DNA from: Cystobacter fuscus | GTDB taxonomy: Bacteria > Myxococcota > Myxococcia > Myxococcales > Myxococcaceae | NCBI RefSeq assembly: GCF_002305875.1 | Contig: NZ_CP022098.1 | Coordinates: 10,292,001 to 10,356,000 of the forward strand | Direction: 5' to 3' | Length of the DNA stretch: 64,000 nucleotides | Part shown: positions 1 to 64,000 of the stretch, one piece after another | Position numbering within the stretch: position 1 is the stretch's first letter | Layout of the letters: each line of letters opens with the position of its first letter | Made by a program: the position numbers and the translations under genes | Notes under the pieces: model-generated | Database searches by the model: none | Seen by the model: only the letters and a program-made list of their open reading frames with translations | What the model was told of the DNA's origin: nothing

Positions 1-1968
1 CTGAACCAGAAACCCGGTTATCTCGGCACGGTCACGGCCACCTCATACGACGGCAACAGCGACGACCTGCTCACCGCGGGCCTCGGCGCCAGCGGCATTG
101 CCGCCACCACTCCACCCGCCTATGCCGATCCCAACAACCCCACCGCGGCCGAGCTGCGCCGCAACGCCATCTACACCAACTACAGGGCCGTGCTCGATAT
201 CTCCGCCAACAGCGGCTACGGCACGATGTACGGCCCGAACGTGAACGCGGCGGGCGTGGCGACCACCGACACCGGCAAGGTCGCGGGCACCGAATACATC
301 GCCTATGCGGACGACGGCAGCGGCACGCAGAACGTGACGCTGATGGTGCAGGTGCCGGCCAGCTTCGATCCCACCCACAATCCCTGCATCGTCACCGGCA
401 CTTCCAGCGGCTCGCGCGGCATGTACGGGGCGATCGGTAGCGCGGGCGAGTGGGGCCTGAAGCACCATTGCGCCGTCGCCTACACGGACAAGGGCGGCGG
501 CACCGGCCTCTATACCTTCGACGACGACAACGTCAACCAGCGGAACGGCACGCGCGCGACGCGCACGGCCGCGGGCAAGGACGCCCTCTTCGCGCCAGCC
601 CTCGGCGACGCGGAGCGCAGCGCCTACGCCACCACCTTCCCCAACCGTATCGCCTTCAAGCACGCGCACTCCCAGCAGAATCCCGAGAAGGACTGGGGCA
701 GGATGACGCTGCAGGCCGTGGAGTTCGCTTTCTATGTGCTGAACGAGCAGTACGGCGAGCTGGCGCCGGACGGCAAGAGCAGGCTCGTGCGCCTGACGCC
801 CGAGAACACATGGACCATCGCCTCCAGCATCTCGAACGGCGCGGGCGCGGCGCTGCTGGCCGCCGAGCAGGATACGAAAGGGCTGATCGACGCCGTGGCC
901 GTGACCGAGCCGCAGATCCAGCCGAAGAGCAGCACCGGCTACACGGTCAATCAGGGCGGAGCGAGCGCGGCGGCGCAAGGCAAGTCCATCCTGGACTTCT
1001 CCAGCTACGCGGCGCTGTACCAGCCCTGCATCGCCGGTGCCGCTGGCCGTTGCGCATCGCTGGTCGCCAAGGGCCTGCTGTCGGGGGCCGACCTGACGGC
1101 GCAGATGAACGATGCCAAGGCGCGCATGAAGGCCTACGGCTGGCTGCCGGAGTCGGAGCCGCTGCAGAGCCTGCACGCGCTGAGCAATCTCCTCGTCGCG
1201 GTGACCTACGTGAACGCCTACGGCAGGTTCTCGGTGACCGACCACGTCTGCGGCTTCAGCTGGGCGAACACCGATGCGAACGGCAATCCGGTGGCCTTTA
1301 CCGCCGCGCAGAAGGCCGTCAGCTTCGCCACCCTGAGCGGCCTCATCGGCACGCCGGTCTATGAGAACTCGGTGGGCGGCGCCAAGGTCTACAGCGCGGC
1401 GATCTCCCCTTCCACCAACGTGGCCGACCAGGCGCTGGACGGCTTCCTCTGTCTGCGCTCGCTGGTGACGGGCGTGGACGCCGTCACGGGCGCGCCGCTG
1501 ACGGGCGAGACGGCGGCGCAAAGCGCCCGCGTGCGCGCAGGCATCGCCGAGGTGCAGGCGACAGGCGACCTGCACGGCAAGCCCGCCATCATCGTGGCGG
1601 GCCGTAACGATGCGCTGATCCCGGTGAACCACGCGTCGCGCGCCTACCTGGGCCTGAACGCGGCGGTGGAGGGCAACAGCAGCAAGCTGCGCTACATCGA
1701 GGTGACGAACGCCAACCACTTCGATTCCTTCGCCAGCGCGCTGCCCGCCAGCATCGTGCCGCTGCACGTCTATCTCTTCCGTGCGCTGGACGCGGCCTTC
1801 GCCCATCTCAAGAGCGGTGCCGAGCTGCCGCCCTCACAGGTCGTGCACACCGTGACACGGACGGACGCGACGACGCCGATCACGAACACCCATGTGCCGC
1901 CGATCTCGGCGTCGCCGGGGGCGAACGCGATCAGTGTCAGTGGCACCACGGTCGACGTCCCGAACTAA
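1..1968 (+). CDS. D-(-)-3-hydroxybutyrate oligomer hydrolase, 5' end cut by window edge
   Basis: The frame is open from the first base and ends at TAA 1966-1968, giving 655 visible residues. The family is usually near 700 residues, so only some N-terminal residues are missing. The enzyme hydrolyses 3-hydroxybutyrate oligomers released from polyhydroxybutyrate. Visible family features are the GTSSGSRG segment (about 397-420) and a lipase-box-like SNGAG (about 829-846) that probably carries the nucleophilic serine. Late in the protein IIVAGRNDALIPVNH and TNANHFDS look like the Asp and His parts of a catalytic triad. The family is best known from Betaproteobacteria, so transfer is possible, but I could not test this. 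A GTG at 190 is in frame, but the homologous sequence starts well upstream of it. Confidence 0.85.
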   Translation: MNQKPGYLGTVTATSYDGNSDDLLTAGLGASGIAATTPPAYADPNNPTAAELRRNAIYTNYRAVLDISANSGYGTMYGPNVNAAGVATTDTGKVAGTEYIAYADDGSGTQNVTLMVQVPASFDPTHNPCIVTGTSSGSRGMYGAIGSAGEWGLKHHCAVAYTDKGGGTGLYTFDDDNVNQRNGTRATRTAAGKDALFAPALGDAERSAYATTFPNRIAFKHAHSQQNPEKDWGRMTLQAVEFAFYVLNEQYGELAPDGKSRLVRLTPENTWTIASSISNGAGAALLAAEQDTKGLIDAVAVTEPQIQPKSSTGYTVNQGGASAAAQGKSILDFSSYAALYQPCIAGAAGRCASLVAKGLLSGADLTAQMNDAKARMKAYGWLPESEPLQSLHALSNLLVAVTYVNAYGRFSVTDHVCGFSWANTDANGNPVAFTAAQKAVSFATLSGLIGTPVYENSVGGAKVYSAAISPSTNVADQALDGFLCLRSLVTGVDAVTGAPLTGETAAQSARVRAGIAEVQATGDLHGKPAIIVAGRNDALIPVNHASRAYLGLNAAVEGNSSKLRYIEVTNANHFDSFASALPASIVPLHVYLFRALDAAFAHLKSGAELPPSQVVHTVTRTDATTPITNTHVPPISASPGANAISVSGTTVDVPN

Positions 1969-1991
1969 GCTCCGGCTCCGGCCGGAGCTTT
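1968..1991 (+). terminator. Hairpin after the oligomer hydrolase
   Basis: AGCTCCGG (1968-1975) and CCGGAGCT (1982-1989) form a perfect 8-bp stem with a 6-base loop, followed by a short T run. It begins on the stop codon of the hydrolase, as an intrinsic terminator would. The T run is short, so strength is uncertain. Confidence 0.55.
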
Positions 1992-2007
1992 CATGCTTCC
2001 TCCCGCG

Positions 2008-2649
2008 TCACGGCGAGGGCGTCTCCGGGACCCGTCCGGTCTCCGGGTTCGAGCCCGCGCCGTACCAGTCCAGGGAGAGCAGCACATCACCGCGCCAGGT
2101 GGCCTGGACGCCGCGCTCCAGGTCCACTCCGGCGCGCGCGGAGAGGGCGAGACCCACGGCCCCCAGCCGCCCCCGCCCTCCAAGGAGCAAGCGCAGGGGC
2201 ACGCGCGGTCCGCCCGTCCGCAAGAAAGCCTCGAGTCCGGCCTGGGCGCCGAGAAAGCCCTCCACGTGCGTGCCGCCGAGGCCCACGAAGAGTCCCGCGT
2301 GGGGCCCGAGTCCCACGTCGGCGGGGCCCCGCACCACCCCATACGCGGTGAGACCGAGCTGCGCCGAGGCACTGAAGAGCCCCGGGCCCGGGGAGAGCTG
2401 CCACTGGCCCGCGCCGCGCAGTTCCAGCACACCGGGCGTGGGCTGGACGAAGAACTCGCCGCCGTAGGCGGTGGGACGGGTGTCGGGCTGGGGGGCCTGG
2501 GCCAGGAGGAAGCCCACGCCCACGCCCTGCGTTCCCCCGAGCAGTGACAGGTGCGAGGCATCCACCCGGCCGCGCGCGGTGAGCAGGGGCGCCTCGGCGG
2601 CGGCCACGGGGGCGAGCAGCAGGGCACAGGAGAAGACGAAAGGCTTCAT
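2008..2649 (-). CDS. Hypothetical secreted or outer-membrane protein
   Basis: 213 residues. The N-terminus (MKPFVFSCALLLAPVAAAEA) reads as a Sec signal peptide with cleavage near residue 19. The mature part is rich in Gly, Leu and alternating hydrophobic stretches, with aromatic residues in short strands (GLFVGLGGTHVEGFLG), which suggests an outer-membrane beta-barrel or a beta-rich periplasmic protein. No enzymatic motif is visible and I do not recognise the family. Its ATG overlaps the stop of the upstream lipoprotein hydrolase by four bases (ATGA), so the two are probably translationally coupled. Confidence 0.7.
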   Translation of the reverse strand: MKPFVFSCALLLAPVAAAEAPLLTARGRVDASHLSLLGGTQGVGVGFLLAQAPQPDTRPTAYGGEFFVQPTPGVLELRGAGQWQLSPGPGLFSASAQLGLTAYGVVRGPADVGLGPHAGLFVGLGGTHVEGFLGAQAGLEAFLRTGGPRVPLRLLLGGRGRLGAVGLALSARAGVDLERGVQATWRGDVLLSLDWYGAGSNPETGRVPETPSP

Positions 2650-3545
2650 CGGACGGTCACCTCGGTGCCGGGCACCTGGCGGAGATCATCGGCGCCCGTG
2701 CCGTTCCCGGCGAGCGCGGCGTGGAGGAAGCGCGCGAGCACCTCGGAGATGCGCTCGTGCGCGGTGTCGAGCGGCTCGGTGGGTGCACAGCCACCTTCCC
2801 GATCCTTCTGGTCGCTGACGGTGAACTGGTAGTGGGTGACGCCTTCGAGCACGACGAGCACCGAGGGCGAGGGAAGACGGGAGGCCTCGTCCCGGACGCG
2901 AGGCAGCAGGGCCGAACAGTCCAACGCTCCCGCGAGCGAGAGCGAAGGCAACGCGAGCGTGGGGACGCGCTCGGCATCGGCGGGGTCGGGGTAGCTGGCG
3001 AGCAGGGCGAGTGCCGCGAAGCCGCCCTCGAGCGCGAGCTTGCTGGCGATGACGCCGCCGAGCGAGTGCCCGGCCACGGCGATGCGCGAGGGGTCCACGA
3101 GGTCCGTGAGCAGCGAGCCCTCCGGGGGCTCGACGAGGAGTTGCCGGGCGGAGCGGCCATTGTCGATGGCGGTCAGGGCGAAGTCGAGGGGGTGCGACGG
3201 CAGTGCGACGACATGGCCGCGGGCGGCGAGGGACTCGGCGAGCCAGAGATAATCCTCGGGGGGGACGAAGGCGCCCTGGACAAGGACGAGCGCCGGGAGC
3301 CGCGAGCCATCGGCGGGCCGGATGGGGCGTCCTTCCGAGTCCGAGGGAAACAGCACCCGCACCGGGACGAGGTCCGTGTGGCGGGCGCGCACCTCGAAGA
3401 GGGCCTCGGCGACGGGAGTGGGTCCGGTGCGCAGGAGGCGGCCCTCGGTGGGCGCGGGAAGCGCGCAGCCCGCGAGGACGAGCCACGGCAAGAGCAGCAG
3501 GAGGGACGCCCAGGGGCGCGGGGGTGGGTGGGTGAACGGGCTCAT
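2646..3545 (-). CDS. Alpha/beta hydrolase lipoprotein (chlorophyllase / PAF-acetylhydrolase-like)
   Basis: 299 residues. A lipoprotein signal ends at LLPWLVLAGC, so the protein is probably lipid-anchored. It shows the usual alpha/beta-hydrolase features: an early strand VLVQGAFVPPEDY, the nucleophile elbow GHSLGG with its serine, an Asp in the GALDCSALLP region and a late His in EGVTHYQFT. The substrate is unknown; ester or lipid hydrolysis at the envelope is the safe reading. The ATG at 3545 is chosen because the lipoprotein signal begins there; the frame stays open upstream but without signal-like sequence. It shares a four-base overlap with the downstream secreted protein. Its 5' end overlaps head-to-head with the GST-like gene on the other strand. 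Confidence 0.75.
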   Translation of the reverse strand: MSPFTHPPPRPWASLLLLLPWLVLAGCALPAPTEGRLLRTGPTPVAEALFEVRARHTDLVPVRVLFPSDSEGRPIRPADGSRLPALVLVQGAFVPPEDYLWLAESLAARGHVVALPSHPLDFALTAIDNGRSARQLLVEPPEGSLLTDLVDPSRIAVAGHSLGGVIASKLALEGGFAALALLASYPDPADAERVPTLALPSLSLAGALDCSALLPRVRDEASRLPSPSVLVVLEGVTHYQFTVSDQKDREGGCAPTEPLDTAHERISEVLARFLHAALAGNGTGADDLRQVPGTEVTVR

Positions 3546-4188
3546 GGTGGACACCGAATCAGAACTTCCCGTCGGTGGGGAGTCCAATGAGCACTTCGTA
3601 CCCGTGCTGCTCATCGGCGACACCGAGGCGGTGGGCGACTCCACCGACATCCTCCAGCGCCTCCAGAAGCTCGCGGGCCGCACCTTCCACGGCACGACGG
3701 ACCCCAAGCTCGCCGGCGAGGCCAACCTGTGGGAGGAGTTCGCCGATACCTCGCTCTCCGGCTTCCTCGTCAGCGCTCGCTGGGCCGACGAGCGCAACTG
3801 GGCGCGCTTCCGCGACACGGCCTTCTCGAGCCTACCGGGGCCCCTGCGGCGCCTCATCGGCGGACGGTTGCGCAAGCGCATCGTGAAAGGACTCGTGGCG
3901 CGTGATGTCTGGCGCGCGGGTCCCGAGGTGTGCTGGCGGCGCTTCCAGGAACTGCTCGACTCGTTGGAGGCTCGCGCCCCCGAGGAGGGCTTCTGGCTGG
4001 GGACGTTCTCCGCCGCGGACATTGCCCTGTTCAGCCAGCTCTTCAGCCTGCGCCAGGACCTCACCCCGTGGCAGCGCGATCAGGTCGCCGCGCGGCCCCG
4101 GCTGACGCGCTATCTGGACCGGGTGGACGCGGCCACCCGGGGCCCCCACACGGCGAGCGAGGCCCAGCCTCGAACCCCGGTGACCTGA
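3544..4188 (+). CDS. Glutathione S-transferase-like protein lacking the start of the thioredoxin fold
   Basis: About 214 residues if the ATG at 3544 is used. The body is GST-like: FVPVLLIGDTEAVGDSTDIL corresponds to the cis-proline strand and the glutathione-contacting Asp/Glu-Ser turn of the N-terminal domain. It is followed by an all-helical C-terminal domain with a WLGTFSAADIALF signature. The first beta-alpha-beta unit, about 45-50 residues holding the catalytic Ser/Cys/Tyr, is missing. Upstream DNA in all three plus frames shows only shadow sequence opposite the hydrolase gene. The gene is therefore probably a 5'-truncated remnant, or uses a different N-terminus. Activity as a transferase is doubtful. 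Confidence 0.6.
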   Translation: MVDTESELPVGGESNEHFVPVLLIGDTEAVGDSTDILQRLQKLAGRTFHGTTDPKLAGEANLWEEFADTSLSGFLVSARWADERNWARFRDTAFSSLPGPLRRLIGGRLRKRIVKGLVARDVWRAGPEVCWRRFQELLDSLEARAPEEGFWLGTFSAADIALFSQLFSLRQDLTPWQRDQVAARPRLTRYLDRVDAATRGPHTASEAQPRTPVT

Positions 4189-4209
4189 CCCGCTCACGAC
4201 GGCGGGTCC

Positions 4210-4315
4210 GAGCCAGGCAGCCGACATTGGCGGCGCGAACTCTCTCCATGGACCGCTGGGTGAACCCGACGTGGACACCGTGTTCTACGTCAACAACCAC
4301 GGCGAATTACCCTAA
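4210..4315 (+). pseudogene. Possible C-terminal fragment of a lost gene
   Basis: One plus-strand frame ending at TAA 4313-4315 reads like the tail of a real protein (GPLGEPDVDTVFYVNNHGEL). No start codon or upstream continuation fits. I do not recognise the family. It lies in the decayed stretch between the truncated GST and a frameshifted gene. Chance is not excluded. Confidence 0.25.
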
Positions 4316-5073
4316 TGCCGCCCCAACTCCCTGTCCCAGGCGGCCAACTGTACGGACACCGTGAATTTGTAGGCGCTGGAGAAATCCTTGAAGCGCTCCA
4401 GGGAAAGCGCGCAGAGGCGCTCGCGCAGGAAACCCGGGTCGCTGAGCACCTCGCGGTGCTTCAAGTCAGTGTCTTCCTTCGCCAGGATAGGCATCATCCG
4501 GAGCACGGCCTCCAGACAATCCTCTCGGGTCGCGTGAGACATGCGCTCCACGGTCAGAGCGATGTGCTCGCGGACCGAGGCAGGGCCTCCAGGGCACCAT
4601 GCCTCCAGGGTCTTGCGATAGATCTCCTCCATGAGTTCTTCCAGGGTGTACTTCTTGCCAAACCAGAACGCATAGCGAGGGCCCTGGAGCACGTCCCAGA
4701 AGCGGAGCACCGAGGCGAGCCGGTTCGCCATGCGCTCAGCACCCCGTAGAGGAGGCGGAGACACGACATGGTAGAGGGCCCCCCAAGGGGTGCTCAGGCA
4801 GAAGGACTCGAAGGCATCTTCCGTGCGCTGGACTTTCTCCGTTGGGACGCCTTCATGCAGGTCCATGAAGACGCCGACGAACAGGTGCACCCACCAGCGT
4901 GTGTGATTCAAGTCGAATTCGGCCCCTGGACGCACCACCAGTACCTCGCCGGGCAGCACCTGGCGCATCTGCCGGGGCTGGGGAAAGGCACCGGTCTTGA
5001 GGTACTCCCGAGCCCACCAGTGGCCCTCTGCTCTCACCTTGCGAAGGATGGCGGCAGAGGAGCCGTAGAGCAT
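4312..5073 (-). CDS. Conserved-looking hypothetical protein, 253 aa
   Basis: 253 residues, soluble, rich in Trp, Phe and charged residues, with no signal peptide and no motif I recognise. It contains WWVHLFVGVFMDLHEG and a long helical C-terminal half. ATG 5073 follows an in-frame TAG by nine bases, so the start is well bounded, but no strong ribosome site is visible. The preceding gene on the same strand is frameshifted and runs into this one. Either this is the second gene of a damaged pair, or the two are pieces of one larger gene broken by indels. An immunity-type role is conceivable from size and composition but is a guess. Confidence 0.55.
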   Translation of the reverse strand: MLYGSSAAILRKVRAEGHWWAREYLKTGAFPQPRQMRQVLPGEVLVVRPGAEFDLNHTRWWVHLFVGVFMDLHEGVPTEKVQRTEDAFESFCLSTPWGALYHVVSPPPLRGAERMANRLASVLRFWDVLQGPRYAFWFGKKYTLEELMEEIYRKTLEAWCPGGPASVREHIALTVERMSHATREDCLEAVLRMMPILAKEDTDLKHREVLSDPGFLRERLCALSLERFKDFSSAYKFTVSVQLAAWDRELGRH

Positions 5074-5076
5074 CGC

Positions 5077-5555
5077 TGTCTTCTACCTTCTGGGCCGCCC
5101 GCTCCTTCCAGGAGGCATTGGGCTTCTTGCGCCGGTAATTCCAGCGGTACAGAGTCACACCGGACTCTGGCGTGCGCCAGGACAAATGCCACAGTGCACC
5201 CCCATTCTCGAATTCGAGGAAGAGGGACCCCTCGAAGCCAGTGCCTCCCACGAGTTTCTTGTCAGGATTGACGGCCTCATTGAGCGCCGTCAGCAATGCT
5301 GCAGGGGTGCTGCAAAGTGTATTCTATTCCAATGGCCTCATGTGCGGCCTTGCCAAGAAAAGCACCCCAGGGCTCCCTGGAGTCCGGCTTACGGCCAGGG
5401 AGCGTGAAGGAGGGTGGCTCCGCCTGGGCACCGAGGGCCGCCACGAGCACCAGGAGAAAACCTGCCAACCCCAAGGTGTTACACGTCCTGGTTCCACGCC
5501 CTTTCCTATCCAACAGGCTCCTCCCGGTGCGGTGCACGATTGGGGAAGAGACCAT
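5077..5555 (-). pseudogene. Frameshifted gene for a secreted protein
   Basis: The first part (5555 to about 5300) encodes a hydrophobic signal-like stretch (GLAGFLLVLVAALGAQA) and then GKAAHEAIGIEYTLQHP before running out of frame to a stop at 5277. In the next frame a convincing continuation follows (from about 5310: LLTALNEAVNP, then FLEFENGGALWHLSW and YRWNYRRKKPN) down to about 5080. There the reading loses coherence as it enters the 253-residue gene in another frame. One or two single-base indels explain this. I do not recognise the family. A sequencing error is an alternative to true decay. Confidence 0.5.
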
Positions 5556-5696
5556 GCAGAGGTCGGCTCATGAAATGGCCTCTGCAGTCCCGGCGTCGTT
5601 CAGCCCCTTGATACTCGCAGCCCATCCGCGCCGCTTTCCCTCCCCCGCCGGGGCGTTCCGTGGCAATGAAGCCCCCGGATTCAGGGAGGCACACAC

Positions 5697-6458
5697 ATGG
5701 CGGAGTCGAGCTATCGGACGGCGTTGATCACGGGGGCCTCGAGTGGCCTGGGGCGCGGGCTGGCCCTCTGGTTCGCCCGGCGAGGGGTCAAGGTGTACGC
5801 GGCGGCCCGGCGCAAGGACAACCTGGAGGCGCTCGCCCAGGAGGCCCGCGCGGCCCATGCCCACATCGAGCCGGTGGAGTTGGACGTCGCCCAGGCGGAC
5901 GCCACGCTCGCCCGGGTGCGCGAGCTGGATGATGCCTGCGGCGGGTTGGACCTCATCGTCGCCAACGCCGGCTTCGGCCAGGAGACGTCCGGCAAGCGAA
6001 TCAAATGGGAGACGGTCAAGCGGGTCATCGACGTCAACGTCAGCGGAGCCGCCGCCACGTTGAGCGCGGTGCTGCCACGCATGGTGGAGCGCAAGCGGGG
6101 CCACGTCGTGGGCGTGGCCAGCATGGCCGCCTTCCGGGGCTTGCCGCGCAACGCCGCCTACTCCGCCTCCAAGGCCTTCCTCCACATCTTCCTGGAGAGC
6201 CTGCGCGTGGACCTGCAGGGCACGGGGGTGAAGGTGAGCTGCCTCTACCCGGGCTTCGTCAAGAGCGAGATGACGGCCCAGAACAAGTTCGCCATGCCCT
6301 TCCTCCTGGAGACGGACGCGGCCGTGGAGCTCATGGGCCAGGCCATCCTGCGCGGGGAGGCCCAGTACGCCTTCCCCTGGCAGATGGCGGGCGTCATGGG
6401 CCTGGTGAAGCACCTGCCCAATGGCCTCTTCGACGGCATCGCGCGCCGCGCCCGCTGA
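5697..6458 (+). CDS. SDR family NAD(P)-dependent oxidoreductase
   Basis: 253 residues, the normal length for a classical short-chain dehydrogenase. The cofactor motif TGASSGLGRG is near residue 12, followed by a basic AARRKDN that favours NADPH. NAGFG comes at the end of strand 4, and the catalytic Tyr-Lys lies in YSASKAF with an upstream Ser in VASMAAF. A GGGAGG ribosome site precedes ATG 5697. The C-terminal half (LYPGFVKSEM) is typical of members acting on keto-lipids or small ketones, but the substrate cannot be read from the sequence. It is convergent with the PBP1A gene. Confidence 0.85.
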   Translation: MAESSYRTALITGASSGLGRGLALWFARRGVKVYAAARRKDNLEALAQEARAAHAHIEPVELDVAQADATLARVRELDDACGGLDLIVANAGFGQETSGKRIKWETVKRVIDVNVSGAAATLSAVLPRMVERKRGHVVGVASMAAFRGLPRNAAYSASKAFLHIFLESLRVDLQGTGVKVSCLYPGFVKSEMTAQNKFAMPFLLETDAAVELMGQAILRGEAQYAFPWQMAGVMGLVKHLPNGLFDGIARRAR

Positions 6459-6479
6459 GGCCCGGCGCACGGGGCGCGC

Positions 6480-9065
6480 TCAGGGCGCGCCCATCATGAA
6501 GTCCTGCGCGCCCACGGCGCCCTTCTCCGGGGCCACGTCGTCGGGCTGGGTGCCCTTCTTGAACCAGATGTTCACCGCGTCCTTGTCGCGGGCCCCCGCC
6601 GCGGCGAGCTTCCCCGTCTTCTTGTCGATGCGCAGAAGCCGCAGGTTGTCGCGCATCCACTCGGGCGGCCAGAACTCGTACTGGGGACGCGCCGCGAGCG
6701 CCGGCTTCATGTAGTTGAGCCAGATGGGCAGCGAGGCGCGGCCACCCGTCTCGTAGCGGCTGAGCGGGTGCTCGTTCTTGTCGTAGCCCACCCACGTCAC
6801 CGTCACCAGGTCGCGCGTGTAGCCGGCGAACCAGGTGTCGAAGGAGTCGTTGGTGGTGCCCGTCTTGCCCGCCGCGGGCTTGCCCAGCCTCTGCGCCGGC
6901 CCGCCCGTGCCCTCCTGCACCACGCCGCGCAGCATGGACGTGAGGATGAAGCCCGTCTCGGGGCTCATCACCTGCTCGCCCGGCTCGAACAGCCGCGCGT
7001 AGCCCGCCGCCACCCGGTCCTGCAGGGGCGCCCAGGGGTCATCGTAGGAGGTGTGATCCTCCAGCGTGCGCCCGAAGCGATCCTCCACCTTGCGCACGAA
7101 GTACGTGGGCTTCTTGCGGCCGTAGCGGTTGAAGGTGGCGTACACGTTGGCCAGGTCGTACGGGTACACGCACGAGGAGCCCAGCGCCGCGGAGAAGTCC
7201 ATGTTCATGGGCGTGCTCAGGCCCAGGCGCGTGGACCACTCGGCCATGTTCTTCACGCCCACCGCGCCGAACGTCTTCACCGCGGGGATGTTCATCGAGT
7301 TGACCAGCGCCGTGCGCAGCAGCACGTCGCCGAGGAACTCGTCGCTGTAGTTGTCCGGCTTCCAGGACACGCCGCTGTCGGGGTCATGCTCGACGATGGG
7401 CGAGTCCACGATGATGGTGGCGCCCGTCCACCCGAGCTGCTCGAGCGCCGCCGAGTACACCAGCGGCTTGAAGGAGCTGCCCGGCTGGCGGCACGCCTGG
7501 AAGGCCCGGTTGAACTCGTTGGCGTCGAAGTCGTAGCCGCCCACCATGGCGGTGAGGTACTGGCGGTGCGGATCGATGGACACCAGCGCGCTCTGCAGCT
7601 CCGGCTCCTGCTCCAGCCGGAAGAGCGGCACGCCCTGGGGGATCTCCTTGTCCAGCTTGCGGTCGAACTGGACGTTGTCGTCCGTGAGTTCCTTCTGCAC
7701 CACGTGGCGAACCACGAGCACGTCGCCCACGGCGACGGCCTTCTTGACGGAGGTGAGCTGCGCGCCCGGGTAATAGCCCTCGGGGTTGACCTTGCGCGCC
7801 CAGCGCATGCCGAGCAGCGGCAACAGGCCCTTGTGCGGCCCCACCTGCACCTGCGCACCCGAGCCGTCCGACTCGATGCTGGTGACGAGCGCCACGTAGA
7901 ACTTGTTCTCCACGAGCTTCTCGTCGCCCATGACCTTGATGGCCTTGTCGAGGAAGGCGCGGCGCTCCTGCTCGGTGGCCAGCTGCTGCACCGGCCCGCG
8001 GTAGCCCTGGCGCTTGTCGATGGCGAGCAGCCCCTCGAGCACCGACTCCTGGGCGGCGCGCTGGCGCTCGCTGTCCATGGTGGCGAAGATCTTCAGACCC
8101 TCGTTGAGCAACGCCTTGTTGGTGTAGCGGTCCACCATGTTGCGGCGCACCTGCTCGGTGAAGTACGGGGCGAACTCGTGGAAGACGTCCTCCACCGGGT
8201 ACACGCGCACCGGCTCCTCGTCGGCCTGCTTGCGCTCGGCCTCGGAGATCATCCCCTCGTCGCGCATGCGCCGCAGCACGTACGAGCGGCGCCTCTTGGC
8301 CGCCTCCGGCCGCAGGAAGGGCGAGTAGCGGCTGGGCGCCTGGGGCAGGCCGGCGATGAGCGCCATCTCCCCGAGCGTCAGGTCGCGCACGTCCTTGCGG
8401 TAGTAGTTCTCCGCCGCGCTCTGCACGCCGTAGCTGTGGTGCCCGAGGAAGACGTTGTTGAGGTAGAGGTAGAGGATCTCCTCCTTGGTGAGCGCCTCCT
8501 CCAGGCGCCGGGCGAGGATGGCCTCGCGCGCCTTGCGCGTGAGGTTCTTGGCCGTGGCGGACGCGTAGCCCTCGGCCTCGATGAGCACCGCCTTGGCCGT
8601 CTGCTGCGTCAGGGTGGAGCCACCCTGGGTGCTGCCGCCCAGGCCGATCTTCTTGGAGATCGTCTTGAAGGCGGCGCGCGCCGTGCCGAGCACGTCCACG
8701 CCGTGGTGATCGAAGAAGCTCGAGTCCTCGCTGGCGATGAAGGCCTGCACGAAGCGCTTGGGGATGTGCTCGTAGGGCACGACCTTGCGCCGGTGGTGGT
8801 AGAACTCGCCGGCCAGCACCGCGTCGTCGGTGAAGACCTCGCTGGTGATGGGGGGCCAGTAGCGGCTGACCTGGGGGATGTCGGGCAGCCCGTCGGAGAA
8901 GTGGTAGTAGAGGGCGAGGCCCGTCACGCCCGCGGCCGTGGCGCCGGTGAGCGTGGCCCAGGCGGCGAACTTCAGCAGGCGCACCCACCAGGCGCGCTTG
9001 GGAGGGACACCGTCGAGCACCAGCTTCGACTCGGAGCGGTTGGGCTTGGGGGATTTCGTGCTCAT
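6480..9065 (-). CDS. mrcA: Penicillin-binding protein 1A (bifunctional transglycosylase/transpeptidase)
   Basis: 861 residues. It polymerises glycan strands and cross-links peptidoglycan at the inner membrane. A single N-terminal membrane helix spans about residues 27-53. The GT51 domain has its catalytic Glu113 in ASEDSSFFDHHG and the GGSTLTQQ motif. An OB-like insert follows, then the transpeptidase with SxxK (Ser530, SSFK), SMN and KTGTT. A short C-terminal tail (KKTGKLAAAGARD) resembles the extension of other PBP1A proteins. ATG 9065 is chosen because it precedes the basic and membrane segments and overlaps the stop of the upstream pseudouridine synthase by four bases, so the two are co-transcribed. 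Confidence 0.93.
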   Translation of the reverse strand: MSTKSPKPNRSESKLVLDGVPPKRAWWVRLLKFAAWATLTGATAAGVTGLALYYHFSDGLPDIPQVSRYWPPITSEVFTDDAVLAGEFYHHRRKVVPYEHIPKRFVQAFIASEDSSFFDHHGVDVLGTARAAFKTISKKIGLGGSTQGGSTLTQQTAKAVLIEAEGYASATAKNLTRKAREAILARRLEEALTKEEILYLYLNNVFLGHHSYGVQSAAENYYRKDVRDLTLGEMALIAGLPQAPSRYSPFLRPEAAKRRRSYVLRRMRDEGMISEAERKQADEEPVRVYPVEDVFHEFAPYFTEQVRRNMVDRYTNKALLNEGLKIFATMDSERQRAAQESVLEGLLAIDKRQGYRGPVQQLATEQERRAFLDKAIKVMGDEKLVENKFYVALVTSIESDGSGAQVQVGPHKGLLPLLGMRWARKVNPEGYYPGAQLTSVKKAVAVGDVLVVRHVVQKELTDDNVQFDRKLDKEIPQGVPLFRLEQEPELQSALVSIDPHRQYLTAMVGGYDFDANEFNRAFQACRQPGSSFKPLVYSAALEQLGWTGATIIVDSPIVEHDPDSGVSWKPDNYSDEFLGDVLLRTALVNSMNIPAVKTFGAVGVKNMAEWSTRLGLSTPMNMDFSAALGSSCVYPYDLANVYATFNRYGRKKPTYFVRKVEDRFGRTLEDHTSYDDPWAPLQDRVAAGYARLFEPGEQVMSPETGFILTSMLRGVVQEGTGGPAQRLGKPAAGKTGTTNDSFDTWFAGYTRDLVTVTWVGYDKNEHPLSRYETGGRASLPIWLNYMKPALAARPQYEFWPPEWMRDNLRLLRIDKKTGKLAAAGARDKDAVNIWFKKGTQPDDVAPEKGAVGAQDFMMGAP

Positions 9066-10027
9066 GAGGGATCCAGCGCGGCGCGCTTCAACACGTCCTT
9101 CAACTCCGGCGGCAACGCCGCCTCCACTGCCACCTTGCCCTGATGGGCCGGGTGGGGAAATTCGATGAACTCGGCGTGCAGGAACAGCCGTTTGAGACCC
9201 CACCGCGCCCGCACGTCCCGGTTGAAGGCGAAGTCTCCATACTTCTTGTCGCCCGCCACCGGGTGTCCGATGGCCACCAGATGCCTTCTTATCTGATGGG
9301 TGCGCCCGGTTTCGATGACGCAGGAGAGGAGGGCTGCCTCGCTCGACTGCCGGATGACCTTCCACCGGGTAATGGCGTCCTGCATGTTCACCCCACGACG
9401 GGCCTTGGACTCGGCCGTCTGCTGGTGCTCGGCGAGCGGCAGGTTAATGACCCCGGAGTCGCGTGGCATCTTGCCCTTCACCAAAGTGAGGTAGCGCTTG
9501 CGCGGATGTCCGTTGGTGAAGAGATCCGTGAAATGGACCATGGCCGGGCGGCGCTTGGCCACCAGGATGACGCCGCTGGTCTCCCGATCCAAGCGGTGGG
9601 CGGGACTGGCGGTGAAGTCGTTGCGCGTGGCCTTGGGGCCGAGGTAGGCGCGCACATAGTCCACGAGGGTGCCCCCGGTGATGCCGCTGCCGGTGTGGAC
9701 GGCCATGCCACTGGGCTTGTTGACGGCCATGAGCCAGTCGTCCTCGAGCAGGATGTCCAGCTCGGAGGGGTCCACCGTGGGTACGGGTGCGGGTTTGCGC
9801 TCCTCGGGCGCGGAGGGGGCGAGCAGCTGCTCCTCGGTGCCCCGGATGGAGATGGTGTCCCCGGCAGCCAGGGGCTGCTCGGGTTGGGCACGCTTGCCGT
9901 TCACCCTCACCTTCTTCACGCGAATCATCTTGAAGAGGTGAGAGGTGGGCACGTTCGCGAGCTTCTTGCGGAGGAACTTGTCCAACCGCATGCCCGCGCT
10001 GTCTTCCTCGATTCGGAACTCGATCAT
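9062..10027 (-). CDS. RluA-family 23S rRNA/tRNA pseudouridine synthase
   Basis: 321 residues. An N-terminal S4 RNA-binding domain (RLDKFLRKKL ... VNGKRAQPEQPLAAGD) precedes the synthase domain. The catalytic motif HRLDRETSG contains the conserved Asp. TGRTHQIRRHL and GHPVAGDKKYG are further family signatures. The exact target uridine (RluC-, RluD- or RluA-type) cannot be read from the motifs. ATG 10027 starts directly at the S4 domain. It overlaps the downstream PBP1A start by four bases. It is divergent from the pentapeptide-repeat gene with only 43 bases between starts, which must hold both promoters. Confidence 0.9.
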   Translation of the reverse strand: MIEFRIEEDSAGMRLDKFLRKKLANVPTSHLFKMIRVKKVRVNGKRAQPEQPLAAGDTISIRGTEEQLLAPSAPEERKPAPVPTVDPSELDILLEDDWLMAVNKPSGMAVHTGSGITGGTLVDYVRAYLGPKATRNDFTASPAHRLDRETSGVILVAKRRPAMVHFTDLFTNGHPRKRYLTLVKGKMPRDSGVINLPLAEHQQTAESKARRGVNMQDAITRWKVIRQSSEAALLSCVIETGRTHQIRRHLVAIGHPVAGDKKYGDFAFNRDVRARWGLKRLFLHAEFIEFPHPAHQGKVAVEAALPPELKDVLKRAALDPS

Positions 10028-10070
10028 TTGACTGGCGCCCGGACCACACCACACCGATAAATTCGGGTCC

Positions 10071-11546
10071 ATGCCGAAAGCCCCCACGATTGAACAGCTC
10101 CTGCAGAACGGAAGCGCGGACTGGAACCGCCTGCGCAAGGCCGGCAAGGTGCCAACCGAGCACACGGGAGCGACCTTCTCGCAGCTCTTCTCCGCCAACG
10201 CCGACCTGTCGGGCCTCGGGCTGGTGGGCAGCGAGTGGGAGCGCTGCGACCTGTCCAAGATGAACTTCCGGGACGCGGACCTCTCCAACGCCTACTTCCA
10301 CGGAGGTCGCATGCAGGACTGTGACTTCCGCGGTGCCAACCTGGAAGGCGCCACCTTCGAGAAGCTCAAGCTCCTGCGCTGCGACTTCACCGGCGCCCAG
10401 GGCCTGGAGGAGGCGGACTTCGACGACGTGGACATGGACCGCGTCGTCGGCCTGGATGGTCAGGAAGCGCCCCCGCCCCCTCCCCCGCCCGTCCAGGGCA
10501 TCACCGCCTTCACCCGCGAGCAGCGCGACAAGGTGATGGGACCGGGAGCGGTGCTGGGCCTGCCCTCCGCGGAGGCCCCCGCCGAGGGCGAGCTGCCCCC
10601 CTTCCGGCCCCAGGACAACCCCGGCCAGCTCTTCTTCCGCGCCCTCAAGCGGCTGGGGGCCCCGCCGGTGTGGGTGCTCGACGTGCCCGGCCTGCGCCCC
10701 CTCATCCCCACGCGCCTGCCGCCGGGCAGTTCCCTGGAGACGCTCTACCGCGAGTCGGTGAAGACGCGTCTGGAGAACAAGAAGCCCTCGGCGGATCCGG
10801 CCGCCGTGGAGCGCGCCCAGCGCTCGCTGCGCATGGGCTCCAAGGACGCCAACATCGCCGCCATGTACCTGCGCGAGGTGGGTGTGGTGCCCGCCTTCCG
10901 CTTCTCCGCGGCCAAGGTGCTCAAGGAGGCCCTGCGCGAGGAGCTCCAGGTGGATGACCTCACCGGCACGGTGGACCCGCGCACCACGGGCGCCCTGCTG
11001 GAGCTGCGCCTGCCCCAGGAAGTGGTGGAGCACACCCACGACGTGCGCCGCCGCCACGCCGCCACCCAGCTCTACACCTCCCTGCTCGAGGCCGGCTTCA
11101 ACCCGGAGAACAACTGGGACGAGGCGCTCGAGTCGGCCGACGCCGCCATGGAGCTGGCACAGCTGGCCACCGGGGACGACCGGCAGGCCCTGCTCGAGGG
11201 CTTCCAGGTGTTCGCCGCCCTCCCCGAGGAGGCCCGGCTGCGGCGCCTGGCCTACCTCGCCGAGGCCCTGGGCCACCTGGAGCTGCTCGGAAGGCTGCCC
11301 GAGGGCATGGAGCCCGCGTGGCTCACCGGCCCCGAGACGCGCGAGTGTCACGACCGGGAGATGACCTACGTGCAGTCGCTGCGCGCCGAGGACATCCCCA
11401 AGAAGGTGCCCGCGCTGGGCAAGAGCGAGCTGGGCGTGCCCGAGGGCGAGGTGCCCGAGGAGAGCGACGAGGATCTCTTCGTCCACCTGCGCTGTGACGT
11501 GTGCGGCAAGGAGAAGCTCATCGTCCAGTCACCCGGCGAGGCGTGA
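10071..11546 (+). CDS. Pentapeptide-repeat protein with large helical C-terminal region
   Basis: 491 residues. Residues about 45-125 form pentapeptide repeats of A(D/N)LXX type (ANADLSGLGL, DLSKMNFRDADLSNAYF, CDFRGANLEGATF), which fold as a right-handed beta-helix. A run of seven prolines near residue 138 separates this from a long helical region of unknown function. The C-terminus carries a single CDVCGK pair of cysteines that could bind a metal with a partner. No membrane segment or signal peptide is seen. Pentapeptide-repeat proteins can mimic DNA or act as scaffolds; nothing here decides the role. The gene is monocistronic and converges with a nuclease gene after 16 bases. Confidence 0.8.
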   Translation: MPKAPTIEQLLQNGSADWNRLRKAGKVPTEHTGATFSQLFSANADLSGLGLVGSEWERCDLSKMNFRDADLSNAYFHGGRMQDCDFRGANLEGATFEKLKLLRCDFTGAQGLEEADFDDVDMDRVVGLDGQEAPPPPPPPVQGITAFTREQRDKVMGPGAVLGLPSAEAPAEGELPPFRPQDNPGQLFFRALKRLGAPPVWVLDVPGLRPLIPTRLPPGSSLETLYRESVKTRLENKKPSADPAAVERAQRSLRMGSKDANIAAMYLREVGVVPAFRFSAAKVLKEALREELQVDDLTGTVDPRTTGALLELRLPQEVVEHTHDVRRRHAATQLYTSLLEAGFNPENNWDEALESADAAMELAQLATGDDRQALLEGFQVFAALPEEARLRRLAYLAEALGHLELLGRLPEGMEPAWLTGPETRECHDREMTYVQSLRAEDIPKKVPALGKSELGVPEGEVPEESDEDLFVHLRCDVCGKEKLIVQSPGEA

Positions 11547-11562
11547 AGCGGCGGGAGGGGTG

Positions 11563-12540
11563 CTACAGGAGCGCGAGCTGCCGGGGCTGCCCGAGCGCTC
11601 GCGCGTCCAACCCCTCCCCGCGCAACACCTCGGCCAGTTCCTCGGCGAAGCCGTGGTGGGTGAGGATGTCGCGGGCGCCGGTGGCCTTGGCATAGCGCAC
11701 CAGGGACGCGCAGTCGGCGTGGTCGGACACCGGGAAGGCCACGTCCGCGCCGTAGCGCCGCGCGGTCCCCGGTCCATCCAGCGCCCAGCCGGTGAGCACG
11801 GCGGTGGCCCGGGGCCAGAAGGGCGCGAGCGCCCCGTTGCGAGCCAGGTGCGGTGGGAAGAAGAGCACCTCGCCCGGCTCCACCCGGCCATCGAAGCGGC
11901 GCATGCGCTCGATGGGCACCCCCAGCTCGCCATAGAGCACGGCCACCTCGTGGATGGACTCATGCGCCACGAGCGAGAAGCCCCGGCCCGACAGGTACTT
12001 CATCGCCTCCTGGCTCTTGCCCAGTGAATAGCCCAGGAGCACCGGCACCGCGCCACGCTCCAGGTGGCGGCGCACCCAGGACTCCACCTCCCCGAGCACC
12101 TCCTCGCGCGGCGGAAAGGCGTAGCGCGGGTGCCCGAAGGTGGACTCGATGATGAGCAGATCGCACTCGGCCACCTGGGCGGGCTCGGCGGTGAGGGAGG
12201 GCTCGAGGTTCAGGTCCCCCGTGAAGACGATGCGCTTGCCGTCCTCGCGGATGATGCGCAGTTGGGCGCTGCCGAGCACGTGGCCTGCGGGCAGGAGCTC
12301 GAGCGAGAGCGGGCCCAGGTCGAAGGGGCGACCATAGGGCGCGGGCAGCGGCGCGGCGACCTTGCCCAGGCGGTGCGCCATGAAGCGCAGCGTGGCGGCC
12401 GTGGCGATGGTGCGCTCGTGCCGGGCGATGTGGTCCGCGTGCGCGTGACTCACGAAGGACAGCGGCGTCTTCCGGGTGGCGTCCAGGAACAGGGGCGTTC
12501 CGGCCAGTTGCAACCCATTCCTTCGCAGTTCGACGCTCAT
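11563..12540 (-). CDS. Metallo-beta-lactamase-fold exonuclease-like protein
   Basis: 325 residues. SHAHADHI is the HxHxDH metal motif; further ligands are the His in LLPAGHVLGSAQ, the Asp in FTGDLN and the later SDHAD. This spacing matches the YSH1/CPSF-type nuclease group (COG1236) rather than hydrolases of small thioesters. The protein is single-domain and somewhat short for enzymes with a full beta-CASP insert, although GYSLGKSQE and the following segment resemble a reduced beta-CASP region. The likely role is RNA or DNA-end processing. ATG 12540 begins directly before the first strand. It is divergent from the histidine kinase. Confidence 0.8.
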   Translation of the reverse strand: MSVELRRNGLQLAGTPLFLDATRKTPLSFVSHAHADHIARHERTIATAATLRFMAHRLGKVAAPLPAPYGRPFDLGPLSLELLPAGHVLGSAQLRIIREDGKRIVFTGDLNLEPSLTAEPAQVAECDLLIIESTFGHPRYAFPPREEVLGEVESWVRRHLERGAVPVLLGYSLGKSQEAMKYLSGRGFSLVAHESIHEVAVLYGELGVPIERMRRFDGRVEPGEVLFFPPHLARNGALAPFWPRATAVLTGWALDGPGTARRYGADVAFPVSDHADCASLVRYAKATGARDILTHHGFAEELAEVLRGEGLDARALGQPRQLALL

Positions 12541-12774
12541 GAGAGACGTTGGGTATAGCGCGTCCGGGCGGGCGTGCACCTCTTCTGGCCCCTCTCGCCC
12601 GGATGCCGGGCGGGCACCGGAGCGATCCCTCGCGCATGGCCGTCTGGGAGACATCGCTGGGGGCTCCAGTGTCACCCCGCGACCAGGGCACCCCTCACCC
12701 GGGGAAGTGGGGAAATACATTGTGCTAGCACGCCGCCGCCCCGCCGAACGCACATACACCGGAGACCGAGCCCA
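12541..12774. promoter_or_regulatory. Divergent promoter region, nuclease / histidine kinase
   Basis: 234 bases without a gene between two divergent starts. On the plus side TACATT (near 12717) and the small palindrome GCTAGC (near 12724) lie upstream of a GGAG ribosome site (12761-12764) ten bases before the kinase ATG. I could not assign a convincing -35 element. Confidence 0.35.
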
Positions 12775-15189
12775 ATGCCCCAGGTGGCCGACTTCATCGA
12801 GAACAACCGCGACCTGCTCGTCCGGCGCTTCCTGGAAGAGGCGGGCAAGCTGGAGTCGGCCCGGGGGCTCAAGCCCCACCAGCTCATCGACACCATCCCC
12901 GAGTACCTCGCGACACTCGCCACCATCTCCCGCCAGGGCCACCGGGGAGACCCCGAGGCGACCAAGCGGCGTCTGGAGGAGACGCATATCGGCCTGCGCC
13001 TGCGCTCCGGCTACAACCAGGAGGAGACGACGAGCGAGTACGTCCTCCTGGGACGCCTCATCTCCTCGCTCTGGGAGCACCTGCCCCAGCGCGAGCAGCC
13101 CCCCTACCCGGACAAGGCGCTCCTGTTCACCGAGCTCCAGGAGGCGATGAACCAGGTCATCGTCACCTTCAGTGGCTACAGCCTGGAGGACCAGCAGCGG
13201 GAGAAGCTCTTTCTTCGCCGCCTCGAGGCGATCGCCTCGGAGCTCTTCGAGACTCCCGAGACCCCCGTGCCCCTCCACGAGCGGATGCACGCCCTGGTCG
13301 AGGTCGTCCAGCAAGCGGTGAACGCGGACGCGGCCGCGCTCCTGCTCGCGCACCCGGACACCACGAGACTCCTGCCCACCATGTACACGGGCCGATGGAG
13401 CGGCCAGGTCGACGCCGAGCCCGTGGAGGATCCGGAGTCCTTCGTGGGCCGGCTGGCGGCCTCGGAGGAACCCCTCACCCTGGCGGACGCGACGGACGCC
13501 CATGTCCCCCTCGCCGAGGGCATCCGCCGCAGTGGCCTGCGCTCGCTGCTGGGCTTGCGGCTGTGGTCCCACGGCAAGCTGCTCGGGGTGCTGTACCTCG
13601 GCGTCGCCGAGACGCGGATCTTCCAGCCCCAGACCCGGCGCTACCTCGAGACACTGGTGGAGTACCTCTCCGGCATCATCGAGAAGGCGCTCCTGCTCCA
13701 GCGGCTGCGCGCGAGCAACGAGCGGCTGCGCGCCTCCGAGACGTTCCACCGGATGGCGACCGAGGCCATCAGTGATGCCCTCTGGGACTGGAACCTGCTG
13801 ACGGACTCCCTCGCCTGGAGCCCCAGTGTCCAGACGCTCTTCGGGTACAGCCCGCAACAGCTCGGCCCGCACATCTCCGGCTGGTCCGACAACATCCACC
13901 CCGAGGAGCGCGAGCGCATCCTCCACTCCGTCCACGAGGCCATCGACGGGGGCGGCACGCGGTGGAAGAGCGAGTACCGCTTCCGCCACCAGAACGGCGA
14001 TTACGTCCACGTCACCGACCATGGCCTCATCGAGCGCGACGCGCGGGGCAAGGCCGTGCGGATGGTGGGGGCGATGCAGGACATCACCGCGCGGAAGATG
14101 GCGAGCGCGGCCATCCAGGAGAGCGAGGAGCGGCTGCGGGTGGCGGCCTGGGCGGCGGAGCTGGGCACCTGGGACTTGCAGCCAGTCACGGGCGTGCTGC
14201 GCTGGGACGAGCGCGCCAAGAGGCTCTTCGGTCTACCTCCCGAGACCCATATGACGTACGAGCTGTTCCTCTCGCGGCTCCACCCGGAGGATCGCGAGCG
14301 CACGAAAGCCCTGGTGCAGCGGGCGCTCGCGGGAGAGAACGGGGGCGAGTACCGCACCGAGTACCGGACGCTGACACGGGGCCCCACGGGGGAGCATCGA
14401 TGGATCCGCTCGGCGGGCCGAGCCATCTTCGAGGGCAAACAGGCGGTGCGCTTCATCGGCGTGCTCCAGGACGTCTCCGACCGCAAGCGCCAGGAACAGC
14501 AGGCGCGCACGCGGGCGGAGTTCGAGGAGCAGCTCATCGGCATCGTCTCCCACGATCTGCGCAATCCCCTCAACGCGATCGCCCTGTCCGTGGCGGCGCT
14601 CCTGCGGCACGATGACCTGAGCGAGCGGCAAGCCAAGGGCATCGCGCGCATCCAGGCCGCGGCGGAGCGCGCCACCCGGATGATCCGCGACCTGCTCGAC
14701 TTCACCCGGGCCCGGCTCGGTGGGGGCATCCCCCTGCAGCGCGGCTCCTGTGACTTCCACGCGCTCACCCAGCAGGTGGTGGAGGAGGTGAGGCTCGCCC
14801 ACCCCGAGCGGGACGTGCACCACGAGGGAAGCGGCCTGGGCAAGGGCGAGTGGGATGGGGACCGGCTGGCCCAGGTCATCACCAACCTGGTGAACAACGC
14901 CCTGGCCTACAGCCCTCCGGGCACGCCCGTGCGCGTGGAGACGCGCGGCGAGGATGGCGCCGTCCTGCTCCGCGTGCACAACATGGGCGATCCCATCCCC
15001 CCCGAGTTGCTGCCGCGCCTCTTCGAGCCCCTGACCCGGGGCAAGGAGAAGGCGGGCACGGCCAGCCGCAGCATCGGCCTGGGCCTCTACATCGTGCATC
15101 ACATCGTGAATGCGCACGGCGGGCGCGTGGAGGTGCACTCCAGCGTGGAGGAGGGCACGACCTTCACCGTGCGGCTTCCCCGCGGCTGA
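12775..15189 (+). CDS. Sensor histidine kinase with RsbR-type, GAF and two PAS domains
   Basis: 804 residues with no membrane segment, so cytoplasmic. Order: an RsbR/RsbRD-like N-terminal helical domain (about 1-150, LVRRFLEEAG ... SGYNQEETTSEYVLLG), a GAF domain (about 160-310), two PAS domains with PAC ends (VGAMQDITARK and IGVLQDVSDRK), then HisKA with phospho-acceptor His593 in VSHDLRNPLNAI. The ATPase domain follows, with an N box NLVNNALAY, a degenerate G1 box (HNMGDPIP, where DxGxG is usual) and G2 box GLGLYI. No response regulator is adjacent, so this is an orphan kinase, as is common in myxobacteria. ATG 12775 is preceded by GGAG at good spacing; the longer upstream frame is not protein-like. 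Confidence 0.9.
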   Translation: MPQVADFIENNRDLLVRRFLEEAGKLESARGLKPHQLIDTIPEYLATLATISRQGHRGDPEATKRRLEETHIGLRLRSGYNQEETTSEYVLLGRLISSLWEHLPQREQPPYPDKALLFTELQEAMNQVIVTFSGYSLEDQQREKLFLRRLEAIASELFETPETPVPLHERMHALVEVVQQAVNADAAALLLAHPDTTRLLPTMYTGRWSGQVDAEPVEDPESFVGRLAASEEPLTLADATDAHVPLAEGIRRSGLRSLLGLRLWSHGKLLGVLYLGVAETRIFQPQTRRYLETLVEYLSGIIEKALLLQRLRASNERLRASETFHRMATEAISDALWDWNLLTDSLAWSPSVQTLFGYSPQQLGPHISGWSDNIHPEERERILHSVHEAIDGGGTRWKSEYRFRHQNGDYVHVTDHGLIERDARGKAVRMVGAMQDITARKMASAAIQESEERLRVAAWAAELGTWDLQPVTGVLRWDERAKRLFGLPPETHMTYELFLSRLHPEDRERTKALVQRALAGENGGEYRTEYRTLTRGPTGEHRWIRSAGRAIFEGKQAVRFIGVLQDVSDRKRQEQQARTRAEFEEQLIGIVSHDLRNPLNAIALSVAALLRHDDLSERQAKGIARIQAAAERATRMIRDLLDFTRARLGGGIPLQRGSCDFHALTQQVVEEVRLAHPERDVHHEGSGLGKGEWDGDRLAQVITNLVNNALAYSPPGTPVRVETRGEDGAVLLRVHNMGDPIPPELLPRLFEPLTRGKEKAGTASRSIGLGLYIVHHIVNAHGGRVEVHSSVEEGTTFTVRLPRG

Positions 15190-15190
15190 C

Positions 15191-16120
15191 TCACCCCCCG
15201 GTGGGCGCCGAGGCCCTCCCGGGGAAGAAGCGCGCCCAGAGCACCCCACTCACCTCGGCCACCAGGACGCCCAGCACGATGAGGCCGCCGCCCACCCACT
15301 CGCGCGGACCGAGCCGCTCGTGGCCGATCCCCACCGAGGACAGCGCCGCGAAGACGGGCTCCGTGCAACAGAAGAGCGCCACGCGCACCGCCGTCGTGCG
15401 GGCCTGCGCCCACACCTGCAGGGTGAGCGCCAGGGCACTGGCGGCGACGCCGCAGAACAGCGCCGCGCCCACGAAGGACGGCGTCCAGTGCACCCGCGCG
15501 CCGGTGAAGGGCAGGCAGAGCACGGACAGCAGCGCCACCACCCAGAGCTGCACCGCCACGAGTGCCACCACGTCCGTCTTCGCGGCGATGCGGTCGGTGA
15601 AGAGGATGTGGAAGGCGTAGGCCGCCGCGCCCCCCAGCGTCAGGACATCCCCCGGGGAGAGTCCCTCGCGCAGGTTCGCGCCGGTGAGCGCGTAGAGCCC
15701 CACCGTGGCTATCGCCACGCCCGCCCACGAGGAGGCGCGCGGCATCCGGCGGAAGAGCGCCCAGCCCAGCACCGGCACCAGCACCACGTACGTCCCGGTA
15801 ATGAAGGCCGAGCGCGACGGCGTGGTGGACACCAGGCCCAGCGTCTGTAGGGCGAAACACAGGAAGAGGAGCACGCCCAGTGCGCCGCCTCGCAGCAGCG
15901 TGGCCCGCTCGAGCATCTTGCGCCGGGCGATGACCGAGAGCGTCAGCGCGCCGATGCAGAAGCGCAGCCCGAGGAAGGAGAACGGATCCCCATGGCCGAG
16001 CGCGTCCTTGACCATCACGAAGGTGACGCCCCACAGGGCATTCATGAGGAGCAGCACACCATCCACCTGGAGGCGCTCGAGGGAGGCCCGGGGGCCAGGG
16101 GTGACGAGGGGCGTGCTCAC
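15191..16120 (-). CDS. DMT-superfamily (EamA) transporter
   Basis: About 309 residues with ten predicted membrane helices in two EamA halves. Signatures include LLLMNALWGVTFVMVKDA at the start, RFCIGALTL, and in the second half ALFCCTEPVFAAL followed by GGGLIVLGVLVAE. Such proteins export small metabolites or amino acids; the substrate is unknown. The start is uncertain: GTG 16120 is chosen, but TTG 16135 is also possible and neither has a clear ribosome site. The gene converges with the histidine kinase with one base between stop codons. Confidence 0.85.
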   Translation of the reverse strand: MSTPLVTPGPRASLERLQVDGVLLLMNALWGVTFVMVKDALGHGDPFSFLGLRFCIGALTLSVIARRKMLERATLLRGGALGVLLFLCFALQTLGLVSTTPSRSAFITGTYVVLVPVLGWALFRRMPRASSWAGVAIATVGLYALTGANLREGLSPGDVLTLGGAAAYAFHILFTDRIAAKTDVVALVAVQLWVVALLSVLCLPFTGARVHWTPSFVGAALFCGVAASALALTLQVWAQARTTAVRVALFCCTEPVFAALSSVGIGHERLGPREWVGGGLIVLGVLVAEVSGVLWARFFPGRASAPTGG

Positions 16121-16261
16121 GGACGGGCTCGGCAAGACACGAAGGGGGAAGGAATACCTCCGCCTTTTGGCCTACCCTCCGGTGCGATGCAACAAGCGGG
16201 CGGCGCTTGCCGGCCCTGGAAGAAGCGCTAAGAGGGGGCGCTCGCCGCCAGGAGAACGACC

Positions 16262-16816
16262 ATGAGCACGACGTCCGAGGGCCCCATCACCCCCCAGAAG
16301 AGTTGGTTCGGCCGCAACTGGGCCTGGTTCATCCCCATGGGGTGCCTGGGCCTGCTGTTGTCCTGCGGCTGCCTGGGTGCCCTCATCGCGGGCCTCACCT
16401 TCAAGAGCCTCCGCGACAACAACGTCGTCACCGAGGCGCTCGCCCGGACGAGGCAGTCGCCCGAGGCCCGCGAGGTGCTCGGCGAGCCCATCGAGGCGGA
16501 CTGGAAGGTCCAGGGCTCGTTCTCCACCACCAACGGCCAGGGCTCGGCCCAACTGGCCATTCCCGTCCGCGGCCCCAAGGCCGAGGGCACCCTCCACGTG
16601 GAGGCCTACAAGCGCGACTCGGACACGTGGACCTTCACCACGCTCGAGCTCGACGTGCCCGACCACCCGGAGCTCAACCTGCTGGGCGACGCGCCCTCCG
16701 CCCCTCCGGGCACCATCCCCGCCCGCCCGGACCTGCCCGACGTGGAGCCCCTGCCCGACGAGGAAGAGATGCAGGAGGAGCCCCCCGCTTCCGACGACAA
16801 GGACGTCGAGCTGTAG
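16262..16816 (+). CDS. Cytochrome oxidase assembly protein 1 (Coa1)-like membrane protein
   Basis: 184 residues. A single membrane helix at about 20-47 (WFIPMGCLGLLLSCGCLGALI) is followed by a Coa1-like domain. It has ALARTRQSPEAREVLGEPIE, then AQLAIPVRGPKAEGTLHVEA and a closing TWTFTTLELD, the pattern shared by Coa1/Tim21-type domains. The C-terminus is an acidic Pro-rich tail. In mitochondria Coa1 helps cytochrome oxidase assembly, but bacterial homologues are often standalone and their role is unproven. A GGAG ribosome site precedes ATG 16262. No oxidase genes are nearby. Confidence 0.65.
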   Translation: MSTTSEGPITPQKSWFGRNWAWFIPMGCLGLLLSCGCLGALIAGLTFKSLRDNNVVTEALARTRQSPEAREVLGEPIEADWKVQGSFSTTNGQGSAQLAIPVRGPKAEGTLHVEAYKRDSDTWTFTTLELDVPDHPELNLLGDAPSAPPGTIPARPDLPDVEPLPDEEEMQEEPPASDDKDVEL

Positions 16817-16830
16817 CCCCCCGCAACGCC

Positions 16831-16875
16831 GAAGGGGCGGCCGCGAGGGGACACAACCCCCGCCACCGCCCCTTC
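16831..16875. terminator. Bidirectional hairpin between convergent genes
   Basis: GAAGGGGCGG (16831-16840) and CCGCCCCTTC (16866-16875) form a perfect 10-bp stem. Inside it GGGG and CCCC form a second short stem. It sits between the Coa1-like gene and the convergent etfA, where a terminator serving both strands is expected. T runs are weak. Confidence 0.5.
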
Positions 16876-16923
16876 ATGGAAGACCCGAACCCGAGCGGGC
16901 CCGGACCTCCTGCCACCCGGGGA

Positions 16924-17889
16924 CTACTTGGCCTTGTGCACGGCCTCGCGCAGCGCGGGCAGGATCTTGAAGAGATCATCCACCAGGCCGTAGTCCGCCA
17001 CCTGGAAGATGGGGGCCTCGGGGTCCTTGTTGATGGCGACGATCGTCTTGGAGCTCTTCATGCCCGCCAGGTGCTGGATGGCGCCGCTGATGCCCGCGGC
17101 GATGTAGAGCTGGGGCGCGACCACCTTGCCCGTCTGGCCGATCTGGAGATCGTTGGGCACCCAGCCGGCGTCACACACCGCGCGGGACGCGCCCACCGCG
17201 GCGTTGAGCTCGTCGGCCAGCGCCTCGATCTCCTTGAAGTCGCCCTTGGTGCCACGGCCACCGGAGACTACCACGCGCGCCTCGGTCAGCTCGGGCCGCG
17301 CGCTCTTGACCTCCTTGAAGTCCACGAACTTCGTCTTGCCGCCCTCCACCTTGGGGGAGAACGTCTTGACCTCGGCGGCGCCCTGGCCCCCGGCGGCGGC
17401 CGGGAACTCGGTGGCGCGCAGGGTGAACACCTTCACCGGCGTGGTCAGCTTCACCTCGGCGAAGACGTTACCGGCCCACATGGGGCGGTTGAAGACGATG
17501 TCCGCGCCCGAGCCCCCGAAGCCCAGCACGTCCGTGGCCATGGCGGCCTGCAGCCGGGCAGCCACGCGCGGCAGCAGATCCTTGCCCTGGGCGGTGGAGG
17601 CCGCGCCCACGAAGGAGGCGTTGAGGCTCTTGGCCAGCTCGGCGATGGCCGGGGCGTACGTCTCGGCCAGGTAGTGCTCGAACTCGGGGGCCGCGGCGGT
17701 GTGCACCACCTTGGCGCCCAGGCCCTTGAGCTCCTCGGTGACCTTGGAGGGATCCTTGGAGAGCAGCACCAGGTGCAGCTCGGCGCCCGCCTTGTCCGCG
17801 AGCTGCTTGCCCGCGCCCACGGCGTTGAGGGTGGCCTTGCGCAGGTGGCCGTCCGGCTGCTGCTCCGCGACGATGAGAACGATCGACAT
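16924..17889 (-). CDS. etfA: Electron transfer flavoprotein alpha subunit
   Basis: 321 residues. EtfA binds FAD and passes electrons from acyl-CoA dehydrogenases to ETF-ubiquinone oxidoreductase. The C-terminal FAD domain is plain: [59 protein letters not shown] and [19 protein letters not shown]. The N-terminal half has the variable ETF fold. ATG 17889 ([10 protein letters not shown]) starts at the first beta strand; a TTG four codons upstream is less likely. It follows etfB by 45 bases, and a CoA dehydrogenase lies upstream of both. Confidence 0.95.
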
Positions 17890-17934
17890 GTTCGACTCCA
17901 ATGCTTGTCGGAAGAAGGAAGGAAGGGGCCCGGA

Positions 17935-18732
17935 CTACAGGGCCTTGGCCTCGTTGCGCAGCTTGTCCACCAGCGTCGCCACGTCCGGCACCCTGATGCC
18001 GGCCTTGCGCGCGGGGGGAGCGGCCATCTTGAGCACCTGCACCTTGGGGGTGACGTCCACGCCGAGCTTCTGCGGGGTCAGCTCCTCGATGGGCTTGCTC
18101 TTGGCCTTCATGATGCCCGGCAGGCTCGCGTAGCGCGGCATGTTCAGGCGCAGGTCCGTGGTGACCACCGCGGGCAGCGTGCACTCGATGGTGGCCAGTC
18201 CGTTGTCCACCTCGCGCACCACGCGCACCGACTTGCCATCCGCGCCCAGCACCAGCGCCGGCGACTTGCTCTTCTCCTGCTCGCTCTCCAGCGACTCGAC
18301 CTTGGAGGCGAACGTGGCCTGGCCCCAGCCGAGGTACTCGGCCAGGTACTGGCCCACCTGGTTCTGGTCATCGTCGATGGACTGCTTGCCCAGGACGACC
18401 AGGTCCGGCTTCTCCTTCTCCGTCACCTTCTGCAGCAGCCCCGCCACGCCCATCTGATCCAACGCGCCCGTGTGGTTCACCCACACCGCGCGCGTGGCGC
18501 CCATGGCGAGCGCGTGCCGCAGCTGCTCCTGCACTTCCTTGCCGCCGATGGAGACCACCACCACCTCGCCGCCATGCTTGGCCACGAGGCGCAGGGCCTC
18601 CTCCACCCCGATCTCATCGAAGGGATTGATCTTGTACTTGAGCCCCTCCTTCACGATGTCCGAACCGTCCGGCTTCACCTTGATCTTGGACTCGGGGTCT
18701 TCCACGCGCTTGGCGGTGACGAGGATCTTCAC
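17935..18732 (-). CDS. etfB: Electron transfer flavoprotein beta subunit
   Basis: 265 residues. EtfB pairs with EtfA and binds AMP. Typical sequence: KILVTAKRVEDPESKI at the start, KYKINPFDEIGVEEALRL, DLVVLGKQSIDDDQNQVGQYLAE (the AMP-contacting loop) and LPAVVTTDLRLNMPRYASLPGIMKAKSKP near the recognition loop, which would dock onto dehydrogenases. Translation starts at GTG 18732, preceded by GGAGAAG at suitable spacing. It is the first gene of etfB-etfA; a 181-base gap to the upstream acyl-CoA dehydrogenase may hold a promoter. Confidence 0.95.
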   Translation of the reverse strand: MKILVTAKRVEDPESKIKVKPDGSDIVKEGLKYKINPFDEIGVEEALRLVAKHGGEVVVVSIGGKEVQEQLRHALAMGATRAVWVNHTGALDQMGVAGLLQKVTEKEKPDLVVLGKQSIDDDQNQVGQYLAEYLGWGQATFASKVESLESEQEKSKSPALVLGADGKSVRVVREVDNGLATIECTLPAVVTTDLRLNMPRYASLPGIMKAKSKPIEELTPQKLGVDVTPKVQVLKMAAPPARKAGIRVPDVATLVDKLRNEAKAL

Positions 18733-18913
18733 GGTCGTTCTTCTCCATTCCGAAGACGAAGAGCGGCTATCTCCCACTCGAAAAGGCGGGGGCGTCATGT
18801 CGGATGACGCACCGCACTGGGGAGATAATCGAGGGCATTGATTTTCGCATCAACACCCCCGACCGGCAACCGGGAAGCGCGCGCGGACTGTAGGATTTCT
18901 TATCCGACGAGTC

Positions 18914-20050
18914 CTATTTGAACAGCTCCTTGGCGATGACGAGCCGCTGCACCTGGCTGGTGCCCTCGTAGATTTGAATGAGCTTGGCGTCGCGCATGAG
19001 CTTCTCGACCGGGTATTCCTTGATGTAGCCGTAACCGCCGTAGACCTGGACGGCGTCGGTGGCGACCTTCATGGCCATGTCGGCGGCGAAGCACTTGGCG
19101 TAGGAGGACAGGAGGGTGTTCTTCTGGCCCTGGTCGAGCAGCCAGGCGCTCTCGTGGCAGAGCAGACGCGCGGCGTGGGTGTTCATGGCCATGTCGGCGA
19201 GCATGAACTGGATGGCCTGGTGCTCGCGGATGGGCTTGCCGAAGGTGCGGCGTTGGCTGGAGTACTCCAGGGAGTACTCGAGGGCGGCGCGGGCGATGCC
19301 CACGGACATGATGGCGGTGATGGGACGGCTGTTGTCGAGCGTCTCCATGGCGATGCGGAAGCCCTCGCCCTCCTCGCCGATGCGGTTGGCCACCGGCACG
19401 CGCACGTCCTCGAAGGTGAGGGTGACGGTGTCGCTGGCGCGCTGGCCCATCTTGTTCTCGTGCTTGCCGGGGGTCAGGCCCTTGGGACGGCCCTCCACCA
19501 CGAAGCAGGTGATGCCCTTGTGCTTCCTGGCCTTATCGACCGTGGCGAACACCGTGTACTGGTCCGCGTGGCCGCCGTTGGTGATGAAACACTTGGAGCC
19601 GTTGAGCACGTAGTGGTCGCCGTCACGCACGGCGGTGGTGCTCATGTTGGCCACGTCCGAGCCCGCCTCCGGCTCGGTGAGACAGAAGGCGGCGAGCTTG
19701 AACTTCTCCGTGAAGGGGGTGAGCAGGCGCTTCTTCTGCTCCTCGGTGGCGCCCACGACGATGGGCAGGTTGGCCAGATCGTTGGCGGTGATGGAGGTGG
19801 CCATGCCCGAGCAGCCCCAGGCCAGCTCCTCGTAGGCGAGGAGCTGGTCGAGGTGCGCCAGCCCCAGGCCGCCGCACGACTCGGGGATGTTCATGTTGAG
19901 CAGGCCATTCTCCCAGGCGGAGGCGATGATGTCGCGGGGGAACTCGCTCGTCTCGTCGTGGTGGGCCGCCTTGGGGCGGATGACCTCGCGGGCGAACTTG
20001 CGCGCCATCTCCTGCAGGGCGCGCTGGGATTCGGAGAGCTGGAAGTCCAT
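18914..20050 (-). CDS. Acyl-CoA dehydrogenase
   Basis: 378 residues, standard for short/medium/branched-chain acyl-CoA dehydrogenases. It introduces the first double bond in fatty-acid or branched amino-acid breakdown and reduces ETF. Motifs: AFCLTEPEAGSDVA (FAD/substrate), CFITNGGHAD, YSSQRRTFGKPI, VQVYGGYGYIKEYP and the catalytic Glu in IYEGTSQVQRLVIAK. ATG 20050 begins the usual MDFQLSESQR. Its position upstream of etfB-etfA on the same strand makes a working electron-transfer unit likely. Confidence 0.93.
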   Translation of the reverse strand: MDFQLSESQRALQEMARKFAREVIRPKAAHHDETSEFPRDIIASAWENGLLNMNIPESCGGLGLAHLDQLLAYEELAWGCSGMATSITANDLANLPIVVGATEEQKKRLLTPFTEKFKLAAFCLTEPEAGSDVANMSTTAVRDGDHYVLNGSKCFITNGGHADQYTVFATVDKARKHKGITCFVVEGRPKGLTPGKHENKMGQRASDTVTLTFEDVRVPVANRIGEEGEGFRIAMETLDNSRPITAIMSVGIARAALEYSLEYSSQRRTFGKPIREHQAIQFMLADMAMNTHAARLLCHESAWLLDQGQKNTLLSSYAKCFAADMAMKVATDAVQVYGGYGYIKEYPVEKLMRDAKLIQIYEGTSQVQRLVIAKELFK

Positions 20051-20224
20051 GGGGTCCTCGCTGCGTGGGGCCGGGACCGCGTGGGCGCGAGGAATCCGTC
20101 CTCTCCGCCAGGGCCCCAGACGACTGTAGGTGCCCAGACGAATACTCCGCGGCCCGGAATTCCGCCAGTCCGCCCACCCCCTCGCGAGGCCCGCGCTCGC
20201 TCGTTCCCCCTGATGAAACGAGAA

Positions 20225-20256
20225 GGCCACCGGCTCCCGTGAAGGAGGCGGTGGCC
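20225..20256 (-). terminator. Terminator after transaldolase
   Basis: GGCCACCG (20225-20232) pairs with CGGTGGCC (20249-20256), an 8-bp stem with a 16-base loop. It lies about 40 bases past the transaldolase stop on the minus strand and is followed there by a T-rich stretch (TTCTCGTTTC). Confidence 0.5.
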
Positions 20257-20296
20257 CGTGGACTTCAATGGCGTTCCCGGAAACCGGGGTTGTGTC

Positions 20297-20953
20297 TCAG
20301 GGCTTGGCGGCCTTGGGAACCTTCTCCCAGTCGGCCAGGAACTTCTTGATGCCCGCGTCGGTGAGCGGGTGGTTGGCGAGCTGGGCGATGACGCTGAAGG
20401 GCAGCGTGGCCACGTCGGCGCCCATGCGCGCCGCCTGCAGCACGTGCACGGGGTTGCGCACGCTGGCCACCAGCACCTGCGTCTGGAAGTCGTAGTTCTG
20501 GTAGATCTCGATGATGTGGGCGATGAGCTCCATGCCGTCCTGGGAGATGTCATCCAGGCGGCCCACGAAGGGCGAGATGTACGTGGCGCCCGCCTTGGCG
20601 GCCAGCAGCGCCTGGTTGGCGGAGAAGCACAGCGTCACGTTGGTCTTGATGCCCTCGGCGGTGAGCGTCTTGACGGCCTTCATGCCCTCCACGCCCATGG
20701 GGACCTTCACCACCACGTTCTTGTGGATCTTGGCGAGGCCCCGGCCTTCCTTGACCAGCTCGTCGGCCTTCTCGGAGACGCACTCGGCGCTCACCGGCCC
20801 ATCCACGATGGAGCAGATCTCCCGGATGGTCTCCTCCAGGCCCCGGCCCGCCTTGGCGAGCAGCGACGGGTTGGTCGTCACACCATCCACACAGCCCATG
20901 TCGTAGGCGGTGCGGATCTCCTTGATGTCGGCGGTATCGATGAAGAACTTCAT
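20297..20953 (-). CDS. tal: Transaldolase (small TalC/Fsa-type)
   Basis: 218 residues. It transfers a dihydroxyacetone unit between sugar phosphates in the pentose phosphate pathway. The fold begins [10 protein letters not shown] and has DGVTTNPSL, the Schiff-base Lys in [23 protein letters not shown] and [16 protein letters not shown]. The residue that separates transaldolase from fructose-6-phosphate aldolase in this family is Phe here (SPFVGR) rather than Tyr, which favours true transaldolase. It is single-gene, divergent from kdsD, with a hairpin downstream. Confidence 0.92.
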
Positions 20954-21127
20954 CTCGTCCCCTCTCCAGGTTCAGGTCAGCGGGCGGTTGGGCCCTCTTC
21001 GAGTCAACCCGCGGGGTGGGCTCAGGCACTCCCGAGTGCCCGCCGGGCGAGGAGGCGCGTAGCCGATGCCCCCGGGTGCGTCAAGCTGGCAGGCCCGCTG
21101 TGTCCAGAGGTACAACGCCGCCCCACC
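20954..21127. promoter_or_regulatory. Divergent intergenic region, tal / kdsD
   Basis: 174 bases between two divergent starts must contain promoters for both genes. I saw no clear consensus promoter and no strong operator. Confidence 0.3.
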
Positions 21128-22198
21128 ATGGCCCGAGCCCCCCGCAACACCGCCCGCAAGCCGCGCCTTCGGGCCGTGCCTCCCCAGGAAGATGCACCCG
21201 TGACGCCGTCCGTGCCCGCCGCGGACGAGCGCGAGGCCACGCTCGCCTATGCCCGCAGCGTGCTGGAGGCGGAGGCCCAGGCCATCCTCGGACTGATGGG
21301 GCGGGTGGGCGATGCCTTCCTGCGCGCCCTGGAGCTGGTGCGCGACTGCCCGGGCCAGGTGGTGGTGACGGGCATCGGCAAGGCGGGGCTCATCGGCCAG
21401 AAGCTGTCGGCCACGCTGGCCTCCACCGGCATCCGCTCCGTCTTCCTCCACCCCACCGAGGCGGCGCACGGAGACCTGGGCCGGGTGGGCCGTGGAGACG
21501 TCATCCTCGCGCTCTCCAACAGCGGCGCCACCGAGGAGCTGGTGCGGCTGTTGCCCTCGTTCAAGCGGCTGGGCGCGCCCGTCATCGCCCTCACGGGTGA
21601 CGCGGAGAGCCCGCTGGCGCGCGGCGCGGACGTGGTGCTGGACATCGGCCGCATCGAGGAGGCGTGCCCCATGGGCCTGGTGCCCACCGCCTCCACCGCG
21701 GCGCTGCACGCCATCGGGGACGCGCTCGCCATGGCCGTGCTGCGCTCGCGCCCCTTCGGCTCCGCCGAGTACGCCCTGCTCCACCCCGCGGGCAAGCTCG
21801 GCCGCTCCGTCATGCGCGTCGTCGATTTGATGCGCTCGGGCTCCTCCAATCCGCTCGTGCGCGACACCGCGAAGCTGTCCGAGGCCGTGGTGGTGATGAC
21901 GAACACGCCGGGACGCCCCGGAGCCACCAACGTCGTGGACAAGCAGGGGCGGCTGGTGGGCATCTTCACGGACGGAGACCTGCGCCGGCTCGTGGAGAAG
22001 GGCTTCACCGACTTCGAGCGGCCCCTGCGCGAGGTGATGGGCAAGCGGCCCCGGTGCGTGGGCCCCGAGGTGCTGGTGCTCGAGGCCACCCGCCTCATGC
22101 GCGAGGCGCGCGTGGATCAACTCCCCGTGGTGGACGCCGAGGGCCGCGCGGTGGGACTGCTCGATGTACAGGACCTGCTCGCCGCGCGATCCTTCTAG
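21128..22198 (+). CDS. kdsD: Arabinose-5-phosphate isomerase (KpsF/GutQ family)
   Basis: 356 residues. It makes arabinose 5-phosphate, the precursor of Kdo for lipopolysaccharide. The SIS sugar-isomerase domain (about 50-190) shows TGIGKAGLIGQKLSATLASTG, FLHPTEAAHGDLG and LSNSGATEE; the CBS pair (about 225-350) follows, with GIFTDGDLRRL and DQLPVVDAEGRAVGLLDVQDLL. It carries an extra basic N-terminal stretch of about 40 residues. ATG 21128 is the first plausible start. The next gene follows after 11 bases and is probably co-transcribed. Confidence 0.92.
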   Translation: MARAPRNTARKPRLRAVPPQEDAPVTPSVPAADEREATLAYARSVLEAEAQAILGLMGRVGDAFLRALELVRDCPGQVVVTGIGKAGLIGQKLSATLASTGIRSVFLHPTEAAHGDLGRVGRGDVILALSNSGATEELVRLLPSFKRLGAPVIALTGDAESPLARGADVVLDIGRIEEACPMGLVPTASTAALHAIGDALAMAVLRSRPFGSAEYALLHPAGKLGRSVMRVVDLMRSGSSNPLVRDTAKLSEAVVVMTNTPGRPGATNVVDKQGRLVGIFTDGDLRRLVEKGFTDFERPLREVMGKRPRCVGPEVLVLEATRLMREARVDQLPVVDAEGRAVGLLDVQDLLAARSF

Positions 22199-22209
22199 AC
22201 TGCGGGGAC

Positions 22210-23157
22210 ATGAAGATCGCCCTCCTGGATGACTATCAGCGCGTCGCGCGGGACTTCGCCGACTGGACGCGCCTGCCCGCGGACAGTGAGCTCGTGGTGT
22301 TCGACCACCACATCGCCGAGCGCGAGGTGCTGCTCGAGACCCTCCAACGCTTCGAGGTGATCGTCCTCATGCGCGAGCGCACGCCCTTCCCCGTCGAGGT
22401 GATCGAGCGGCTGCCGAACCTGCGCCTGCTCATCACCACGGGCAATCGCAACGCGTCCATCGACCTCGCGGCCTGCCGGGCGCGCGGCATCACCGTGAGC
22501 GGCACGGGCGCGGTGGGCACGTCCACCGCGGAGCTGACCTGGGGCCTCATCCTCGCGCTCATCAAGCGCATCCCGCTCGAGGACCGTGCCCTGCGCGCGG
22601 GGAGCTGGCAGACGGGACTGACCACGAGTCTCACGGGCAAGCGGCTGGGTCTGCTGGGGCTCGGGAAGCTGGGCACGCAGGTGGCGCGCGTGGGTCAGGC
22701 CTTCGGCATGGAGGTGGTGGCCTGGAGCCAGAACCTCACCGACGCGCGGGCCGCCGAGGTGGGCGTCCGCCGGGTGGAGAAGCGCGAGCTGTTCGCCACC
22801 TCCGACATCGTCAGCCTGCACCTGGTGCTCGGGGAGCGCACGCGGGGCATCGTCGGCGCGGAGGAACTCAACGCCATGAAGCCGGAGGCCTGCTTCATCA
22901 ACACCGCGCGGGCGGGGCTCGTGGACGAGACCGCGCTCCTGGAGGTGCTGCGCGAGCGGCGCATCGCCGGGGCGGGGCTGGATGTCTTCCCCATCGAGCC
23001 CCTGCCGTCGAACCATCCCCTGCTCGCCCTGGACAACGTCGTGTTGACGCCACACCTGGGCTACGTGACGCGGGAGAACTACGCCGTCTTCTACCGCGAC
23101 GCGCTGGAGGACATCCTCGCCTGGAAGGCCGGCAAGCCCGTGCGCCGGCTCGCCTGA
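22210..23157 (+). CDS. D-2-hydroxyacid dehydrogenase
   Basis: 315 residues, an NAD-dependent enzyme reducing 2-keto acids. The Rossmann motif is LLGLGKLGTQVA. The substrate-binding and catalytic segments are NTARAGLVDETALL (Arg), the Glu of DVFPIEPLP and the His of LTPHLGY. It resembles phosphoglycerate-dehydrogenase-like proteins but lacks the regulatory ACT domain, so it is probably not SerA. It is 11 bases downstream of kdsD. Substrate unknown. Confidence 0.88.
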   Translation: MKIALLDDYQRVARDFADWTRLPADSELVVFDHHIAEREVLLETLQRFEVIVLMRERTPFPVEVIERLPNLRLLITTGNRNASIDLAACRARGITVSGTGAVGTSTAELTWGLILALIKRIPLEDRALRAGSWQTGLTTSLTGKRLGLLGLGKLGTQVARVGQAFGMEVVAWSQNLTDARAAEVGVRRVEKRELFATSDIVSLHLVLGERTRGIVGAEELNAMKPEACFINTARAGLVDETALLEVLRERRIAGAGLDVFPIEPLPSNHPLLALDNVVLTPHLGYVTRENYAVFYRDALEDILAWKAGKPVRRLA

Positions 23158-23170
23158 GGCGCCACGGCGG

Positions 23171-24595
23171 CTACTCCAGCTTGGCCTGGAGCGAGGCGCT
23201 CGCCGCGTAGTCCGGCGCGGAGGCCGCCAGCTTCGCCCACAGGGCCTTGGCGCCCTTCGTGTCGCCCTTGGCCTTGAGCGTCTCGCCGAGCTTGTCCACC
23301 GCCGCGGGATCCGAGCTCACCGCCACGCCCCACACCCGATCCGCGGTGGGCTTGCCCAGACCCACGAGCGTCCACGCCAGACCCGCCTTCACCCGCCCAT
23401 CCGGACGCAGCGGCATCACCTGCCGGTACGCCGTGAGCGCCTCGTCGTAGCGCCCCTTGGAGAGCAGCTCCTCGCCCTGAGCCACCGTCTGATCGAGCTG
23501 GGCCTCGAGCTCTGGCGTGTGCTCGACGCTGTTCATCGCATCCATGGTCTCCTGCGAGACCATGGGCGCCGAGGCCCCGCCGCCCTGCATGGGACCCGCC
23601 GCCATGGGACGTCCGCCCGCGTTGGGCGCCGACGCCTGCGCCATGGCAGGAGGACCTCCTCGCGACAGATCCAGCTTCGAGGAGCGGATGCGCCGGTCCT
23701 CCTCGCGCGTGGCCAGCCACTTCTTCATGCCGCCGGCCTTCTCCGCCTCGTCCGTCATGCGCGACAGCTTGCGCGCCAGCGACACCCGGGGAGAGGTGGG
23801 GTGCGCCGCGATGAAGGCCTCGAAGCCCTCGTGCGCGCTGCGCAGCGCCTTCACGTCCTCGCCCCGCGTCTCGTAGAGCACCGCCGAGCGCCCGAAGAGC
23901 GCGTCGGCGAACGACGGCGCCACCTCCAGCACGCGCTCGTACACCTTGAGCGCGCCCGGGGCGTCATTCGTCAGGAAGAGCGCGTTGGCGCGCATGGACT
24001 CCACGTCCAGCGACAGCTCGAGCGCCGCGCGCGCACAGGCCACCGCGCCCGCCGTGTCGCCCTTCTTCGCGCGCTCGGCCGCCACCTTCGCCCGCTCCTC
24101 CATCGCCGTCTGATCCGTGAAGCCGCAGCGGGCCTCCTCCGCGCTCGGCACCGCGCCCGCGCCCAGCTTCTTGCGCTGCGCGAGGAACAGCTCGCGCGTG
24201 GACTTCGCCTTGTCCTCGGCCTGCTGGAGGTAGGGGATGGCCTCCTCGAAGCGGCCGCTCGTGTAGTAGAGCTTGCCGAGCGACGAGGCGATCTCGAAGG
24301 TCTTCTCCCGCTCGCGCAGGCCCTGCATCCCCTCCAGTTGCTTGAGCAGCTCGTCCGCGGTGGGCGCCGCGCGGCCCGTCATCGCGGGGTGGCCTTGCGG
24401 CAGCGCGGAGGGATCCACGGGGGCCGGGCTGCCCACACCGACGGCGGGGGGATGGCCCGGGGGCAGACCCGTGGGGGGCGAGGAAGCAGCCGGGGGCTCG
24501 GCGGCCGCGCCGAGGGGCGGGTGACCGGCGGGCAGGGAGGGAGGATCGGCGGCGAGCAGCGCCGCGGTGGCGGTCAGGGCCAGCGAGAGGGTCAT
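23171..24595 (-). CDS. TPR-repeat protein with LPxGHP-repeat N-terminus
   Basis: 474 residues. After a signal-like N-terminus (MTLSLALTATAALLAADPP) a Pro-rich segment carries three copies of an LPxGHP motif (LPAGHPP, LPPGHPP, LPQGHPA). Tetratricopeptide-type helical pairs fill residues about 75-280 (KLYYTSGRFEEAIPYLQQAE, ANALFLTNDAPGALKVYERVLE), then a linker and a further pair near 370-460. It is probably an exported scaffold protein. The ATG overlaps the folK stop by four bases, so it is the last gene of the lysA-dapA-dapB-folK operon. Confidence 0.8.
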   Translation of the reverse strand: MTLSLALTATAALLAADPPSLPAGHPPLGAAAEPPAASSPPTGLPPGHPPAVGVGSPAPVDPSALPQGHPAMTGRAAPTADELLKQLEGMQGLREREKTFEIASSLGKLYYTSGRFEEAIPYLQQAEDKAKSTRELFLAQRKKLGAGAVPSAEEARCGFTDQTAMEERAKVAAERAKKGDTAGAVACARAALELSLDVESMRANALFLTNDAPGALKVYERVLEVAPSFADALFGRSAVLYETRGEDVKALRSAHEGFEAFIAAHPTSPRVSLARKLSRMTDEAEKAGGMKKWLATREEDRRIRSSKLDLSRGGPPAMAQASAPNAGGRPMAAGPMQGGGASAPMVSQETMDAMNSVEHTPELEAQLDQTVAQGEELLSKGRYDEALTAYRQVMPLRPDGRVKAGLAWTLVGLGKPTADRVWGVAVSSDPAAVDKLGETLKAKGDTKGAKALWAKLAASAPDYAASASLQAKLE

Positions 24596-25119
24596 GACTC
24601 GGTCAGGGGGTAAGAGGGTTCAGGCCACTGGGTGGACTCGCACCGCTGCACGTCCTGGGGCGAGAGCTGCTCGAGCAACTGCGCCACGGTCAGGCACAAC
24701 ACCGGGTGCTCCACATGGGGTGCCAGCTCGGCCAGGGGCTCCAGCGCGAAGCGGCGTTTGTGCAGCTCCAGGTGGGGAACCTGGAGATTGGGGTCGGCCA
24801 CGATCTCACCCTCCCACAGGAGGATGTCGAGGTCGATGGGACGCGGACCCCAGCGCGCCCCTCCGGGCTCGCGGCCCAGATCCATCTCGATCTGCTTCAG
24901 GATGGTCAACAGGCGCTGGGGAGGCAGCGCGCACTCCAGCTCCACCACGGCGTTGAGGTAGCGGGGCTGGGGAGGCCCCACCGGAGCGCTCTCGAAGAGC
25001 GAGGAGCAGCGCAGCACCACCACCGCGTCGATGCGCGAGAGCGCCTCGAGAGCGGAGACGAGCTGGACTTCCCGGTCTCCCTCATTGGAGCCCAATCCGA
25101 CATAGACGTTGGAGTTCAA
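24592..25119 (-). CDS. folK: 2-amino-4-hydroxy-6-hydroxymethyldihydropteridine pyrophosphokinase
   Basis: 175 residues. HPPK pyrophosphorylates the pterin in folate synthesis. Motifs are VYVGLGSNEGDRE at the start, SSLFESAPVG, QPRYLNAVVELE, and the magnesium-binding GPRPIDLDILLW. LQVPHLELHKRRFALEPLAELAP completes the substrate pocket. The likely start is TTG 25119, because the conserved YVGLGSN begins within a few codons and no ATG or GTG is nearer. It overlaps the TPR gene by four bases. Confidence 0.92.
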   Translation of the reverse strand: MNSNVYVGLGSNEGDREVQLVSALEALSRIDAVVVLRCSSLFESAPVGPPQPRYLNAVVELECALPPQRLLTILKQIEMDLGREPGGARWGPRPIDLDILLWEGEIVADPNLQVPHLELHKRRFALEPLAELAPHVEHPVLCLTVAQLLEQLSPQDVQRCESTQWPEPSYPLTES

Positions 25120-25165
25120 GGCTCCATCTCAACAGGAAGAGCCCGGGTCCGGATTCCCAGGGGGC

Positions 25166-25951
25166 TCATGTCGCCCTCGGAAAGCCGAGCACGTCGGCCA
25201 TGTCGTACAACCCCGGCGTCCGGCCCGTCACCCAGCGCGCGGCGCGCAGGGCCCCGAGGCCGAACTGGTCCCGGCTGGTCGCCCGGTGGGTCAGCTCGAT
25301 GCGCTCGCCCTCGCCGTAGAAGAACACGGTGTGCTCGCCCACCACATCTCCGCCCCGCAGCGTCTGGACGCCGATCTCCTTCCTGGGGCGCGCGCCGATC
25401 TGGCCGTGGCGGGCGAAGGTCAGGTCCTCCTGGCCGCGCCCCAGCGCCGAGGCGAGCACCTCGGCCAGCTTCAGCGCCGTGCCCGAGGGAGCGTCCTTCT
25501 TCATGCGGTGGTGGGCCTCCAGCACCTCCACGTCGTAGCCGTCACCCAGGACGCGGGCGAACTCGGCGGCCATGCGGATGACCACGTTCACCCCCACCGA
25601 GGTGTTGGGGGCGAGCACCACGGGGATGGAGGCCGCGCTCCGGGCCACCTCCGCGCGGGCCTCGGGGGTGAAGCCCGTGGAGCCGATGACCAGGGCCACG
25701 CCGCGCTCGGCGCACTGGCGCGCATGCACCACGCTGGCCTCCGCGCTGGTGAAGTCGAGGACCACCTGGGCCCGCGCCGCGTCGAGCACCCGGCCCAGGT
25801 CATCCCCCGCGGGAACGCCGAGCGCCGCCAGTTGCTCGGCCTTGCCCCGGGCGGTGGCACCGGCCAGCTCCAGGTCCGGCGCCTCGCGCACGAGGCGGTT
25901 CAGGGTGGCGCCCATGCGCCCGGTGACGCCCGTGAGGACGGTGCGAATCAT
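25166..25951 (-). CDS. dapB: 4-hydroxy-tetrahydrodipicolinate reductase
   Basis: 261 residues. It reduces the DapA product in lysine and diaminopimelate synthesis. GVTGRMG binds the cofactor. The catalytic signature is [20 protein letters not shown] with its His and Lys. [24 protein letters not shown] is the conserved C-terminal part. The gene is 13 bases after dapA, consistent with operon expression. Confidence 0.95.
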
Positions 25952-25964
25952 GGGGAGGCGTCTC

Positions 25965-26852
25965 CTAGCCCTGGAGCAGGCCCAGCTTGCGCAGCTCGGC
26001 CTCCAGCTTCCGGGCGTTGGGCTCGGTCATGGGAACCAGCGGCAGGCGGACCTCGGGACCGAACAGCCCCAGGGCGTGCAGCGCCCACTTCACGGGGATG
26101 GGGCTGGACTCGACGAAGAGCAGCCGGTGCAGCTCGTTCATCCGCACCTGGAGCGCCCGCGCCTGCTCGAACCGCCCGGCGCGCGCGGCCGCCACCAGGT
26201 CCGCCATCATCCGGGGCGCCACGTTCGAGGACACGGAGATGACGCCCTTGCCTCCGCACGCGATGAAGGGCAGCACGGTGAAGTCGTCTCCGGACAGCAG
26301 CGTCAACCGATCGCCGCACTTCTCCACCAGGTCCACCGCGCGGGGCATGTTGCCCGTGGCCTCCTTGATGGCCACCACCTCGGGCACGTCGCACAGCCGC
26401 AGCACCGTCTCCGGCAACAGGTCCACGCCGGTGCGGCCCGGCACGTTGTAGACGACGATGGGAAAGCCCGGATGGGCGCGGGCCACGGCCTTGTAGTGCT
26501 CCACCAGGCCCGCCTGCGTGGGCTTGTTGTAGTAGGGCGTCACGAGCAGCGCGCCGTCCGCCCCCACGTCCCGCGCGAGCCGCACGCCCGCGATCGTCTC
26601 CGCGGTGCTGTTGGAGCCCGCGCCCGCCACCACGGGCGCCCGGCCGGCCGCCTCGTCCACCGCCACGCGGATGGCGCGCTGGCGCTCCTCGGCGGACATC
26701 GTCACCGCCTCGCCCGTCGTCCCCATGGGGATGAGCCCACTGGTGCCCCCCGCGAGTTGCTGGCGGATGAGCGCCCGGTAGGCTCCCTCGTCGAACGCTC
26801 CCTGCCGGAACGGCGTGGCGAGCGCGGTCATCGAGCCTTCGAAAGTCTTCAT
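25965..26852 (-). CDS. dapA: 4-hydroxy-tetrahydrodipicolinate synthase
   Basis: 295 residues. It condenses pyruvate with aspartate semialdehyde, the entry to diaminopimelate. The Schiff-base Lys is in VVAIKEATG, the catalytic Tyr in [10 protein letters not shown] and the pyruvate-binding Thr pair in [25 protein letters not shown] is also typical. It starts at ATG 26852, 16 bases after the lysA stop. Confidence 0.95.
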
Positions 26853-26868
26853 ACAGCGGCTTATACGG

Positions 26869-28110
26869 TCAGGGGCTCTCGCCGCGCCAGAGGTCCTCGA
26901 CGCGCTCGCGCTCGCGCACCACCCGCCATGCACTCCCGTCAACCATCACCTCGGCCGGGCGGGGTCGTGAGTTGTAGGTGGAGGCCATGCTCATGCCATA
27001 GGCCCCGGCGCTCATGAAGGCATACAGCTCGCCCTGCCGGGGCAACACCAGCGGTCGCTGTCGGGCGAGCACGTCGGTGGACTCGCACACCGGACCCACC
27101 ACGTCCACGTCCACGGCCTTGCCCCGCCGCTGCACCAGGGGCTGGAGGCCATGGTGCGCGTCATAGAGGGCGGGCCGCATCAGATCGTTCATCCCCGCGT
27201 CCACCACCACGAACTGCCGCGCGGGCGTCTTCTTGCGGAAGAGCACGCGGGTGAGCAGCACGCCGGCATTGCCCACCACCGAGCGGCCGGGCTCGAAGAC
27301 GAGCGTGGCGCCCGTGGACCCCACCGCCGAGAGGATGGTGCGCGCGTACTCGGCGGTCGAGGGCGGCTTCTCCTCGGTGTAGGTGATGCCCAGGCCACCG
27401 CCCACGTCCAGGTAGCGCAGCCCATGCCCCTGCGCCTTGAGCTCCTGGTAGAGCCCGCCCACCTTGGTGAGCGCGGCCTTGAAGGGCGACGTCAGGGTGA
27501 TCTGCGAGCCGATGTGACAGTCCAGACCCACCGCCTCCAGGCCCTTCATCTTCCGGGCGCGGGAGTAGAGCCCCACGGCCTCCTCGAAGGGGACGCCGAA
27601 CTTGGACGTCTTCAGGCCGGTGGCGATGTAGCGGTGGGTGCGCGCGTCCACGTTGGGGTTGACGCGGATGGCGAAGGGCGCGCGCCTGCCCTGGGCCCGG
27701 CCCACCGCGTCGAGCAGCTCCAGCTCCTCGGGGCTCTCCACGTTGAAGAAGAGGATGCCGGCGGCGAGCGCCGCGGCCATCTCCTCGGCCGTCTTGCCCA
27801 CTCCGGCGAACACCGTCTTGCCCGGCTCGCCCCCGGCCGCCTTCACCCGGGCCAGCTCTCCACCCGAGACGATGTCGAAGCCACTGCCCTCCTCCGCCAG
27901 CAGGCACAGCACCGCCAGGGTGGAGTTGGCCTTCACCGAGTAGCACACCAGATGCGGGTGTTCGCCAAAGGACTCCGTCACCGCCCGGAAGTGCGAGCGC
28001 AGCGCGGCGGAGGAATAGACGTAGGTGGGAGTCCCCACCGCCTCGGCGATGGCGGGCAGGGGGACGTGCTCGGCGTGCAGGACGCGCTTGCGGTAGGTGA
28101 AGGCGGTCAC
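26869..28110 (-). CDS. lysA: Diaminopimelate decarboxylase
   Basis: 413 residues. A PLP enzyme of alanine-racemase fold that makes lysine from meso-diaminopimelate. The PLP Lys is in CYSVKANST. HIGSQI, the glycine loop LDVGGGLGITY, EPGRSVVGNAG and the active-site Cys of GPVCESTDVL are all present. The GTG start at 28110 overlaps the stop of the lipoprotein gene upstream (GTGA), so the two are coupled. Confidence 0.95.
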   Translation of the reverse strand: MTAFTYRKRVLHAEHVPLPAIAEAVGTPTYVYSSAALRSHFRAVTESFGEHPHLVCYSVKANSTLAVLCLLAEEGSGFDIVSGGELARVKAAGGEPGKTVFAGVGKTAEEMAAALAAGILFFNVESPEELELLDAVGRAQGRRAPFAIRVNPNVDARTHRYIATGLKTSKFGVPFEEAVGLYSRARKMKGLEAVGLDCHIGSQITLTSPFKAALTKVGGLYQELKAQGHGLRYLDVGGGLGITYTEEKPPSTAEYARTILSAVGSTGATLVFEPGRSVVGNAGVLLTRVLFRKKTPARQFVVVDAGMNDLMRPALYDAHHGLQPLVQRRGKAVDVDVVGPVCESTDVLARQRPLVLPRQGELYAFMSAGAYGMSMASTYNSRPRPAEVMVDGSAWRVVRERERVEDLWRGESP

Positions 28111-28316
28111 GGGGTTCCAGCGTCCTCGGAAGGAGGCGCCGAGGGGGCGAACGGACCGCGCCCCGCCTCGGCCGGAGCCTGCGTCTCGGTGGTGGGCGGA
28201 GCGGACGGCGGCAGGGGCGGCCGCACGGGCCCCTTGATGCCGCACCCCCCAAGCCCCAACAGCCCCACGAGCACCCCACCACCGAGCACCACGACGAGCA
28301 CGCGCGAGCGTTGCAT
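28107..28316 (-). CDS. LptM-like small lipoprotein
   Basis: 69 residues. A lipoprotein signal (VLVGLLGLGGC) puts the lipidated Cys at residue 25, followed at once by GIKGPVRPPLPP. This CGxKGPL-type motif is the hallmark of LptM (YifL), a lipoprotein that binds the LptD-LptE translocon in enterobacteria. The rest is a Pro-rich tail. In gamma-proteobacteria the yifL gene sits next to dapF/lysA, and here it directly precedes lysA with a GTGA overlap. Family and context agree; function in LPS export is inferred. Confidence 0.75.
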   Translation of the reverse strand: MQRSRVLVVVLGGGVLVGLLGLGGCGIKGPVRPPLPPSAPPTTETQAPAEAGRGPFAPSAPPSEDAGTP

Positions 28317-28328
28317 GGAAGCGCCTTC

Positions 28329-30182
28329 CTAGAACCGGATGCCGATGGTGCCACGCACGGCGTGGGCCGTCTTCAGCTCGGTGACCTGGATGCCCGAGCC
28401 CGTGTTGTAGTCCTGCAGACCGCTGAGCGGGAAGAGCACGGACCAGTCCACGCGGGCGATGAAGCCATCCTCCGTCTCGTACTTCGCGCCCAGGTTCGTC
28501 TCCAGACCCAGGGGCCGGTCCGTGAAGGACGGCGTGGACTGGGGGTAGATGGCCTGCGAGTAGATGGCGCTGCCGAAGACGTCGAAGCCCTGGGTGAGCG
28601 TGTAGCGCAGGGTGGGCTTGGCGTAGAAGGCGTCCGTCACGGTGCCGATGAGCTCGCGGAAGAGGATGTTGTCCACGCGGTAGGCGCGGTTGAAGCGGAA
28701 GTTGCGCAGGAAGCTGTCGGCGCAGTCGGTGCCGCCGCAGCGGAACTGCGGACCATCCGCGTCACCCGGCTGGGTGAAGCCGCCCGGACCCGAGCCCCGC
28801 CGCCCCGGGTACGCCCCGAAGCCCGGCGCCCGATCTCCCGACGCGAAGCCCAGCTCGAGCTGGATGTTGAGCTTGCCGTTGAGCAGCCGGTACTCACCCA
28901 CCGCCGCGCCACCGAACTCCGCCACGGTGAGCGACTGGTTCTGGTTGGGATCCTCCACGCCGGGAGCCAGGGGCGTGTTCTGCCGGCTGCCGATGGTGCC
29001 CAGGTAGGCGGCCACCTCGAACTCCACGCGGAAGTTCTTCTCCTCGTAGCGCAGCCACACGTCCGGGATGACGAGCGAGGCGTTGCGCGGCACGTAGGTG
29101 ACGTTGCCACCCACCGAGCCGTCCGGGTTGAGCACCGCGGGCGAGTTGAGCCCCTCGGCCGAGGACTGCTGGCTGCGGTAGCTCACGTGGAGGCCGTAGT
29201 TGAGCACGCCCTGGTTGTTGTCCAGCTTGGACTTCACCTCCTGCGGCGTGTCGCGCCGGGCCACCGCCAGCACGAAGCTGTGCACGTCGTCCGTCTTGGT
29301 CACGTCCACCGGCTGGCTGTCCGGCCCGTTCGGATAGGCGTAGCGGCCCTCGTTGTTGAACTCGAACATGGGCGTCACGTAGAAGCCCTCGAGGGGCTCG
29401 GTGACGAACATGACCCGGTCCACCTGGTCGCCGTAGTCGCAGTCCAGGCAGTTGCCGTCGCTGCGCAGCACGCCCAGACCCCACTGCGCGTTCATCCGGC
29501 CGAAGCGCAGCAGACCCACCGGCGTGGACACCTCGCCGTAGACCTCGCGCACGGAGAACGCGTCGCGCAGGGCGTTGAGGCCCGCCCGGGGCGACGTCTG
29601 CCGGTCATTGAAGAGGTCGAACAGGTAGTAGCCGTCGCTCGGGAAGCTCGTGGACGGCGTGGAGCCCAGGAGCAGGTTGTCCAGCACGTCGAACTGGGCC
29701 TTCACCCGCACCTCTTCCGAGATGTTGAAGGTGGGCTCCAGACGCAGGCGCATGTCGGCGCCCGACTGGGTGCGCTCGTTGGTGCGCGGCGAGGGGAAGA
29801 GCCGGCGCTCCTGCTGCTTGCCCAGGTCGAACTGGTAGTAGAGGTTGGGACGCAGGCGGAAGTAGCCATCCAGCGTGAAGAGCTCCAGCTTGCGCTTCTC
29901 CTCCATCCACTCCCCCTGCCAGTCCGAGGCGAGGGATTGGGTGGCGAGCTGGGCGCGGATCTCCTCGCGCATCTCCTGCTTGGCGGCTTCCACGCGCCGC
30001 TCCACCTCCTGGCGGATGCGCTCCTCGGTGGAGACGGTGGGCTCCAGGGAGGAGGGCGGCGTGGCGGGCTGGGCGCTCTCGGGCGCGGGGGCCGGCGAGC
30101 CCGTGGGGGGCGTCTCCGGCGTCTGCGCGGCGGCCGTGGCGGAGGCGACGAGGAGCGCCGCCAGCAGGGCGTTGGACGACAT
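28329..30182 (-). CDS. Myxobacterial outer-membrane porin-like protein
   Basis: 617 residues. A signal peptide (MSSNALLAALLVASATAAA) is followed by a Pro-rich linker and a short coiled coil (EERIRQEVERRVEAAKQEMREE). From about residue 115 there are many amphipathic strands with aromatic girdle residues (DGYFRLRPNLYYQFDL), ending in a C-terminal Phe (RGTIGIRF) as in outer-membrane barrels. It resembles a myxobacterial family listed as TIGR04551; that match is from memory. A GGAGAAG ribosome site supports ATG 30182. It is the first gene of the operon leading into lysA, with 12 bases to the LptM-like gene. Confidence 0.75.
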   Translation of the reverse strand: MSSNALLAALLVASATAAAQTPETPPTGSPAPAPESAQPATPPSSLEPTVSTEERIRQEVERRVEAAKQEMREEIRAQLATQSLASDWQGEWMEEKRKLELFTLDGYFRLRPNLYYQFDLGKQQERRLFPSPRTNERTQSGADMRLRLEPTFNISEEVRVKAQFDVLDNLLLGSTPSTSFPSDGYYLFDLFNDRQTSPRAGLNALRDAFSVREVYGEVSTPVGLLRFGRMNAQWGLGVLRSDGNCLDCDYGDQVDRVMFVTEPLEGFYVTPMFEFNNEGRYAYPNGPDSQPVDVTKTDDVHSFVLAVARRDTPQEVKSKLDNNQGVLNYGLHVSYRSQQSSAEGLNSPAVLNPDGSVGGNVTYVPRNASLVIPDVWLRYEEKNFRVEFEVAAYLGTIGSRQNTPLAPGVEDPNQNQSLTVAEFGGAAVGEYRLLNGKLNIQLELGFASGDRAPGFGAYPGRRGSGPGGFTQPGDADGPQFRCGGTDCADSFLRNFRFNRAYRVDNILFRELIGTVTDAFYAKPTLRYTLTQGFDVFGSAIYSQAIYPQSTPSFTDRPLGLETNLGAKYETEDGFIARVDWSVLFPLSGLQDYNTGSGIQVTELKTAHAVRGTIGIRF

Positions 30183-30259
30183 AGGGGATTCTTCTCCGAG
30201 GCCGCGCGATTGCGGCGGGTGCAAAGGGCGGGCGAGTCAAGCGGAGTGCGTGGGGGGTG

Positions 30260-31120
30260 TCAACGACGGCGAGCGGTGCGCGCGCCGCGTTCCGCCCGGG
30301 ATTCCGGGACCCGGCCCGAGGGCTGGCACGAGGGGCAGAAGTGGGTGGTGCGCCCTCCCTGGGTCACGGACTCCACGGTCGTTCCACACCGGACACACGG
30401 CGTCCCGGCGCGGCCATAGACGAGGAAGCCGTTGCGGCCCCCCTCCTTGAGGTAGCGCACCTCCTCCTCGGCCTGCTGCTCCCGGAGGCCGAAGTCGAGC
30501 GCGGCGCGTACCCCCCGGGCCAGGCGCTTCCACTCGGCGTCGGTGAGCGAGGCGGGCGGTCGCGAGGGGTGCAGGCCCGCGCGGAAGAGCGCCTCGGCGG
30601 CGTGGATGTTGCCCAGCCCCGCCACCCTCCCCTGGTCCATCAGGGCCACCTTCAGTTCCTGCTTCGAGCCCCCCACCGCGTCCCGGAGCCGCGCGACGTC
30701 GAGGCCATCGGCGAGCGGATCGAACCCCAGGGCCTGGATGGGCGCGAGCGAGCGCAGGCACGAGGCGGGACACGTCTCCATGCGCCCGAGCATGCGCGCG
30801 TCGGCGAAATGGACGACCTCCTCGGAGTCCAGGTGGAGGCGAGCCCGGCTGTAGGGCACGGGGGTGTCCGGGGGGCGGCGCACGAAGCGACCCGACATGC
30901 CCAGGTGGGCGAGCAGGCCCCGATCTTCCTCGAAGGAGAAGAGGAGGTACTTGCCGCGCCGCTCCAGCGAGAGCAGCCGGCCCCGGAGGGAGGCGAAGTC
31001 CTTCCAGCGCGCGCCCCGGAAGATCCGGGTGTCGTCCGCATCGGCCTTCACCACGCGGCGACCGTCCAACCAGTGGACGAGGTGGCGCCGGGCGATCTCG
31101 ACTTCGGGTAGCTCGGGCAT
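30260..31120 (-). CDS. mutM: Formamidopyrimidine-DNA glycosylase
   Basis: 286 residues. It removes oxidised purines and cleaves the abasic site. The start MPELPEVEI supplies the catalytic Pro2 and Glu3 after Met removal; ATG 31120 is therefore fixed. The conserved Lys lies in ERRGKYLLF. LNAEAL-type sequence is represented by GNIHAAEALFRAGLHP. The C-terminal zinc finger has two pairs (CVRC and CPSC). A short basic tail follows. It lies 77 bases upstream of the porin-like gene on the same strand. Confidence 0.95.
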   Translation of the reverse strand: MPELPEVEIARRHLVHWLDGRRVVKADADDTRIFRGARWKDFASLRGRLLSLERRGKYLLFSFEEDRGLLAHLGMSGRFVRRPPDTPVPYSRARLHLDSEEVVHFADARMLGRMETCPASCLRSLAPIQALGFDPLADGLDVARLRDAVGGSKQELKVALMDQGRVAGLGNIHAAEALFRAGLHPSRPPASLTDAEWKRLARGVRAALDFGLREQQAEEEVRYLKEGGRNGFLVYGRAGTPCVRCGTTVESVTQGGRTTHFCPSCQPSGRVPESRAERGARTARRR

Positions 31121-31176
31121 GGCGTGCGCGGAATAACACACGCTACCGTTCGGCCCACGCGACACAAGGGGGAGCG

Positions 31177-33141
31177 ATGGCCTATCCGAGGGAGCTGGTC
31201 GAGGCGATCCGCAGGCACCAGGTCGTCCCGTTCGTGGGTGCCGGCATCAGCATGGGCGTCAAACCAGGACTGTTCCCCTCCTGGCCCAGGCTCCTGGAGG
31301 GGCTGGTCGAACGGATGCGCGAGGAGGTCAGCCCGGAGGACGCCATCGCGGAGGTTCGCCAGCGCATCGACCAGGGGGACTACCTCACCGCGGCCGAGCG
31401 GGCCTTCCAGGAGCTGGGGGCCTATCGCTTCAACCGGTTCCTGCGCGAGCGCATCCGCCACAAGCGGCCAGACGACGTGGATCTGTCCGTGGTCCAGGCC
31501 CTCTGGGAACTCCAGGCCCCCGTGGTGGTCACCACCAACTACGACGACGTCCTGCTCTGGGGCCGAGGGGACGCCGAGCCCGTCTCCAATGACCAGGATG
31601 ACGAGCTGAACCTGCTGGACCTCCAGGCCTCTCCCTCGGACCCTCGCGTCTGGCACCTGCATGGCACCATCCACCGGCTCGCCACGCTGGTGCTCGCGGG
31701 CGCCGACTACAAGCGCCTCTATGGGGACTCGGCCCAGCCCGCCAGCTACTCCCACTACACGAGCGCGCTGGTGCGCCTGCGCGAGTGGATCCGCTCCAGG
31801 CCCTTTCTCTACATGGGCTTCAGCTTCAGCGACCCCTACGTGCTCAAGCAGCTCGAGCATGTCATCGGCATCACCCGGGGGCGGCAGGTTCCCAGCTTCG
31901 CGCTGATGAAGAAGGGACAGATTGATCGGGGAGCGCTCTGGCCGAAGTACAACATCCAGCTCGTCGAGTACGAGGACCACGGAGCGCCCCTGGCGGAGAG
32001 CCTGCGCGGACTCGCACGGGCGGCCTTTGGCGCCAGCCCCGCCCCCGCTCCCGTCTCCGTGCCGCAATGGCCGCCCGCGAGGCCCGCCGCCGCGCCCGGG
32101 GCCTTCCTGTCCAGCCCGGCCCCCGCGCCGGTGCCGCAAGCACCGCCCGTGATGCGCGACTCGAGCCCCGCGGCCCTCGCGTCCGGCCCGCCCCCCGCGC
32201 CGGTGCCGTCCCAGCCGTCCGTGGCCCGGCCCGCGCTGGTGGAGGAGTACGCGCGCATCCTCCGGAGCCAGCATCGGCTGGTGCTGCTCGCCCCCGAGGA
32301 CGGCGGGGCCCGGTCACTCGCCCGGGACGTGGCGGCGCGGTATGGGGAGCACGTCACCTGGCTGGCGCCCCCGAATGTCCCCGACTGCACCGAGGCCGAG
32401 TACTGCCGGGCGCTCCTGGGAGGAGCCTACGTCAAGGGCTTCGACGCGTTGGTGGAGCACCTGCGCGAGAAGGCCGAGCGGCTCGGGCGCGAGCACCTGA
32501 TCGTTCTGCGCAACGAGTGGGGGCCATTCGAGCACCTCAAACGGCTCGGCAACACGCTGCGCCGGATGATGGACGAGCCCTCGCCGGTGGACTTCCACTT
32601 CCTCATCGCGGGGGGCGAACGCTCGGCGTGGATCCTCCACAACGTGAAGAGCTTCTCCGTGTTCACGGGAGCCCCCCGGCGCGAGGTGCCGGATCTCACG
32701 GTGGAGGAAGTGGGACGCTATCTGGCCGCCCAGGGTGAGGACTCGGCACGACAAGCGAAGGACGTTCACGAAGCCACGGGAGGTCATCTGGGGCTGCTCC
32801 GGGAAGCCTTGAGCAGCGAAGGGCCGCGCGATGCGGATGCGATCACGGCACGGCTGGCGCGCAGCCCCTCGCTGCGAAGCACGGTGCGGGAGCGCCTGCT
32901 CCAGGACGAACGCAATGACTATCGAGGGGAGCGCAGTTGCCACGCGGTGCTCGAGAAGCTGCTTGCCGGACAACCCGTGGAGGCGCTGGAGCCGCTCGAT
33001 CACCGGGTGGAGTTCCCCGAGGTGCGGCTGTACTTCGCGGGGCTGGTGCGCACGGACGCGGCGGGAAGGACCGTGCCGCGATGCAGGGCCGTGGAACGCG
33101 TAGCCCGCGAGGCGCTGGCGCGGCAGGACGTGCGCCCCTGA
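31177..33141 (+). CDS. SIR2-domain protein with degenerate NTPase-like C-terminus
   Basis: 654 residues. The SIR2-like NAD-binding domain (about 1-285) has GAGIS at 21-25, TTNYDD at 119-124 and HLHG at 160-163, the motifs of the SIR2_2 group found in NAD-depleting defence proteins. A Pro/Ala-rich linker (about 286-355) separates a 300-residue C-terminal region that reads like a P-loop NTPase module. Its Walker-A position is APEDGGARSLA, with no Lys-Ser/Thr, and a Walker-B-like HLIVLRNEW follows. A strong GGGGGAG site precedes ATG 31177. A role in abortive infection by NAD hydrolysis is likely from the family but untested. It is divergent from mutM. Confidence 0.8.
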   Translation: MAYPRELVEAIRRHQVVPFVGAGISMGVKPGLFPSWPRLLEGLVERMREEVSPEDAIAEVRQRIDQGDYLTAAERAFQELGAYRFNRFLRERIRHKRPDDVDLSVVQALWELQAPVVVTTNYDDVLLWGRGDAEPVSNDQDDELNLLDLQASPSDPRVWHLHGTIHRLATLVLAGADYKRLYGDSAQPASYSHYTSALVRLREWIRSRPFLYMGFSFSDPYVLKQLEHVIGITRGRQVPSFALMKKGQIDRGALWPKYNIQLVEYEDHGAPLAESLRGLARAAFGASPAPAPVSVPQWPPARPAAAPGAFLSSPAPAPVPQAPPVMRDSSPAALASGPPPAPVPSQPSVARPALVEEYARILRSQHRLVLLAPEDGGARSLARDVAARYGEHVTWLAPPNVPDCTEAEYCRALLGGAYVKGFDALVEHLREKAERLGREHLIVLRNEWGPFEHLKRLGNTLRRMMDEPSPVDFHFLIAGGERSAWILHNVKSFSVFTGAPRREVPDLTVEEVGRYLAAQGEDSARQAKDVHEATGGHLGLLREALSSEGPRDADAITARLARSPSLRSTVRERLLQDERNDYRGERSCHAVLEKLLAGQPVEALEPLDHRVEFPEVRLYFAGLVRTDAAGRTVPRCRAVERVAREALARQDVRP

Positions 33142-33212
33142 GCCACTGACTAAATGGTGACGGGAGGAGTTCGGCAGGGAGCGAGCGCGGGAGGACGTTC
33201 CCCTCCGAGGGC

Positions 33213-33245
33213 ATGACCTGATAAGTGGGCGTCCCAGGAGGTCAT
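33213..33245. repeat. Inverted repeat upstream of the kinase gene
   Basis: ATGACCT (33213-33219) and AGGTCAT (33239-33245) are exact reverse complements separated by 19 bases. The repeat lies in the 148-base gap between the SIR2 gene and the kinase start. It could be an operator or a weak terminator. Confidence 0.35.
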
Positions 33246-33289
33246 CCTCACGTGTCGCCAGCAAGCCATCCATTCTCCGGGAGAGAGTC

Positions 33290-35005
33290 GTGAAGCCGCG
33301 GCGCCTGCCCGATCTGCGCCCGGGCACCGAGATCGAGGGGATGGTGGTGCAATCCTTCCTGGGGGCCGGTGGCTACGGCACCGTGTACCTGGCCAGGCAG
33401 ATGAACTCGGGACGTTTGTGCGCCGTGAAATTCATTCCCATGGGGAGCGCGGAGGCATGGGGACAACGCGAGTTCGCCATCCTCTTGCGGCTACAGCACC
33501 TCAACCTCGTCTCCTTGGGAGGGTGGGGCTACTGGCCCGAGGAGCGGCACGAGTACCTGTGGCTGCGGCTCGCATACATCCCGGGAAAAACCCTGGACGA
33601 GTGGGCCTGGGAGCACCATCCCGACGCGTGGACGGCCGCTGGGAAGATCCTGGGCGTGGGCCGGGGATTGGCGGTGGCGCACCATGCCCAGGTGGTGCAC
33701 CGGGACGTCAAGGAGGCCAACATCCTGGTGCGAGAGGGCGATGGCGAAGCGGTGCTGGTGGACTTCGGAGCTGGCCACTACGCACGAGCGCCTACCATCA
33801 CCCACGGCATGTTCCCTCCGGGCACGCTCGAGTACCGCAGCCCCGAGGCCTGGCGCTTCCGGCTCGAACACGCCCACGACAAGGGAGCTCGCTACCGGGC
33901 GGGTCCCGCCGATGACCTGTACGCCCTCGGGGTGGTGCTCTACTGGCTGCTCACGTGGCGCCATCCCTTCGGGGTGACGGAAGACGAGGACTCCATTCGG
34001 GCCATCATCGAGACGCCTCCCCTGCCCCCGCACATCGTCAACCCGCGCGTCCCCAAGGCCCTGAGCGCCGTGTGCCTGAAGCTGCTGGAGAAGAGCCCCG
34101 AGAACCGCTACCCGAGCGCCGTGGCCCTGTGCGAGGCGCTGGAGACCCTACGGGCGCAGGCAGATGACACCTGGAGGGTTCCCTTACAGGACAGGCCTCG
34201 CCCACAGCAGAGGCGCGAGGGACTCCCGCGCTGGCCGAGTGGGAAGGCGCTTCGCCGGAGCGTGCTCTGGGGGGGATTGGTCCTGGGCAGTGTGGTGGTC
34301 GGCTGGGCTGCCCTACGCTCGACGTCGTCTGGACTCCTCCCCACGCAAGGGATTGCTTCCGGACGGGAAGTGGCGTCCTCGGGGCCCCTACCGGAAGCTG
34401 ACGGGACCGCGGCAACACCCCCCGCGGCCGCCGCCCCTTCCGCGGCATCGACCCAGGACGACGCCCCCGTGAACAAGCAGAAGACAGACCGAATCTCGGA
34501 TGACAGGAAGCAGAAGGCGAAGGTCGCCACTCGAGGTGCGTGCGCGGGCCTCGTGGGAGTGGCGTTGCAGGCCTGCGTCGGTGCGCAGCAGCAAGTGGCA
34601 CCCAAGCGTCCTCCTCCGCCCGAGGAATGCCCGCCAGGCGCCGTCGAGGCAATGACCGGCAGGTTGGGTCTGTATATTGGTGATGATTACGGCACCATAG
34701 TCAACCGGGAATACGGGGGGCCGCTCACCGTGCGTGAGGGAGAGGTCACCTTTTCCGTGTGGGGAGATCATGAGGGACTGGTGGACAAAACCCTTGTCTT
34801 GGGTCGGCTTTATCTGGTGCCAGGACGCGTCTATGGCCGCTTCACCCGGGTCATCCTGCCCACGGGCGAAAGCTACCCTGTCTGCATGGAACTCTGGGAA
34901 GGTTCGGACCGGTTGCTCGGCTCGCGATTGGAGAAGGGGAGTACGCCGGACAACGTCCTGATCCACTCGCTTGAGCGGCTGATGGCCGTGAAGCGCTTCA
35001 AGTAA
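33290..35005 (+). CDS. Membrane-anchored Ser/Thr protein kinase
   Basis: 571 residues. The Hanks-type kinase domain (about 18-285) has the Gly loop GAGGYGTVY, ATP Lys in CAVKFIP, catalytic loop VHRDVKEANIL and VDFGAG in place of DFG-x. A Pro-rich juxtamembrane segment leads to one membrane helix (about 325-342, VLWGGLVLGSVVVGWAAL). The external part has a second hydrophobic stretch (CAGLVGVALQACVG) and ends in a beta-rich domain of about 120 residues. GTG 33290 follows GGGAGAG. The downstream DUF2381-type gene starts five bases after the stop. This pairing recurs in myxobacterial genomes; the signal sensed is unknown. Confidence 0.88.
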   Translation: MKPRRLPDLRPGTEIEGMVVQSFLGAGGYGTVYLARQMNSGRLCAVKFIPMGSAEAWGQREFAILLRLQHLNLVSLGGWGYWPEERHEYLWLRLAYIPGKTLDEWAWEHHPDAWTAAGKILGVGRGLAVAHHAQVVHRDVKEANILVREGDGEAVLVDFGAGHYARAPTITHGMFPPGTLEYRSPEAWRFRLEHAHDKGARYRAGPADDLYALGVVLYWLLTWRHPFGVTEDEDSIRAIIETPPLPPHIVNPRVPKALSAVCLKLLEKSPENRYPSAVALCEALETLRAQADDTWRVPLQDRPRPQQRREGLPRWPSGKALRRSVLWGGLVLGSVVVGWAALRSTSSGLLPTQGIASGREVASSGPLPEADGTAATPPAAAAPSAASTQDDAPVNKQKTDRISDDRKQKAKVATRGACAGLVGVALQACVGAQQQVAPKRPPPPEECPPGAVEAMTGRLGLYIGDDYGTIVNREYGGPLTVREGEVTFSVWGDHEGLVDKTLVLGRLYLVPGRVYGRFTRVILPTGESYPVCMELWEGSDRLLGSRLEKGSTPDNVLIHSLERLMAVKRFK

Positions 35006-35010
35006 GCCCG

Positions 35011-35907
35011 ATGCCCTCCTTGCCTCTTGCGTCCCTCCTCTCGCTGGTGTTGAGCACAGACGTCGGCGACACAGCGCGCCCACACCTCCTCGACTGCATG
35101 GGGGAATCCTTTGGTGTCGAGCTGTCCGCCGAGCCCGGAAGCAGAGCAGCGAAGGTATGCATCCATCCAGGGTCCGGCACGCTGTTCCTCTTCGATTCAC
35201 CTCTGCTCGCGAAGAGTGTGGAGGTGCAACAGCGAGAGCGTTTCGTGGATGTGGCCGTCGGGAACCGCAGCATCACGCTCATGCCACCAACGGACATTCA
35301 GCCCGGTGAGCGATTTTCGGTGCAGGTGCGCTTCGCGGATGACGTGCCCCCCACGAGCGCGACTTTCGAGTTGGTTGCCCATCCCTCCTGGGCCGCGAAA
35401 CAGGTGTCGGTGGTCCACCCCCCCGTCGGCGTGAAGAACTGCCCAGAGGAGCCACGAACCGGGGGTCATGGTCCAGGCCTCACGGGGCTGCTTGCCGAGG
35501 GGGTCATTGCACAGGCTGGGACCGGCGTGGAGGCCAAAGACCTCTCAAAGGAAAATACCTGCCCCACGGGGCAGGTGATCTCCTGGGGACGGATCTTCAG
35601 CTATCTCTCCACGACCTCACGAAAACAAGCAGGACAGCCCTTGCTGCGATTGGCTTTGGCCGTGGAGCTGAGCAACCACGGGATGACCGCCTGGATGCCC
35701 ACGCGTGCGGCGCTGGGCAGAGCGGGCCAGAGGGCGAAGGAGCTGAGCGTCTGGACAGCCAGACCCCTTCCCCCTGGGACATCCAGGCACTGGGTCATGA
35801 TGGAGACGGAGCAAACGGAGGACGAGGCACGGCAGGTCTATACCCTCGACATCTGGGATGACAGCGGGAGCCGCCGCGTCTCGATAGGACACGTGGCCTT
35901 CCCCTGA
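35011..35907 (+). CDS. DUF2381-family (TIGR02268-type) secreted protein
   Basis: 298 residues. It has a weak signal-like N-terminus (PSLPLASLLSLVLS). The body matches the myxobacterial paralogous family: FDSPLLAKSVEVQQRERF, ITLMPPTDIQPGERFSVQVRFADD, FELVAHPSWAAKQVSV, and near the end a W...RHWVMMETEQT segment. The fold looks all-beta and envelope-located. The family typically sits directly after a kinase gene, as here, suggesting a sensory partner for the kinase. Function is unknown. Confidence 0.8.
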   Translation: MPSLPLASLLSLVLSTDVGDTARPHLLDCMGESFGVELSAEPGSRAAKVCIHPGSGTLFLFDSPLLAKSVEVQQRERFVDVAVGNRSITLMPPTDIQPGERFSVQVRFADDVPPTSATFELVAHPSWAAKQVSVVHPPVGVKNCPEEPRTGGHGPGLTGLLAEGVIAQAGTGVEAKDLSKENTCPTGQVISWGRIFSYLSTTSRKQAGQPLLRLALAVELSNHGMTAWMPTRAALGRAGQRAKELSVWTARPLPPGTSRHWVMMETEQTEDEARQVYTLDIWDDSGSRRVSIGHVAFP

Positions 35908-35977
35908 ATCAGGCGCCAGTAGCATCGCCGAGCAGGTCGCCGTCTCGGAGCTGTCGCCCTATCAGGTATCCGGTGGC

Positions 35978-37015
35978 GTGAAGGACGACCACCTGTTCTT
36001 CGGCCGCGAGCGCGAGGTGCGCGCCATCGCGGACCGGACCTCGCGCAACTTCCTCGTGGTGGGCCAGCGGCAGATGGGCAAGAGCAGCCTCCTGCTCGCC
36101 GTCCTGCGCCGACTCCAGGCCCGCGCGGACGTGGACGTGCGCTACCTCGAACTGTCCGATGCGGACCTGCACCGCCGGCTCGCACGTGAGCAGAAGGCCC
36201 TCCTCCCAGGGGACGCGCTTCCCCCCTTCATGGATCTCGCCTCGGGAACGGCCTCCCGGCCCCGGGTGTGGCTCATCAACGAGGCGGACGGCTTCATCCA
36301 GGCGGATGTGCGGGCGAACTACCCGGTGGTGCAGGCCATGCGCGCGCTGTCCGAGGAAGGCCGGGCCTACTTCGTCCTCGCGGGCTTCTGGGACCTGTAC
36401 CAGGCCGTGGTGCTCGACGAGCGGCAACCGCTGCGCAACTTCGGCGAGCACCTCCGGCTGGAGCCACTGGACGCGCGCTCCGCGCTGGCGCTGGTCACCG
36501 AGCCGCTCGCCGCCCTGGGACTGCCGTGGGATGCGCCCACCACGCCCGAGCACCTGCTCCAGCAGGCGGGATGCCGCGCGAACCTGCTCGTGCTCGCCTG
36601 CAAGGCGCTGGTGGAGACCCTGCCCCCCGAGGCGCACGTGCTCACCCGCGCGCATCTGGAGCGTGTGCTGCACGAGGACAAGGATCTGCGCGATCAATGC
36701 CGCCGCTGGCGTGGAGACCACCCGCTCCATCGAGCCGTGGTCCGCCAGGCACTCCTGCGCGATCGCCCCACCCGGGACGAGGTCCGGCAAGCCCTCAAGG
36801 CGCGGGGAACCAACATCTCCGCCGTCGACTTCGACGAAGCCATGGACCACCGGGAGCTGAGCTACGTGCTGGTGCCAGACGGAGAGGGGCGTCTGTATTG
36901 CCCCGTGCCACTCATGCGGCGCTACATCGAATCCGAACGCGGGCTGGAGACAGGACTCGCCGAGGATCTCGATGACCTCCGCCGGGGCTTCTCCGAGGTG
37001 CCTCCGCCGGCCTGA
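35978..37015 (+). CDS. AAA-type ATPase, probably truncated at the N-terminus
   Basis: 345 residues from GTG 35978. The sequence opens almost directly on FFGREREVRAI and the Walker A motif GQRQMGKSS; Walker B is VWLINEAD. LRLEPLDARSALALV and the following helices are typical of the STAND/AAA group, and a winged-helix-like end (YVLVPDGEGRLYCPVPLMRRY) closes it. The frame is already open from 35888, and the codons before GTG (SELSPYQ then VSGG) look like the linker that precedes this module in larger proteins. An N-terminal effector or sensor domain has probably been lost at the junction with the kinase-DUF2381 pair. Confidence 0.7.
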   Translation: MKDDHLFFGREREVRAIADRTSRNFLVVGQRQMGKSSLLLAVLRRLQARADVDVRYLELSDADLHRRLAREQKALLPGDALPPFMDLASGTASRPRVWLINEADGFIQADVRANYPVVQAMRALSEEGRAYFVLAGFWDLYQAVVLDERQPLRNFGEHLRLEPLDARSALALVTEPLAALGLPWDAPTTPEHLLQQAGCRANLLVLACKALVETLPPEAHVLTRAHLERVLHEDKDLRDQCRRWRGDHPLHRAVVRQALLRDRPTRDEVRQALKARGTNISAVDFDEAMDHRELSYVLVPDGEGRLYCPVPLMRRYIESERGLETGLAEDLDDLRRGFSEVPPPA

Positions 37016-37023
37016 GGTGCCGC

Positions 37024-37040
37024 AGGGGATGGCATCCCCT
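37024..37040 (+). terminator. Hairpin after the ATPase gene
   Basis: AGGGGAT (37024-37030) and ATCCCCT (37034-37040) form a perfect 7-bp stem with a 3-base loop, nine bases after the ATPase stop. No T run follows, so termination is uncertain. Confidence 0.35.
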
Positions 37041-37049
37041 CCCGGAGCC

Positions 37050-37099
37050 AGGAAGCCCCGCTCTGGCACGAGCAGTCCAGACACCCACTCGCGGCACAC
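37050..37099 (-). pseudogene. Fossil of an ECF sigma factor cysteine-rich tail
   Basis: This 50-base stretch matches 41091-41140, the 3' end of the intact sigma factor gene, at 43 of 50 positions in the same orientation. On the minus strand it still reads CAASGCLDCSCQSGAS against CAASGCLDCSCRSDAS in the intact gene. Three of the differences fall in synonymous positions of Ser and Cys codons. The stop codon TGA has become TGG and no upstream part of the gene remains. It is a remnant of a second copy. Confidence 0.7.
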
Positions 37100-37267
37100 T
37101 TGGACTCGTACCGGGCTGCTGCTCCGTACAGGGAGGGTTGTCGGGAGCGATGCCGGGGTTGATGGCGTCGAGCCCTCCTTCGCGAAGAAGACCGCTGCTT
37201 TTTTCAAATTGACGTGGCTCTCGGCCCCCTCTACTCCTGGGCTCAGTCCCCCTATTGGAGCTGCGGA

Positions 37268-38707
37268 GTGTCTACCCGTCTTGTTGGTGCGCGTCCGAAG
37301 GGCACGCGGCGTCTCTGGTTGGGATCTTGGGCATGCATCGTTCTCTTCCTCCACGCCGCATGCGCCACGAGCGGTACTCGGCACGGAATGCGGGAGAGTT
37401 CCCAGCACGGGTCCCCAACACCTCGTTTCCAGGAGGGCGCCCGGCCGCCCACAGATGAAGCGGAGGCCGAGGCGGCGGAGGACAAGCCGGCGGACGAGCA
37501 GATTCGCCTCTCCCTGCCCACCCGATTCGGGGCCGTGCGGGTGAGCGACTTCGAACTCAACGAAGCCCTCACCACCCTGGTGCTGAACATGCCGCTGCGG
37601 GTGGCCGACTCCCACGTCCCGTTCTACCTCCACCGGAAGTTGGCGCTGGCCTCCGTCCCGCTCACGGGCGAGGAGTGGCGTACCCCATTGGCGCGGTCCT
37701 ACGGGGGGTTCTGCGAGCGGCGAGGCACGTCGGGCGACTGCCTGGAGTTGTTCAAGGACGGGCCGGGCCTGGACGGTGAGGACAAGCGTGACCTCGCCCT
37801 GGCGCTTTCCTTGGATGCGGCGCTGGAGGCCCGGGACGCGCAGCTGCGCGGCATGTTCTCCACGACGCAGCTCTGGACGACGCTGAGCCTCACTCTCATT
37901 GGATACATGGCCCTGGTCGCGGCGCCGGAGCCCGTTTCTAAAGGTGTCGCCGCGGCACTGGCCCTGCTCATGTGGGGGTACCTCGGGTGGGAGCTCTTCG
38001 ACCTGGTGCGGGCCTACTTTCAGCTGTGGGAGGAGGCGGCGGAGGCCAGCACGTTCGCGGAACTGCGCGAGGCGGGTAACCGCTTCGGCAAGGTCATCGG
38101 GCCCAACAGCGTGCGGATTCTCCTCCTGCTGGGCACAGCGGCGGTGGGGGAGACGGCGGCGCTCGTGTCCAAGGCCCCAACGCTGCCGGGCTTCGCGAAA
38201 GCCGCCGGTGCACTCAAATCGCATGCCGGCATCCGAGACGTGCTCACGGCCGTGCAGGAAGCGGACAAGGTGAAGGTCGCCGTGGCCGAGGGCACCTTCA
38301 GTGTCGTCCTGCCCGCCAACGCCGTGAGCATGGCCGCGAGGAGGTCTCCCGCCGGAGCGGACCCGCCCAAGAAGAAGCCGGAGGTGCATCACATCGCGAC
38401 TGTCGAGAACAGCAAGTCCACTGCGCGAGGCGGGCCATGGACGCCGCTATTCAAGAAACTCTTCAACAAGGCGGGCATGTCGATGGAGGACCCGGCCAAT
38501 ACGATCCCGCTCCTTGGGCACAAGGGGCCTCATCCTGAGGAGTACCATCAACTCGTTCATAAGCACCTGAAAGGTGCGACGGACAAGTGCTCCAACCAGC
38601 AGGAGTGCGCGCTTGCATTGAGGCAAGCACTTCGGCAGCTGGCCGAGGAGATCATCAGAGAGGGAAGCAGGCTCAACAAGCTGCTAACCAGCGGGGCATC
38701 ACCCTAG
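37268..38707 (+). CDS. Sit-like polymorphic toxin lipoprotein with AHH-type nuclease domain
   Basis: 479 residues. The N-terminus has basic residues, a hydrophobic core and HAAC, giving a lipidated Cys32. An acidic linker leads to a conserved central region with two or three membrane-inserting helices (about 205-255, LIGYMALVAAPEPVSKG). The C-terminal nuclease-like domain begins at VHHIATVENSKS (His374-His375) and has GMSMEDPANTIPLLGHKGPHPEEYHQLVHKHL-type sequence with paired His, as in AHH/HNH toxins. This layout matches SitA lipoprotein toxins spread by outer-membrane exchange in Myxococcus. GTG 37268 is chosen for its GGAG site and signal; GTG 37214 is possible. The immunity gene begins eight bases after the stop. 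Confidence 0.75.
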   Translation: MSTRLVGARPKGTRRLWLGSWACIVLFLHAACATSGTRHGMRESSQHGSPTPRFQEGARPPTDEAEAEAAEDKPADEQIRLSLPTRFGAVRVSDFELNEALTTLVLNMPLRVADSHVPFYLHRKLALASVPLTGEEWRTPLARSYGGFCERRGTSGDCLELFKDGPGLDGEDKRDLALALSLDAALEARDAQLRGMFSTTQLWTTLSLTLIGYMALVAAPEPVSKGVAAALALLMWGYLGWELFDLVRAYFQLWEEAAEASTFAELREAGNRFGKVIGPNSVRILLLLGTAAVGETAALVSKAPTLPGFAKAAGALKSHAGIRDVLTAVQEADKVKVAVAEGTFSVVLPANAVSMAARRSPAGADPPKKKPEVHHIATVENSKSTARGGPWTPLFKKLFNKAGMSMEDPANTIPLLGHKGPHPEEYHQLVHKHLKGATDKCSNQQECALALRQALRQLAEEIIREGSRLNKLLTSGASP

Positions 38708-38715
38708 GAGTCCTC

Positions 38716-39963
38716 ATGACGGGACTGTACTTCGATCTGTTCGATGACGTTTACATCCCGGGTCGCTGGCACCTGGATGATCCCGTGGATCAGCAGGGGC
38801 AGGAGATTCGTACCTGGCAGTTCGTACGGGGTGATCCCGCTCACGTCGAAGGGCGGATCCGGATACCCATCTATGTCCCGGGCAGGCCGCTCGACTTCTC
38901 CTTGTTGGCGGGTGCAACCATCCCCGTGGTTCATGCCAGGGTGGCGGCCATGTTCGCCGAGCTGGCGCCTGGTGATGTGCAGCTGATTCCGGTGGAGGTG
39001 GACGGGCAGAGCGAACCGTACGTCCTGCTCAACATCACGCGTGTCGTGAAGTGCATCGACGATGAGGCATCCGACGAGGTGCGCCACTGGGAGCCGGAGG
39101 ATGGCAGGCCCGACGAGACAGGCCAGTACAGGTCCGTGATTGGCATGCGCATCGACCCCTCGAAAGTGGGCGATGCCCGAGTGTTCCGTACCTGGGGTTG
39201 GAGCCCGGCCATCATCATCTCCGAGGACATCAAGCAGGCCCTGGAGCGCATGGGAGCAACGGGGGCGAAGTTCAAGGAGGTCACCGGCCCGAGCGCCATC
39301 AGCGCGGAGGAACGCGCGCGGGACCAGAAAAGCCGCGAGTTGTTCGAGCAGGCGGACACCGCTCGTGAGGCCGCCTGGAGTTCCTTGGGGTCGCTGGACA
39401 AGGAGGTCTTCATGCCCATCGCCATGAGCGGCTCGTGGCCGGGCCATCGGCAGCTCTGGCGCGTCATCCGTCGCGAGGCGGGGCGTACGCTGCTGGTCAC
39501 GCACGGGCTCTCGGACCCCTTCATCGAGCGCCTGGAGCCCTCGGTGGGCTTCGGTCTGGAGCTCGCCCTGGAAGTGGACGCGGCCGTGAAGGACATCTCC
39601 AAGGGGTGGCCCCTGCTGCTGTTGAACCGTGTGGCGGATGAAGTCGCCGAGCACGAGCAGGTACGCGAGAGCGTGAAGGCGGGCCTCTTCTCCATGGAGG
39701 TGTCCGGTAAGGGAATGCCCAAGTCGCTCGTCACCGAGGAGGGCAGGGTGGCCGTGCTGCTGGGCGTGGCGTCACGTACGCTGCCGAGTCACTTCCCCAC
39801 GCCGTATGGGGAGGTGAAGCTCGTCACCGTCAAGTCGCTGCTGCCCTCGGAGCTGGCGTACCTGCTGGAGCACGGCGCGGAGGGCCAGGCCGAGCTGGCA
39901 CGACGCTTCGCGGAGAACGGCGAGGAGCACCTGTCGCGTCTCAAAAGGAAGCCTGTGGCGTAG
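38716..39963 (+). CDS. Two-domain immunity protein (Imm11-like plus SUFU-like)
   Basis: 415 residues, soluble. Residues about 1-200 resemble the Imm11 family (DUF1629; the Myxococcus MXAN_0049 immunity protein): YFDLFDDVYIPGRWHLDDP, ARVAAMFAELAPGDVQLIPVEV, YVLLNITRVVKCIDDEAS and FRTWGWSPAIIISEDIKQAL. Residues about 220-410 resemble suppressor-of-fused-type immunity domains (GFGLELALEVDAAVKD, LLLLNRVADEV, VLLGVASRTLPSHFPTPYGEVKLVTVKSLLPSELAYLLEHG). AGGAG at 38706-38710 overlaps the toxin stop, giving tight coupling. It most likely neutralises the neighbouring nuclease toxin; two domains could mean protection against more than one toxin. Confidence 0.75.
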   Translation: MTGLYFDLFDDVYIPGRWHLDDPVDQQGQEIRTWQFVRGDPAHVEGRIRIPIYVPGRPLDFSLLAGATIPVVHARVAAMFAELAPGDVQLIPVEVDGQSEPYVLLNITRVVKCIDDEASDEVRHWEPEDGRPDETGQYRSVIGMRIDPSKVGDARVFRTWGWSPAIIISEDIKQALERMGATGAKFKEVTGPSAISAEERARDQKSRELFEQADTAREAAWSSLGSLDKEVFMPIAMSGSWPGHRQLWRVIRREAGRTLLVTHGLSDPFIERLEPSVGFGLELALEVDAAVKDISKGWPLLLLNRVADEVAEHEQVRESVKAGLFSMEVSGKGMPKSLVTEEGRVAVLLGVASRTLPSHFPTPYGEVKLVTVKSLLPSELAYLLEHGAEGQAELARRFAENGEEHLSRLKRKPVA

Positions 39964-39983
39964 CACGGCGCGGCGGCAGCTCC

Positions 39984-40068
39984 ATCTGCGCCCGGGCACC
40001 AAGATCGAGGGGATGGTGGTGCAACAACGCGAGTTCGCCATCCTCTTCATGATGGAGACGGAGCAAAC
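39984..40068 (+). pseudogene. In-frame mosaic fossil of the kinase-DUF2381 pair
   Basis: Three short blocks join without gaps: 39984-40024 matches the kinase start region 33312-33352 with one difference; 40024-40047 equals kinase 33463-33486; 40048-40068 equals DUF2381 positions 35796-35816. The kinase frame is kept throughout (LRPGTKIEGMVVQ, QREFAIL, then MMETEQT). It is the scar of a second kinase-DUF2381 cassette after large internal deletions. Confidence 0.75.
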
Positions 40069-40142
40069 CTCGCGCGCCGGAAATCGTCACAACGCGCCCG
40101 TGCCCCCTCTTCCCAGAGGGGACCTGCCACGGGAGATGCGGA

Positions 40143-41045
40143 ATGCGTCGTTCGGTGCGAATGATGGCCATGAGGGGGCTGGTCTGGCTGGGGAGCGTGG
40201 GGGCCGCGGTGCCTGGCCTCGCGAGCGCGGGCTCGATGGAGGACGGCACGCCGCCCGCCCTGGTCGTGGACCCATCGTCTTCCCGCCCGGGCGCCCAGCA
40301 GCCCATCCTGGGCGTCGTCATTCCCAATGACTCCGTGGACGTGAGCGCCCGCTTCGACTCCCGGCTGGAGCAGGTGGACGTCGAGGTCGGCCAGTCCGTC
40401 CACGAGGGGCAGGTGCTGGCCCGGCTCGACACGCGCTCACTCCAGCGGGAACTGGCCGCGGCCGAGGCCGCCCTCCAGGGTTCTCGTGCCGAGGAGCACG
40501 CCATCTCGCTCGCCCTCTCCGAGGCCCATGCCAACAGGCGCCCCTCCTTCACCCCGCGCGCGCTGAAGCTGGGCGTCTACTCGCGGGAGGAGCTGGACAG
40601 AATGAGCGACGAGGAGAGCGCCGCCGCCGCTCGCATGCAGGCGGCACGGGTCCAGACACTCCAGCGCCAGGCCCAGGTGACCGGGCTGAGACAGCACCTC
40701 GAGGACGCCACGCTCGTGGCGCCCTTCGCTGGCGTGGTGACTTCCCGGCTCGTCGGCCCCGGCACACACCTCTCCGCAGGGCAACCCGTGCTCCGGCTGC
40801 TCGGCAGTGGCGAATGGAGGGTGCGCTTCGCCGTCACCGAGGAAGAGGCAGGCGACTTCCAACCAGGCGCACTCGTGGAGCTGAAGGTGCTCCAAGGAGA
40901 GCTCTCCCTCCAGGGAGCCGTGGAGAGCATCTCACCCGAGGTGGACGCCGCGGCCCGCCTGCTCTTCGCCACCGCGATGTTCAGCCAACCACCGCCACGC
41001 GAGGTCTCCACGGGACTGCTCGTCCACGTCCGCGCGAGACCCTAG
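40143..41045 (+). CDS. Orphan HlyD/RND-type periplasmic adaptor protein
   Basis: 300 residues. After a signal peptide (about 1-30) the order is a lipoyl half with VDVSARFDSRLEQVDVEVGQSVHEGQVLARLD, a short helical hairpin (AAAEAALQGSRAEEHAISLAL), the second lipoyl half DATLVAPFAGVVTSRLVGPGTHLSAGQPVLRL and a beta-barrel. It is shorter than most efflux adaptors and lacks the end of the membrane-proximal domain. No RND pump or outer-membrane channel is adjacent. GGAGATG before ATG 40143 is a good ribosome site. It converges with a CorE-like sigma factor. Confidence 0.78.
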   Translation: MRRSVRMMAMRGLVWLGSVGAAVPGLASAGSMEDGTPPALVVDPSSSRPGAQQPILGVVIPNDSVDVSARFDSRLEQVDVEVGQSVHEGQVLARLDTRSLQRELAAAEAALQGSRAEEHAISLALSEAHANRRPSFTPRALKLGVYSREELDRMSDEESAAAARMQAARVQTLQRQAQVTGLRQHLEDATLVAPFAGVVTSRLVGPGTHLSAGQPVLRLLGSGEWRVRFAVTEEEAGDFQPGALVELKVLQGELSLQGAVESISPEVDAAARLLFATAMFSQPPPREVSTGLLVHVRARP

Positions 41046-41088
41046 AAAACAGCCCCGTGAGAAGCGGCTTCGTGCCCACAGGGGTCGC

Positions 41089-41715
41089 TCAGGAAGCGTC
41101 GCTCCGGCACGAACAGTCCAGGCACCCGCTCGCGGCGCACGCGCCACAGGTGTGCTGGAGCCTCGTCTTGAGCGCCTGACGGGCCCGGTGCAGGCGGACC
41201 ATCGCGTTGTTGGGAGTGATCCCCGCCTCGTGCGCCACCTCGGAGACGGACTGCTCCTCCAGGTCCACCCGCCGCACCATGCGTGCGTACTCGGGCTTGA
41301 GCGTGGGCAACACGCCATGCAGGCAGGCACAGACCTTCGAGCCGGCTCCCGGCTCCGGCTGCACGGCGAGGGGCTGTCGGGCCTCGCGCTCGAGTGCCCG
41401 GGCTTCCGCGGCGCGGTGCCGGTAGTGGTCGGTCAGGGCATTGCGCAGCAGGCGGTAGAACCAGGCCACCGCGCGCTCCTCGTCCCGCAGCGCCGCGCTC
41501 TTCTCGAGCGCCTTGACGTAGGCGGCCTGGAGCAGTTCCTCCACCACGGCCTCGCTGTCCACCCGGCTCGCCAGGAAGGAGGCGAAGCGGTCCCGATGGT
41601 CGAGCAGGATCCGCAGCGCCTCCTCGCGCGCCGGCTCGGTGTCGGACGGGGCGCTGGAGGGAGGAGGAGGGCTTCGCATGTCGACCGTGGGGAAGAGGAC
41701 CCGCTGGAGCATCAT
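41089..41715 (-). CDS. ECF sigma factor with C-terminal cysteine-rich domain (CorE-like)
   Basis: 208 residues. Sigma-2 region (HRDRFASFLASRVDSEAVVEELLQAAYVKAL, AWFYRLLRNALTDHYR) and sigma-4 region (LEEQSVSEVAHEAGITPNNAMVRLHRAR) are intact. Two Cys (VCAC) lie in the linker and five more in the tail CGACAASGCLDCSC. This pattern matches ECF44 sigma factors, of which Myxococcus CorE (copper) and CorE2 (cadmium/zinc) are controlled by direct metal binding rather than by an anti-sigma. No anti-sigma gene is adjacent, which fits. Start uncertain: ATG 41715, 41712 or 41679. Targets are probably metal-tolerance genes. Confidence 0.85.
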   Translation of the reverse strand: MMLQRVLFPTVDMRSPPPPSSAPSDTEPAREEALRILLDHRDRFASFLASRVDSEAVVEELLQAAYVKALEKSAALRDEERAVAWFYRLLRNALTDHYRHRAAEARALEREARQPLAVQPEPGAGSKVCACLHGVLPTLKPEYARMVRRVDLEEQSVSEVAHEAGITPNNAMVRLHRARQALKTRLQHTCGACAASGCLDCSCRSDAS

Positions 41716-41760
41716 ATAATCCGCGGACGGACGTGCCGCCCGGGCCTTACAGCCGGCCGC

Positions 41761-42270
41761 TCAACTCATGTACACGAGGAACCCGAGCCCCTGCTCCGCG
41801 CCCTTGCGCAGGAACGACTTGAGCATCTCGAAGTACTCGAGCACGTACCCCAACGTGTCGTCATCGGCGGGGTCCCGGTCCCAGATGCTCGGGTAGATGT
41901 CCAGCTCCATCATCTTCGCCGGATCGAAGCGCTGGCGCAGCGCGTCCGAGCTGATCGCATCGAGGGCCCGGGAGAGCGCCGCGAGCTGTTCGGGAGTGAA
42001 GGCGCGAGCCGGCCCATAGCCGACGTCCACGTCTCCAATCATCTCGCCGCCCGCGACGATGAAGTTCAGCGGGGGCTTGCCTCCCCAATCCGTTCCCGTC
42101 AGCAGGAAGTGGAGTCCGTGCCAGGCCTTGTCGAGGTCGAAACCGCTCTCCGAGCGGCCAGCGTCCTCTTCGTCGGTGTCATGGAGGAAGTCGATCACTT
42201 GCTCCGGCGATGCGAGCAGGGAGGAAAGCTGCTCGCGCCGGGCCAGGCGGAAGACGAGGATCATGCCCAT
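41761..42270 (-). CDS. DUF1877 (YfbM)-family protein
   Basis: 169 residues, soluble. Family signatures: the initial MGMILVFRLA, FDLDKAWHGLHFLLTGTD, the conserved GGEMIGDVDVGYGPARAF, and a late ELDIYPSIWDRD followed by YVLEYFEMLKSFLRKGAEQGLGFLVYM. The function of this family is unknown; members often occur near contact-dependent or polymorphic toxins, and this one is 2 kb from a toxin-immunity pair. It is 45 bases upstream of the sigma factor on the same strand. Confidence 0.85.
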   Translation of the reverse strand: MGMILVFRLARREQLSSLLASPEQVIDFLHDTDEEDAGRSESGFDLDKAWHGLHFLLTGTDWGGKPPLNFIVAGGEMIGDVDVGYGPARAFTPEQLAALSRALDAISSDALRQRFDPAKMMELDIYPSIWDRDPADDDTLGYVLEYFEMLKSFLRKGAEQGLGFLVYMS

Positions 42271-42378
42271 GGGAATTCTCCGTGAGCCACGACCCTACCC
42301 CGCCTGGCGGCGCACCGCATGCTCCACGGAAGACGACGCTCCGGGCGGAGGAAGGACCCGAGCGCCGTCAGCGTCGCA

Positions 42379-43629
42379 TCAACGCTCGGCTTCGGCGTCC
42401 GGCACCAGGGCGGAGCTCGCCGTGCCCTTGGCCAGCTCGGCCATGTAGGACGCGGCCAGCTTCACGAACTTGACCGAGTTCTGCGCGCTCCCGGCCGACT
42501 GCGTGAGCGTGTCGCTCGAGGTGTGGATGTACGGGTTGTCCTGGCCCATGAGCGCCTCGAAGGGGATGGAGGCCGGGTAGCCCTGGTTGTACCAGGAGGC
42601 GTGGTCCGAGCAGCCGTAGCCGCAGCGCGTGGAGGTCGAGGTCACCCCGGGCTGGTACTTGGAGATGAGGCTGGTGAGGAAGGAGTTCTGCGCGGCGTTG
42701 GTGTAGTCGGACACCAGGACGATGTCGTAGCTGGAGCCGCGGTAGTTGGTCATGTCGAGCTGGAGCACGCCCACCACGTTGGTGCCGCTGCTCTTGTGCT
42801 GGGCGGCGATGGCGGCCGAGCCCTTGAGGCCCACCTCCTCGGCGGCATAGGCCATGAACTTCACCGTGCGGGCCGGCTTGTAGCCCTTGAGCATGGCCAC
42901 GCGGATGACCTCGGTGAGCGAGGCGATACCCGAGGCGTCATCGTCCGCGCCCGGCGCGCTGGCCGTGGAGCTGCTGCCGTTGATGGAGTCCAGGTGCCCG
43001 CCGAGCACCACCACCTCGTTGGGCAGCGTGGTGCCCTTGATGGTGAGGATGACGGACGGCTGCAGCCAGGAGGAGTGATTGAAGAACGCCACCGAGACGT
43101 CGCTGCGCGAGCCGGCCAGCGTCGTCCACTGGCTCTTGATCCACGTGGCCGCGTCCGCGCCCGACTGCACGTTGTAGCGGCGCGACGTCCACTTCGTCGA
43201 CAGCGAGGTGATGGTGCTGCGAATGCTCGACTCCTGAACGCTGCCCAGGAGCGAGTTCACCGTCGTCGCGTTGTCGATGGTGTAGCTGATGAGGGACTGC
43301 ACCGGCTTGGGCGAGGAAGCGCTCTCCACCGCCGCCAGCGCCTGCTCCTCGGAGTCATGGGCGATGAAGCCCGCGCACCGGTTGAGCTTGTCGTGCATCA
43401 CCGAGGCCAGCTTCTCCAGCTGGGACTCGCGCACGCGCATCACCGCGACGCCACCCTTCTCGCGCGTCACGGCCGGCGCCACCAGGCCCTGCCCCTGGAA
43501 CGAGGCCAGCGCTGGCTCCAGCGCGTCCGTCCCGATGGTGATCCACACCTCCTTGTCCTTCTCTCCCGCGAACGCGGGGGTGGTGCACATCAGCAACAAC
43601 GCGGCCGCACCGAACTTCATCGTCCTCAT
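42379..43629 (-). CDS. Secreted M28 leucyl aminopeptidase
   Basis: 416 residues. The signal peptide ends near AFAG (residue 22), then a propeptide of about 100 residues. The M28 zinc site is complete: His212 (GGHLDS), Asp230 (GADDDASG), Glu264-Glu265 (AAEEVG), Asp292 (QLDMTNY) and His369 (YIHTSSDT). The Cys336-Cys340 pair in CGYGCSDH matches the disulfide of Aeromonas/Vibrio aminopeptidase. It probably works outside the cell in protein feeding or predation. Single gene with its own upstream region of about 320 bases. Confidence 0.92.
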   Translation of the reverse strand: MRTMKFGAAALLLMCTTPAFAGEKDKEVWITIGTDALEPALASFQGQGLVAPAVTREKGGVAVMRVRESQLEKLASVMHDKLNRCAGFIAHDSEEQALAAVESASSPKPVQSLISYTIDNATTVNSLLGSVQESSIRSTITSLSTKWTSRRYNVQSGADAATWIKSQWTTLAGSRSDVSVAFFNHSSWLQPSVILTIKGTTLPNEVVVLGGHLDSINGSSSTASAPGADDDASGIASLTEVIRVAMLKGYKPARTVKFMAYAAEEVGLKGSAAIAAQHKSSGTNVVGVLQLDMTNYRGSSYDIVLVSDYTNAAQNSFLTSLISKYQPGVTSTSTRCGYGCSDHASWYNQGYPASIPFEALMGQDNPYIHTSSDTLTQSAGSAQNSVKFVKLAASYMAELAKGTASSALVPDAEAER

Positions 43630-43948
43630 AGGCTGCTCCTCGGCGGTGGATGCTACCCCTGGTTTGATTCCGTGAACCGGTTTTGTCCAGATTCACCGGA
43701 GGCGCCCTTTTAGCTGCTTTCTCAGAAATCAGCCACACCACTCGTGAAGACAAGCATTTCTTGGAGTAATGACGTCAAAGCAGTTTGACGCGCCTGTCAC
43801 ACTACCGTGTGAGTGTTCAGGAGATAAGGCTCACGCCTCTCCGGGAGCGCATTTCTTGTCACCATGACATTGGCGACGAAGAAGAGCAGACGCGGCAGTG
43901 AGGGGCCCGCGCTCCAGCGAATTGGGCTACAAGGGGCGCGGCTCTCGG
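43630..43948. promoter_or_regulatory. Divergent regulatory region, aminopeptidase / MBOAT
   Basis: 319 bases without a convincing gene, less GC-rich than its surroundings. It contains the palindrome TGACGTCA (43770-43777), a nearby TTTGACG (43784-43790) and the perfect inverted repeat TCACAC-TACC-GTGTGA (43797-43812). These look like regulator binding sites for one or both divergent genes. No clear -35/-10 pair was found. Confidence 0.45.
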
Positions 43949-45130
43949 ATGATCTTCAACACCCTCGCGTACTTCCTCCTGTTCCTCATTCCGGCGGCCC
44001 TGCTCTTCCGGCTCCTGCCGCCCGGCGCCAGACCGTGGATGTGCGTCCTCTTCGGCGCGCTCTTCTTCGTCTACTTCTCGCTGACGGAGTCCGGTGGCGC
44101 CATGGGCGCGGCCTGCCTCGCCATCTTCGCGTGGGAGGCGCTCTGCAGCCGCCTCTACCGCCCGGGCTCGATGCTGTGCCTGCTCGGCGTGGTGCAGAGC
44201 GTCTTCTTCCTCGCGGTGTTCAAGTACTGGAACTTCTTCACCGGACTGGTCTTCGGGCCCCGGGAGACGAATCCGTTCTACTGGGAAGGGGCGTTCCTCC
44301 CGCTCGGCATCTCGTTCTTCACCTTCGAGTTCATCCACTACGCCGTGGATCGCTATCGCGACAAGACGAGGACGGGGAGCCTTGGCCAGTACATGGCCTT
44401 CATCCTGTTCTTCCCCACCATGGTGGCCGGGCCCATCAAGCGCTACCAGGACTTCCTGCCCAAGCTGGAGGCGCCGAGCACCGACTGGCGCACCGACTGG
44501 GAGCGCGGCACCACCCGCATCCTGTGTGGCCTCGCCAAGAAGTTCGTCATCGCCGACACCCTCACCGCGATGACCGTCCATCTCAACCAGGCCGATCTCG
44601 CCGTGGCCCACCGGGCCATACTGCCCGTGTGGCTGCTCGCGTACGGGATGCAGATCTACTTCGACTTCTCGGCCTATTCCGACATCGCCATCGGCTCCAC
44701 GCGCCTGTTCGGCATCAAGGTCCCCGAGAACTTCGACTGGCCCTACCTGTGCACCAACATCGCCGAGTTCTGGCGGCACTGGCACATCTCGCTCTCCAAA
44801 TGGCTCACCGACTACGTCTACATCCCACTCGGCGGCTCGCGGCGCGCGCCCGTGCGCGTCTACGCCAACCTGATGACCACCATGCTGGTGAGCGGCATCT
44901 GGCACGGCGCGGGCACGAACTTCGTCGTGTGGGGGCTCTGGCACGGAGCGCTCCTCGCCATCCACCGCCTCTGGTCGGGCTGGCGCGGCCCCCGCGAGGG
45001 CCCTCCGTCCCTGGCCGGCCAGGCGCTGAGCTGGGCGCTCACCTTCGTCATGGTCAACCTGGGCTGGGCGTTCTTCTGCATGGACCTGCCCACGGCCCGG
45101 TTCTTCTTCCGCCGGCTGTTCCTCGGGTGA
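43949..45130 (+). CDS. MBOAT-family O-acyltransferase (AlgI/DltB-like)
   Basis: 393 residues with about ten membrane helices. The catalytic region is NIAEFWRHWHISLSKWLTDYVYIPLGGSRR with its His, and SGIWHGAGTNFVVWGLWHG is the conserved second His segment. Such proteins carry acyl groups across the membrane for O-acylation of polysaccharides. ATG 43949 (MIFNTL) starts at the first helix. A 59-codon membrane gene and an SGNH protein follow within a few bases, as in alginate/cellulose acetylation operons. Acetyl as the group moved is inferred. Confidence 0.88.
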   Translation: MIFNTLAYFLLFLIPAALLFRLLPPGARPWMCVLFGALFFVYFSLTESGGAMGAACLAIFAWEALCSRLYRPGSMLCLLGVVQSVFFLAVFKYWNFFTGLVFGPRETNPFYWEGAFLPLGISFFTFEFIHYAVDRYRDKTRTGSLGQYMAFILFFPTMVAGPIKRYQDFLPKLEAPSTDWRTDWERGTTRILCGLAKKFVIADTLTAMTVHLNQADLAVAHRAILPVWLLAYGMQIYFDFSAYSDIAIGSTRLFGIKVPENFDWPYLCTNIAEFWRHWHISLSKWLTDYVYIPLGGSRRAPVRVYANLMTTMLVSGIWHGAGTNFVVWGLWHGALLAIHRLWSGWRGPREGPPSLAGQALSWALTFVMVNLGWAFFCMDLPTARFFFRRLFLG

Positions 45131-45134
45131 GACG

Positions 45135-45314
45135 ATGAAGACACCGCCACGACTCAAGGAGAGGCTCGAGTACCTGGGAGGCGTCACCGACGCTCCACCC
45201 GACGGCACGAGCCCCCTGTCCCCCCTCGCGCTGGGGCTCTACTGGGGACTGCTCATCTGCGCCATCCTGGCCTTCTCGGGACAGGCTTCCAAGTTCATCT
45301 ACATCGACTTCTGA
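45135..45314 (+). CDS. Small membrane protein, 59 aa
   Basis: 59 residues from ATG 45135 to TGA 45312-45314. One membrane helix (ALGLYWGLLICAILAFSGQA) lies near the C-terminus after a charged N-terminus. It begins four bases after the MBOAT stop and ends two bases before the next ATG, so it is in the operon. It may be a small subunit of the acylation complex; no known family is recognised. Confidence 0.65.
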   Translation: MKTPPRLKERLEYLGGVTDAPPDGTSPLSPLALGLYWGLLICAILAFSGQASKFIYIDF

Positions 45315-45316
45315 CC

Positions 45317-46270
45317 ATGACCCGAAGGCGCCTGCTCCCGTCCGTTGTCACCGCGCTCGTGGTGCTCGTCGTGTTCAACCTCGCCGTCGAGATGGCGACA
45401 CGGCTGACCGCGAGACGCCAGTTCCTCGCCCGCCTCGACAACGCCCCACGAGACACCCGGCTGCTCTTCCTGGGCAACTCCCTGCTCGAGGACGGAGCCG
45501 ACATCGCCGCCTTCACCGCGGCGTGGAGCCCGGCCGGGCACGCGCCCCCCTCGTTCAACGCGGCGCTCCACGCGACGACGCCCGTGGAGCACGCGCTCAT
45601 CCTGAAACAAGCGCTCCCGCGTCTGCCCCAGGTGCGGGACATCGTCTACGGCTACTTCGACGATCAGCTCAGCCTCCAGTCCAACACTGGTTGGCGGGAC
45701 ATGATCAGCAGCCGCGCCCTCGCCTATTCCTTCCCCGAAGACGCCGCCGCGCTCTATGCGCCTGGCTCGTGGGGGACGGCGTGGCGCTTTCGCGCCATGT
45801 CACTGCTGCCCATGCTCGCCGAGCGCACCACGATCTGGTCCAAGGTGGAGACGCTCCGCAAGGCGATGGGTGCCTGGGGCATGTCGTCGGCCAGCACGGC
45901 CCCGAGGGAGGACCTGGAGGAGCTGACCCGGCGGATCAGCCGCGTGGTCCAGGAGGACCGGGGCTTCTCCGCGGCCGTGAAGGAACTCTTCCGCCTGGCC
46001 GAGACCCGGGGCGTGCGGATGATCGTCGTCGCGATGCCCGACGGGCGTCCGCCCGCGTTCCACGAGGAGCCGGCCTCCCGCGCGTTGCGCGCCTACAACC
46101 GCGCGAAGGTGGAGGCGGCCCACGGCCTCTACATCGACGCGAGCCAGTGGGTTGTGGAGCGCAGGTACTACAAGGCGGACGGAGTCCACCTGAATCCGGA
46201 GGGCGCCCGGCTCTTCAGCGAGAGGCTCGGGCGGGAGCTGTCGCGCGGCCTCGATCGCTCCAGCGATTGA
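45317..46270 (+). CDS. SGNH-type hydrolase/acyltransferase partner
   Basis: 317 residues. An N-terminal membrane anchor (VVTALVVLVVFNLAVEMA) positions the rest in the periplasm. LLFLGNSLLEDGAD has the nucleophile Ser in GNS, and the Asp-His pair lies in KADGVHLNPEGARLF. This is the pattern of AlgJ/AlgX-like SGNH proteins that accept acyl groups from an MBOAT protein and pass them to the glycan. Its operon with the MBOAT gene supports this. The polysaccharide is probably the product of the locus downstream. Confidence 0.72.
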   Translation: MTRRRLLPSVVTALVVLVVFNLAVEMATRLTARRQFLARLDNAPRDTRLLFLGNSLLEDGADIAAFTAAWSPAGHAPPSFNAALHATTPVEHALILKQALPRLPQVRDIVYGYFDDQLSLQSNTGWRDMISSRALAYSFPEDAAALYAPGSWGTAWRFRAMSLLPMLAERTTIWSKVETLRKAMGAWGMSSASTAPREDLEELTRRISRVVQEDRGFSAAVKELFRLAETRGVRMIVVAMPDGRPPAFHEEPASRALRAYNRAKVEAAHGLYIDASQWVVERRYYKADGVHLNPEGARLFSERLGRELSRGLDRSSD

Positions 46271-46290
46271 GGCCCGCGACACGCGGACGG

Positions 46291-47493
46291 CTAGGCCGCC
46301 TTGATCGCCGCGGTCACGCGAGAAGGACGAACCGGGACCTGCGGAACCGGCCTGGGGACGGCGGCCACCTGATAGCACAGGGTCAGGAGCTGGTCGCAGG
46401 AGCGATCCCAGTTGAGCCGTCGCGCATACGCGGGGCCCTCGCGGGTGATGCGCTCACGCCACGCGGTATCTCCCACCACCCGGGTCAGCGCCGCGGACAT
46501 GTCCGAGGAGTCGTAGGGATCGCAGAGGATGCCCAGCTCTCCGACGACCTCGGGCAGGGCGCCGGTGTTGGAGACGACCACGGGGCGGCCCATGGCCAGC
46601 GCCTCCAGCGCGGGCAGACCAAAGCCCTCGCACAGCCCCACCGCGATGACCGCGGAGGCGTCGGCGAGCAGCCCGGGGATGAACTCGTCGGCCACGAAGC
46701 CGAGGATGCGCACGCGATCCTCGAGCTGCAAGCGCTGGATCTCCGCGCGGATGCGGGCCTCACCGCCCCAGTCCGCTCCCACCAGGGCGAGCTGGTGGGT
46801 CTGGCGCACGGGAGACGCGGCATAGGCCTGCAACAGCCGCAGGTGGTTCTTGCCCGGATGCTCCAGGCGCGACAGGTAGAGCAGGTAGTCACCGCTCAAG
46901 CCCGTGTGGGCGCGGGCCTTGGCGATCTGCGAGGGCTCCGGCGTGTGGAAGCGCTCGGTGTCCACGCCATTGGGAATCACGTGGAGCCGATCGGGTGAGT
47001 AGTCGAGGATGCGCGCCACGTCCGCGCGGGTGGACTCGCTGACCACCACCAGGGCCGACAGGGACGAGAAGGCCCGGGGCAGCAGGTTGCGCACGTAGCG
47101 GGTGCGCAGCCCGTCGTACTTGTTCGGGACGCTGAACTGGGCGAGATCGTGGACCACGCCCACCGAGGGAATACCGAGCCGCAGAGGCACCCGGCGGTTG
47201 GCCGCGGGCAGCAGGAGCGCATCCGCCCCCGCCGCGCGCGCACAGGCCCCCACGCGGGTGAGATACCACGAGGCACTCAGCACGGGTTTGTCCAGCAGCG
47301 AGGGCAACACCACCCGCTTCGCGTCCGCGAGGACCCCCTCATACGCTTCGAAATCCCGCGGGGTACCGAGCGCCACCAGCTCGCCACCGGACGCACGCAG
47401 CGTGCGCCCCAGCCTCGCCAGCACCGCGCGAGTATACGTCCCAATTCCGGAGCGTCCCCAGTCGGTTCCGCCCAGCGCCATTGCCAGCCTCAT
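46291..47493 (-). CDS. Glycosyltransferase family 4
   Basis: 400 residues of GT-B fold. N-terminal MALGGTDWGRSGIGTYTRAVL is a donor/acceptor loop; the C-terminal half has YLLYLSRLEHPGKNHLRLLQAYA, and the catalytic EGFGLPALEALAMGRPVVVSN with both glutamates of the EX7E motif. It acts as a retaining transferase in polysaccharide assembly; sugar unknown. It is transcribed away from the acylation genes. A 542-base gap separates it from the co-polymerase gene upstream. Confidence 0.9.
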   Translation of the reverse strand: MRLAMALGGTDWGRSGIGTYTRAVLARLGRTLRASGGELVALGTPRDFEAYEGVLADAKRVVLPSLLDKPVLSASWYLTRVGACARAAGADALLLPAANRRVPLRLGIPSVGVVHDLAQFSVPNKYDGLRTRYVRNLLPRAFSSLSALVVVSESTRADVARILDYSPDRLHVIPNGVDTERFHTPEPSQIAKARAHTGLSGDYLLYLSRLEHPGKNHLRLLQAYAASPVRQTHQLALVGADWGGEARIRAEIQRLQLEDRVRILGFVADEFIPGLLADASAVIAVGLCEGFGLPALEALAMGRPVVVSNTGALPEVVGELGILCDPYDSSDMSAALTRVVGDTAWRERITREGPAYARRLNWDRSCDQLLTLCYQVAAVPRPVPQVPVRPSRVTAAIKAA

Positions 47494-48035
47494 GCGTCTG
47501 CCTCTCCCACCTCTACCGCAATGAATTCGCCAGGCCCTGGTATCCGGGCCTCACCGGCCCCCTCATCCCCTCACACCGGAAGCAAGAGCTCCGGGCTGTC
47601 CTGGTCCAGGGGATGACAGTTTCGTTATCGCAAAGTAAATACCTGATATAAAAAACCAGGTCCAGTGCGCCTGGGATGTCGAACATGTAGCAAACGAATA
47701 AAGAATTTGGAAACTTCCGGGAAAGTTCGTCACGGCCCGCGTAACCATGCGTGTCCAGGCCCCTTCCCAGGAAATCCGCCCCGCCGCCCTGGAAAAGTCA
47801 TCCAGGAAACAAAGCAGATGGTGCGCCGCGGGCAGCTCGCACCCCGCGGCTCAGACACACACATTCGAAGTTACGGGCTCCAATGAAAGTCCGAGGGGGC
47901 TCGCTCCTCCCGATGAGTCAGCCTCCTGACAGGATTGTCCTCAAACGGGACGTCTGGATCAGAAGGCGACGAAGAAAATCCCCACTCGCGGAGACAGGGC
48001 CCGTCGGGAGTGCCCAACGGGCGCCGCTCACGCCG
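47494..48035. other. Gene-free AT-richer intergenic region
   Basis: 542 bases between the GT4 start and the 3' end of the co-polymerase gene. No reading frame looks like a protein. The part 47615-47720 is clearly AT-rich for this genome and contains a hairpin with an adjoining A6/T6 run. It is likely to hold the GT4 promoter and a terminator for the upstream gene. Confidence 0.5.
47650..47674 (-). terminator. Weak intrinsic terminator
   Basis: On the minus strand CCAGG, a 9-base loop and CCTGG are followed directly by TTTTTT (plus strand 47650-47655). The stem is only five pairs. It lies about 360 bases beyond the co-polymerase stop. Confidence 0.35.
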
Positions 48036-49883
48036 TCACCGCCGCCCGCCCAGCCGCTGCTCGGAATCGATGGGATACGACTCCTTCACGACGCCGCGGA
48101 CAGGAGACAGGGCTTCCGCGTGGGACAGGGGTGGACCCCAGAAGTCCGAGTCATCCCCCACCCGATCGCGCAGCAGGGCCAGCTCGGGCCCCAGCCCGAG
48201 CACCACGAGGCCAATCCCATCCTCCCGGCCGAGCAGGCGCCGCAGTCCGGTGAACTCCAGCGCGGCGTGCGCTCCCGCCTCCACCAACACCACCACGCGG
48301 GCACTCTCGCGCGCGGCACGCCGCAGCGCCTGGACGCGGTCGGCCTCGTCCCACAGCCGCAGGGAGGGCATCCGCGCGCGCAGCGCCTCCACCAGCTCGG
48401 CGGCGCTCGCGCCCCGCGCGGGATCCAGGGGCAGCAGCAAGGTCATCCCCTGCGCCTGCTCTCCCCGCGAGGCGAGCTCCAGGGTGAGGTTGCGCAGCTC
48501 CTCCGGGGCCTGGGGCCACGACGAGGAGGCGAGCACGGGGGCCTTCGCCCAGAAGGCGATTTCCGACGGGGTGCGCAGCCGCAGGCCCCGCAGCTCCTGA
48601 CCGACGACGAAGAGCACGGCGAGCAGCCCCGCGAACAGCGGGAACGCCAGGGCCACCTTGCGGCGGGACGAGTTGGCGGGAAAGGGCGGCGGTACCGGAC
48701 TGTTGAGCACCCGGAGCTCGGACGAGGGCTGACGCACCCCCGCCTCGAGCTCGGCCTGCTCGGCCTTGAGCTTGCCCAGACGCTCCTCGGCGAGATGCAC
48801 GTCCGCGAGCAACAGGTTGGCCTCGCCCTCCAACGCCGTGAGCTGGAGGACGCGCTCGTTGAGGGACTCCTCCAGCTTGGCGTAGGACTGCCACTTCTGC
48901 TGCGCCGCCTCTCCATCGATGGAGGCGCGCGTGAACTGCTCCTGCAGGACCAGGAACTCCGGATTGGCTCCCACCTGCCTGCCCGTCACGGTGTAGGCAT
49001 CCGCGGGCGTGCGCTCCAGGGCCTCCACCGAGGCCTGGAGTCCCCGGACCTCGGGGTGCTCCTGGGAGAGGCTCGCGCGGCGGGCGGTCAGCTGGGCGCT
49101 CAGCTCGGCCAGCTTCTGGCGATCCGCCTGGACCTGGTTCTCCGTGAGCACGAGCTGCGCCGGGGCCTTCTGGACCGCCGAGCGCAGCAGGTTCGCCTTC
49201 TTCGAGTTCGAGTCCGCCTCGACGCGGCTCTTGTGCACCTCGGAGCGCAGCAGGGCCAGCTGCTCGATGGCCGTCTTGCGGTCGAGCGTGAAGTCCACCA
49301 CGTGGTGCTGGGCACGGAAGCCGTCGTAGCGCTCACGGGCGGAGGTGAGCTGCTTGTGCATCTGCTCCACCTCCTCCTTGAGGCCCTTGAGCTGCTCCTC
49401 CATGCGCGTCCGGGCGATCCGCACCCGCGCATCGAGGAAGACATCCGTCACGGCCTGGGTGAAGCGGGCGGCCTCCTCCGAGCTGGTGCCCGTGCCCGAG
49501 ATGGTCAGGACGTTCGACTCGTTGGAGACGACGCCCACGCGGATGCGCGCCCCCACGTCCTCGAGGGAGCTCGACAGCTTCAGCCGCTCGCGCACCTGCG
49601 CGACGTTGCCCGGCAACTTCACCGAGCTCGTCAGGGTCTGCAGATCCCGGGCGGGTGTCGAGGAACGAGCCACCGGCTCCCACACCAGCACCGACTGGGC
49701 CACGAACTCCCGCGGGGCCAGGAAGAACGCCGCGACCAGACCCACCGGAATGGCGAGCACCACGGCCAGGGCGATCAGCCGGCTCCTCCGGCGCAACGCC
49801 CACGCGAGCCGCACGGGCTCCAACGGAAGGCCGGGCCGCTCCAAGCCCGCCTCGGGCACCTCCCCCTCAACTGGCGCGAACAT
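48036..49883 (-). CDS. Polysaccharide co-polymerase (Wzz/Wzc-like) with inactive kinase-like domain
   Basis: 615 residues. A Wzz-type domain has membrane helices at about 37-58 and 415-435, with a long coiled-coil periplasmic section between (TRMEEQLKGLKEEVEQMHKQ and later). PPFPANSSRRKVAL precedes the second helix, as in Wzz proteins. The cytosolic part resembles a BY-kinase by length and strand pattern, but the Walker-A place reads LLPLDPARGASAAELV with no Gly-Lys-Ser, and there is no Tyr cluster at the tail. It therefore controls chain length and export without tyrosine kinase activity. It is divergent from the Wza-like gene. Confidence 0.85.
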   Translation of the reverse strand: MFAPVEGEVPEAGLERPGLPLEPVRLAWALRRRSRLIALAVVLAIPVGLVAAFFLAPREFVAQSVLVWEPVARSSTPARDLQTLTSSVKLPGNVAQVRERLKLSSSLEDVGARIRVGVVSNESNVLTISGTGTSSEEAARFTQAVTDVFLDARVRIARTRMEEQLKGLKEEVEQMHKQLTSARERYDGFRAQHHVVDFTLDRKTAIEQLALLRSEVHKSRVEADSNSKKANLLRSAVQKAPAQLVLTENQVQADRQKLAELSAQLTARRASLSQEHPEVRGLQASVEALERTPADAYTVTGRQVGANPEFLVLQEQFTRASIDGEAAQQKWQSYAKLEESLNERVLQLTALEGEANLLLADVHLAEERLGKLKAEQAELEAGVRQPSSELRVLNSPVPPPFPANSSRRKVALAFPLFAGLLAVLFVVGQELRGLRLRTPSEIAFWAKAPVLASSSWPQAPEELRNLTLELASRGEQAQGMTLLLPLDPARGASAAELVEALRARMPSLRLWDEADRVQALRRAARESARVVVLVEAGAHAALEFTGLRRLLGREDGIGLVVLGLGPELALLRDRVGDDSDFWGPPLSHAEALSPVRGVVKESYPIDSEQRLGGRR

Positions 49884-50039
49884 GCATCACCCCCTGATCG
49901 TTGCCGCCTTGTGTCCTCGCCCCAAGGTCGAGGATCTTCTGCTTTCTACTGGAGGTCTGCATTGTTTCGCCTTCCACTACCACACAACAGATGCCACGAA
50001 TCGCGTGGCGTGTTTCTTGCCTGGAGATTGAGGTCATCG
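49884..50039. promoter_or_regulatory. Divergent promoter region, co-polymerase / export lipoprotein
   Basis: 156 bases between divergent starts of the two export genes, so coordinated control is likely. Upstream of the export gene GGAG (50023-50026) is the best ribosome site. A TGGC-N7-TTGC sequence lies at 50006-50020 but is very near the start codon. Confidence 0.4.
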
Positions 50040-51047
50040 ATGTCGCGTCTGCTCACACTCGCCCTTGGCGCCTGGCTCGTCCTTCCCGCGTGCGCCCATC
50101 TGCCACGCGCACCCACCACGCCCTCGGAAGATCCCGACTTCAAGCAGGAGGAAGTCGCAACGCCGTCCGGTATGGCTCCCATTCCCCCCGAGCCTTTCGT
50201 GTTGAAACCGGGCGATGTGCTCTCCTTGAGAATCATTTCGGTGACCCCGTTCGAGGTCGGGCGCATGAGTGTGGACGACCTCGGCGTCCTCTACGTGCCA
50301 CTCGTGGGCGCTGTCCAGGTCGGCGGCATCAGTTTGGACGTGGCGGAGGCCAGGATACAGGAAGGGCTGCGGCGCTTCGACAAGTACGGCGTCGTGTCTC
50401 TCTCGCTCGTGGAGCCAGCGGGGCACCAGGCGAGTGTCCTGGGTGCGGTCGAGAAACCGGGCATCTACCCGTTGGGCGGTCCGACGCGGGTCTCCGAGCT
50501 GCTGGCGAAGGCGGGCGGCACCCGGGTGGGAGAGCTGGAGCGGTCGGCCGAGCTGATCGAATACGGCGACCTCGAGTCCACGCGGCTGATTCGGGCGGGC
50601 GTGGCCCTGCCCATCAGCGTCCCCGAGGCCGTGATGGGCAACCCCCGACACGACGTCCAGATCAAGAGCGGTGACGTGCTGTACGTCCCCGCGCTGCGAG
50701 GCGCCGCGATCGCCGTCTACGGCGACGTACGCGAGCCCCGCTCGATTCCCTGGCGCAAGGGCCTGCGGCTGTCGGAGGCCCTGGCCGGAGCGGGCGGCCT
50801 GGTGCGCAACGCGGCGGACTACGCGGATGTGCGAGTCATCCGGGGACCGCTCTCCAAGCCGCGTGTCTACCGGGCGAGCGTCACGGATCTCATCGGAGGT
50901 AAAGGCACGGATGTCGAACTGGCGCGTGGAGACGTCGTCTTCGTCACGTCTCATTGGTATTACACCACCACCGATGTCATTCAGCGCCTCATTCCCCTCC
51001 TGTCGGTGGGAGCCGCCGCGGCGGTGAGCACCCAGCTCCAACGCTAG
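50040..51047 (+). CDS. Wza-type polysaccharide export lipoprotein
   Basis: 335 residues. The lipobox LPAC puts the lipidated Cys at 18. A polysaccharide-export domain (about 53-135, LKPGDVLSLRIISVTPFEVG ... DDLGVLYVPLVGAVQVGG) is followed by two SLBB-type domains (SVLGAVEKPGIYPLGGPT and IAVYGDVREPRSIPWRKGLRLSEALAGAGG). The C-terminus ends in a hydrophobic helix that could cross the outer membrane as in Wza. It forms the outer-membrane exit for the polymer. ATG 50040 is fixed by the signal; the longer open frame upstream is antisense to the co-polymerase gene. Confidence 0.88.
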   Translation: MSRLLTLALGAWLVLPACAHLPRAPTTPSEDPDFKQEEVATPSGMAPIPPEPFVLKPGDVLSLRIISVTPFEVGRMSVDDLGVLYVPLVGAVQVGGISLDVAEARIQEGLRRFDKYGVVSLSLVEPAGHQASVLGAVEKPGIYPLGGPTRVSELLAKAGGTRVGELERSAELIEYGDLESTRLIRAGVALPISVPEAVMGNPRHDVQIKSGDVLYVPALRGAAIAVYGDVREPRSIPWRKGLRLSEALAGAGGLVRNAADYADVRVIRGPLSKPRVYRASVTDLIGGKGTDVELARGDVVFVTSHWYYTTTDVIQRLIPLLSVGAAAAVSTQLQR

Positions 51048-51060
51048 GAACCAACACAGC

Positions 51061-52269
51061 ATGCATCCGTCACACATCTCCCAGCAGCCCTCCCCCACGG
51101 TCGCGCGGACGGGAGGCGGCGCCGAACAGCGCGTCCTGCTCGTCTTCGTCGACGCGCTCGGGCCGTCACAGCTCGAGTTCGCGGGCGGGCTGGGAGGGCT
51201 GCCCTACCGGGGACACCTGCACGGCATCCTGGGCTACTCCTGCGGCGCGCTGCCCACGATCCTCACCGGCACCGCGCCCGAGCAGCATGGGCGCATGTGC
51301 CTCTTCTCCCAGGCCAATCAGGGCTCCGGCGTCCTCTCGCCGCTCGTCCACCTGGGCCTGCTGCCGCGCCTCATCCACGAGCGGGGCCGGGTGCGGCGGC
51401 TGGCGGCCAGGGCGCTCGCGCGCACCGCGGGGCTCACCGGCTACGTGGACCTCTACCGGGTTCCGCCCGAGCTGTTCGGGTGGCTGGACATGCCCGAGCG
51501 CGAGGACCTCTTCACCGCCGAGCGCATCGGCGGACAGGAGACGTTCCTGTCCCAGGCGCGCCAGGCGGGACTGCGGGTCTTCACCGCGCCCTGGCGCATG
51601 CCCGAGGCCGAGCGCTGGCGGCACACCGAGGAGATGCTGCGCACGAAGCGCCCCCAGCTCGCGTTCGCGTACGCGACCGAGATCGACGGCGCGCTCCACC
51701 GCACGGGCAACGGCAGCCAGGAGGCGGCGGCGGCCGCGCGCCGGGTGACGACCGGAATCGAGCGCGCGGTGGAGGCGATGCGCGCGGGCGGCGGCGAGGT
51801 GACCACCATCGTGGTGGGCGACCACGGCATGGCGGACATCCACCGCATCATCGACCCGCGCCCCCTCGTGCGGCACCTGTCGGGCATGCGCCTGTTCGTG
51901 GACAGCACGATGATGCGCTTCTGGGGTGATGACCAGGAGCTGGACCGGGCGCGAGCCCTGGTGGAGGCGGAGGGGCTTCCGGGGCGGTGGCTGGACACGC
52001 GCGAGCTCCAGGCCCGCAAGGCGCCCGTGAAGGATGCGCCGTACGGACGCGCGCTCCTGGTGCTCGACGAGGGCAACCTCTTCTCCCCGAGCTTCGTGGG
52101 TGGCACGGTGCGCGGCATGCACGGCTACGACGTGGACTGTCACTCGGCCCGGGCGGCGATCGCCTCGGACCGGCCCATTCCCGCGGGTGTCGGGGCGCTC
52201 ACGGACGTGGCGACCTGGATCCGCTCCCTGCTCGGCCTGGGCGGCACGGGGGTGTCATGGGCGGCCTGA
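51061..52269 (+). CDS. Alkaline-phosphatase-superfamily phosphodiesterase-like protein
   Basis: 402 residues, no signal peptide. Superfamily metal sites are visible: VLLVFVDALGPSQLEF (first Asp), LPTILTGTAPEQHG with the nucleophile Thr, and VVGDHGMADIHRI (Asp-His). A later His is in GMHGYD. This resembles nucleotide pyrophosphatase/phosphodiesterases. In this locus it may transfer or remove a phospho-group on the glycan or on a lipid intermediate, which is inferred from place only. It starts 13 bases after the export gene and overlaps the next gene by 13. Confidence 0.78.
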   Translation: MHPSHISQQPSPTVARTGGGAEQRVLLVFVDALGPSQLEFAGGLGGLPYRGHLHGILGYSCGALPTILTGTAPEQHGRMCLFSQANQGSGVLSPLVHLGLLPRLIHERGRVRRLAARALARTAGLTGYVDLYRVPPELFGWLDMPEREDLFTAERIGGQETFLSQARQAGLRVFTAPWRMPEAERWRHTEEMLRTKRPQLAFAYATEIDGALHRTGNGSQEAAAAARRVTTGIERAVEAMRAGGGEVTTIVVGDHGMADIHRIIDPRPLVRHLSGMRLFVDSTMMRFWGDDQELDRARALVEAEGLPGRWLDTRELQARKAPVKDAPYGRALLVLDEGNLFSPSFVGGTVRGMHGYDVDCHSARAAIASDRPIPAGVGALTDVATWIRSLLGLGGTGVSWAA

Positions 52270-53441
52270 CCGTCGCGTGGATCAACGAGAGCGCGCGGCC
52301 GGTGGGTGGTGCCGAGCGCTATGTGCGGGAAACGGCGCGGGAGCTCGCCCGGCACGGCGTGCGCTCCTTCCTGTTCTACGACGTCGGGGCCTCGCCGGAC
52401 CCCTCGCCCGTGATGCTGGAGCCCTTCGAGGGGGCCTTCCCCATCGTGGACCTGGCGCGGCAGTTGCGCGAGCTCGCGCCGGACGTGGTGTACGTGCACC
52501 AGCTCGGCGTGGAGGGCACCCGTGCCCTGCGCGACTCGCCCGCGCCCGTGATGCGCTTCTTCCACGACCACCGGATGTTCTGCCTGCGCGAGCACAAGTA
52601 CACCACGCTCACGAAGACGACCTGCACCCAGACGGTGGGCAGCGCCTGCATCACGTGTCTGGGCTTCATCGGGCGCACGGCCCGGTGGCCCGGCGTCAAG
52701 CTGGCCTCCCTGCGCGAGCTCCAGGCCGAGCAGGAGCTGGTGCGCCACGAGGAGATGGGAGTCGTCGGCTCCGAGTACATGGCGGGCCACATCGCCGCCC
52801 ATGGGTTCGACCGCGCCCGCCTCCACGTCCTGCCGCTCTACGCCCAGCCTCCCGCCGACGCGCCCCAGCCCGTCGAGCGCGAGGAGGATCTGCTGCTGGC
52901 CGTGGGTCAGCTCAGCACCGGCAAGGGCATCGACGTGCTGCTGCACGCCCTCACGCGCACCTCGCGGCCCGCCCGGCTTCGCCTGGTGGGACAGGGGCGG
53001 CAGCAGGAGGAGCTCAAGGCCCTGACCAGGGCCCTGCGGCTGGAGCACCGGGTCACCTTCGTGGGCCCCCTGGCCTCCAGCGAGGCCCTGTCGGCCGAGT
53101 ACCGCCGCGCCGCCTGTCTCGTCTTCCCCAGCCGCGCGCCGGAGACGTTGGGGCTCGTCGGACTCGAGGCCCTGGCGCATGGCACGCCCGTCATCGGCAG
53201 CCTCATCGGTGGAATCGGCGAGTGGCTCCTCCCTGAGCGCACCGGCCTGGGCGTGCCCTCGGGCGACCCCGCCGCGCTGGCGGCCGCGATCGACCGGATG
53301 CTCGGCGACAAGGCCCTGCGCGAGAAGATGGGCCAGGAGGGCGCGCGGCTGCATCGCGAGCGCTTCCTGCCCGAGCACCATGTCGCCGGCCTGCACCGGT
53401 TGCTCCAGCGCGTGGCCTCCGAGGGCAGGAGGCGGGCATGA
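52257..53441 (+). CDS. Glycosyltransferase family 4
   Basis: 394 residues of GT-B fold. N-terminal WINESARPVGGAERYVRETARELARHG; C-terminal LAVGQLSTGKGIDVLLHAL, LRLVGQGRQQEELKAL and the EX7E region APETLGLVGLEALAHGTPVIGS. A Cys cluster (TCTQTVGSACITCLG) in the N-terminal half is typical of a subgroup of these enzymes and may bind metal. ATG 52257 is the start that matches the first strand, overlapping the upstream gene by 13 bases. Confidence 0.88.
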   Translation: MGGLTVAWINESARPVGGAERYVRETARELARHGVRSFLFYDVGASPDPSPVMLEPFEGAFPIVDLARQLRELAPDVVYVHQLGVEGTRALRDSPAPVMRFFHDHRMFCLREHKYTTLTKTTCTQTVGSACITCLGFIGRTARWPGVKLASLRELQAEQELVRHEEMGVVGSEYMAGHIAAHGFDRARLHVLPLYAQPPADAPQPVEREEDLLLAVGQLSTGKGIDVLLHALTRTSRPARLRLVGQGRQQEELKALTRALRLEHRVTFVGPLASSEALSAEYRRAACLVFPSRAPETLGLVGLEALAHGTPVIGSLIGGIGEWLLPERTGLGVPSGDPAALAAAIDRMLGDKALREKMGQEGARLHRERFLPEHHVAGLHRLLQRVASEGRRRA

Positions 53442-54646
53442 CCGGGGAGCGCTACACCCACCGGGGCTCCCCCGCCGTCGAGCGCACCATCTCGGAGCTG
53501 GTGACACGGGCGGGAGCCCTCATCGCCCCGCGCTTCGCGCCAGGTGAGCTGCTCACGCTCGCCCTCATCGGTGGCTATGGCCGCGGCGAGGGCGGCGTGG
53601 ACCGTGCCGGAGGCCAGGAGCGGCCCCACAACAACCTCGATCTCATGCTCGTGGTCCGCAACGCGCCACCCGCGGGGCTCAAGGGCGAACTCGACCGGGC
53701 CCTGGAGCCCCTGCGCACCGAGTACCAGGTCGGCATCGACATGGGGCTCGTCACGCTCTCCAGCCTGAGCCGCGCTCCGTGCCGGGTCATGTGGTACGAC
53801 GTGCGGCACGGCCACAAGACGATCCTGGGCGACGCGGCCCTGCTGCCCTCGCTCGAGCGCTTCCGCGTCGAGGCGATCCTCCCGGAGGACGTGAGGGATC
53901 TGCTCATCAACCGGGGCACGCTCCTGGTCATCAACGAGCTGCTGCTGGCCCGGGGCGAGCTGGACGCCGAGTCGCGCCGCGCCCTCATCCGACACACGGT
54001 GAAGGCCATCATCGGCTACGGCGACGCGCTGCTGTTCTTCCGCGGGGCGTACCACTGGAGCTACGTGGAGAAGCGCCGCCGCATGGCCGGGCGCACCGAC
54101 GTCCCGGAAGCCTTCCGGCGCCTGTACGAGGAGGCCAGTGCCTTCCGGTTCGAGCCGGACTACACGGGCTTCGCCGAGCGGGATCTGCGCGCGTGGATGT
54201 CCGAGACACGCACGCAGCTCGCCGCCGTGCACCTCGCCTGCGAGTCGGCCCGGCTGGGCGAGCCCTGGCTCGACTGGAGCGACTACCCGCAGCGCGCGCT
54301 GCGGCACGCCCTCATCGAGGGAGGACTCGACGCGCGGGCGTGGCTGCACAAGCTGCGCGCCGGCTTGAAGTCCCCTCCGGCGGTGCCCGTGAAGCTGGGC
54401 AGGCGCGCGCGGCTCGGGCTGCGGCTCGGAGGCGCCCGGGGCCTCATGGCCGCGGTGTTCCCCTACGTCACCTACGGCGCGCCCGGAGCCGGCCGGGAGT
54501 TCGCGCGGCAGGCGCTCGGCGCGGCCAGCACCTCGGACATCGCTCTGCAACGCGCCTACCTGCGCTTCTGGGGTTCCGCGGGGGACCCGAACTTCATCCA
54601 CACCGCCCGCAAGCTCGGTCTCACCCTGGAGGACACTCCCTCATGA
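53438..54646 (+). CDS. Nucleotidyltransferase-fold protein of unknown role
   Basis: 402 residues. Residues about 45-110 resemble the nucleotidyltransferase core: LIGGYGRGEGG, then HNNLDLMLVV where a DxD is expected, and VGIDMGLVTLSSL which could supply the third acid. The remaining 270 residues are helical with a C-terminal part that contains AVFPYVTYGAP. Only one acid of the usual pair is present, so the chemistry is unsure. Overlaps of four bases at both ends lock it into the glycosyltransferase operon; it may modify a sugar or a lipid carrier intermediate. Confidence 0.6.
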   Translation: MTGERYTHRGSPAVERTISELVTRAGALIAPRFAPGELLTLALIGGYGRGEGGVDRAGGQERPHNNLDLMLVVRNAPPAGLKGELDRALEPLRTEYQVGIDMGLVTLSSLSRAPCRVMWYDVRHGHKTILGDAALLPSLERFRVEAILPEDVRDLLINRGTLLVINELLLARGELDAESRRALIRHTVKAIIGYGDALLFFRGAYHWSYVEKRRRMAGRTDVPEAFRRLYEEASAFRFEPDYTGFAERDLRAWMSETRTQLAAVHLACESARLGEPWLDWSDYPQRALRHALIEGGLDARAWLHKLRAGLKSPPAVPVKLGRRARLGLRLGGARGLMAAVFPYVTYGAPGAGREFARQALGAASTSDIALQRAYLRFWGSAGDPNFIHTARKLGLTLEDTPS

Positions 54647-55551
54647 ATCACACGACGACGGACGGGAAGATCACCATCATCATGCGCACGAAGAACGCCG
54701 CCTGGGTCGTCGGGCAGGCGCTCAGCGCCCTGTTCTCCCAGACGCGCCGGGACTTCGAGCTGCTCGTGGTGGACTCCGGCTCCACCGACGCCACGCTCGA
54801 CATCGTGAGCCGCTACCCCTGCCGGCTCGTGAAGATCGAGGCCAAGGAGTACTTCCCCGGCCTGGTGCTCAACATGGCCATCCGCGAGGCCAGGGGCAGC
54901 CTCATCGTCTTCCAGAACTCGGACACGGTGCCGCTCGTCACCGACGCGCTGGATCGGCTGGTGGCGCCCATCGAGAACGGCAGCGCCGACGCGACGTTCG
55001 CACGCCAGCTCCCACGGCCCGAGGCCCACACCTGGGTGCGCCGGGACTACGCCGCGGCGTTCCCCGAGACGGGCGACACTCCACCCTGGATGGCCTACTC
55101 GCTGCCCTTCGCGGCGATGACGCGCTCGGCCTGGGAGAAGCACCCCTTCTACGAGGATGCGTGGGGCTCGGAGGACACCGAGTGGGGCTACTGGGCACGC
55201 AACAACGGCCTGCGCGTGCGCTACGTGCCCGAGGCGCTGGTGATGCACTCGCACAACTACACGCTCCGGCAGCTCTACGGGCGGCGGTTCATCGAGGGCG
55301 AGGCGGACGCGTTCATCCTGCGTGAGCGCTCCTCCCTGGCCCGCTTCGCCCTGCGCACGGGCATCTCCTGCGCCCGCGATGCGCTGGCCCACGTCGCGGC
55401 GAGGGACCTGCCGGGGCTCGCGCTCACCTTCCCCCGGCGGCTCGTCTACCACTGGGCCCACCTGCAGGGGCATCGGCTGGGAGAGCAGCGGCTGCGCAGC
55501 GGAAACCGCGACGCCAGCACGGGGCAGAAGGTGGTGCTCGAGCGGCAGTGA
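54643..55551 (+). CDS. Glycosyltransferase family 2
   Basis: 302 residues of GT-A fold. It begins KITIIMRTKNAAWVVGQAL with DSGSTDATLDI as the nucleotide-binding segment; VFQNSDTVP occupies the DxD position (NSD), and EDTEWGYWARNNG is the catalytic ED motif. It adds a sugar with inversion. ATG 54643 overlaps the upstream stop by four bases. The gene is the last of the block and converges with the flippase gene. Confidence 0.9.
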   Translation: MNHTTTDGKITIIMRTKNAAWVVGQALSALFSQTRRDFELLVVDSGSTDATLDIVSRYPCRLVKIEAKEYFPGLVLNMAIREARGSLIVFQNSDTVPLVTDALDRLVAPIENGSADATFARQLPRPEAHTWVRRDYAAAFPETGDTPPWMAYSLPFAAMTRSAWEKHPFYEDAWGSEDTEWGYWARNNGLRVRYVPEALVMHSHNYTLRQLYGRRFIEGEADAFILRERSSLARFALRTGISCARDALAHVAARDLPGLALTFPRRLVYHWAHLQGHRLGEQRLRSGNRDASTGQKVVLERQ

Positions 55552-55583
55552 GCGGCGGGAGCCCGTCGGCGCCCGTCCGACGA

Positions 55584-57086
55584 TCATTCGACGGCGGGCA
55601 GTTCCGCGGTGACGGGCGGCGGCGGAGCGGAGGCACTGGCGGTGTCGCGGCGCCACCAGAGGAACAGGGACGTCCCGGTACCCAGCACGGTGACCACGCC
55701 GCACACGGCCGCGCTCGCCAGGGGATGAACCGTGGAGAGCGGAGCCAGCCCCCAGCCCGCGCCCCCGGCGACGAGCACCGCGCCCAGGATGGGAGCGAGC
55801 GTCCGGAGCACCTGGGACAGGCGCCACTGCATCAACGCGCGGGAGCGACCCCAGATGAGCACCGCCATGAGCAGGTTGCCGCAGGCCGTGCCTCCCGCGA
55901 CGGCCCAGGCGCCGAAGTACCTCACGCCGATGAGCGAGACGGTCACGTTGAACATGTGGCCGATGAGGATGGGGTGGGCCGCCCGCCAGGCGCTGTCGTT
56001 GCTCAGCGTCAGGGTGGCGGCCGATGCCTCCTGGGAAGCCTGGATGACCGCCGCGGCGCCCAGGATGGCGAGCGTCACGGAGGTGAGCCGCTCGCTGGCG
56101 ACGGGACCCGCCCAGGCCACGAGCAGGGGCGTCCCATCCAGCCAGAGCGCCAGCAGTCCGCTGGCGACCAGTCCGCCCATGGCCGCGGTGCCGAGCCGCA
56201 CGGCCGAGGAGCGCTCCTCCGCGGTGCCGAGCCGGTGCAGCAGCCACGCGCACACCTGCTTGGCGAAGACGGCGACCTGGTCCACGGCCCGCGCGGCGAC
56301 CTGATAGGCGCCCACCGCGGCCAGGGGAACATACGACGTGAGGATGAGGACGTCCGCGCGCACGGCCGCCGCGACCCCGAAGTTGATGGCCAGCGCCGCG
56401 GAGCCCTGGCGGAACGCGTCGCGCACCTCGGCGGGGTCGTTCGGCCACCCGGGGCGCAGCGACAGCTCCGGGTCATGCCTGCGGGCCGCCCGGACCATGA
56501 CGAAGGCCTCGACGAACGAGCTGGCGAGCACGCCCAGCGTGGGCGCCAGGAGCGTGGGGGAGAGCCACAGTCCCAGGGCCGTCAGGGCCACCTGGACCGC
56601 CGAGGCATACGCGCGCCCCCGGGCCAGCACGGGGAAGTCGTTGCGCATGATGAGGAAGCCCCGGATGGGGTTGGCGAGCGAGCCCACCAGTCCCGCGAAC
56701 AGCATCGGCAGGGCCGCACGGGCCACGTCCGCCTGGAGCACCGTGTTCTGCTCGGAGGGCAGCCAGACCATCAGGGCGTACGCCCCCACGCTCAGGAGCG
56801 GGCAGACGATGCTCACCACGAGGAGCGCCAGGCGGATCATCCGGCGCGTGGCGGCGTGGTCCGGGCGGGCGGCCGTGCGCTGCACCGAGACGCTCAAGCC
56901 GAGATCCGAGAGCGCCATCAGGTACCCGGTGGTGCTGAGCACCGCCCAGGCCCCCAGCCCTTCCGCACCCATCGAGCGCGCCACCAGGGGAATGGTGAAG
57001 AGACCCGCCACGACCCCCGCGAGGTGCCGCGCGCAGGCCGCGATGAGATTGAAGATCGTTCCCCGGGTCGAAGGCTTCTGGCTCAT
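55584..57086 (-). CDS. Polysaccharide flippase (Wzx-like, MATE/PST superfamily)
   Basis: 500 residues with 12-14 membrane helices. N-terminal TRGTIFNLIAACARHLAGVVAGLFTIPLVARSMGAEGLGAWAVL is the standard Wzx opening. It flips undecaprenyl-linked repeat units to the periplasm. ATG 57086 (MSQKPS) is taken because the family begins here; upstream codons are basic and unstructured. It is divergent from a GT4 gene with 169 bases between. Confidence 0.88.
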   Translation of the reverse strand: MSQKPSTRGTIFNLIAACARHLAGVVAGLFTIPLVARSMGAEGLGAWAVLSTTGYLMALSDLGLSVSVQRTAARPDHAATRRMIRLALLVVSIVCPLLSVGAYALMVWLPSEQNTVLQADVARAALPMLFAGLVGSLANPIRGFLIMRNDFPVLARGRAYASAVQVALTALGLWLSPTLLAPTLGVLASSFVEAFVMVRAARRHDPELSLRPGWPNDPAEVRDAFRQGSAALAINFGVAAAVRADVLILTSYVPLAAVGAYQVAARAVDQVAVFAKQVCAWLLHRLGTAEERSSAVRLGTAAMGGLVASGLLALWLDGTPLLVAWAGPVASERLTSVTLAILGAAAVIQASQEASAATLTLSNDSAWRAAHPILIGHMFNVTVSLIGVRYFGAWAVAGGTACGNLLMAVLIWGRSRALMQWRLSQVLRTLAPILGAVLVAGGAGWGLAPLSTVHPLASAAVCGVVTVLGTGTSLFLWWRRDTASASAPPPPVTAELPAVE

Positions 57087-57255
57087 GGTGCGCCCCCGTG
57101 CATACCACGCCTCGCGCCGAAACCCCGTCCCCCGCGCCATGCTCGGCCGAGTGCTCCCCTCACGGAGCTTCTCCCCCTCCCCGCCCATTCCCGTTTGAGG
57201 CGACCCCCGGCCCCCGTATGCTGCCCGGAATGGCCCGTGACTGCGTGGGAGGAAC

Positions 57256-58521
57256 ATGGCTGGCGAGACCCGGATGATGCCGCGCGTGGCGCACGTCATT
57301 CGCAAATACAATCCCGCCGAGTGGGGAGGCATGGAGACCCACGTGGAGCAGGTGGCACGCCATCTCGCGCTCCTGGGCTGGGGAGCGGAGATCCACGCGC
57401 CCTACATGACCTCTGGCGCCAGTGGCTCCGGCCATGCCCTGGACCCCACGGTCCCCGTCAAGCGCTACCACGTCCTGTCCCCGTACCTCGGCTCCGCGAG
57501 CAAGCGGCGGGCCCTCAAGGAGACCGGCAGCGTGCTCACGGTGGATGAGCCCTTGCGGCTGCTGTGGGACCGACAGCTCCCGCTCGTCCACCTGCACACG
57601 GCCGGCCGGATCGGCGGGGCCGTGCGAACCGCCCTGCGGCTGACGGGGCGTCCCTATGTCATCTCCATCCATGGGCCGCTGCTCACCGTCCAGGACTGGC
57701 AGCAGAAGGCGATGGCGGAGCGCTTCTCGGGGGCGGTGGACCTGGGCCGCCCGTTCGGGATGCTCGTGGGCGCGCGCCGCGTGCTCGACGACGCCGCGCG
57801 GATCATCGTCTTCAACGAGGAGGAACGGCAGGCGATGACCGAGAAGTACGGCCAGCGCGTCATCCTCATGGAGCAAGGGGTGGATCCGCGGCGGATGGAG
57901 TCGGGCAACGCGGAGCGGGCACGCCGCCGCTGGCCGGAGCTCGCCAACGGCCCGGTGATCACCGTGCTCGCCCGGCTGACCCGGGCGAAGAACCAGCTCC
58001 TGGCCATCCAGGCCTTCGCCCGGGGAGCCCCGCCGGACGCGCACCTCGTGCTGGCGGGCGCAACCGTGGAGGCCGACTACCGCGCCAGCCTCGAGCGGGA
58101 AATCCAGGCGTCCGGCCTGGGCGCGCGCGTCCACATCATGGGCAACCTGGATGCCGTCCAGGAGGTGCCCGATCTGCTCGCCCTGTCCAGGCTGATGATG
58201 ATGACCTCCCACGTCGAGCCGTTCGGCCTGGTGGTCCTGGAGGCCTGGGCGGCCGGCTGCCCGGTGCTCATGGGGACCCGCTTCGGCCTGGCGATCCTCG
58301 CGGACGCCATCGGGGAGCAGGGCCTGTTCGTGCGGACGCAGGAGCCGGAGGACTGGGCCTCGGCCCTGCGCTCGTGCTTCGCGTCGCCCGAGAGACTCGA
58401 CGCCGCGGCGCGGGCGGGCAGGGAAGTCGTCCGCCAGCGCTTCAGCTGGACCGCCTTCGCCCAGCGAACGCAGGACGTCTACCTGGATGTCCTGGAGGAG
58501 AACCGTCGCCGTGCGAAGTAG
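57256..58521 (+). CDS. Glycosyltransferase family 4
   Basis: 421 residues. GT-B signature at the start (VAHVIRKYNPAEWGGMETHVEQVARHLALLGW); ITVLARLTRAKNQLLAIQAFA and MMMTSHVEPFGLVVLEAWAAGCPVLM in the C-terminal half carry the EX7E catalytic residues. TGRPYVISIHGPLLT is the acceptor-side strand. GGGAGG before ATG 57256 is a strong ribosome site. It starts a five-gene plus-strand run to the polymerase. Confidence 0.9.
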   Translation: MAGETRMMPRVAHVIRKYNPAEWGGMETHVEQVARHLALLGWGAEIHAPYMTSGASGSGHALDPTVPVKRYHVLSPYLGSASKRRALKETGSVLTVDEPLRLLWDRQLPLVHLHTAGRIGGAVRTALRLTGRPYVISIHGPLLTVQDWQQKAMAERFSGAVDLGRPFGMLVGARRVLDDAARIIVFNEEERQAMTEKYGQRVILMEQGVDPRRMESGNAERARRRWPELANGPVITVLARLTRAKNQLLAIQAFARGAPPDAHLVLAGATVEADYRASLEREIQASGLGARVHIMGNLDAVQEVPDLLALSRLMMMTSHVEPFGLVVLEAWAAGCPVLMGTRFGLAILADAIGEQGLFVRTQEPEDWASALRSCFASPERLDAAARAGREVVRQRFSWTAFAQRTQDVYLDVLEENRRRAK

Positions 58522-59353
58522 CCCCCTGATTCGAGCCCTGTCCCGGCAGGCCTGCCGCTCGGCCCTGGCGCGCTCGGCGCGGCGCCTCGACGAGGAGGAG
58601 ATGCGACGCCCCGCCATGGTCTTCGCGCCCCATCCCGACGACGAGACGCTAGGCTGTGGCGGGACGATCCTCTTGAAGCGGCGCCTGGACGTGCCGGTGC
58701 GGATCGTCTTCGTGACGGATGGCTCCGGCTCGCATCCCGAGCTGCTCCCGCCCGAGGAGTTGAGGGAGGTGCGGGCACGCGAGGCCCTGGAGGCCTCGGA
58801 GCTGCTGGGTGTCGACGCCTCGCGCGTGCACCTGCTGGGCTTCCCCGACCGCTACCTGCTGGAGCATCGGGAGGAGGCCATCTCCCGGGTCGTCGCCCTG
58901 CTCGAGGAGCATCGGCCCGAGCAGCTCTTCGTTCCCTACGCGGCCGGGGAGAACCCGGACCATGGCTCCACCTGCCTCATCGTGCACGAGGCCCTGCGGC
59001 GCGTGAACCGGCCCGTCACGGTCTTCGAATACGCCGTCTGGTCCTGGCGCTACTGGCCGCACGTGCGCCGCGACGGCGCCTTGTGGGATCCACGGACGTG
59101 GGTGCGCAACACCGCCTCGACGGTGAGGGGCCTGGTGCGCTCCTCGGCGTTCCGCACGTGCGTGAACGTCCACGAGGTGCTCGCGGGCAAGCGGGCGGCC
59201 CTCGCCCGGCACACCTCCCAGTTGGAACGCCGCCACGGAGATCCGCGTTGGGTTACCCTCCGGGACGTCGACGGAGGGGAGTTCCTCGAATGCTTCTTCG
59301 ACGGCTTCGAGTTCTATCGTCGCATCGACTTCAACCCACGACCCATCTCATGA
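58511..59353 (+). CDS. PIG-L-family deacetylase
   Basis: 280 residues. The zinc motif is AMVFAPHPDDETLGCGGT, with the third ligand in NPDHGSTCLIVHEAL. Such enzymes deacetylate N-acetylglucosamine-type sugars on lipids or glycans. GTG 58511 is preferred to the upstream ATG 58487 because GGAGGAG lies ten bases before it; either way the gene overlaps the end of the GT4 gene. In this locus it may de-N-acetylate a repeat unit sugar. Confidence 0.85.
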   Translation: MRSSPLIRALSRQACRSALARSARRLDEEEMRRPAMVFAPHPDDETLGCGGTILLKRRLDVPVRIVFVTDGSGSHPELLPPEELREVRAREALEASELLGVDASRVHLLGFPDRYLLEHREEAISRVVALLEEHRPEQLFVPYAAGENPDHGSTCLIVHEALRRVNRPVTVFEYAVWSWRYWPHVRRDGALWDPRTWVRNTASTVRGLVRSSAFRTCVNVHEVLAGKRAALARHTSQLERRHGDPRWVTLRDVDGGEFLECFFDGFEFYRRIDFNPRPIS

Positions 59354-60435
59354 ACCAAGACCAGGACACCCCAGCAGAGCGCGCGAAGGTGCGCGTCCTG
59401 TTCGTCGCGTGGTTCCTCCGCCCGGATCGCAAGTGGCTCGGCGAGTTCCTGCCACCCGAGCGCTTCGAGTGCTCGTACGTGAGCCTGGAGGAGCGCGTCG
59501 ACTCGACCCAGAAGCGCACGCCCGGCAAGAAGTGGCTGCAGCTCGTCCAGCTCGCCCTGAAGGCCCGGTTGCACCTGGCACGCCATCCGCAGGACGTGAT
59601 CGTCACGGCCTTCCCGCAGGGAGGCTTCACGCAGGGGCTCGTGAACCTGCTGACCTTCGAGCGCACCCCGCATGTCGTCTGGTACTTCAACTGCGGCCAC
59701 GAGTACCACGGGGCGCGCAAGTGGCTGTCGCGCATCGCCTACCGGTACGTGGACCGGTTCATCGTCTACACGAAGCAAGAGCGCACCGCGTACGCGCGCA
59801 CCTTCGCCGTGCCGGAGTCCCGCTTCCACTTCACGTACCTGACCGGGGTGCCGCTCGAGGCCGAGAAGTTCCGCGGGGCCCGCGAGCGCTTCGGGCTGGC
59901 GCCGCGCTACATCGCCGCGCTCGGCTCGTCGGGCCGGGACTACGCCACCCTCTTCAAGGCGGTGGAGGGCCTGCCCATCCAACTGGTGGTCGTGGCGCAT
60001 CCGCATGGCCTGCCGGGCGGACCGGTCCCGGCCAACGTCAAGGTCATCACCAGCATCCCCCAGCAGGACTACCTGAGCATCATCGCGGAGGCGGAGCTCG
60101 TCGCCATCCCCGTCAACAACCAGGAGACGGCCAGCGGGCAGATGACCCTCATCCAGGCCATGTCGCTCGGCGTGCCGGTGGTGGCCACCCGGTGCATCGG
60201 CACCGAGGACTACATCCACCACGGGGAGAACGGCTGGTTCGTGCCCATGGGGGACGTGGAGGAGTGGCGGCGCACGCTGCGCTCGGTGCTCGAGGACCCC
60301 GAGGCGCTCGGCCGCACGGCCGCCCACGCGCTGCGCTTCGCCCAGGAGCGCTTCACCGACCGGGCGGGAGCCCAGGTGCTGATGGATCTGGCCGAGGAGC
60401 TGAGTCCGGCGGCCCCACGAGAGGCGCTGGCTTGA
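59350..60435 (+). CDS. Glycosyltransferase (GT-B, GT4-type)
   Basis: 361 residues. RVLFVAWFLRPDRKWLGEFL opens the fold; the donor half has IAALGSSGRDYATLFKAVEGL, then VAIPVNNQETASGQMTLIQAMSLGVPVVAT, where the usual EX7E is replaced by a NNQE-type sequence with a single Glu. It is therefore an atypical GT4. IGTEDYIHHGENGWFVPMGD is the usual end. ATG 59350 overlaps the deacetylase stop by four bases. Confidence 0.82.
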   Translation: MNQDQDTPAERAKVRVLFVAWFLRPDRKWLGEFLPPERFECSYVSLEERVDSTQKRTPGKKWLQLVQLALKARLHLARHPQDVIVTAFPQGGFTQGLVNLLTFERTPHVVWYFNCGHEYHGARKWLSRIAYRYVDRFIVYTKQERTAYARTFAVPESRFHFTYLTGVPLEAEKFRGARERFGLAPRYIAALGSSGRDYATLFKAVEGLPIQLVVVAHPHGLPGGPVPANVKVITSIPQQDYLSIIAEAELVAIPVNNQETASGQMTLIQAMSLGVPVVATRCIGTEDYIHHGENGWFVPMGDVEEWRRTLRSVLEDPEALGRTAAHALRFAQERFTDRAGAQVLMDLAEELSPAAPREALA

Positions 60436-60448
60436 GGGCGCGGCCCTG

Positions 60449-61912
60449 ATGGAAACCAAGTCCATCCTCTTCCTGCTGGTCTCGGCCGTGGTGCTCTACG
60501 TGGGCAGCGGCTGGGTGGGGCGCGCGTCCTGGCGCAAGGACGCCTGCGTCTTCCTCCTGGTGCTGGGCACCGTCCACTCCGGCTTCATCGACATCAACCT
60601 GATGAGCCGGGAGTGGTACCGCGGCACCACGCGGGGCCTCGAGTGGTCCTGGCTCGACTACCTGTGGATCTTCGTCCTCGTCGACGAGCTGAAGCGCAGA
60701 AGACCCGGCACGGCCATGCCCATGTGCCTGTCCGCCATGGTCCTGTTCGTCGGCTACAACGCGCTGCGCGTGGTGACGTCGGACCCGTGGATCTTCGGCA
60801 TGTTCGAGCTGTCGAAGATGATCCGCGCCACCCTGCTCTTCCTCGCGGTGGCGCTCTACGTGAAGGAGGATCGGCACCTGCGCATCATCGTCGCGGCCCT
60901 GGCGCTCGCGACCTCGTACGAATTCCTCGCGACCGTGTACTCGCGGATCATCCTGGGCCATGCCCGGGCGGACGGGACGCTCAACCACCCGAACAGCCTG
61001 GCCATGTACAACCTGATGACGGCGCCGATGCTGTTCGCCGTCTACCTCTCCGACGCGCCGCGCACGCTGCGGCGCTGGTGCGGCGTGGGCGCGCTGCTCG
61101 GCACCCTGTCGGTGGTGATGACCATCTCCCGGGCGGGCTTCGTCGGCATCCTGCTGCTGCTCTTCGGGGTCGGCCTCACCTGCGGCTTCTGGAAGAACCC
61201 GATCCGCGTGGCGGTGACCGCCGTGCTCCTCGCCGTGGTGGGCACGGGGCTGTACCTCAAGCTCGGAGACGCCTTCAACTCCCGCTTCGAGACGTCACTG
61301 GCCGCGGAGTACGGCGACAAGCCCACCGAGGGCCGCATCGTCTACCTCAACCTGGCCGATCTGATCGTCAACGAGCGGCCCTGGGGCTGCGGCCTGAACA
61401 ACTGGTCCTGGTGCGTCACCAACCGCTACGGGCCGATGCTGGGAATGCGCTACGTGCCCTACGAGAGCACCGACGAGCGCCCCCGCTTCAGGCCCATCCC
61501 CGCGGGCTCCAACGTGGAGGCGCCCCAGGCGGCTCCGGCGCACAGCCTGTACGCCATCACCCTCGGCGAGAGCGGGTGGCTGGGGGTCATCCTCCTGGGC
61601 GTGCTCTGGTGGCGCTGGCTCCAACTGGGAGCGAGCTTCCTGCGCGCGCGCTCCAAGTCGTTCCGCTCCCGCTTCGGCACCGGCGTCTTCTTCTCCCTGC
61701 TCGGCGTGGTGTTGCAGAGCCTCGTCGAGTGGGAGATCCGCCAGACGCCCCTGCTCTTCCTGCTGCACATCCTGCTGGGCGCCCTCGCTGGCCTGTATCC
61801 GGCGCGACCCTCGCGGTGGGTGGCGGCCCGGCTTCGCGCACGAGCCCGCGCCCGCCGTCACCTGGAGGTGAGCCGTCCCGCGACGAGCACGCCCTCCGGC
61901 GTCAACGCCTGA
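60449..61912 (+). CDS. Wzy/O-antigen-ligase-family membrane protein
   Basis: 487 residues with about twelve membrane helices. The long periplasmic loop (about 270-370) contains NERPWGCGLNNWSW and PAHSLYAITLGESGWLG, with the His and Arg/Glu pattern of the Wzy/WaaL ligase family. It most likely polymerises repeat units delivered by the flippase. It starts 13 bases after the preceding glycosyltransferase. A Pro-Arg-rich cytosolic tail ends the protein. Confidence 0.85.
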   Translation: METKSILFLLVSAVVLYVGSGWVGRASWRKDACVFLLVLGTVHSGFIDINLMSREWYRGTTRGLEWSWLDYLWIFVLVDELKRRRPGTAMPMCLSAMVLFVGYNALRVVTSDPWIFGMFELSKMIRATLLFLAVALYVKEDRHLRIIVAALALATSYEFLATVYSRIILGHARADGTLNHPNSLAMYNLMTAPMLFAVYLSDAPRTLRRWCGVGALLGTLSVVMTISRAGFVGILLLLFGVGLTCGFWKNPIRVAVTAVLLAVVGTGLYLKLGDAFNSRFETSLAAEYGDKPTEGRIVYLNLADLIVNERPWGCGLNNWSWCVTNRYGPMLGMRYVPYESTDERPRFRPIPAGSNVEAPQAAPAHSLYAITLGESGWLGVILLGVLWWRWLQLGASFLRARSKSFRSRFGTGVFFSLLGVVLQSLVEWEIRQTPLLFLLHILLGALAGLYPARPSRWVAARLRARARARRHLEVSRPATSTPSGVNA

Positions 61913-62063
61913 AAACGCGGCGTACCCCGTGAGGCCCGGCGCCCTGGGCCTCGCGGCCAGGCGTCGTGATGCCGACCCTTCATCACGGGGCGCTTGCCGA
62001 GCCCCGGCCCGATGGATACGACGCCCCTTCGCGGAGCATCACCCAGACAAAGGAAGGCGAGGC

Positions 62064-62888
62064 ATGAAGCGGATTCTCCTGGCGGTGGTCACCCTCACGT
62101 ACGCGCTCGGGTTCTCCACGGGCTGCGCGGCGGGCAAGAAGTTCAACGTGGGGCGCACGGCGGCCTCCCTCCTCATCTCGGATCAACAGGAGAACCAGCT
62201 CGGCCTGCAGGTGAAGCAGGAGCTGGAGACGAAGGAGAAGATCAAGTACCTGGAGGACCCCACCGTCGTGGAGTACGTGCGCAACCTCTCCACGGGCATC
62301 CTGCAACAGGCCAACAAGGATCGCCCCGGGGTGAAGTGGAAGATCAACGTCATCGATGACCCGAAGACGGTGAACGCCTTCGCCACGCCGGGCGGCTACC
62401 TCTACGTGTACACGGGCCTGCTGCTCGCGGCCGAGAACGAGGCGGAGGTGGCCGGCGTCATGGGCCACGAGGCCGGGCACGTGGTGGGCCGGCACTCCGC
62501 CCAGGCGATGCTGCTGCAGTACGGCGAGCAGGCCATCGTCGACGCGGCGCTCGGCAAGAACGCCGGGACGGTGTCGCAGATCGCCGCGAGCCTGGCCGGC
62601 AATGGCGCGGCCCTGGCCTTCAGCCGCAGCAACGAGACGGAAGCGGACGAGCTGGGCGCCAGGTACATCTCGGCGGTGAACTACGATCCGCACGCCCTGG
62701 CCTCCTTCTTCCAGAAGCTCGCGGCCCAGGAGGGCAAGACGCCCGCGGTGCTCAAGTGGCTGAGCACGCACCCGGCGAGCGCCGACCGCGTCGTGCACAT
62801 CAACCAGTTCATCCAGCAGAACCGGCTGAAGGGCGCGGAGCTGGGTGGCAGCCAGCTCGCCGCCATCAAGCAGCGCCTGCGCAAGTAG
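62064..62888 (+). CDS. M48-family metalloprotease lipoprotein
   Basis: 274 residues. The signal ends at FSTGC (Cys21), so probably lipid-anchored. The zinc motif HEAGH is at 135-139 and the third ligand Glu lies in SNETEADELGARY. PGGYLYVYTGLL precedes the site, as in BepA/YfgC-type proteases that survey outer-membrane protein assembly. THPASADRVVHINQF is also typical of that group. AAGGAAGG lies before ATG 62064. It is separate from the polysaccharide genes by 151 bases. Confidence 0.9.
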   Translation: MKRILLAVVTLTYALGFSTGCAAGKKFNVGRTAASLLISDQQENQLGLQVKQELETKEKIKYLEDPTVVEYVRNLSTGILQQANKDRPGVKWKINVIDDPKTVNAFATPGGYLYVYTGLLLAAENEAEVAGVMGHEAGHVVGRHSAQAMLLQYGEQAIVDAALGKNAGTVSQIAASLAGNGAALAFSRSNETEADELGARYISAVNYDPHALASFFQKLAAQEGKTPAVLKWLSTHPASADRVVHINQFIQQNRLKGAELGGSQLAAIKQRLRK

Positions 62889-62897
62889 GCACCCGCG

Positions 62898-63968
62898 CTA
62901 CGGCAGGGACGAGCGCTCGGACTCTTCTGATGGGGGAGCCTCGGGTGCCTCGTCCCGCAACTCGGCGGGGGGCTCGATGTCGGTGGGAGCGCGCTCGGCC
63001 ATGCGCCGGCGCCACCGCCAGAAGCCGAGCCGCTCACGCCCCGAGCCTCCCGCCTCCACCTCCGCCTCGCCCTTGAGGTGGGGGGTCTCGATGGGCGGGG
63101 GCCGCCCTTGCGCGAGCGCCGCCTCGGCCTCGGCCTGCTCGAGGATGGCGTTCACCTCTCCTCCGAGGATGAAGATGAGGCCGGTGAGGTAGAGCCACAG
63201 CAGGAGCACGATGACGCCGCCGATGGAGCCATAGGTGACGTTGTAGCGGCCGAAGTGCTCGACGTACTGGGTGAAGCCCCAGGTGGTGAGCAGCCACAGC
63301 ACGCTGGCGATCAACGCGCCGGGGGACAGGAAGCTGTAGCGGTGGCGCACGGCGGGCAGGCGCCAGTAGCACAGGGCGAGCGCCAGCATGACGAGCGCGG
63401 TGACGGAGGGCCAGCGCAACCAGGACCACACGGCGTGGTAGGCGTTGAGCACGTGCAGGTGCTGGGCGATCCATTCCCCCAACCGCCCGCCCAACAGGAA
63501 CAGGGTGAGGGCCACGGGGATGAGCAGCGAGCCCGCCACGGTCATGAGCAGCGCGAGCCCCTGGGTGTGCCACAGGGGCCGGTACTCGGGCACGTCATAG
63601 GCGAGGTTGAGCGCCCGGCGGAACGCGTCCACGCCGCGCGAGGCGGACCAGAGCGACAACGCCAGGCCGAAGGTGACCAGGCGTGGCTGGGTGTCCTGGG
63701 CGATGGAGCGCAGGTGCGCCTGGACCAGCCCCAGGGCATCCGCCGGCATGAGCGGGCCGAGCCGCTCCACCATGGACACCACCGCGCCCCGCTCCAGCGG
63801 CAGGTGGGCCGCGAGCGTCACGACGAAGAAGAGGAAGGGAAAGAGCGCGAAGAGGAAATAGAAGGCGAGCTGCGCCGCGCACTCGGTGACCGCGTCCTCC
63901 TCGATCTCCACCCAGAGGCGCCGGAAGAACTCGCGCCATGTGAGGCTCCTCGGCTTACGCAGTCGCAT
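62898..63968 (-). CDS. YihY/BrkB-family membrane protein
   Basis: 356 residues with six membrane helices. Family marks: TECAAQLAFYFLFALFPFLFFVV, LWSASRGVDAFRRALNLAYDVPEYRPLW, and YGSIGGVIVLLLWLYLTGLIFILGGEVNAILEQ. The C-terminal 70 residues are charged and cytosolic. It was once annotated as ribonuclease BN, which is wrong for this family; its role, perhaps in transport, is unknown. The gene converges with the M48 protease. Confidence 0.9.
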   Translation of the reverse strand: MRLRKPRSLTWREFFRRLWVEIEEDAVTECAAQLAFYFLFALFPFLFFVVTLAAHLPLERGAVVSMVERLGPLMPADALGLVQAHLRSIAQDTQPRLVTFGLALSLWSASRGVDAFRRALNLAYDVPEYRPLWHTQGLALLMTVAGSLLIPVALTLFLLGGRLGEWIAQHLHVLNAYHAVWSWLRWPSVTALVMLALALCYWRLPAVRHRYSFLSPGALIASVLWLLTTWGFTQYVEHFGRYNVTYGSIGGVIVLLLWLYLTGLIFILGGEVNAILEQAEAEAALAQGRPPPIETPHLKGEAEVEAGGSGRERLGFWRWRRRMAERAPTDIEPPAELRDEAPEAPPSEESERSSLP

Positions 63969-64000
63969 TCCTTCCCCAGCACGGGTCTTGGGTTGAGCGA

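Follow-up and report, generated by a model that had tools for sequence, protein, structure and literature searches.

In serial replication slippage, the junction of a rearrangement reportedly consists of short collinear blocks from nearby that overlap little or not at all. Short-patch double illegitimate recombination, known from Acinetobacter, is said to place one patch of tens of genomic bases at an ectopic site, where it replaces recipient DNA. Serial replication slippage and template switching are treated for human rearrangements in one study (PMC2583991), and myxobacterial sitAI loci are frequent on mobile DNA according to passages of two further papers (PMC8546572, PMC5562445). The mosaic described below is like a decayed duplicated gene pair in its collinear blocks and in the order and strand of their sources, but differs from one in the shortness of the blocks, in the single mismatch and in that no intermediates were found. 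With the Acinetobacter process it shares tens of bases placed ectopically; that patch is said to be single and replacing, whereas here three collinear patches stand without a visible replaced segment. The likeness to serial replication slippage lies in the short, collinear, nearby copies with little or no overlap, the difference in that the process is described there for human genomes (PMC2583991), while the mosaic is bacterial and its mechanism is read from sequence alone. The surrounding locus resembles sitAI loci, with a SitA5 escort domain and an AHH nuclease beside an immunity gene, and adds a patchwork seam, a feature without mention in the sitAI passages of those papers (PMC8546572, PMC5562445).

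The window, i.e. the whole 64-kb stretch of Cystobacter fuscus DNA that was analysed, contains at 39984-40068 three abutting copies, collinear and on the same strand, of parts of a kinase-DUF2381 gene pair located 4-7 kb upstream. The copies, their source genes and the two genes that flank them are as follows.

33290..35005, plus strand: uninterrupted gene for a Ser/Thr protein kinase, from which blocks 1 and 2 derive (Pkinase, 107.2 bits against a cut-off of 31.7)
35011..35907, plus strand: DUF2381 (TIGR02268) gene, uninterrupted (TIGR02268, 124.9 bits, cut-off 76.15; PF09544); source of block 3
38587..39963, plus strand: SitI-type immunity gene, assigned by position and by the domains Imm11 and SUFU
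39984..40024, plus strand: block 1, copy of 33312-33352 (kinase codons 8-21), 40/41 bases identical
40024..40047, plus strand: block 2, copy of 33463-33486 (kinase), 24/24 identical, one-base overlap with block 1
40047..40068, plus strand: block 3, copy of 35795-35816 (DUF2381 gene), 22/22 identical, one-base overlap with block 2
40143..41045, plus strand: RND/HlyD-type adaptor gene (TIGR01730, 111.4 bits, cut-off 94.9)

The mosaic is an accurate observation and lies far beyond chance. BLAST E-values of the three blocks within the window are 9e-16, 5e-8 and 8e-7, and the 64 kb hold just three exact repeats of at least 20 bp, direct or inverted, all of which are the mosaic blocks. Comparison bore out the three-block structure and the source coordinates given in the original prediction, which had placed the third block correctly in the DUF2381 gene and drawn it one base short (21 bases, 35796-35816). 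As in a templated insertion, 84 of the 85 mosaic bases are identical to a template 4-7 kb away; as in a collapsed second pair, the order and strand of the sources are preserved. The sole mismatch, in block 1, is a base that differs from both the window's pair and the pair of the congener G003. The frames of kinase, kinase and DUF2381 gene are retained across the blocks (offsets of 111 and 2309 bp), so the joins do keep the reading frame, as had been claimed; two random junctions would do this in one case in nine.

The blocks overlap by a single A at the first junction and a single T at the second, which is not above chance. Among the 15 bases that precede the first junction, 11 agree in register with the kinase gene (P ~6e-4 for random pairs, in a comparison chosen post hoc). 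A first deletion at a repeated ACAA/CAA had been proposed here, and the sequence speaks against it: the sources read GTGCAA/TCC and GGGACAA/CGC (the slash marks the break) and the mosaic reads GTGCAACAACGC, so both CAA are present, no repeat was collapsed and the overlap is one A only.

The mosaic lies in a narrow seam. Two SitI paralogs found in the same genome are homologous up to 39982 (the alignment to a third ends at 39938), homology to an adaptor paralog of the same genome begins at 40075, and the mosaic fills this gap but for about six bases. That SitI arrived with a kinase remnant of its own was considered and rejected, as the two paralogs homologous up to 39982 carry no kinase sequence behind the stop.

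The reading preferred here, at about even probability, is that the 85 bp represent a non-functional junction scar, into which short lengths of the nearby pair were copied during a single event of repair or replication. When the SitI-adaptor seam was formed or repaired, the copying strand would have jumped back to the nearby kinase gene, taken 41 kinase bases, skipped 110 and taken 24, then skipped about 2.3 kb, picked up 22 bases of the DUF2381 gene and gone back to the adaptor side. Variants of this mechanism would be serial template switching and the capture of short pieces of single-stranded DNA. We infer both the copying mechanism and the single-event origin from the shortness of the blocks (41, 24 and 22 bp), the 1-bp overlaps, the one mismatch in 85 bases and the position exactly in the seam. 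Against one step stand the retained order, orientation and frame of the sources, as in a decayed copy, and the fact that deletions which leave islands do occur (kelch islands of 101 and 77 bp, a 14-bp sigma-gene stub in G003 and a 39-bp loss beside the pair, all described below). No intermediates for the one-step model were found in the genomes searched. Ku-dependent end joining with filler is unlikely, because no Ku gene was found: PF02735 has no match in the genome, and among 14 control genomes that of B. subtilis is matched.

A somewhat less probable, still serious alternative starts from a second kinase-DUF2381 pair, or from a tandem duplication that spanned about 6.7 kb between kinase and SitI; several deletions would have collapsed it to the mosaic. 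Collinear blocks on the same strand, in the same order and in frame are what such a remnant would leave, a tandem duplication of 33312-39983 would give the first junction for free, the pair lies at different loci in the two congeners, and island-leaving deletions are seen nearby. The junctions, however, lack the repeats expected of slippage deletions, and neither a second copy nor an intermediate was met in the same genome or in 194 others. Few deletions are an improbable route to 87 remaining bp, and otherwise many are needed: three islands of this total from the minimum number of random deletions have P = 6e-4 for a 2.76-kb unit and 2e-5 for a 6.67-kb tandem unit. In selection-free simulations with postulated distributions of deletion size and uniform breakpoints, at least three islands were present in 26-47% of the runs that ended at 60-100 bp when deletion sizes were log-uniform (mean of 11-29 deletions), and in 1/319 and 0/354 such runs when sizes were uniform. 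Gap counts from alignments of the genome with that of G003 (at least 600 bp long and at least 88% identical, mostly coding; 24,062 bp, 1,097 mismatches and 3 gaps of at least 10 bp) were left out of the argument.

Other adaptor loci bear on the same alternative. Among 12 of them, with at least 6 kb upstream read and none having a SitA/SitI pair at that place, no DUF2381 gene was detected at E <= 1e-6; kinase-like matches at 4 of the 12 are 31-39% identical and at least 2 kb away. A kinase-DUF2381 pair between immunity gene and adaptor, which had been suggested as something to look for in other strains, was seen at none of the 12. Of the proposed collapsed cassette, the part that stood is that the patch consists of kinase-DUF2381 sequence; the second pair itself is a possibility, and neither a full nor a partial one was seen between SitI and adaptor in any of the relatives. 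The direct copying of short pieces in one event explains these facts at least as well as a collapsed pair, and the one-step patch is, by a little, favoured.

Searches for further copies scored just the top candidates from an initial pass, so that weak partial copies could be missed. In the genome itself, the 85 bp match only themselves and the three sources at E <= 1e-3, a limit that a 22-bp exact match barely reaches (best 9 of 67 candidates). A genome search with a longer query did not report the source of block 3 and thus lacks the sensitivity to rule out 22-bp copies. The 85-bp query matches in 3 of 98 relatives (best 9 candidates per genome) and in 6 of 195 genomes of the phylum (best 4), the own genome being included in both counts. 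The mosaic as such was found in none of the 194 other genomes of the phylum set, which is without other strains of the species and for which the 4 best candidates per genome were scored; conservation of the 85 bp in distant strains, which was to have spoken against the mosaic reading, was therefore not seen. G003 has blocks 1 and 2 only apart from each other, within its intact kinase gene. An 83% gapped match occurs in four genomes of one genus and lies, in the one that was read, inside a short-chain dehydrogenase gene. Viral contigs yielded no match to an exact 25-mer spanning the first junction, and neither the own genome nor the searches of 98 relatives and 194 genomes gave an intermediate between full pair and mosaic. 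At all four block sites where the pair of G003 differs, the mosaic has the window's base, so it was most likely derived from this lineage's own kinase-DUF2381 pair.

A small expressed gene or regulatory element under selection is very improbable. The frame is open for 170 codons from stop to stop and an ATG lies at 40013, but the 105-aa ORF has no Pfam family and enters the adaptor gene out of frame, no sigma-70-type promoter or terminator match was obtained at 39900-40200 and no Rfam family at 36900-40300, and the mosaic is absent from the 194 other genomes (4 best candidates scored each). An assembly artefact is just as improbable: misassembly can affect short copies of sequence nearby, but the genome forms a single 12.35-Mb contig with a completeness of 100 and the mosaic has a base found in neither pair.

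Kinase-DUF2381 pairs turned out to be common when sought genome-wide, as had been recommended: at least 16 of the 23 DUF2381 genes have a kinase gene on the same strand within 2.5 kb. The 23 genes result from 26 matches after merging of split ones, the kinases from 55 matches at E <= 1e-20, which correspond to 53 kinases; 16 pairs is a lower bound because 150 of 247 kinase candidates were scored. In G003 the pair is found at another locus, with 93% DNA identity (best 3 candidates scored per genome). A limited literature search returned no paper on DUF2381, and a scan of genome contigs confirmed no named relatives of the kinase.

More interesting than the mosaic is a by-product, the history of its locus: the kinase-DUF2381 pair has broken a WD40-nSTAND gene beside a SIR2 gene, and the place at which the congener holds its pair is occupied by a SitA5 gene. 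The features concerned are listed below.

31177..33141, plus strand: SIR2-domain gene (PF13289, 76.7 bits), adjoining a WD40-nSTAND gene at 6/6 loci read
33163..35920, plus strand: kinase-DUF2381 segment, replacing about 1100 codons of the WD40-nSTAND gene
35918..37015, plus strand: what remains of the WD40-nSTAND gene at its 3' end, with 91% identity to the G003 ORF over residues 1174-1538
37049..37099, plus strand: sigma-tail island, 3' end of a sigma-70 family (ECF-type) gene, sharing 48/51 bases with that of G003 and 44/51 with the genome's own copy near 41090
37166..37207, minus strand: transposase island of 42 bp, sharp-edged, just before the SitA gene, 95% identical to a two-ORF transposase overlap elsewhere in the genome
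37214..38707, plus strand: SitA5-family toxin gene (NF050093, 179.3 bits, above the NCBIfam cut-off of 160) with AHH nuclease domain PF14412; the true start may lie further inside

A SIR2 gene followed by a long WD40-nSTAND gene is found in G003 and at five further loci, two of which are from MAGs. The WD40-nSTAND gene is an ORF of 1538 codons in G003, where the true start probably lies later, and an open frame of 1461-1567 codons at the other five. In the window, residues ~70 to 1173 are replaced by the kinase-DUF2381 pair and the 3' end alone remains. At the 3' edge of the segment that carries the pair, 15 bp (35906-35920) survive of the flank known from the G003 locus, following a 39-bp loss. 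As an observation apart, the SIR2 and WD40-nSTAND genes (31177-37015) may form a defence pair, a candidate status suggested by their adjacency at the loci of six relatives.

In G003 the nSTAND gene and the adaptor gene are neighbours, with a 14-bp stub of the sigma-gene tail between them; in the window the SitA5/SitI pair has its place between adaptor and nSTAND remnant. The insertion sequence behind the transposase island encodes HTH_Tnp_1 and rve domains and presumably belongs to IS3. At all 12 other adaptor loci, the adaptor is followed by a second membrane-fusion gene and a C39-peptidase ABC transporter gene (the latter running off the end of the stretch read at eight of them); these genes are missing in the window, where a minus-strand sigma factor gene comes directly after the adaptor (40143-41752). 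The genome's own counterpart of the locus that holds the pair in G003 (L102, 7364-9353 in its own numbering) has another SitA5-family gene (NF050093, 210.5 bits, cut-off 160), followed by a small gene that matches no family, and two islands of 101 and 77 bp that are 90% and 81% identical to the kelch gene flanking the pair in G003. The contrast in age between mosaic and kelch islands is modest, because the islands were measured against G003, from whose pair the mosaic differs by 5 mismatches in 87 compared bases, vs one in 85 from the window's pair. The view that such cassettes move and decay in this region agrees with these data: the pair occupies different loci in two congeners, and nearby genes have been reduced to short islands.

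The mosaic is ordinary rearrangement debris of a known kind and, alone, a minor finding. It is a clean rearrangement scar of several blocks, from a bacterium in which no Ku gene was detected; its locus has undergone reshuffling of a toxin-immunity pair, a kinase pair, a SIR2/WD40-nSTAND pair and an exporter. Should seams of this kind recur, the order and dates of cassette arrivals at kin-discrimination loci could be read from them. A speculative and unlikely generalization is that, in these bacteria, single template-switch events without Ku regularly fill the seams of mobile toxin cassettes with collinear copies, in several blocks, of neighbouring genes; if true, gene traffic at kin-discrimination loci would leave readable patchwork barcodes and occasionally new in-frame fusions.

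Two minor side observations remain. The SIR2 gene carries at 32033-32208 an imperfect tandem duplication (74%, ~100 bp). At another locus of the SitA/SitI family (L089, 8080-11130), a SitA/SitI paralog lies between a small gene and an apparent truncated copy of the 3' end of that gene, so that both flanks share about 20 bp.
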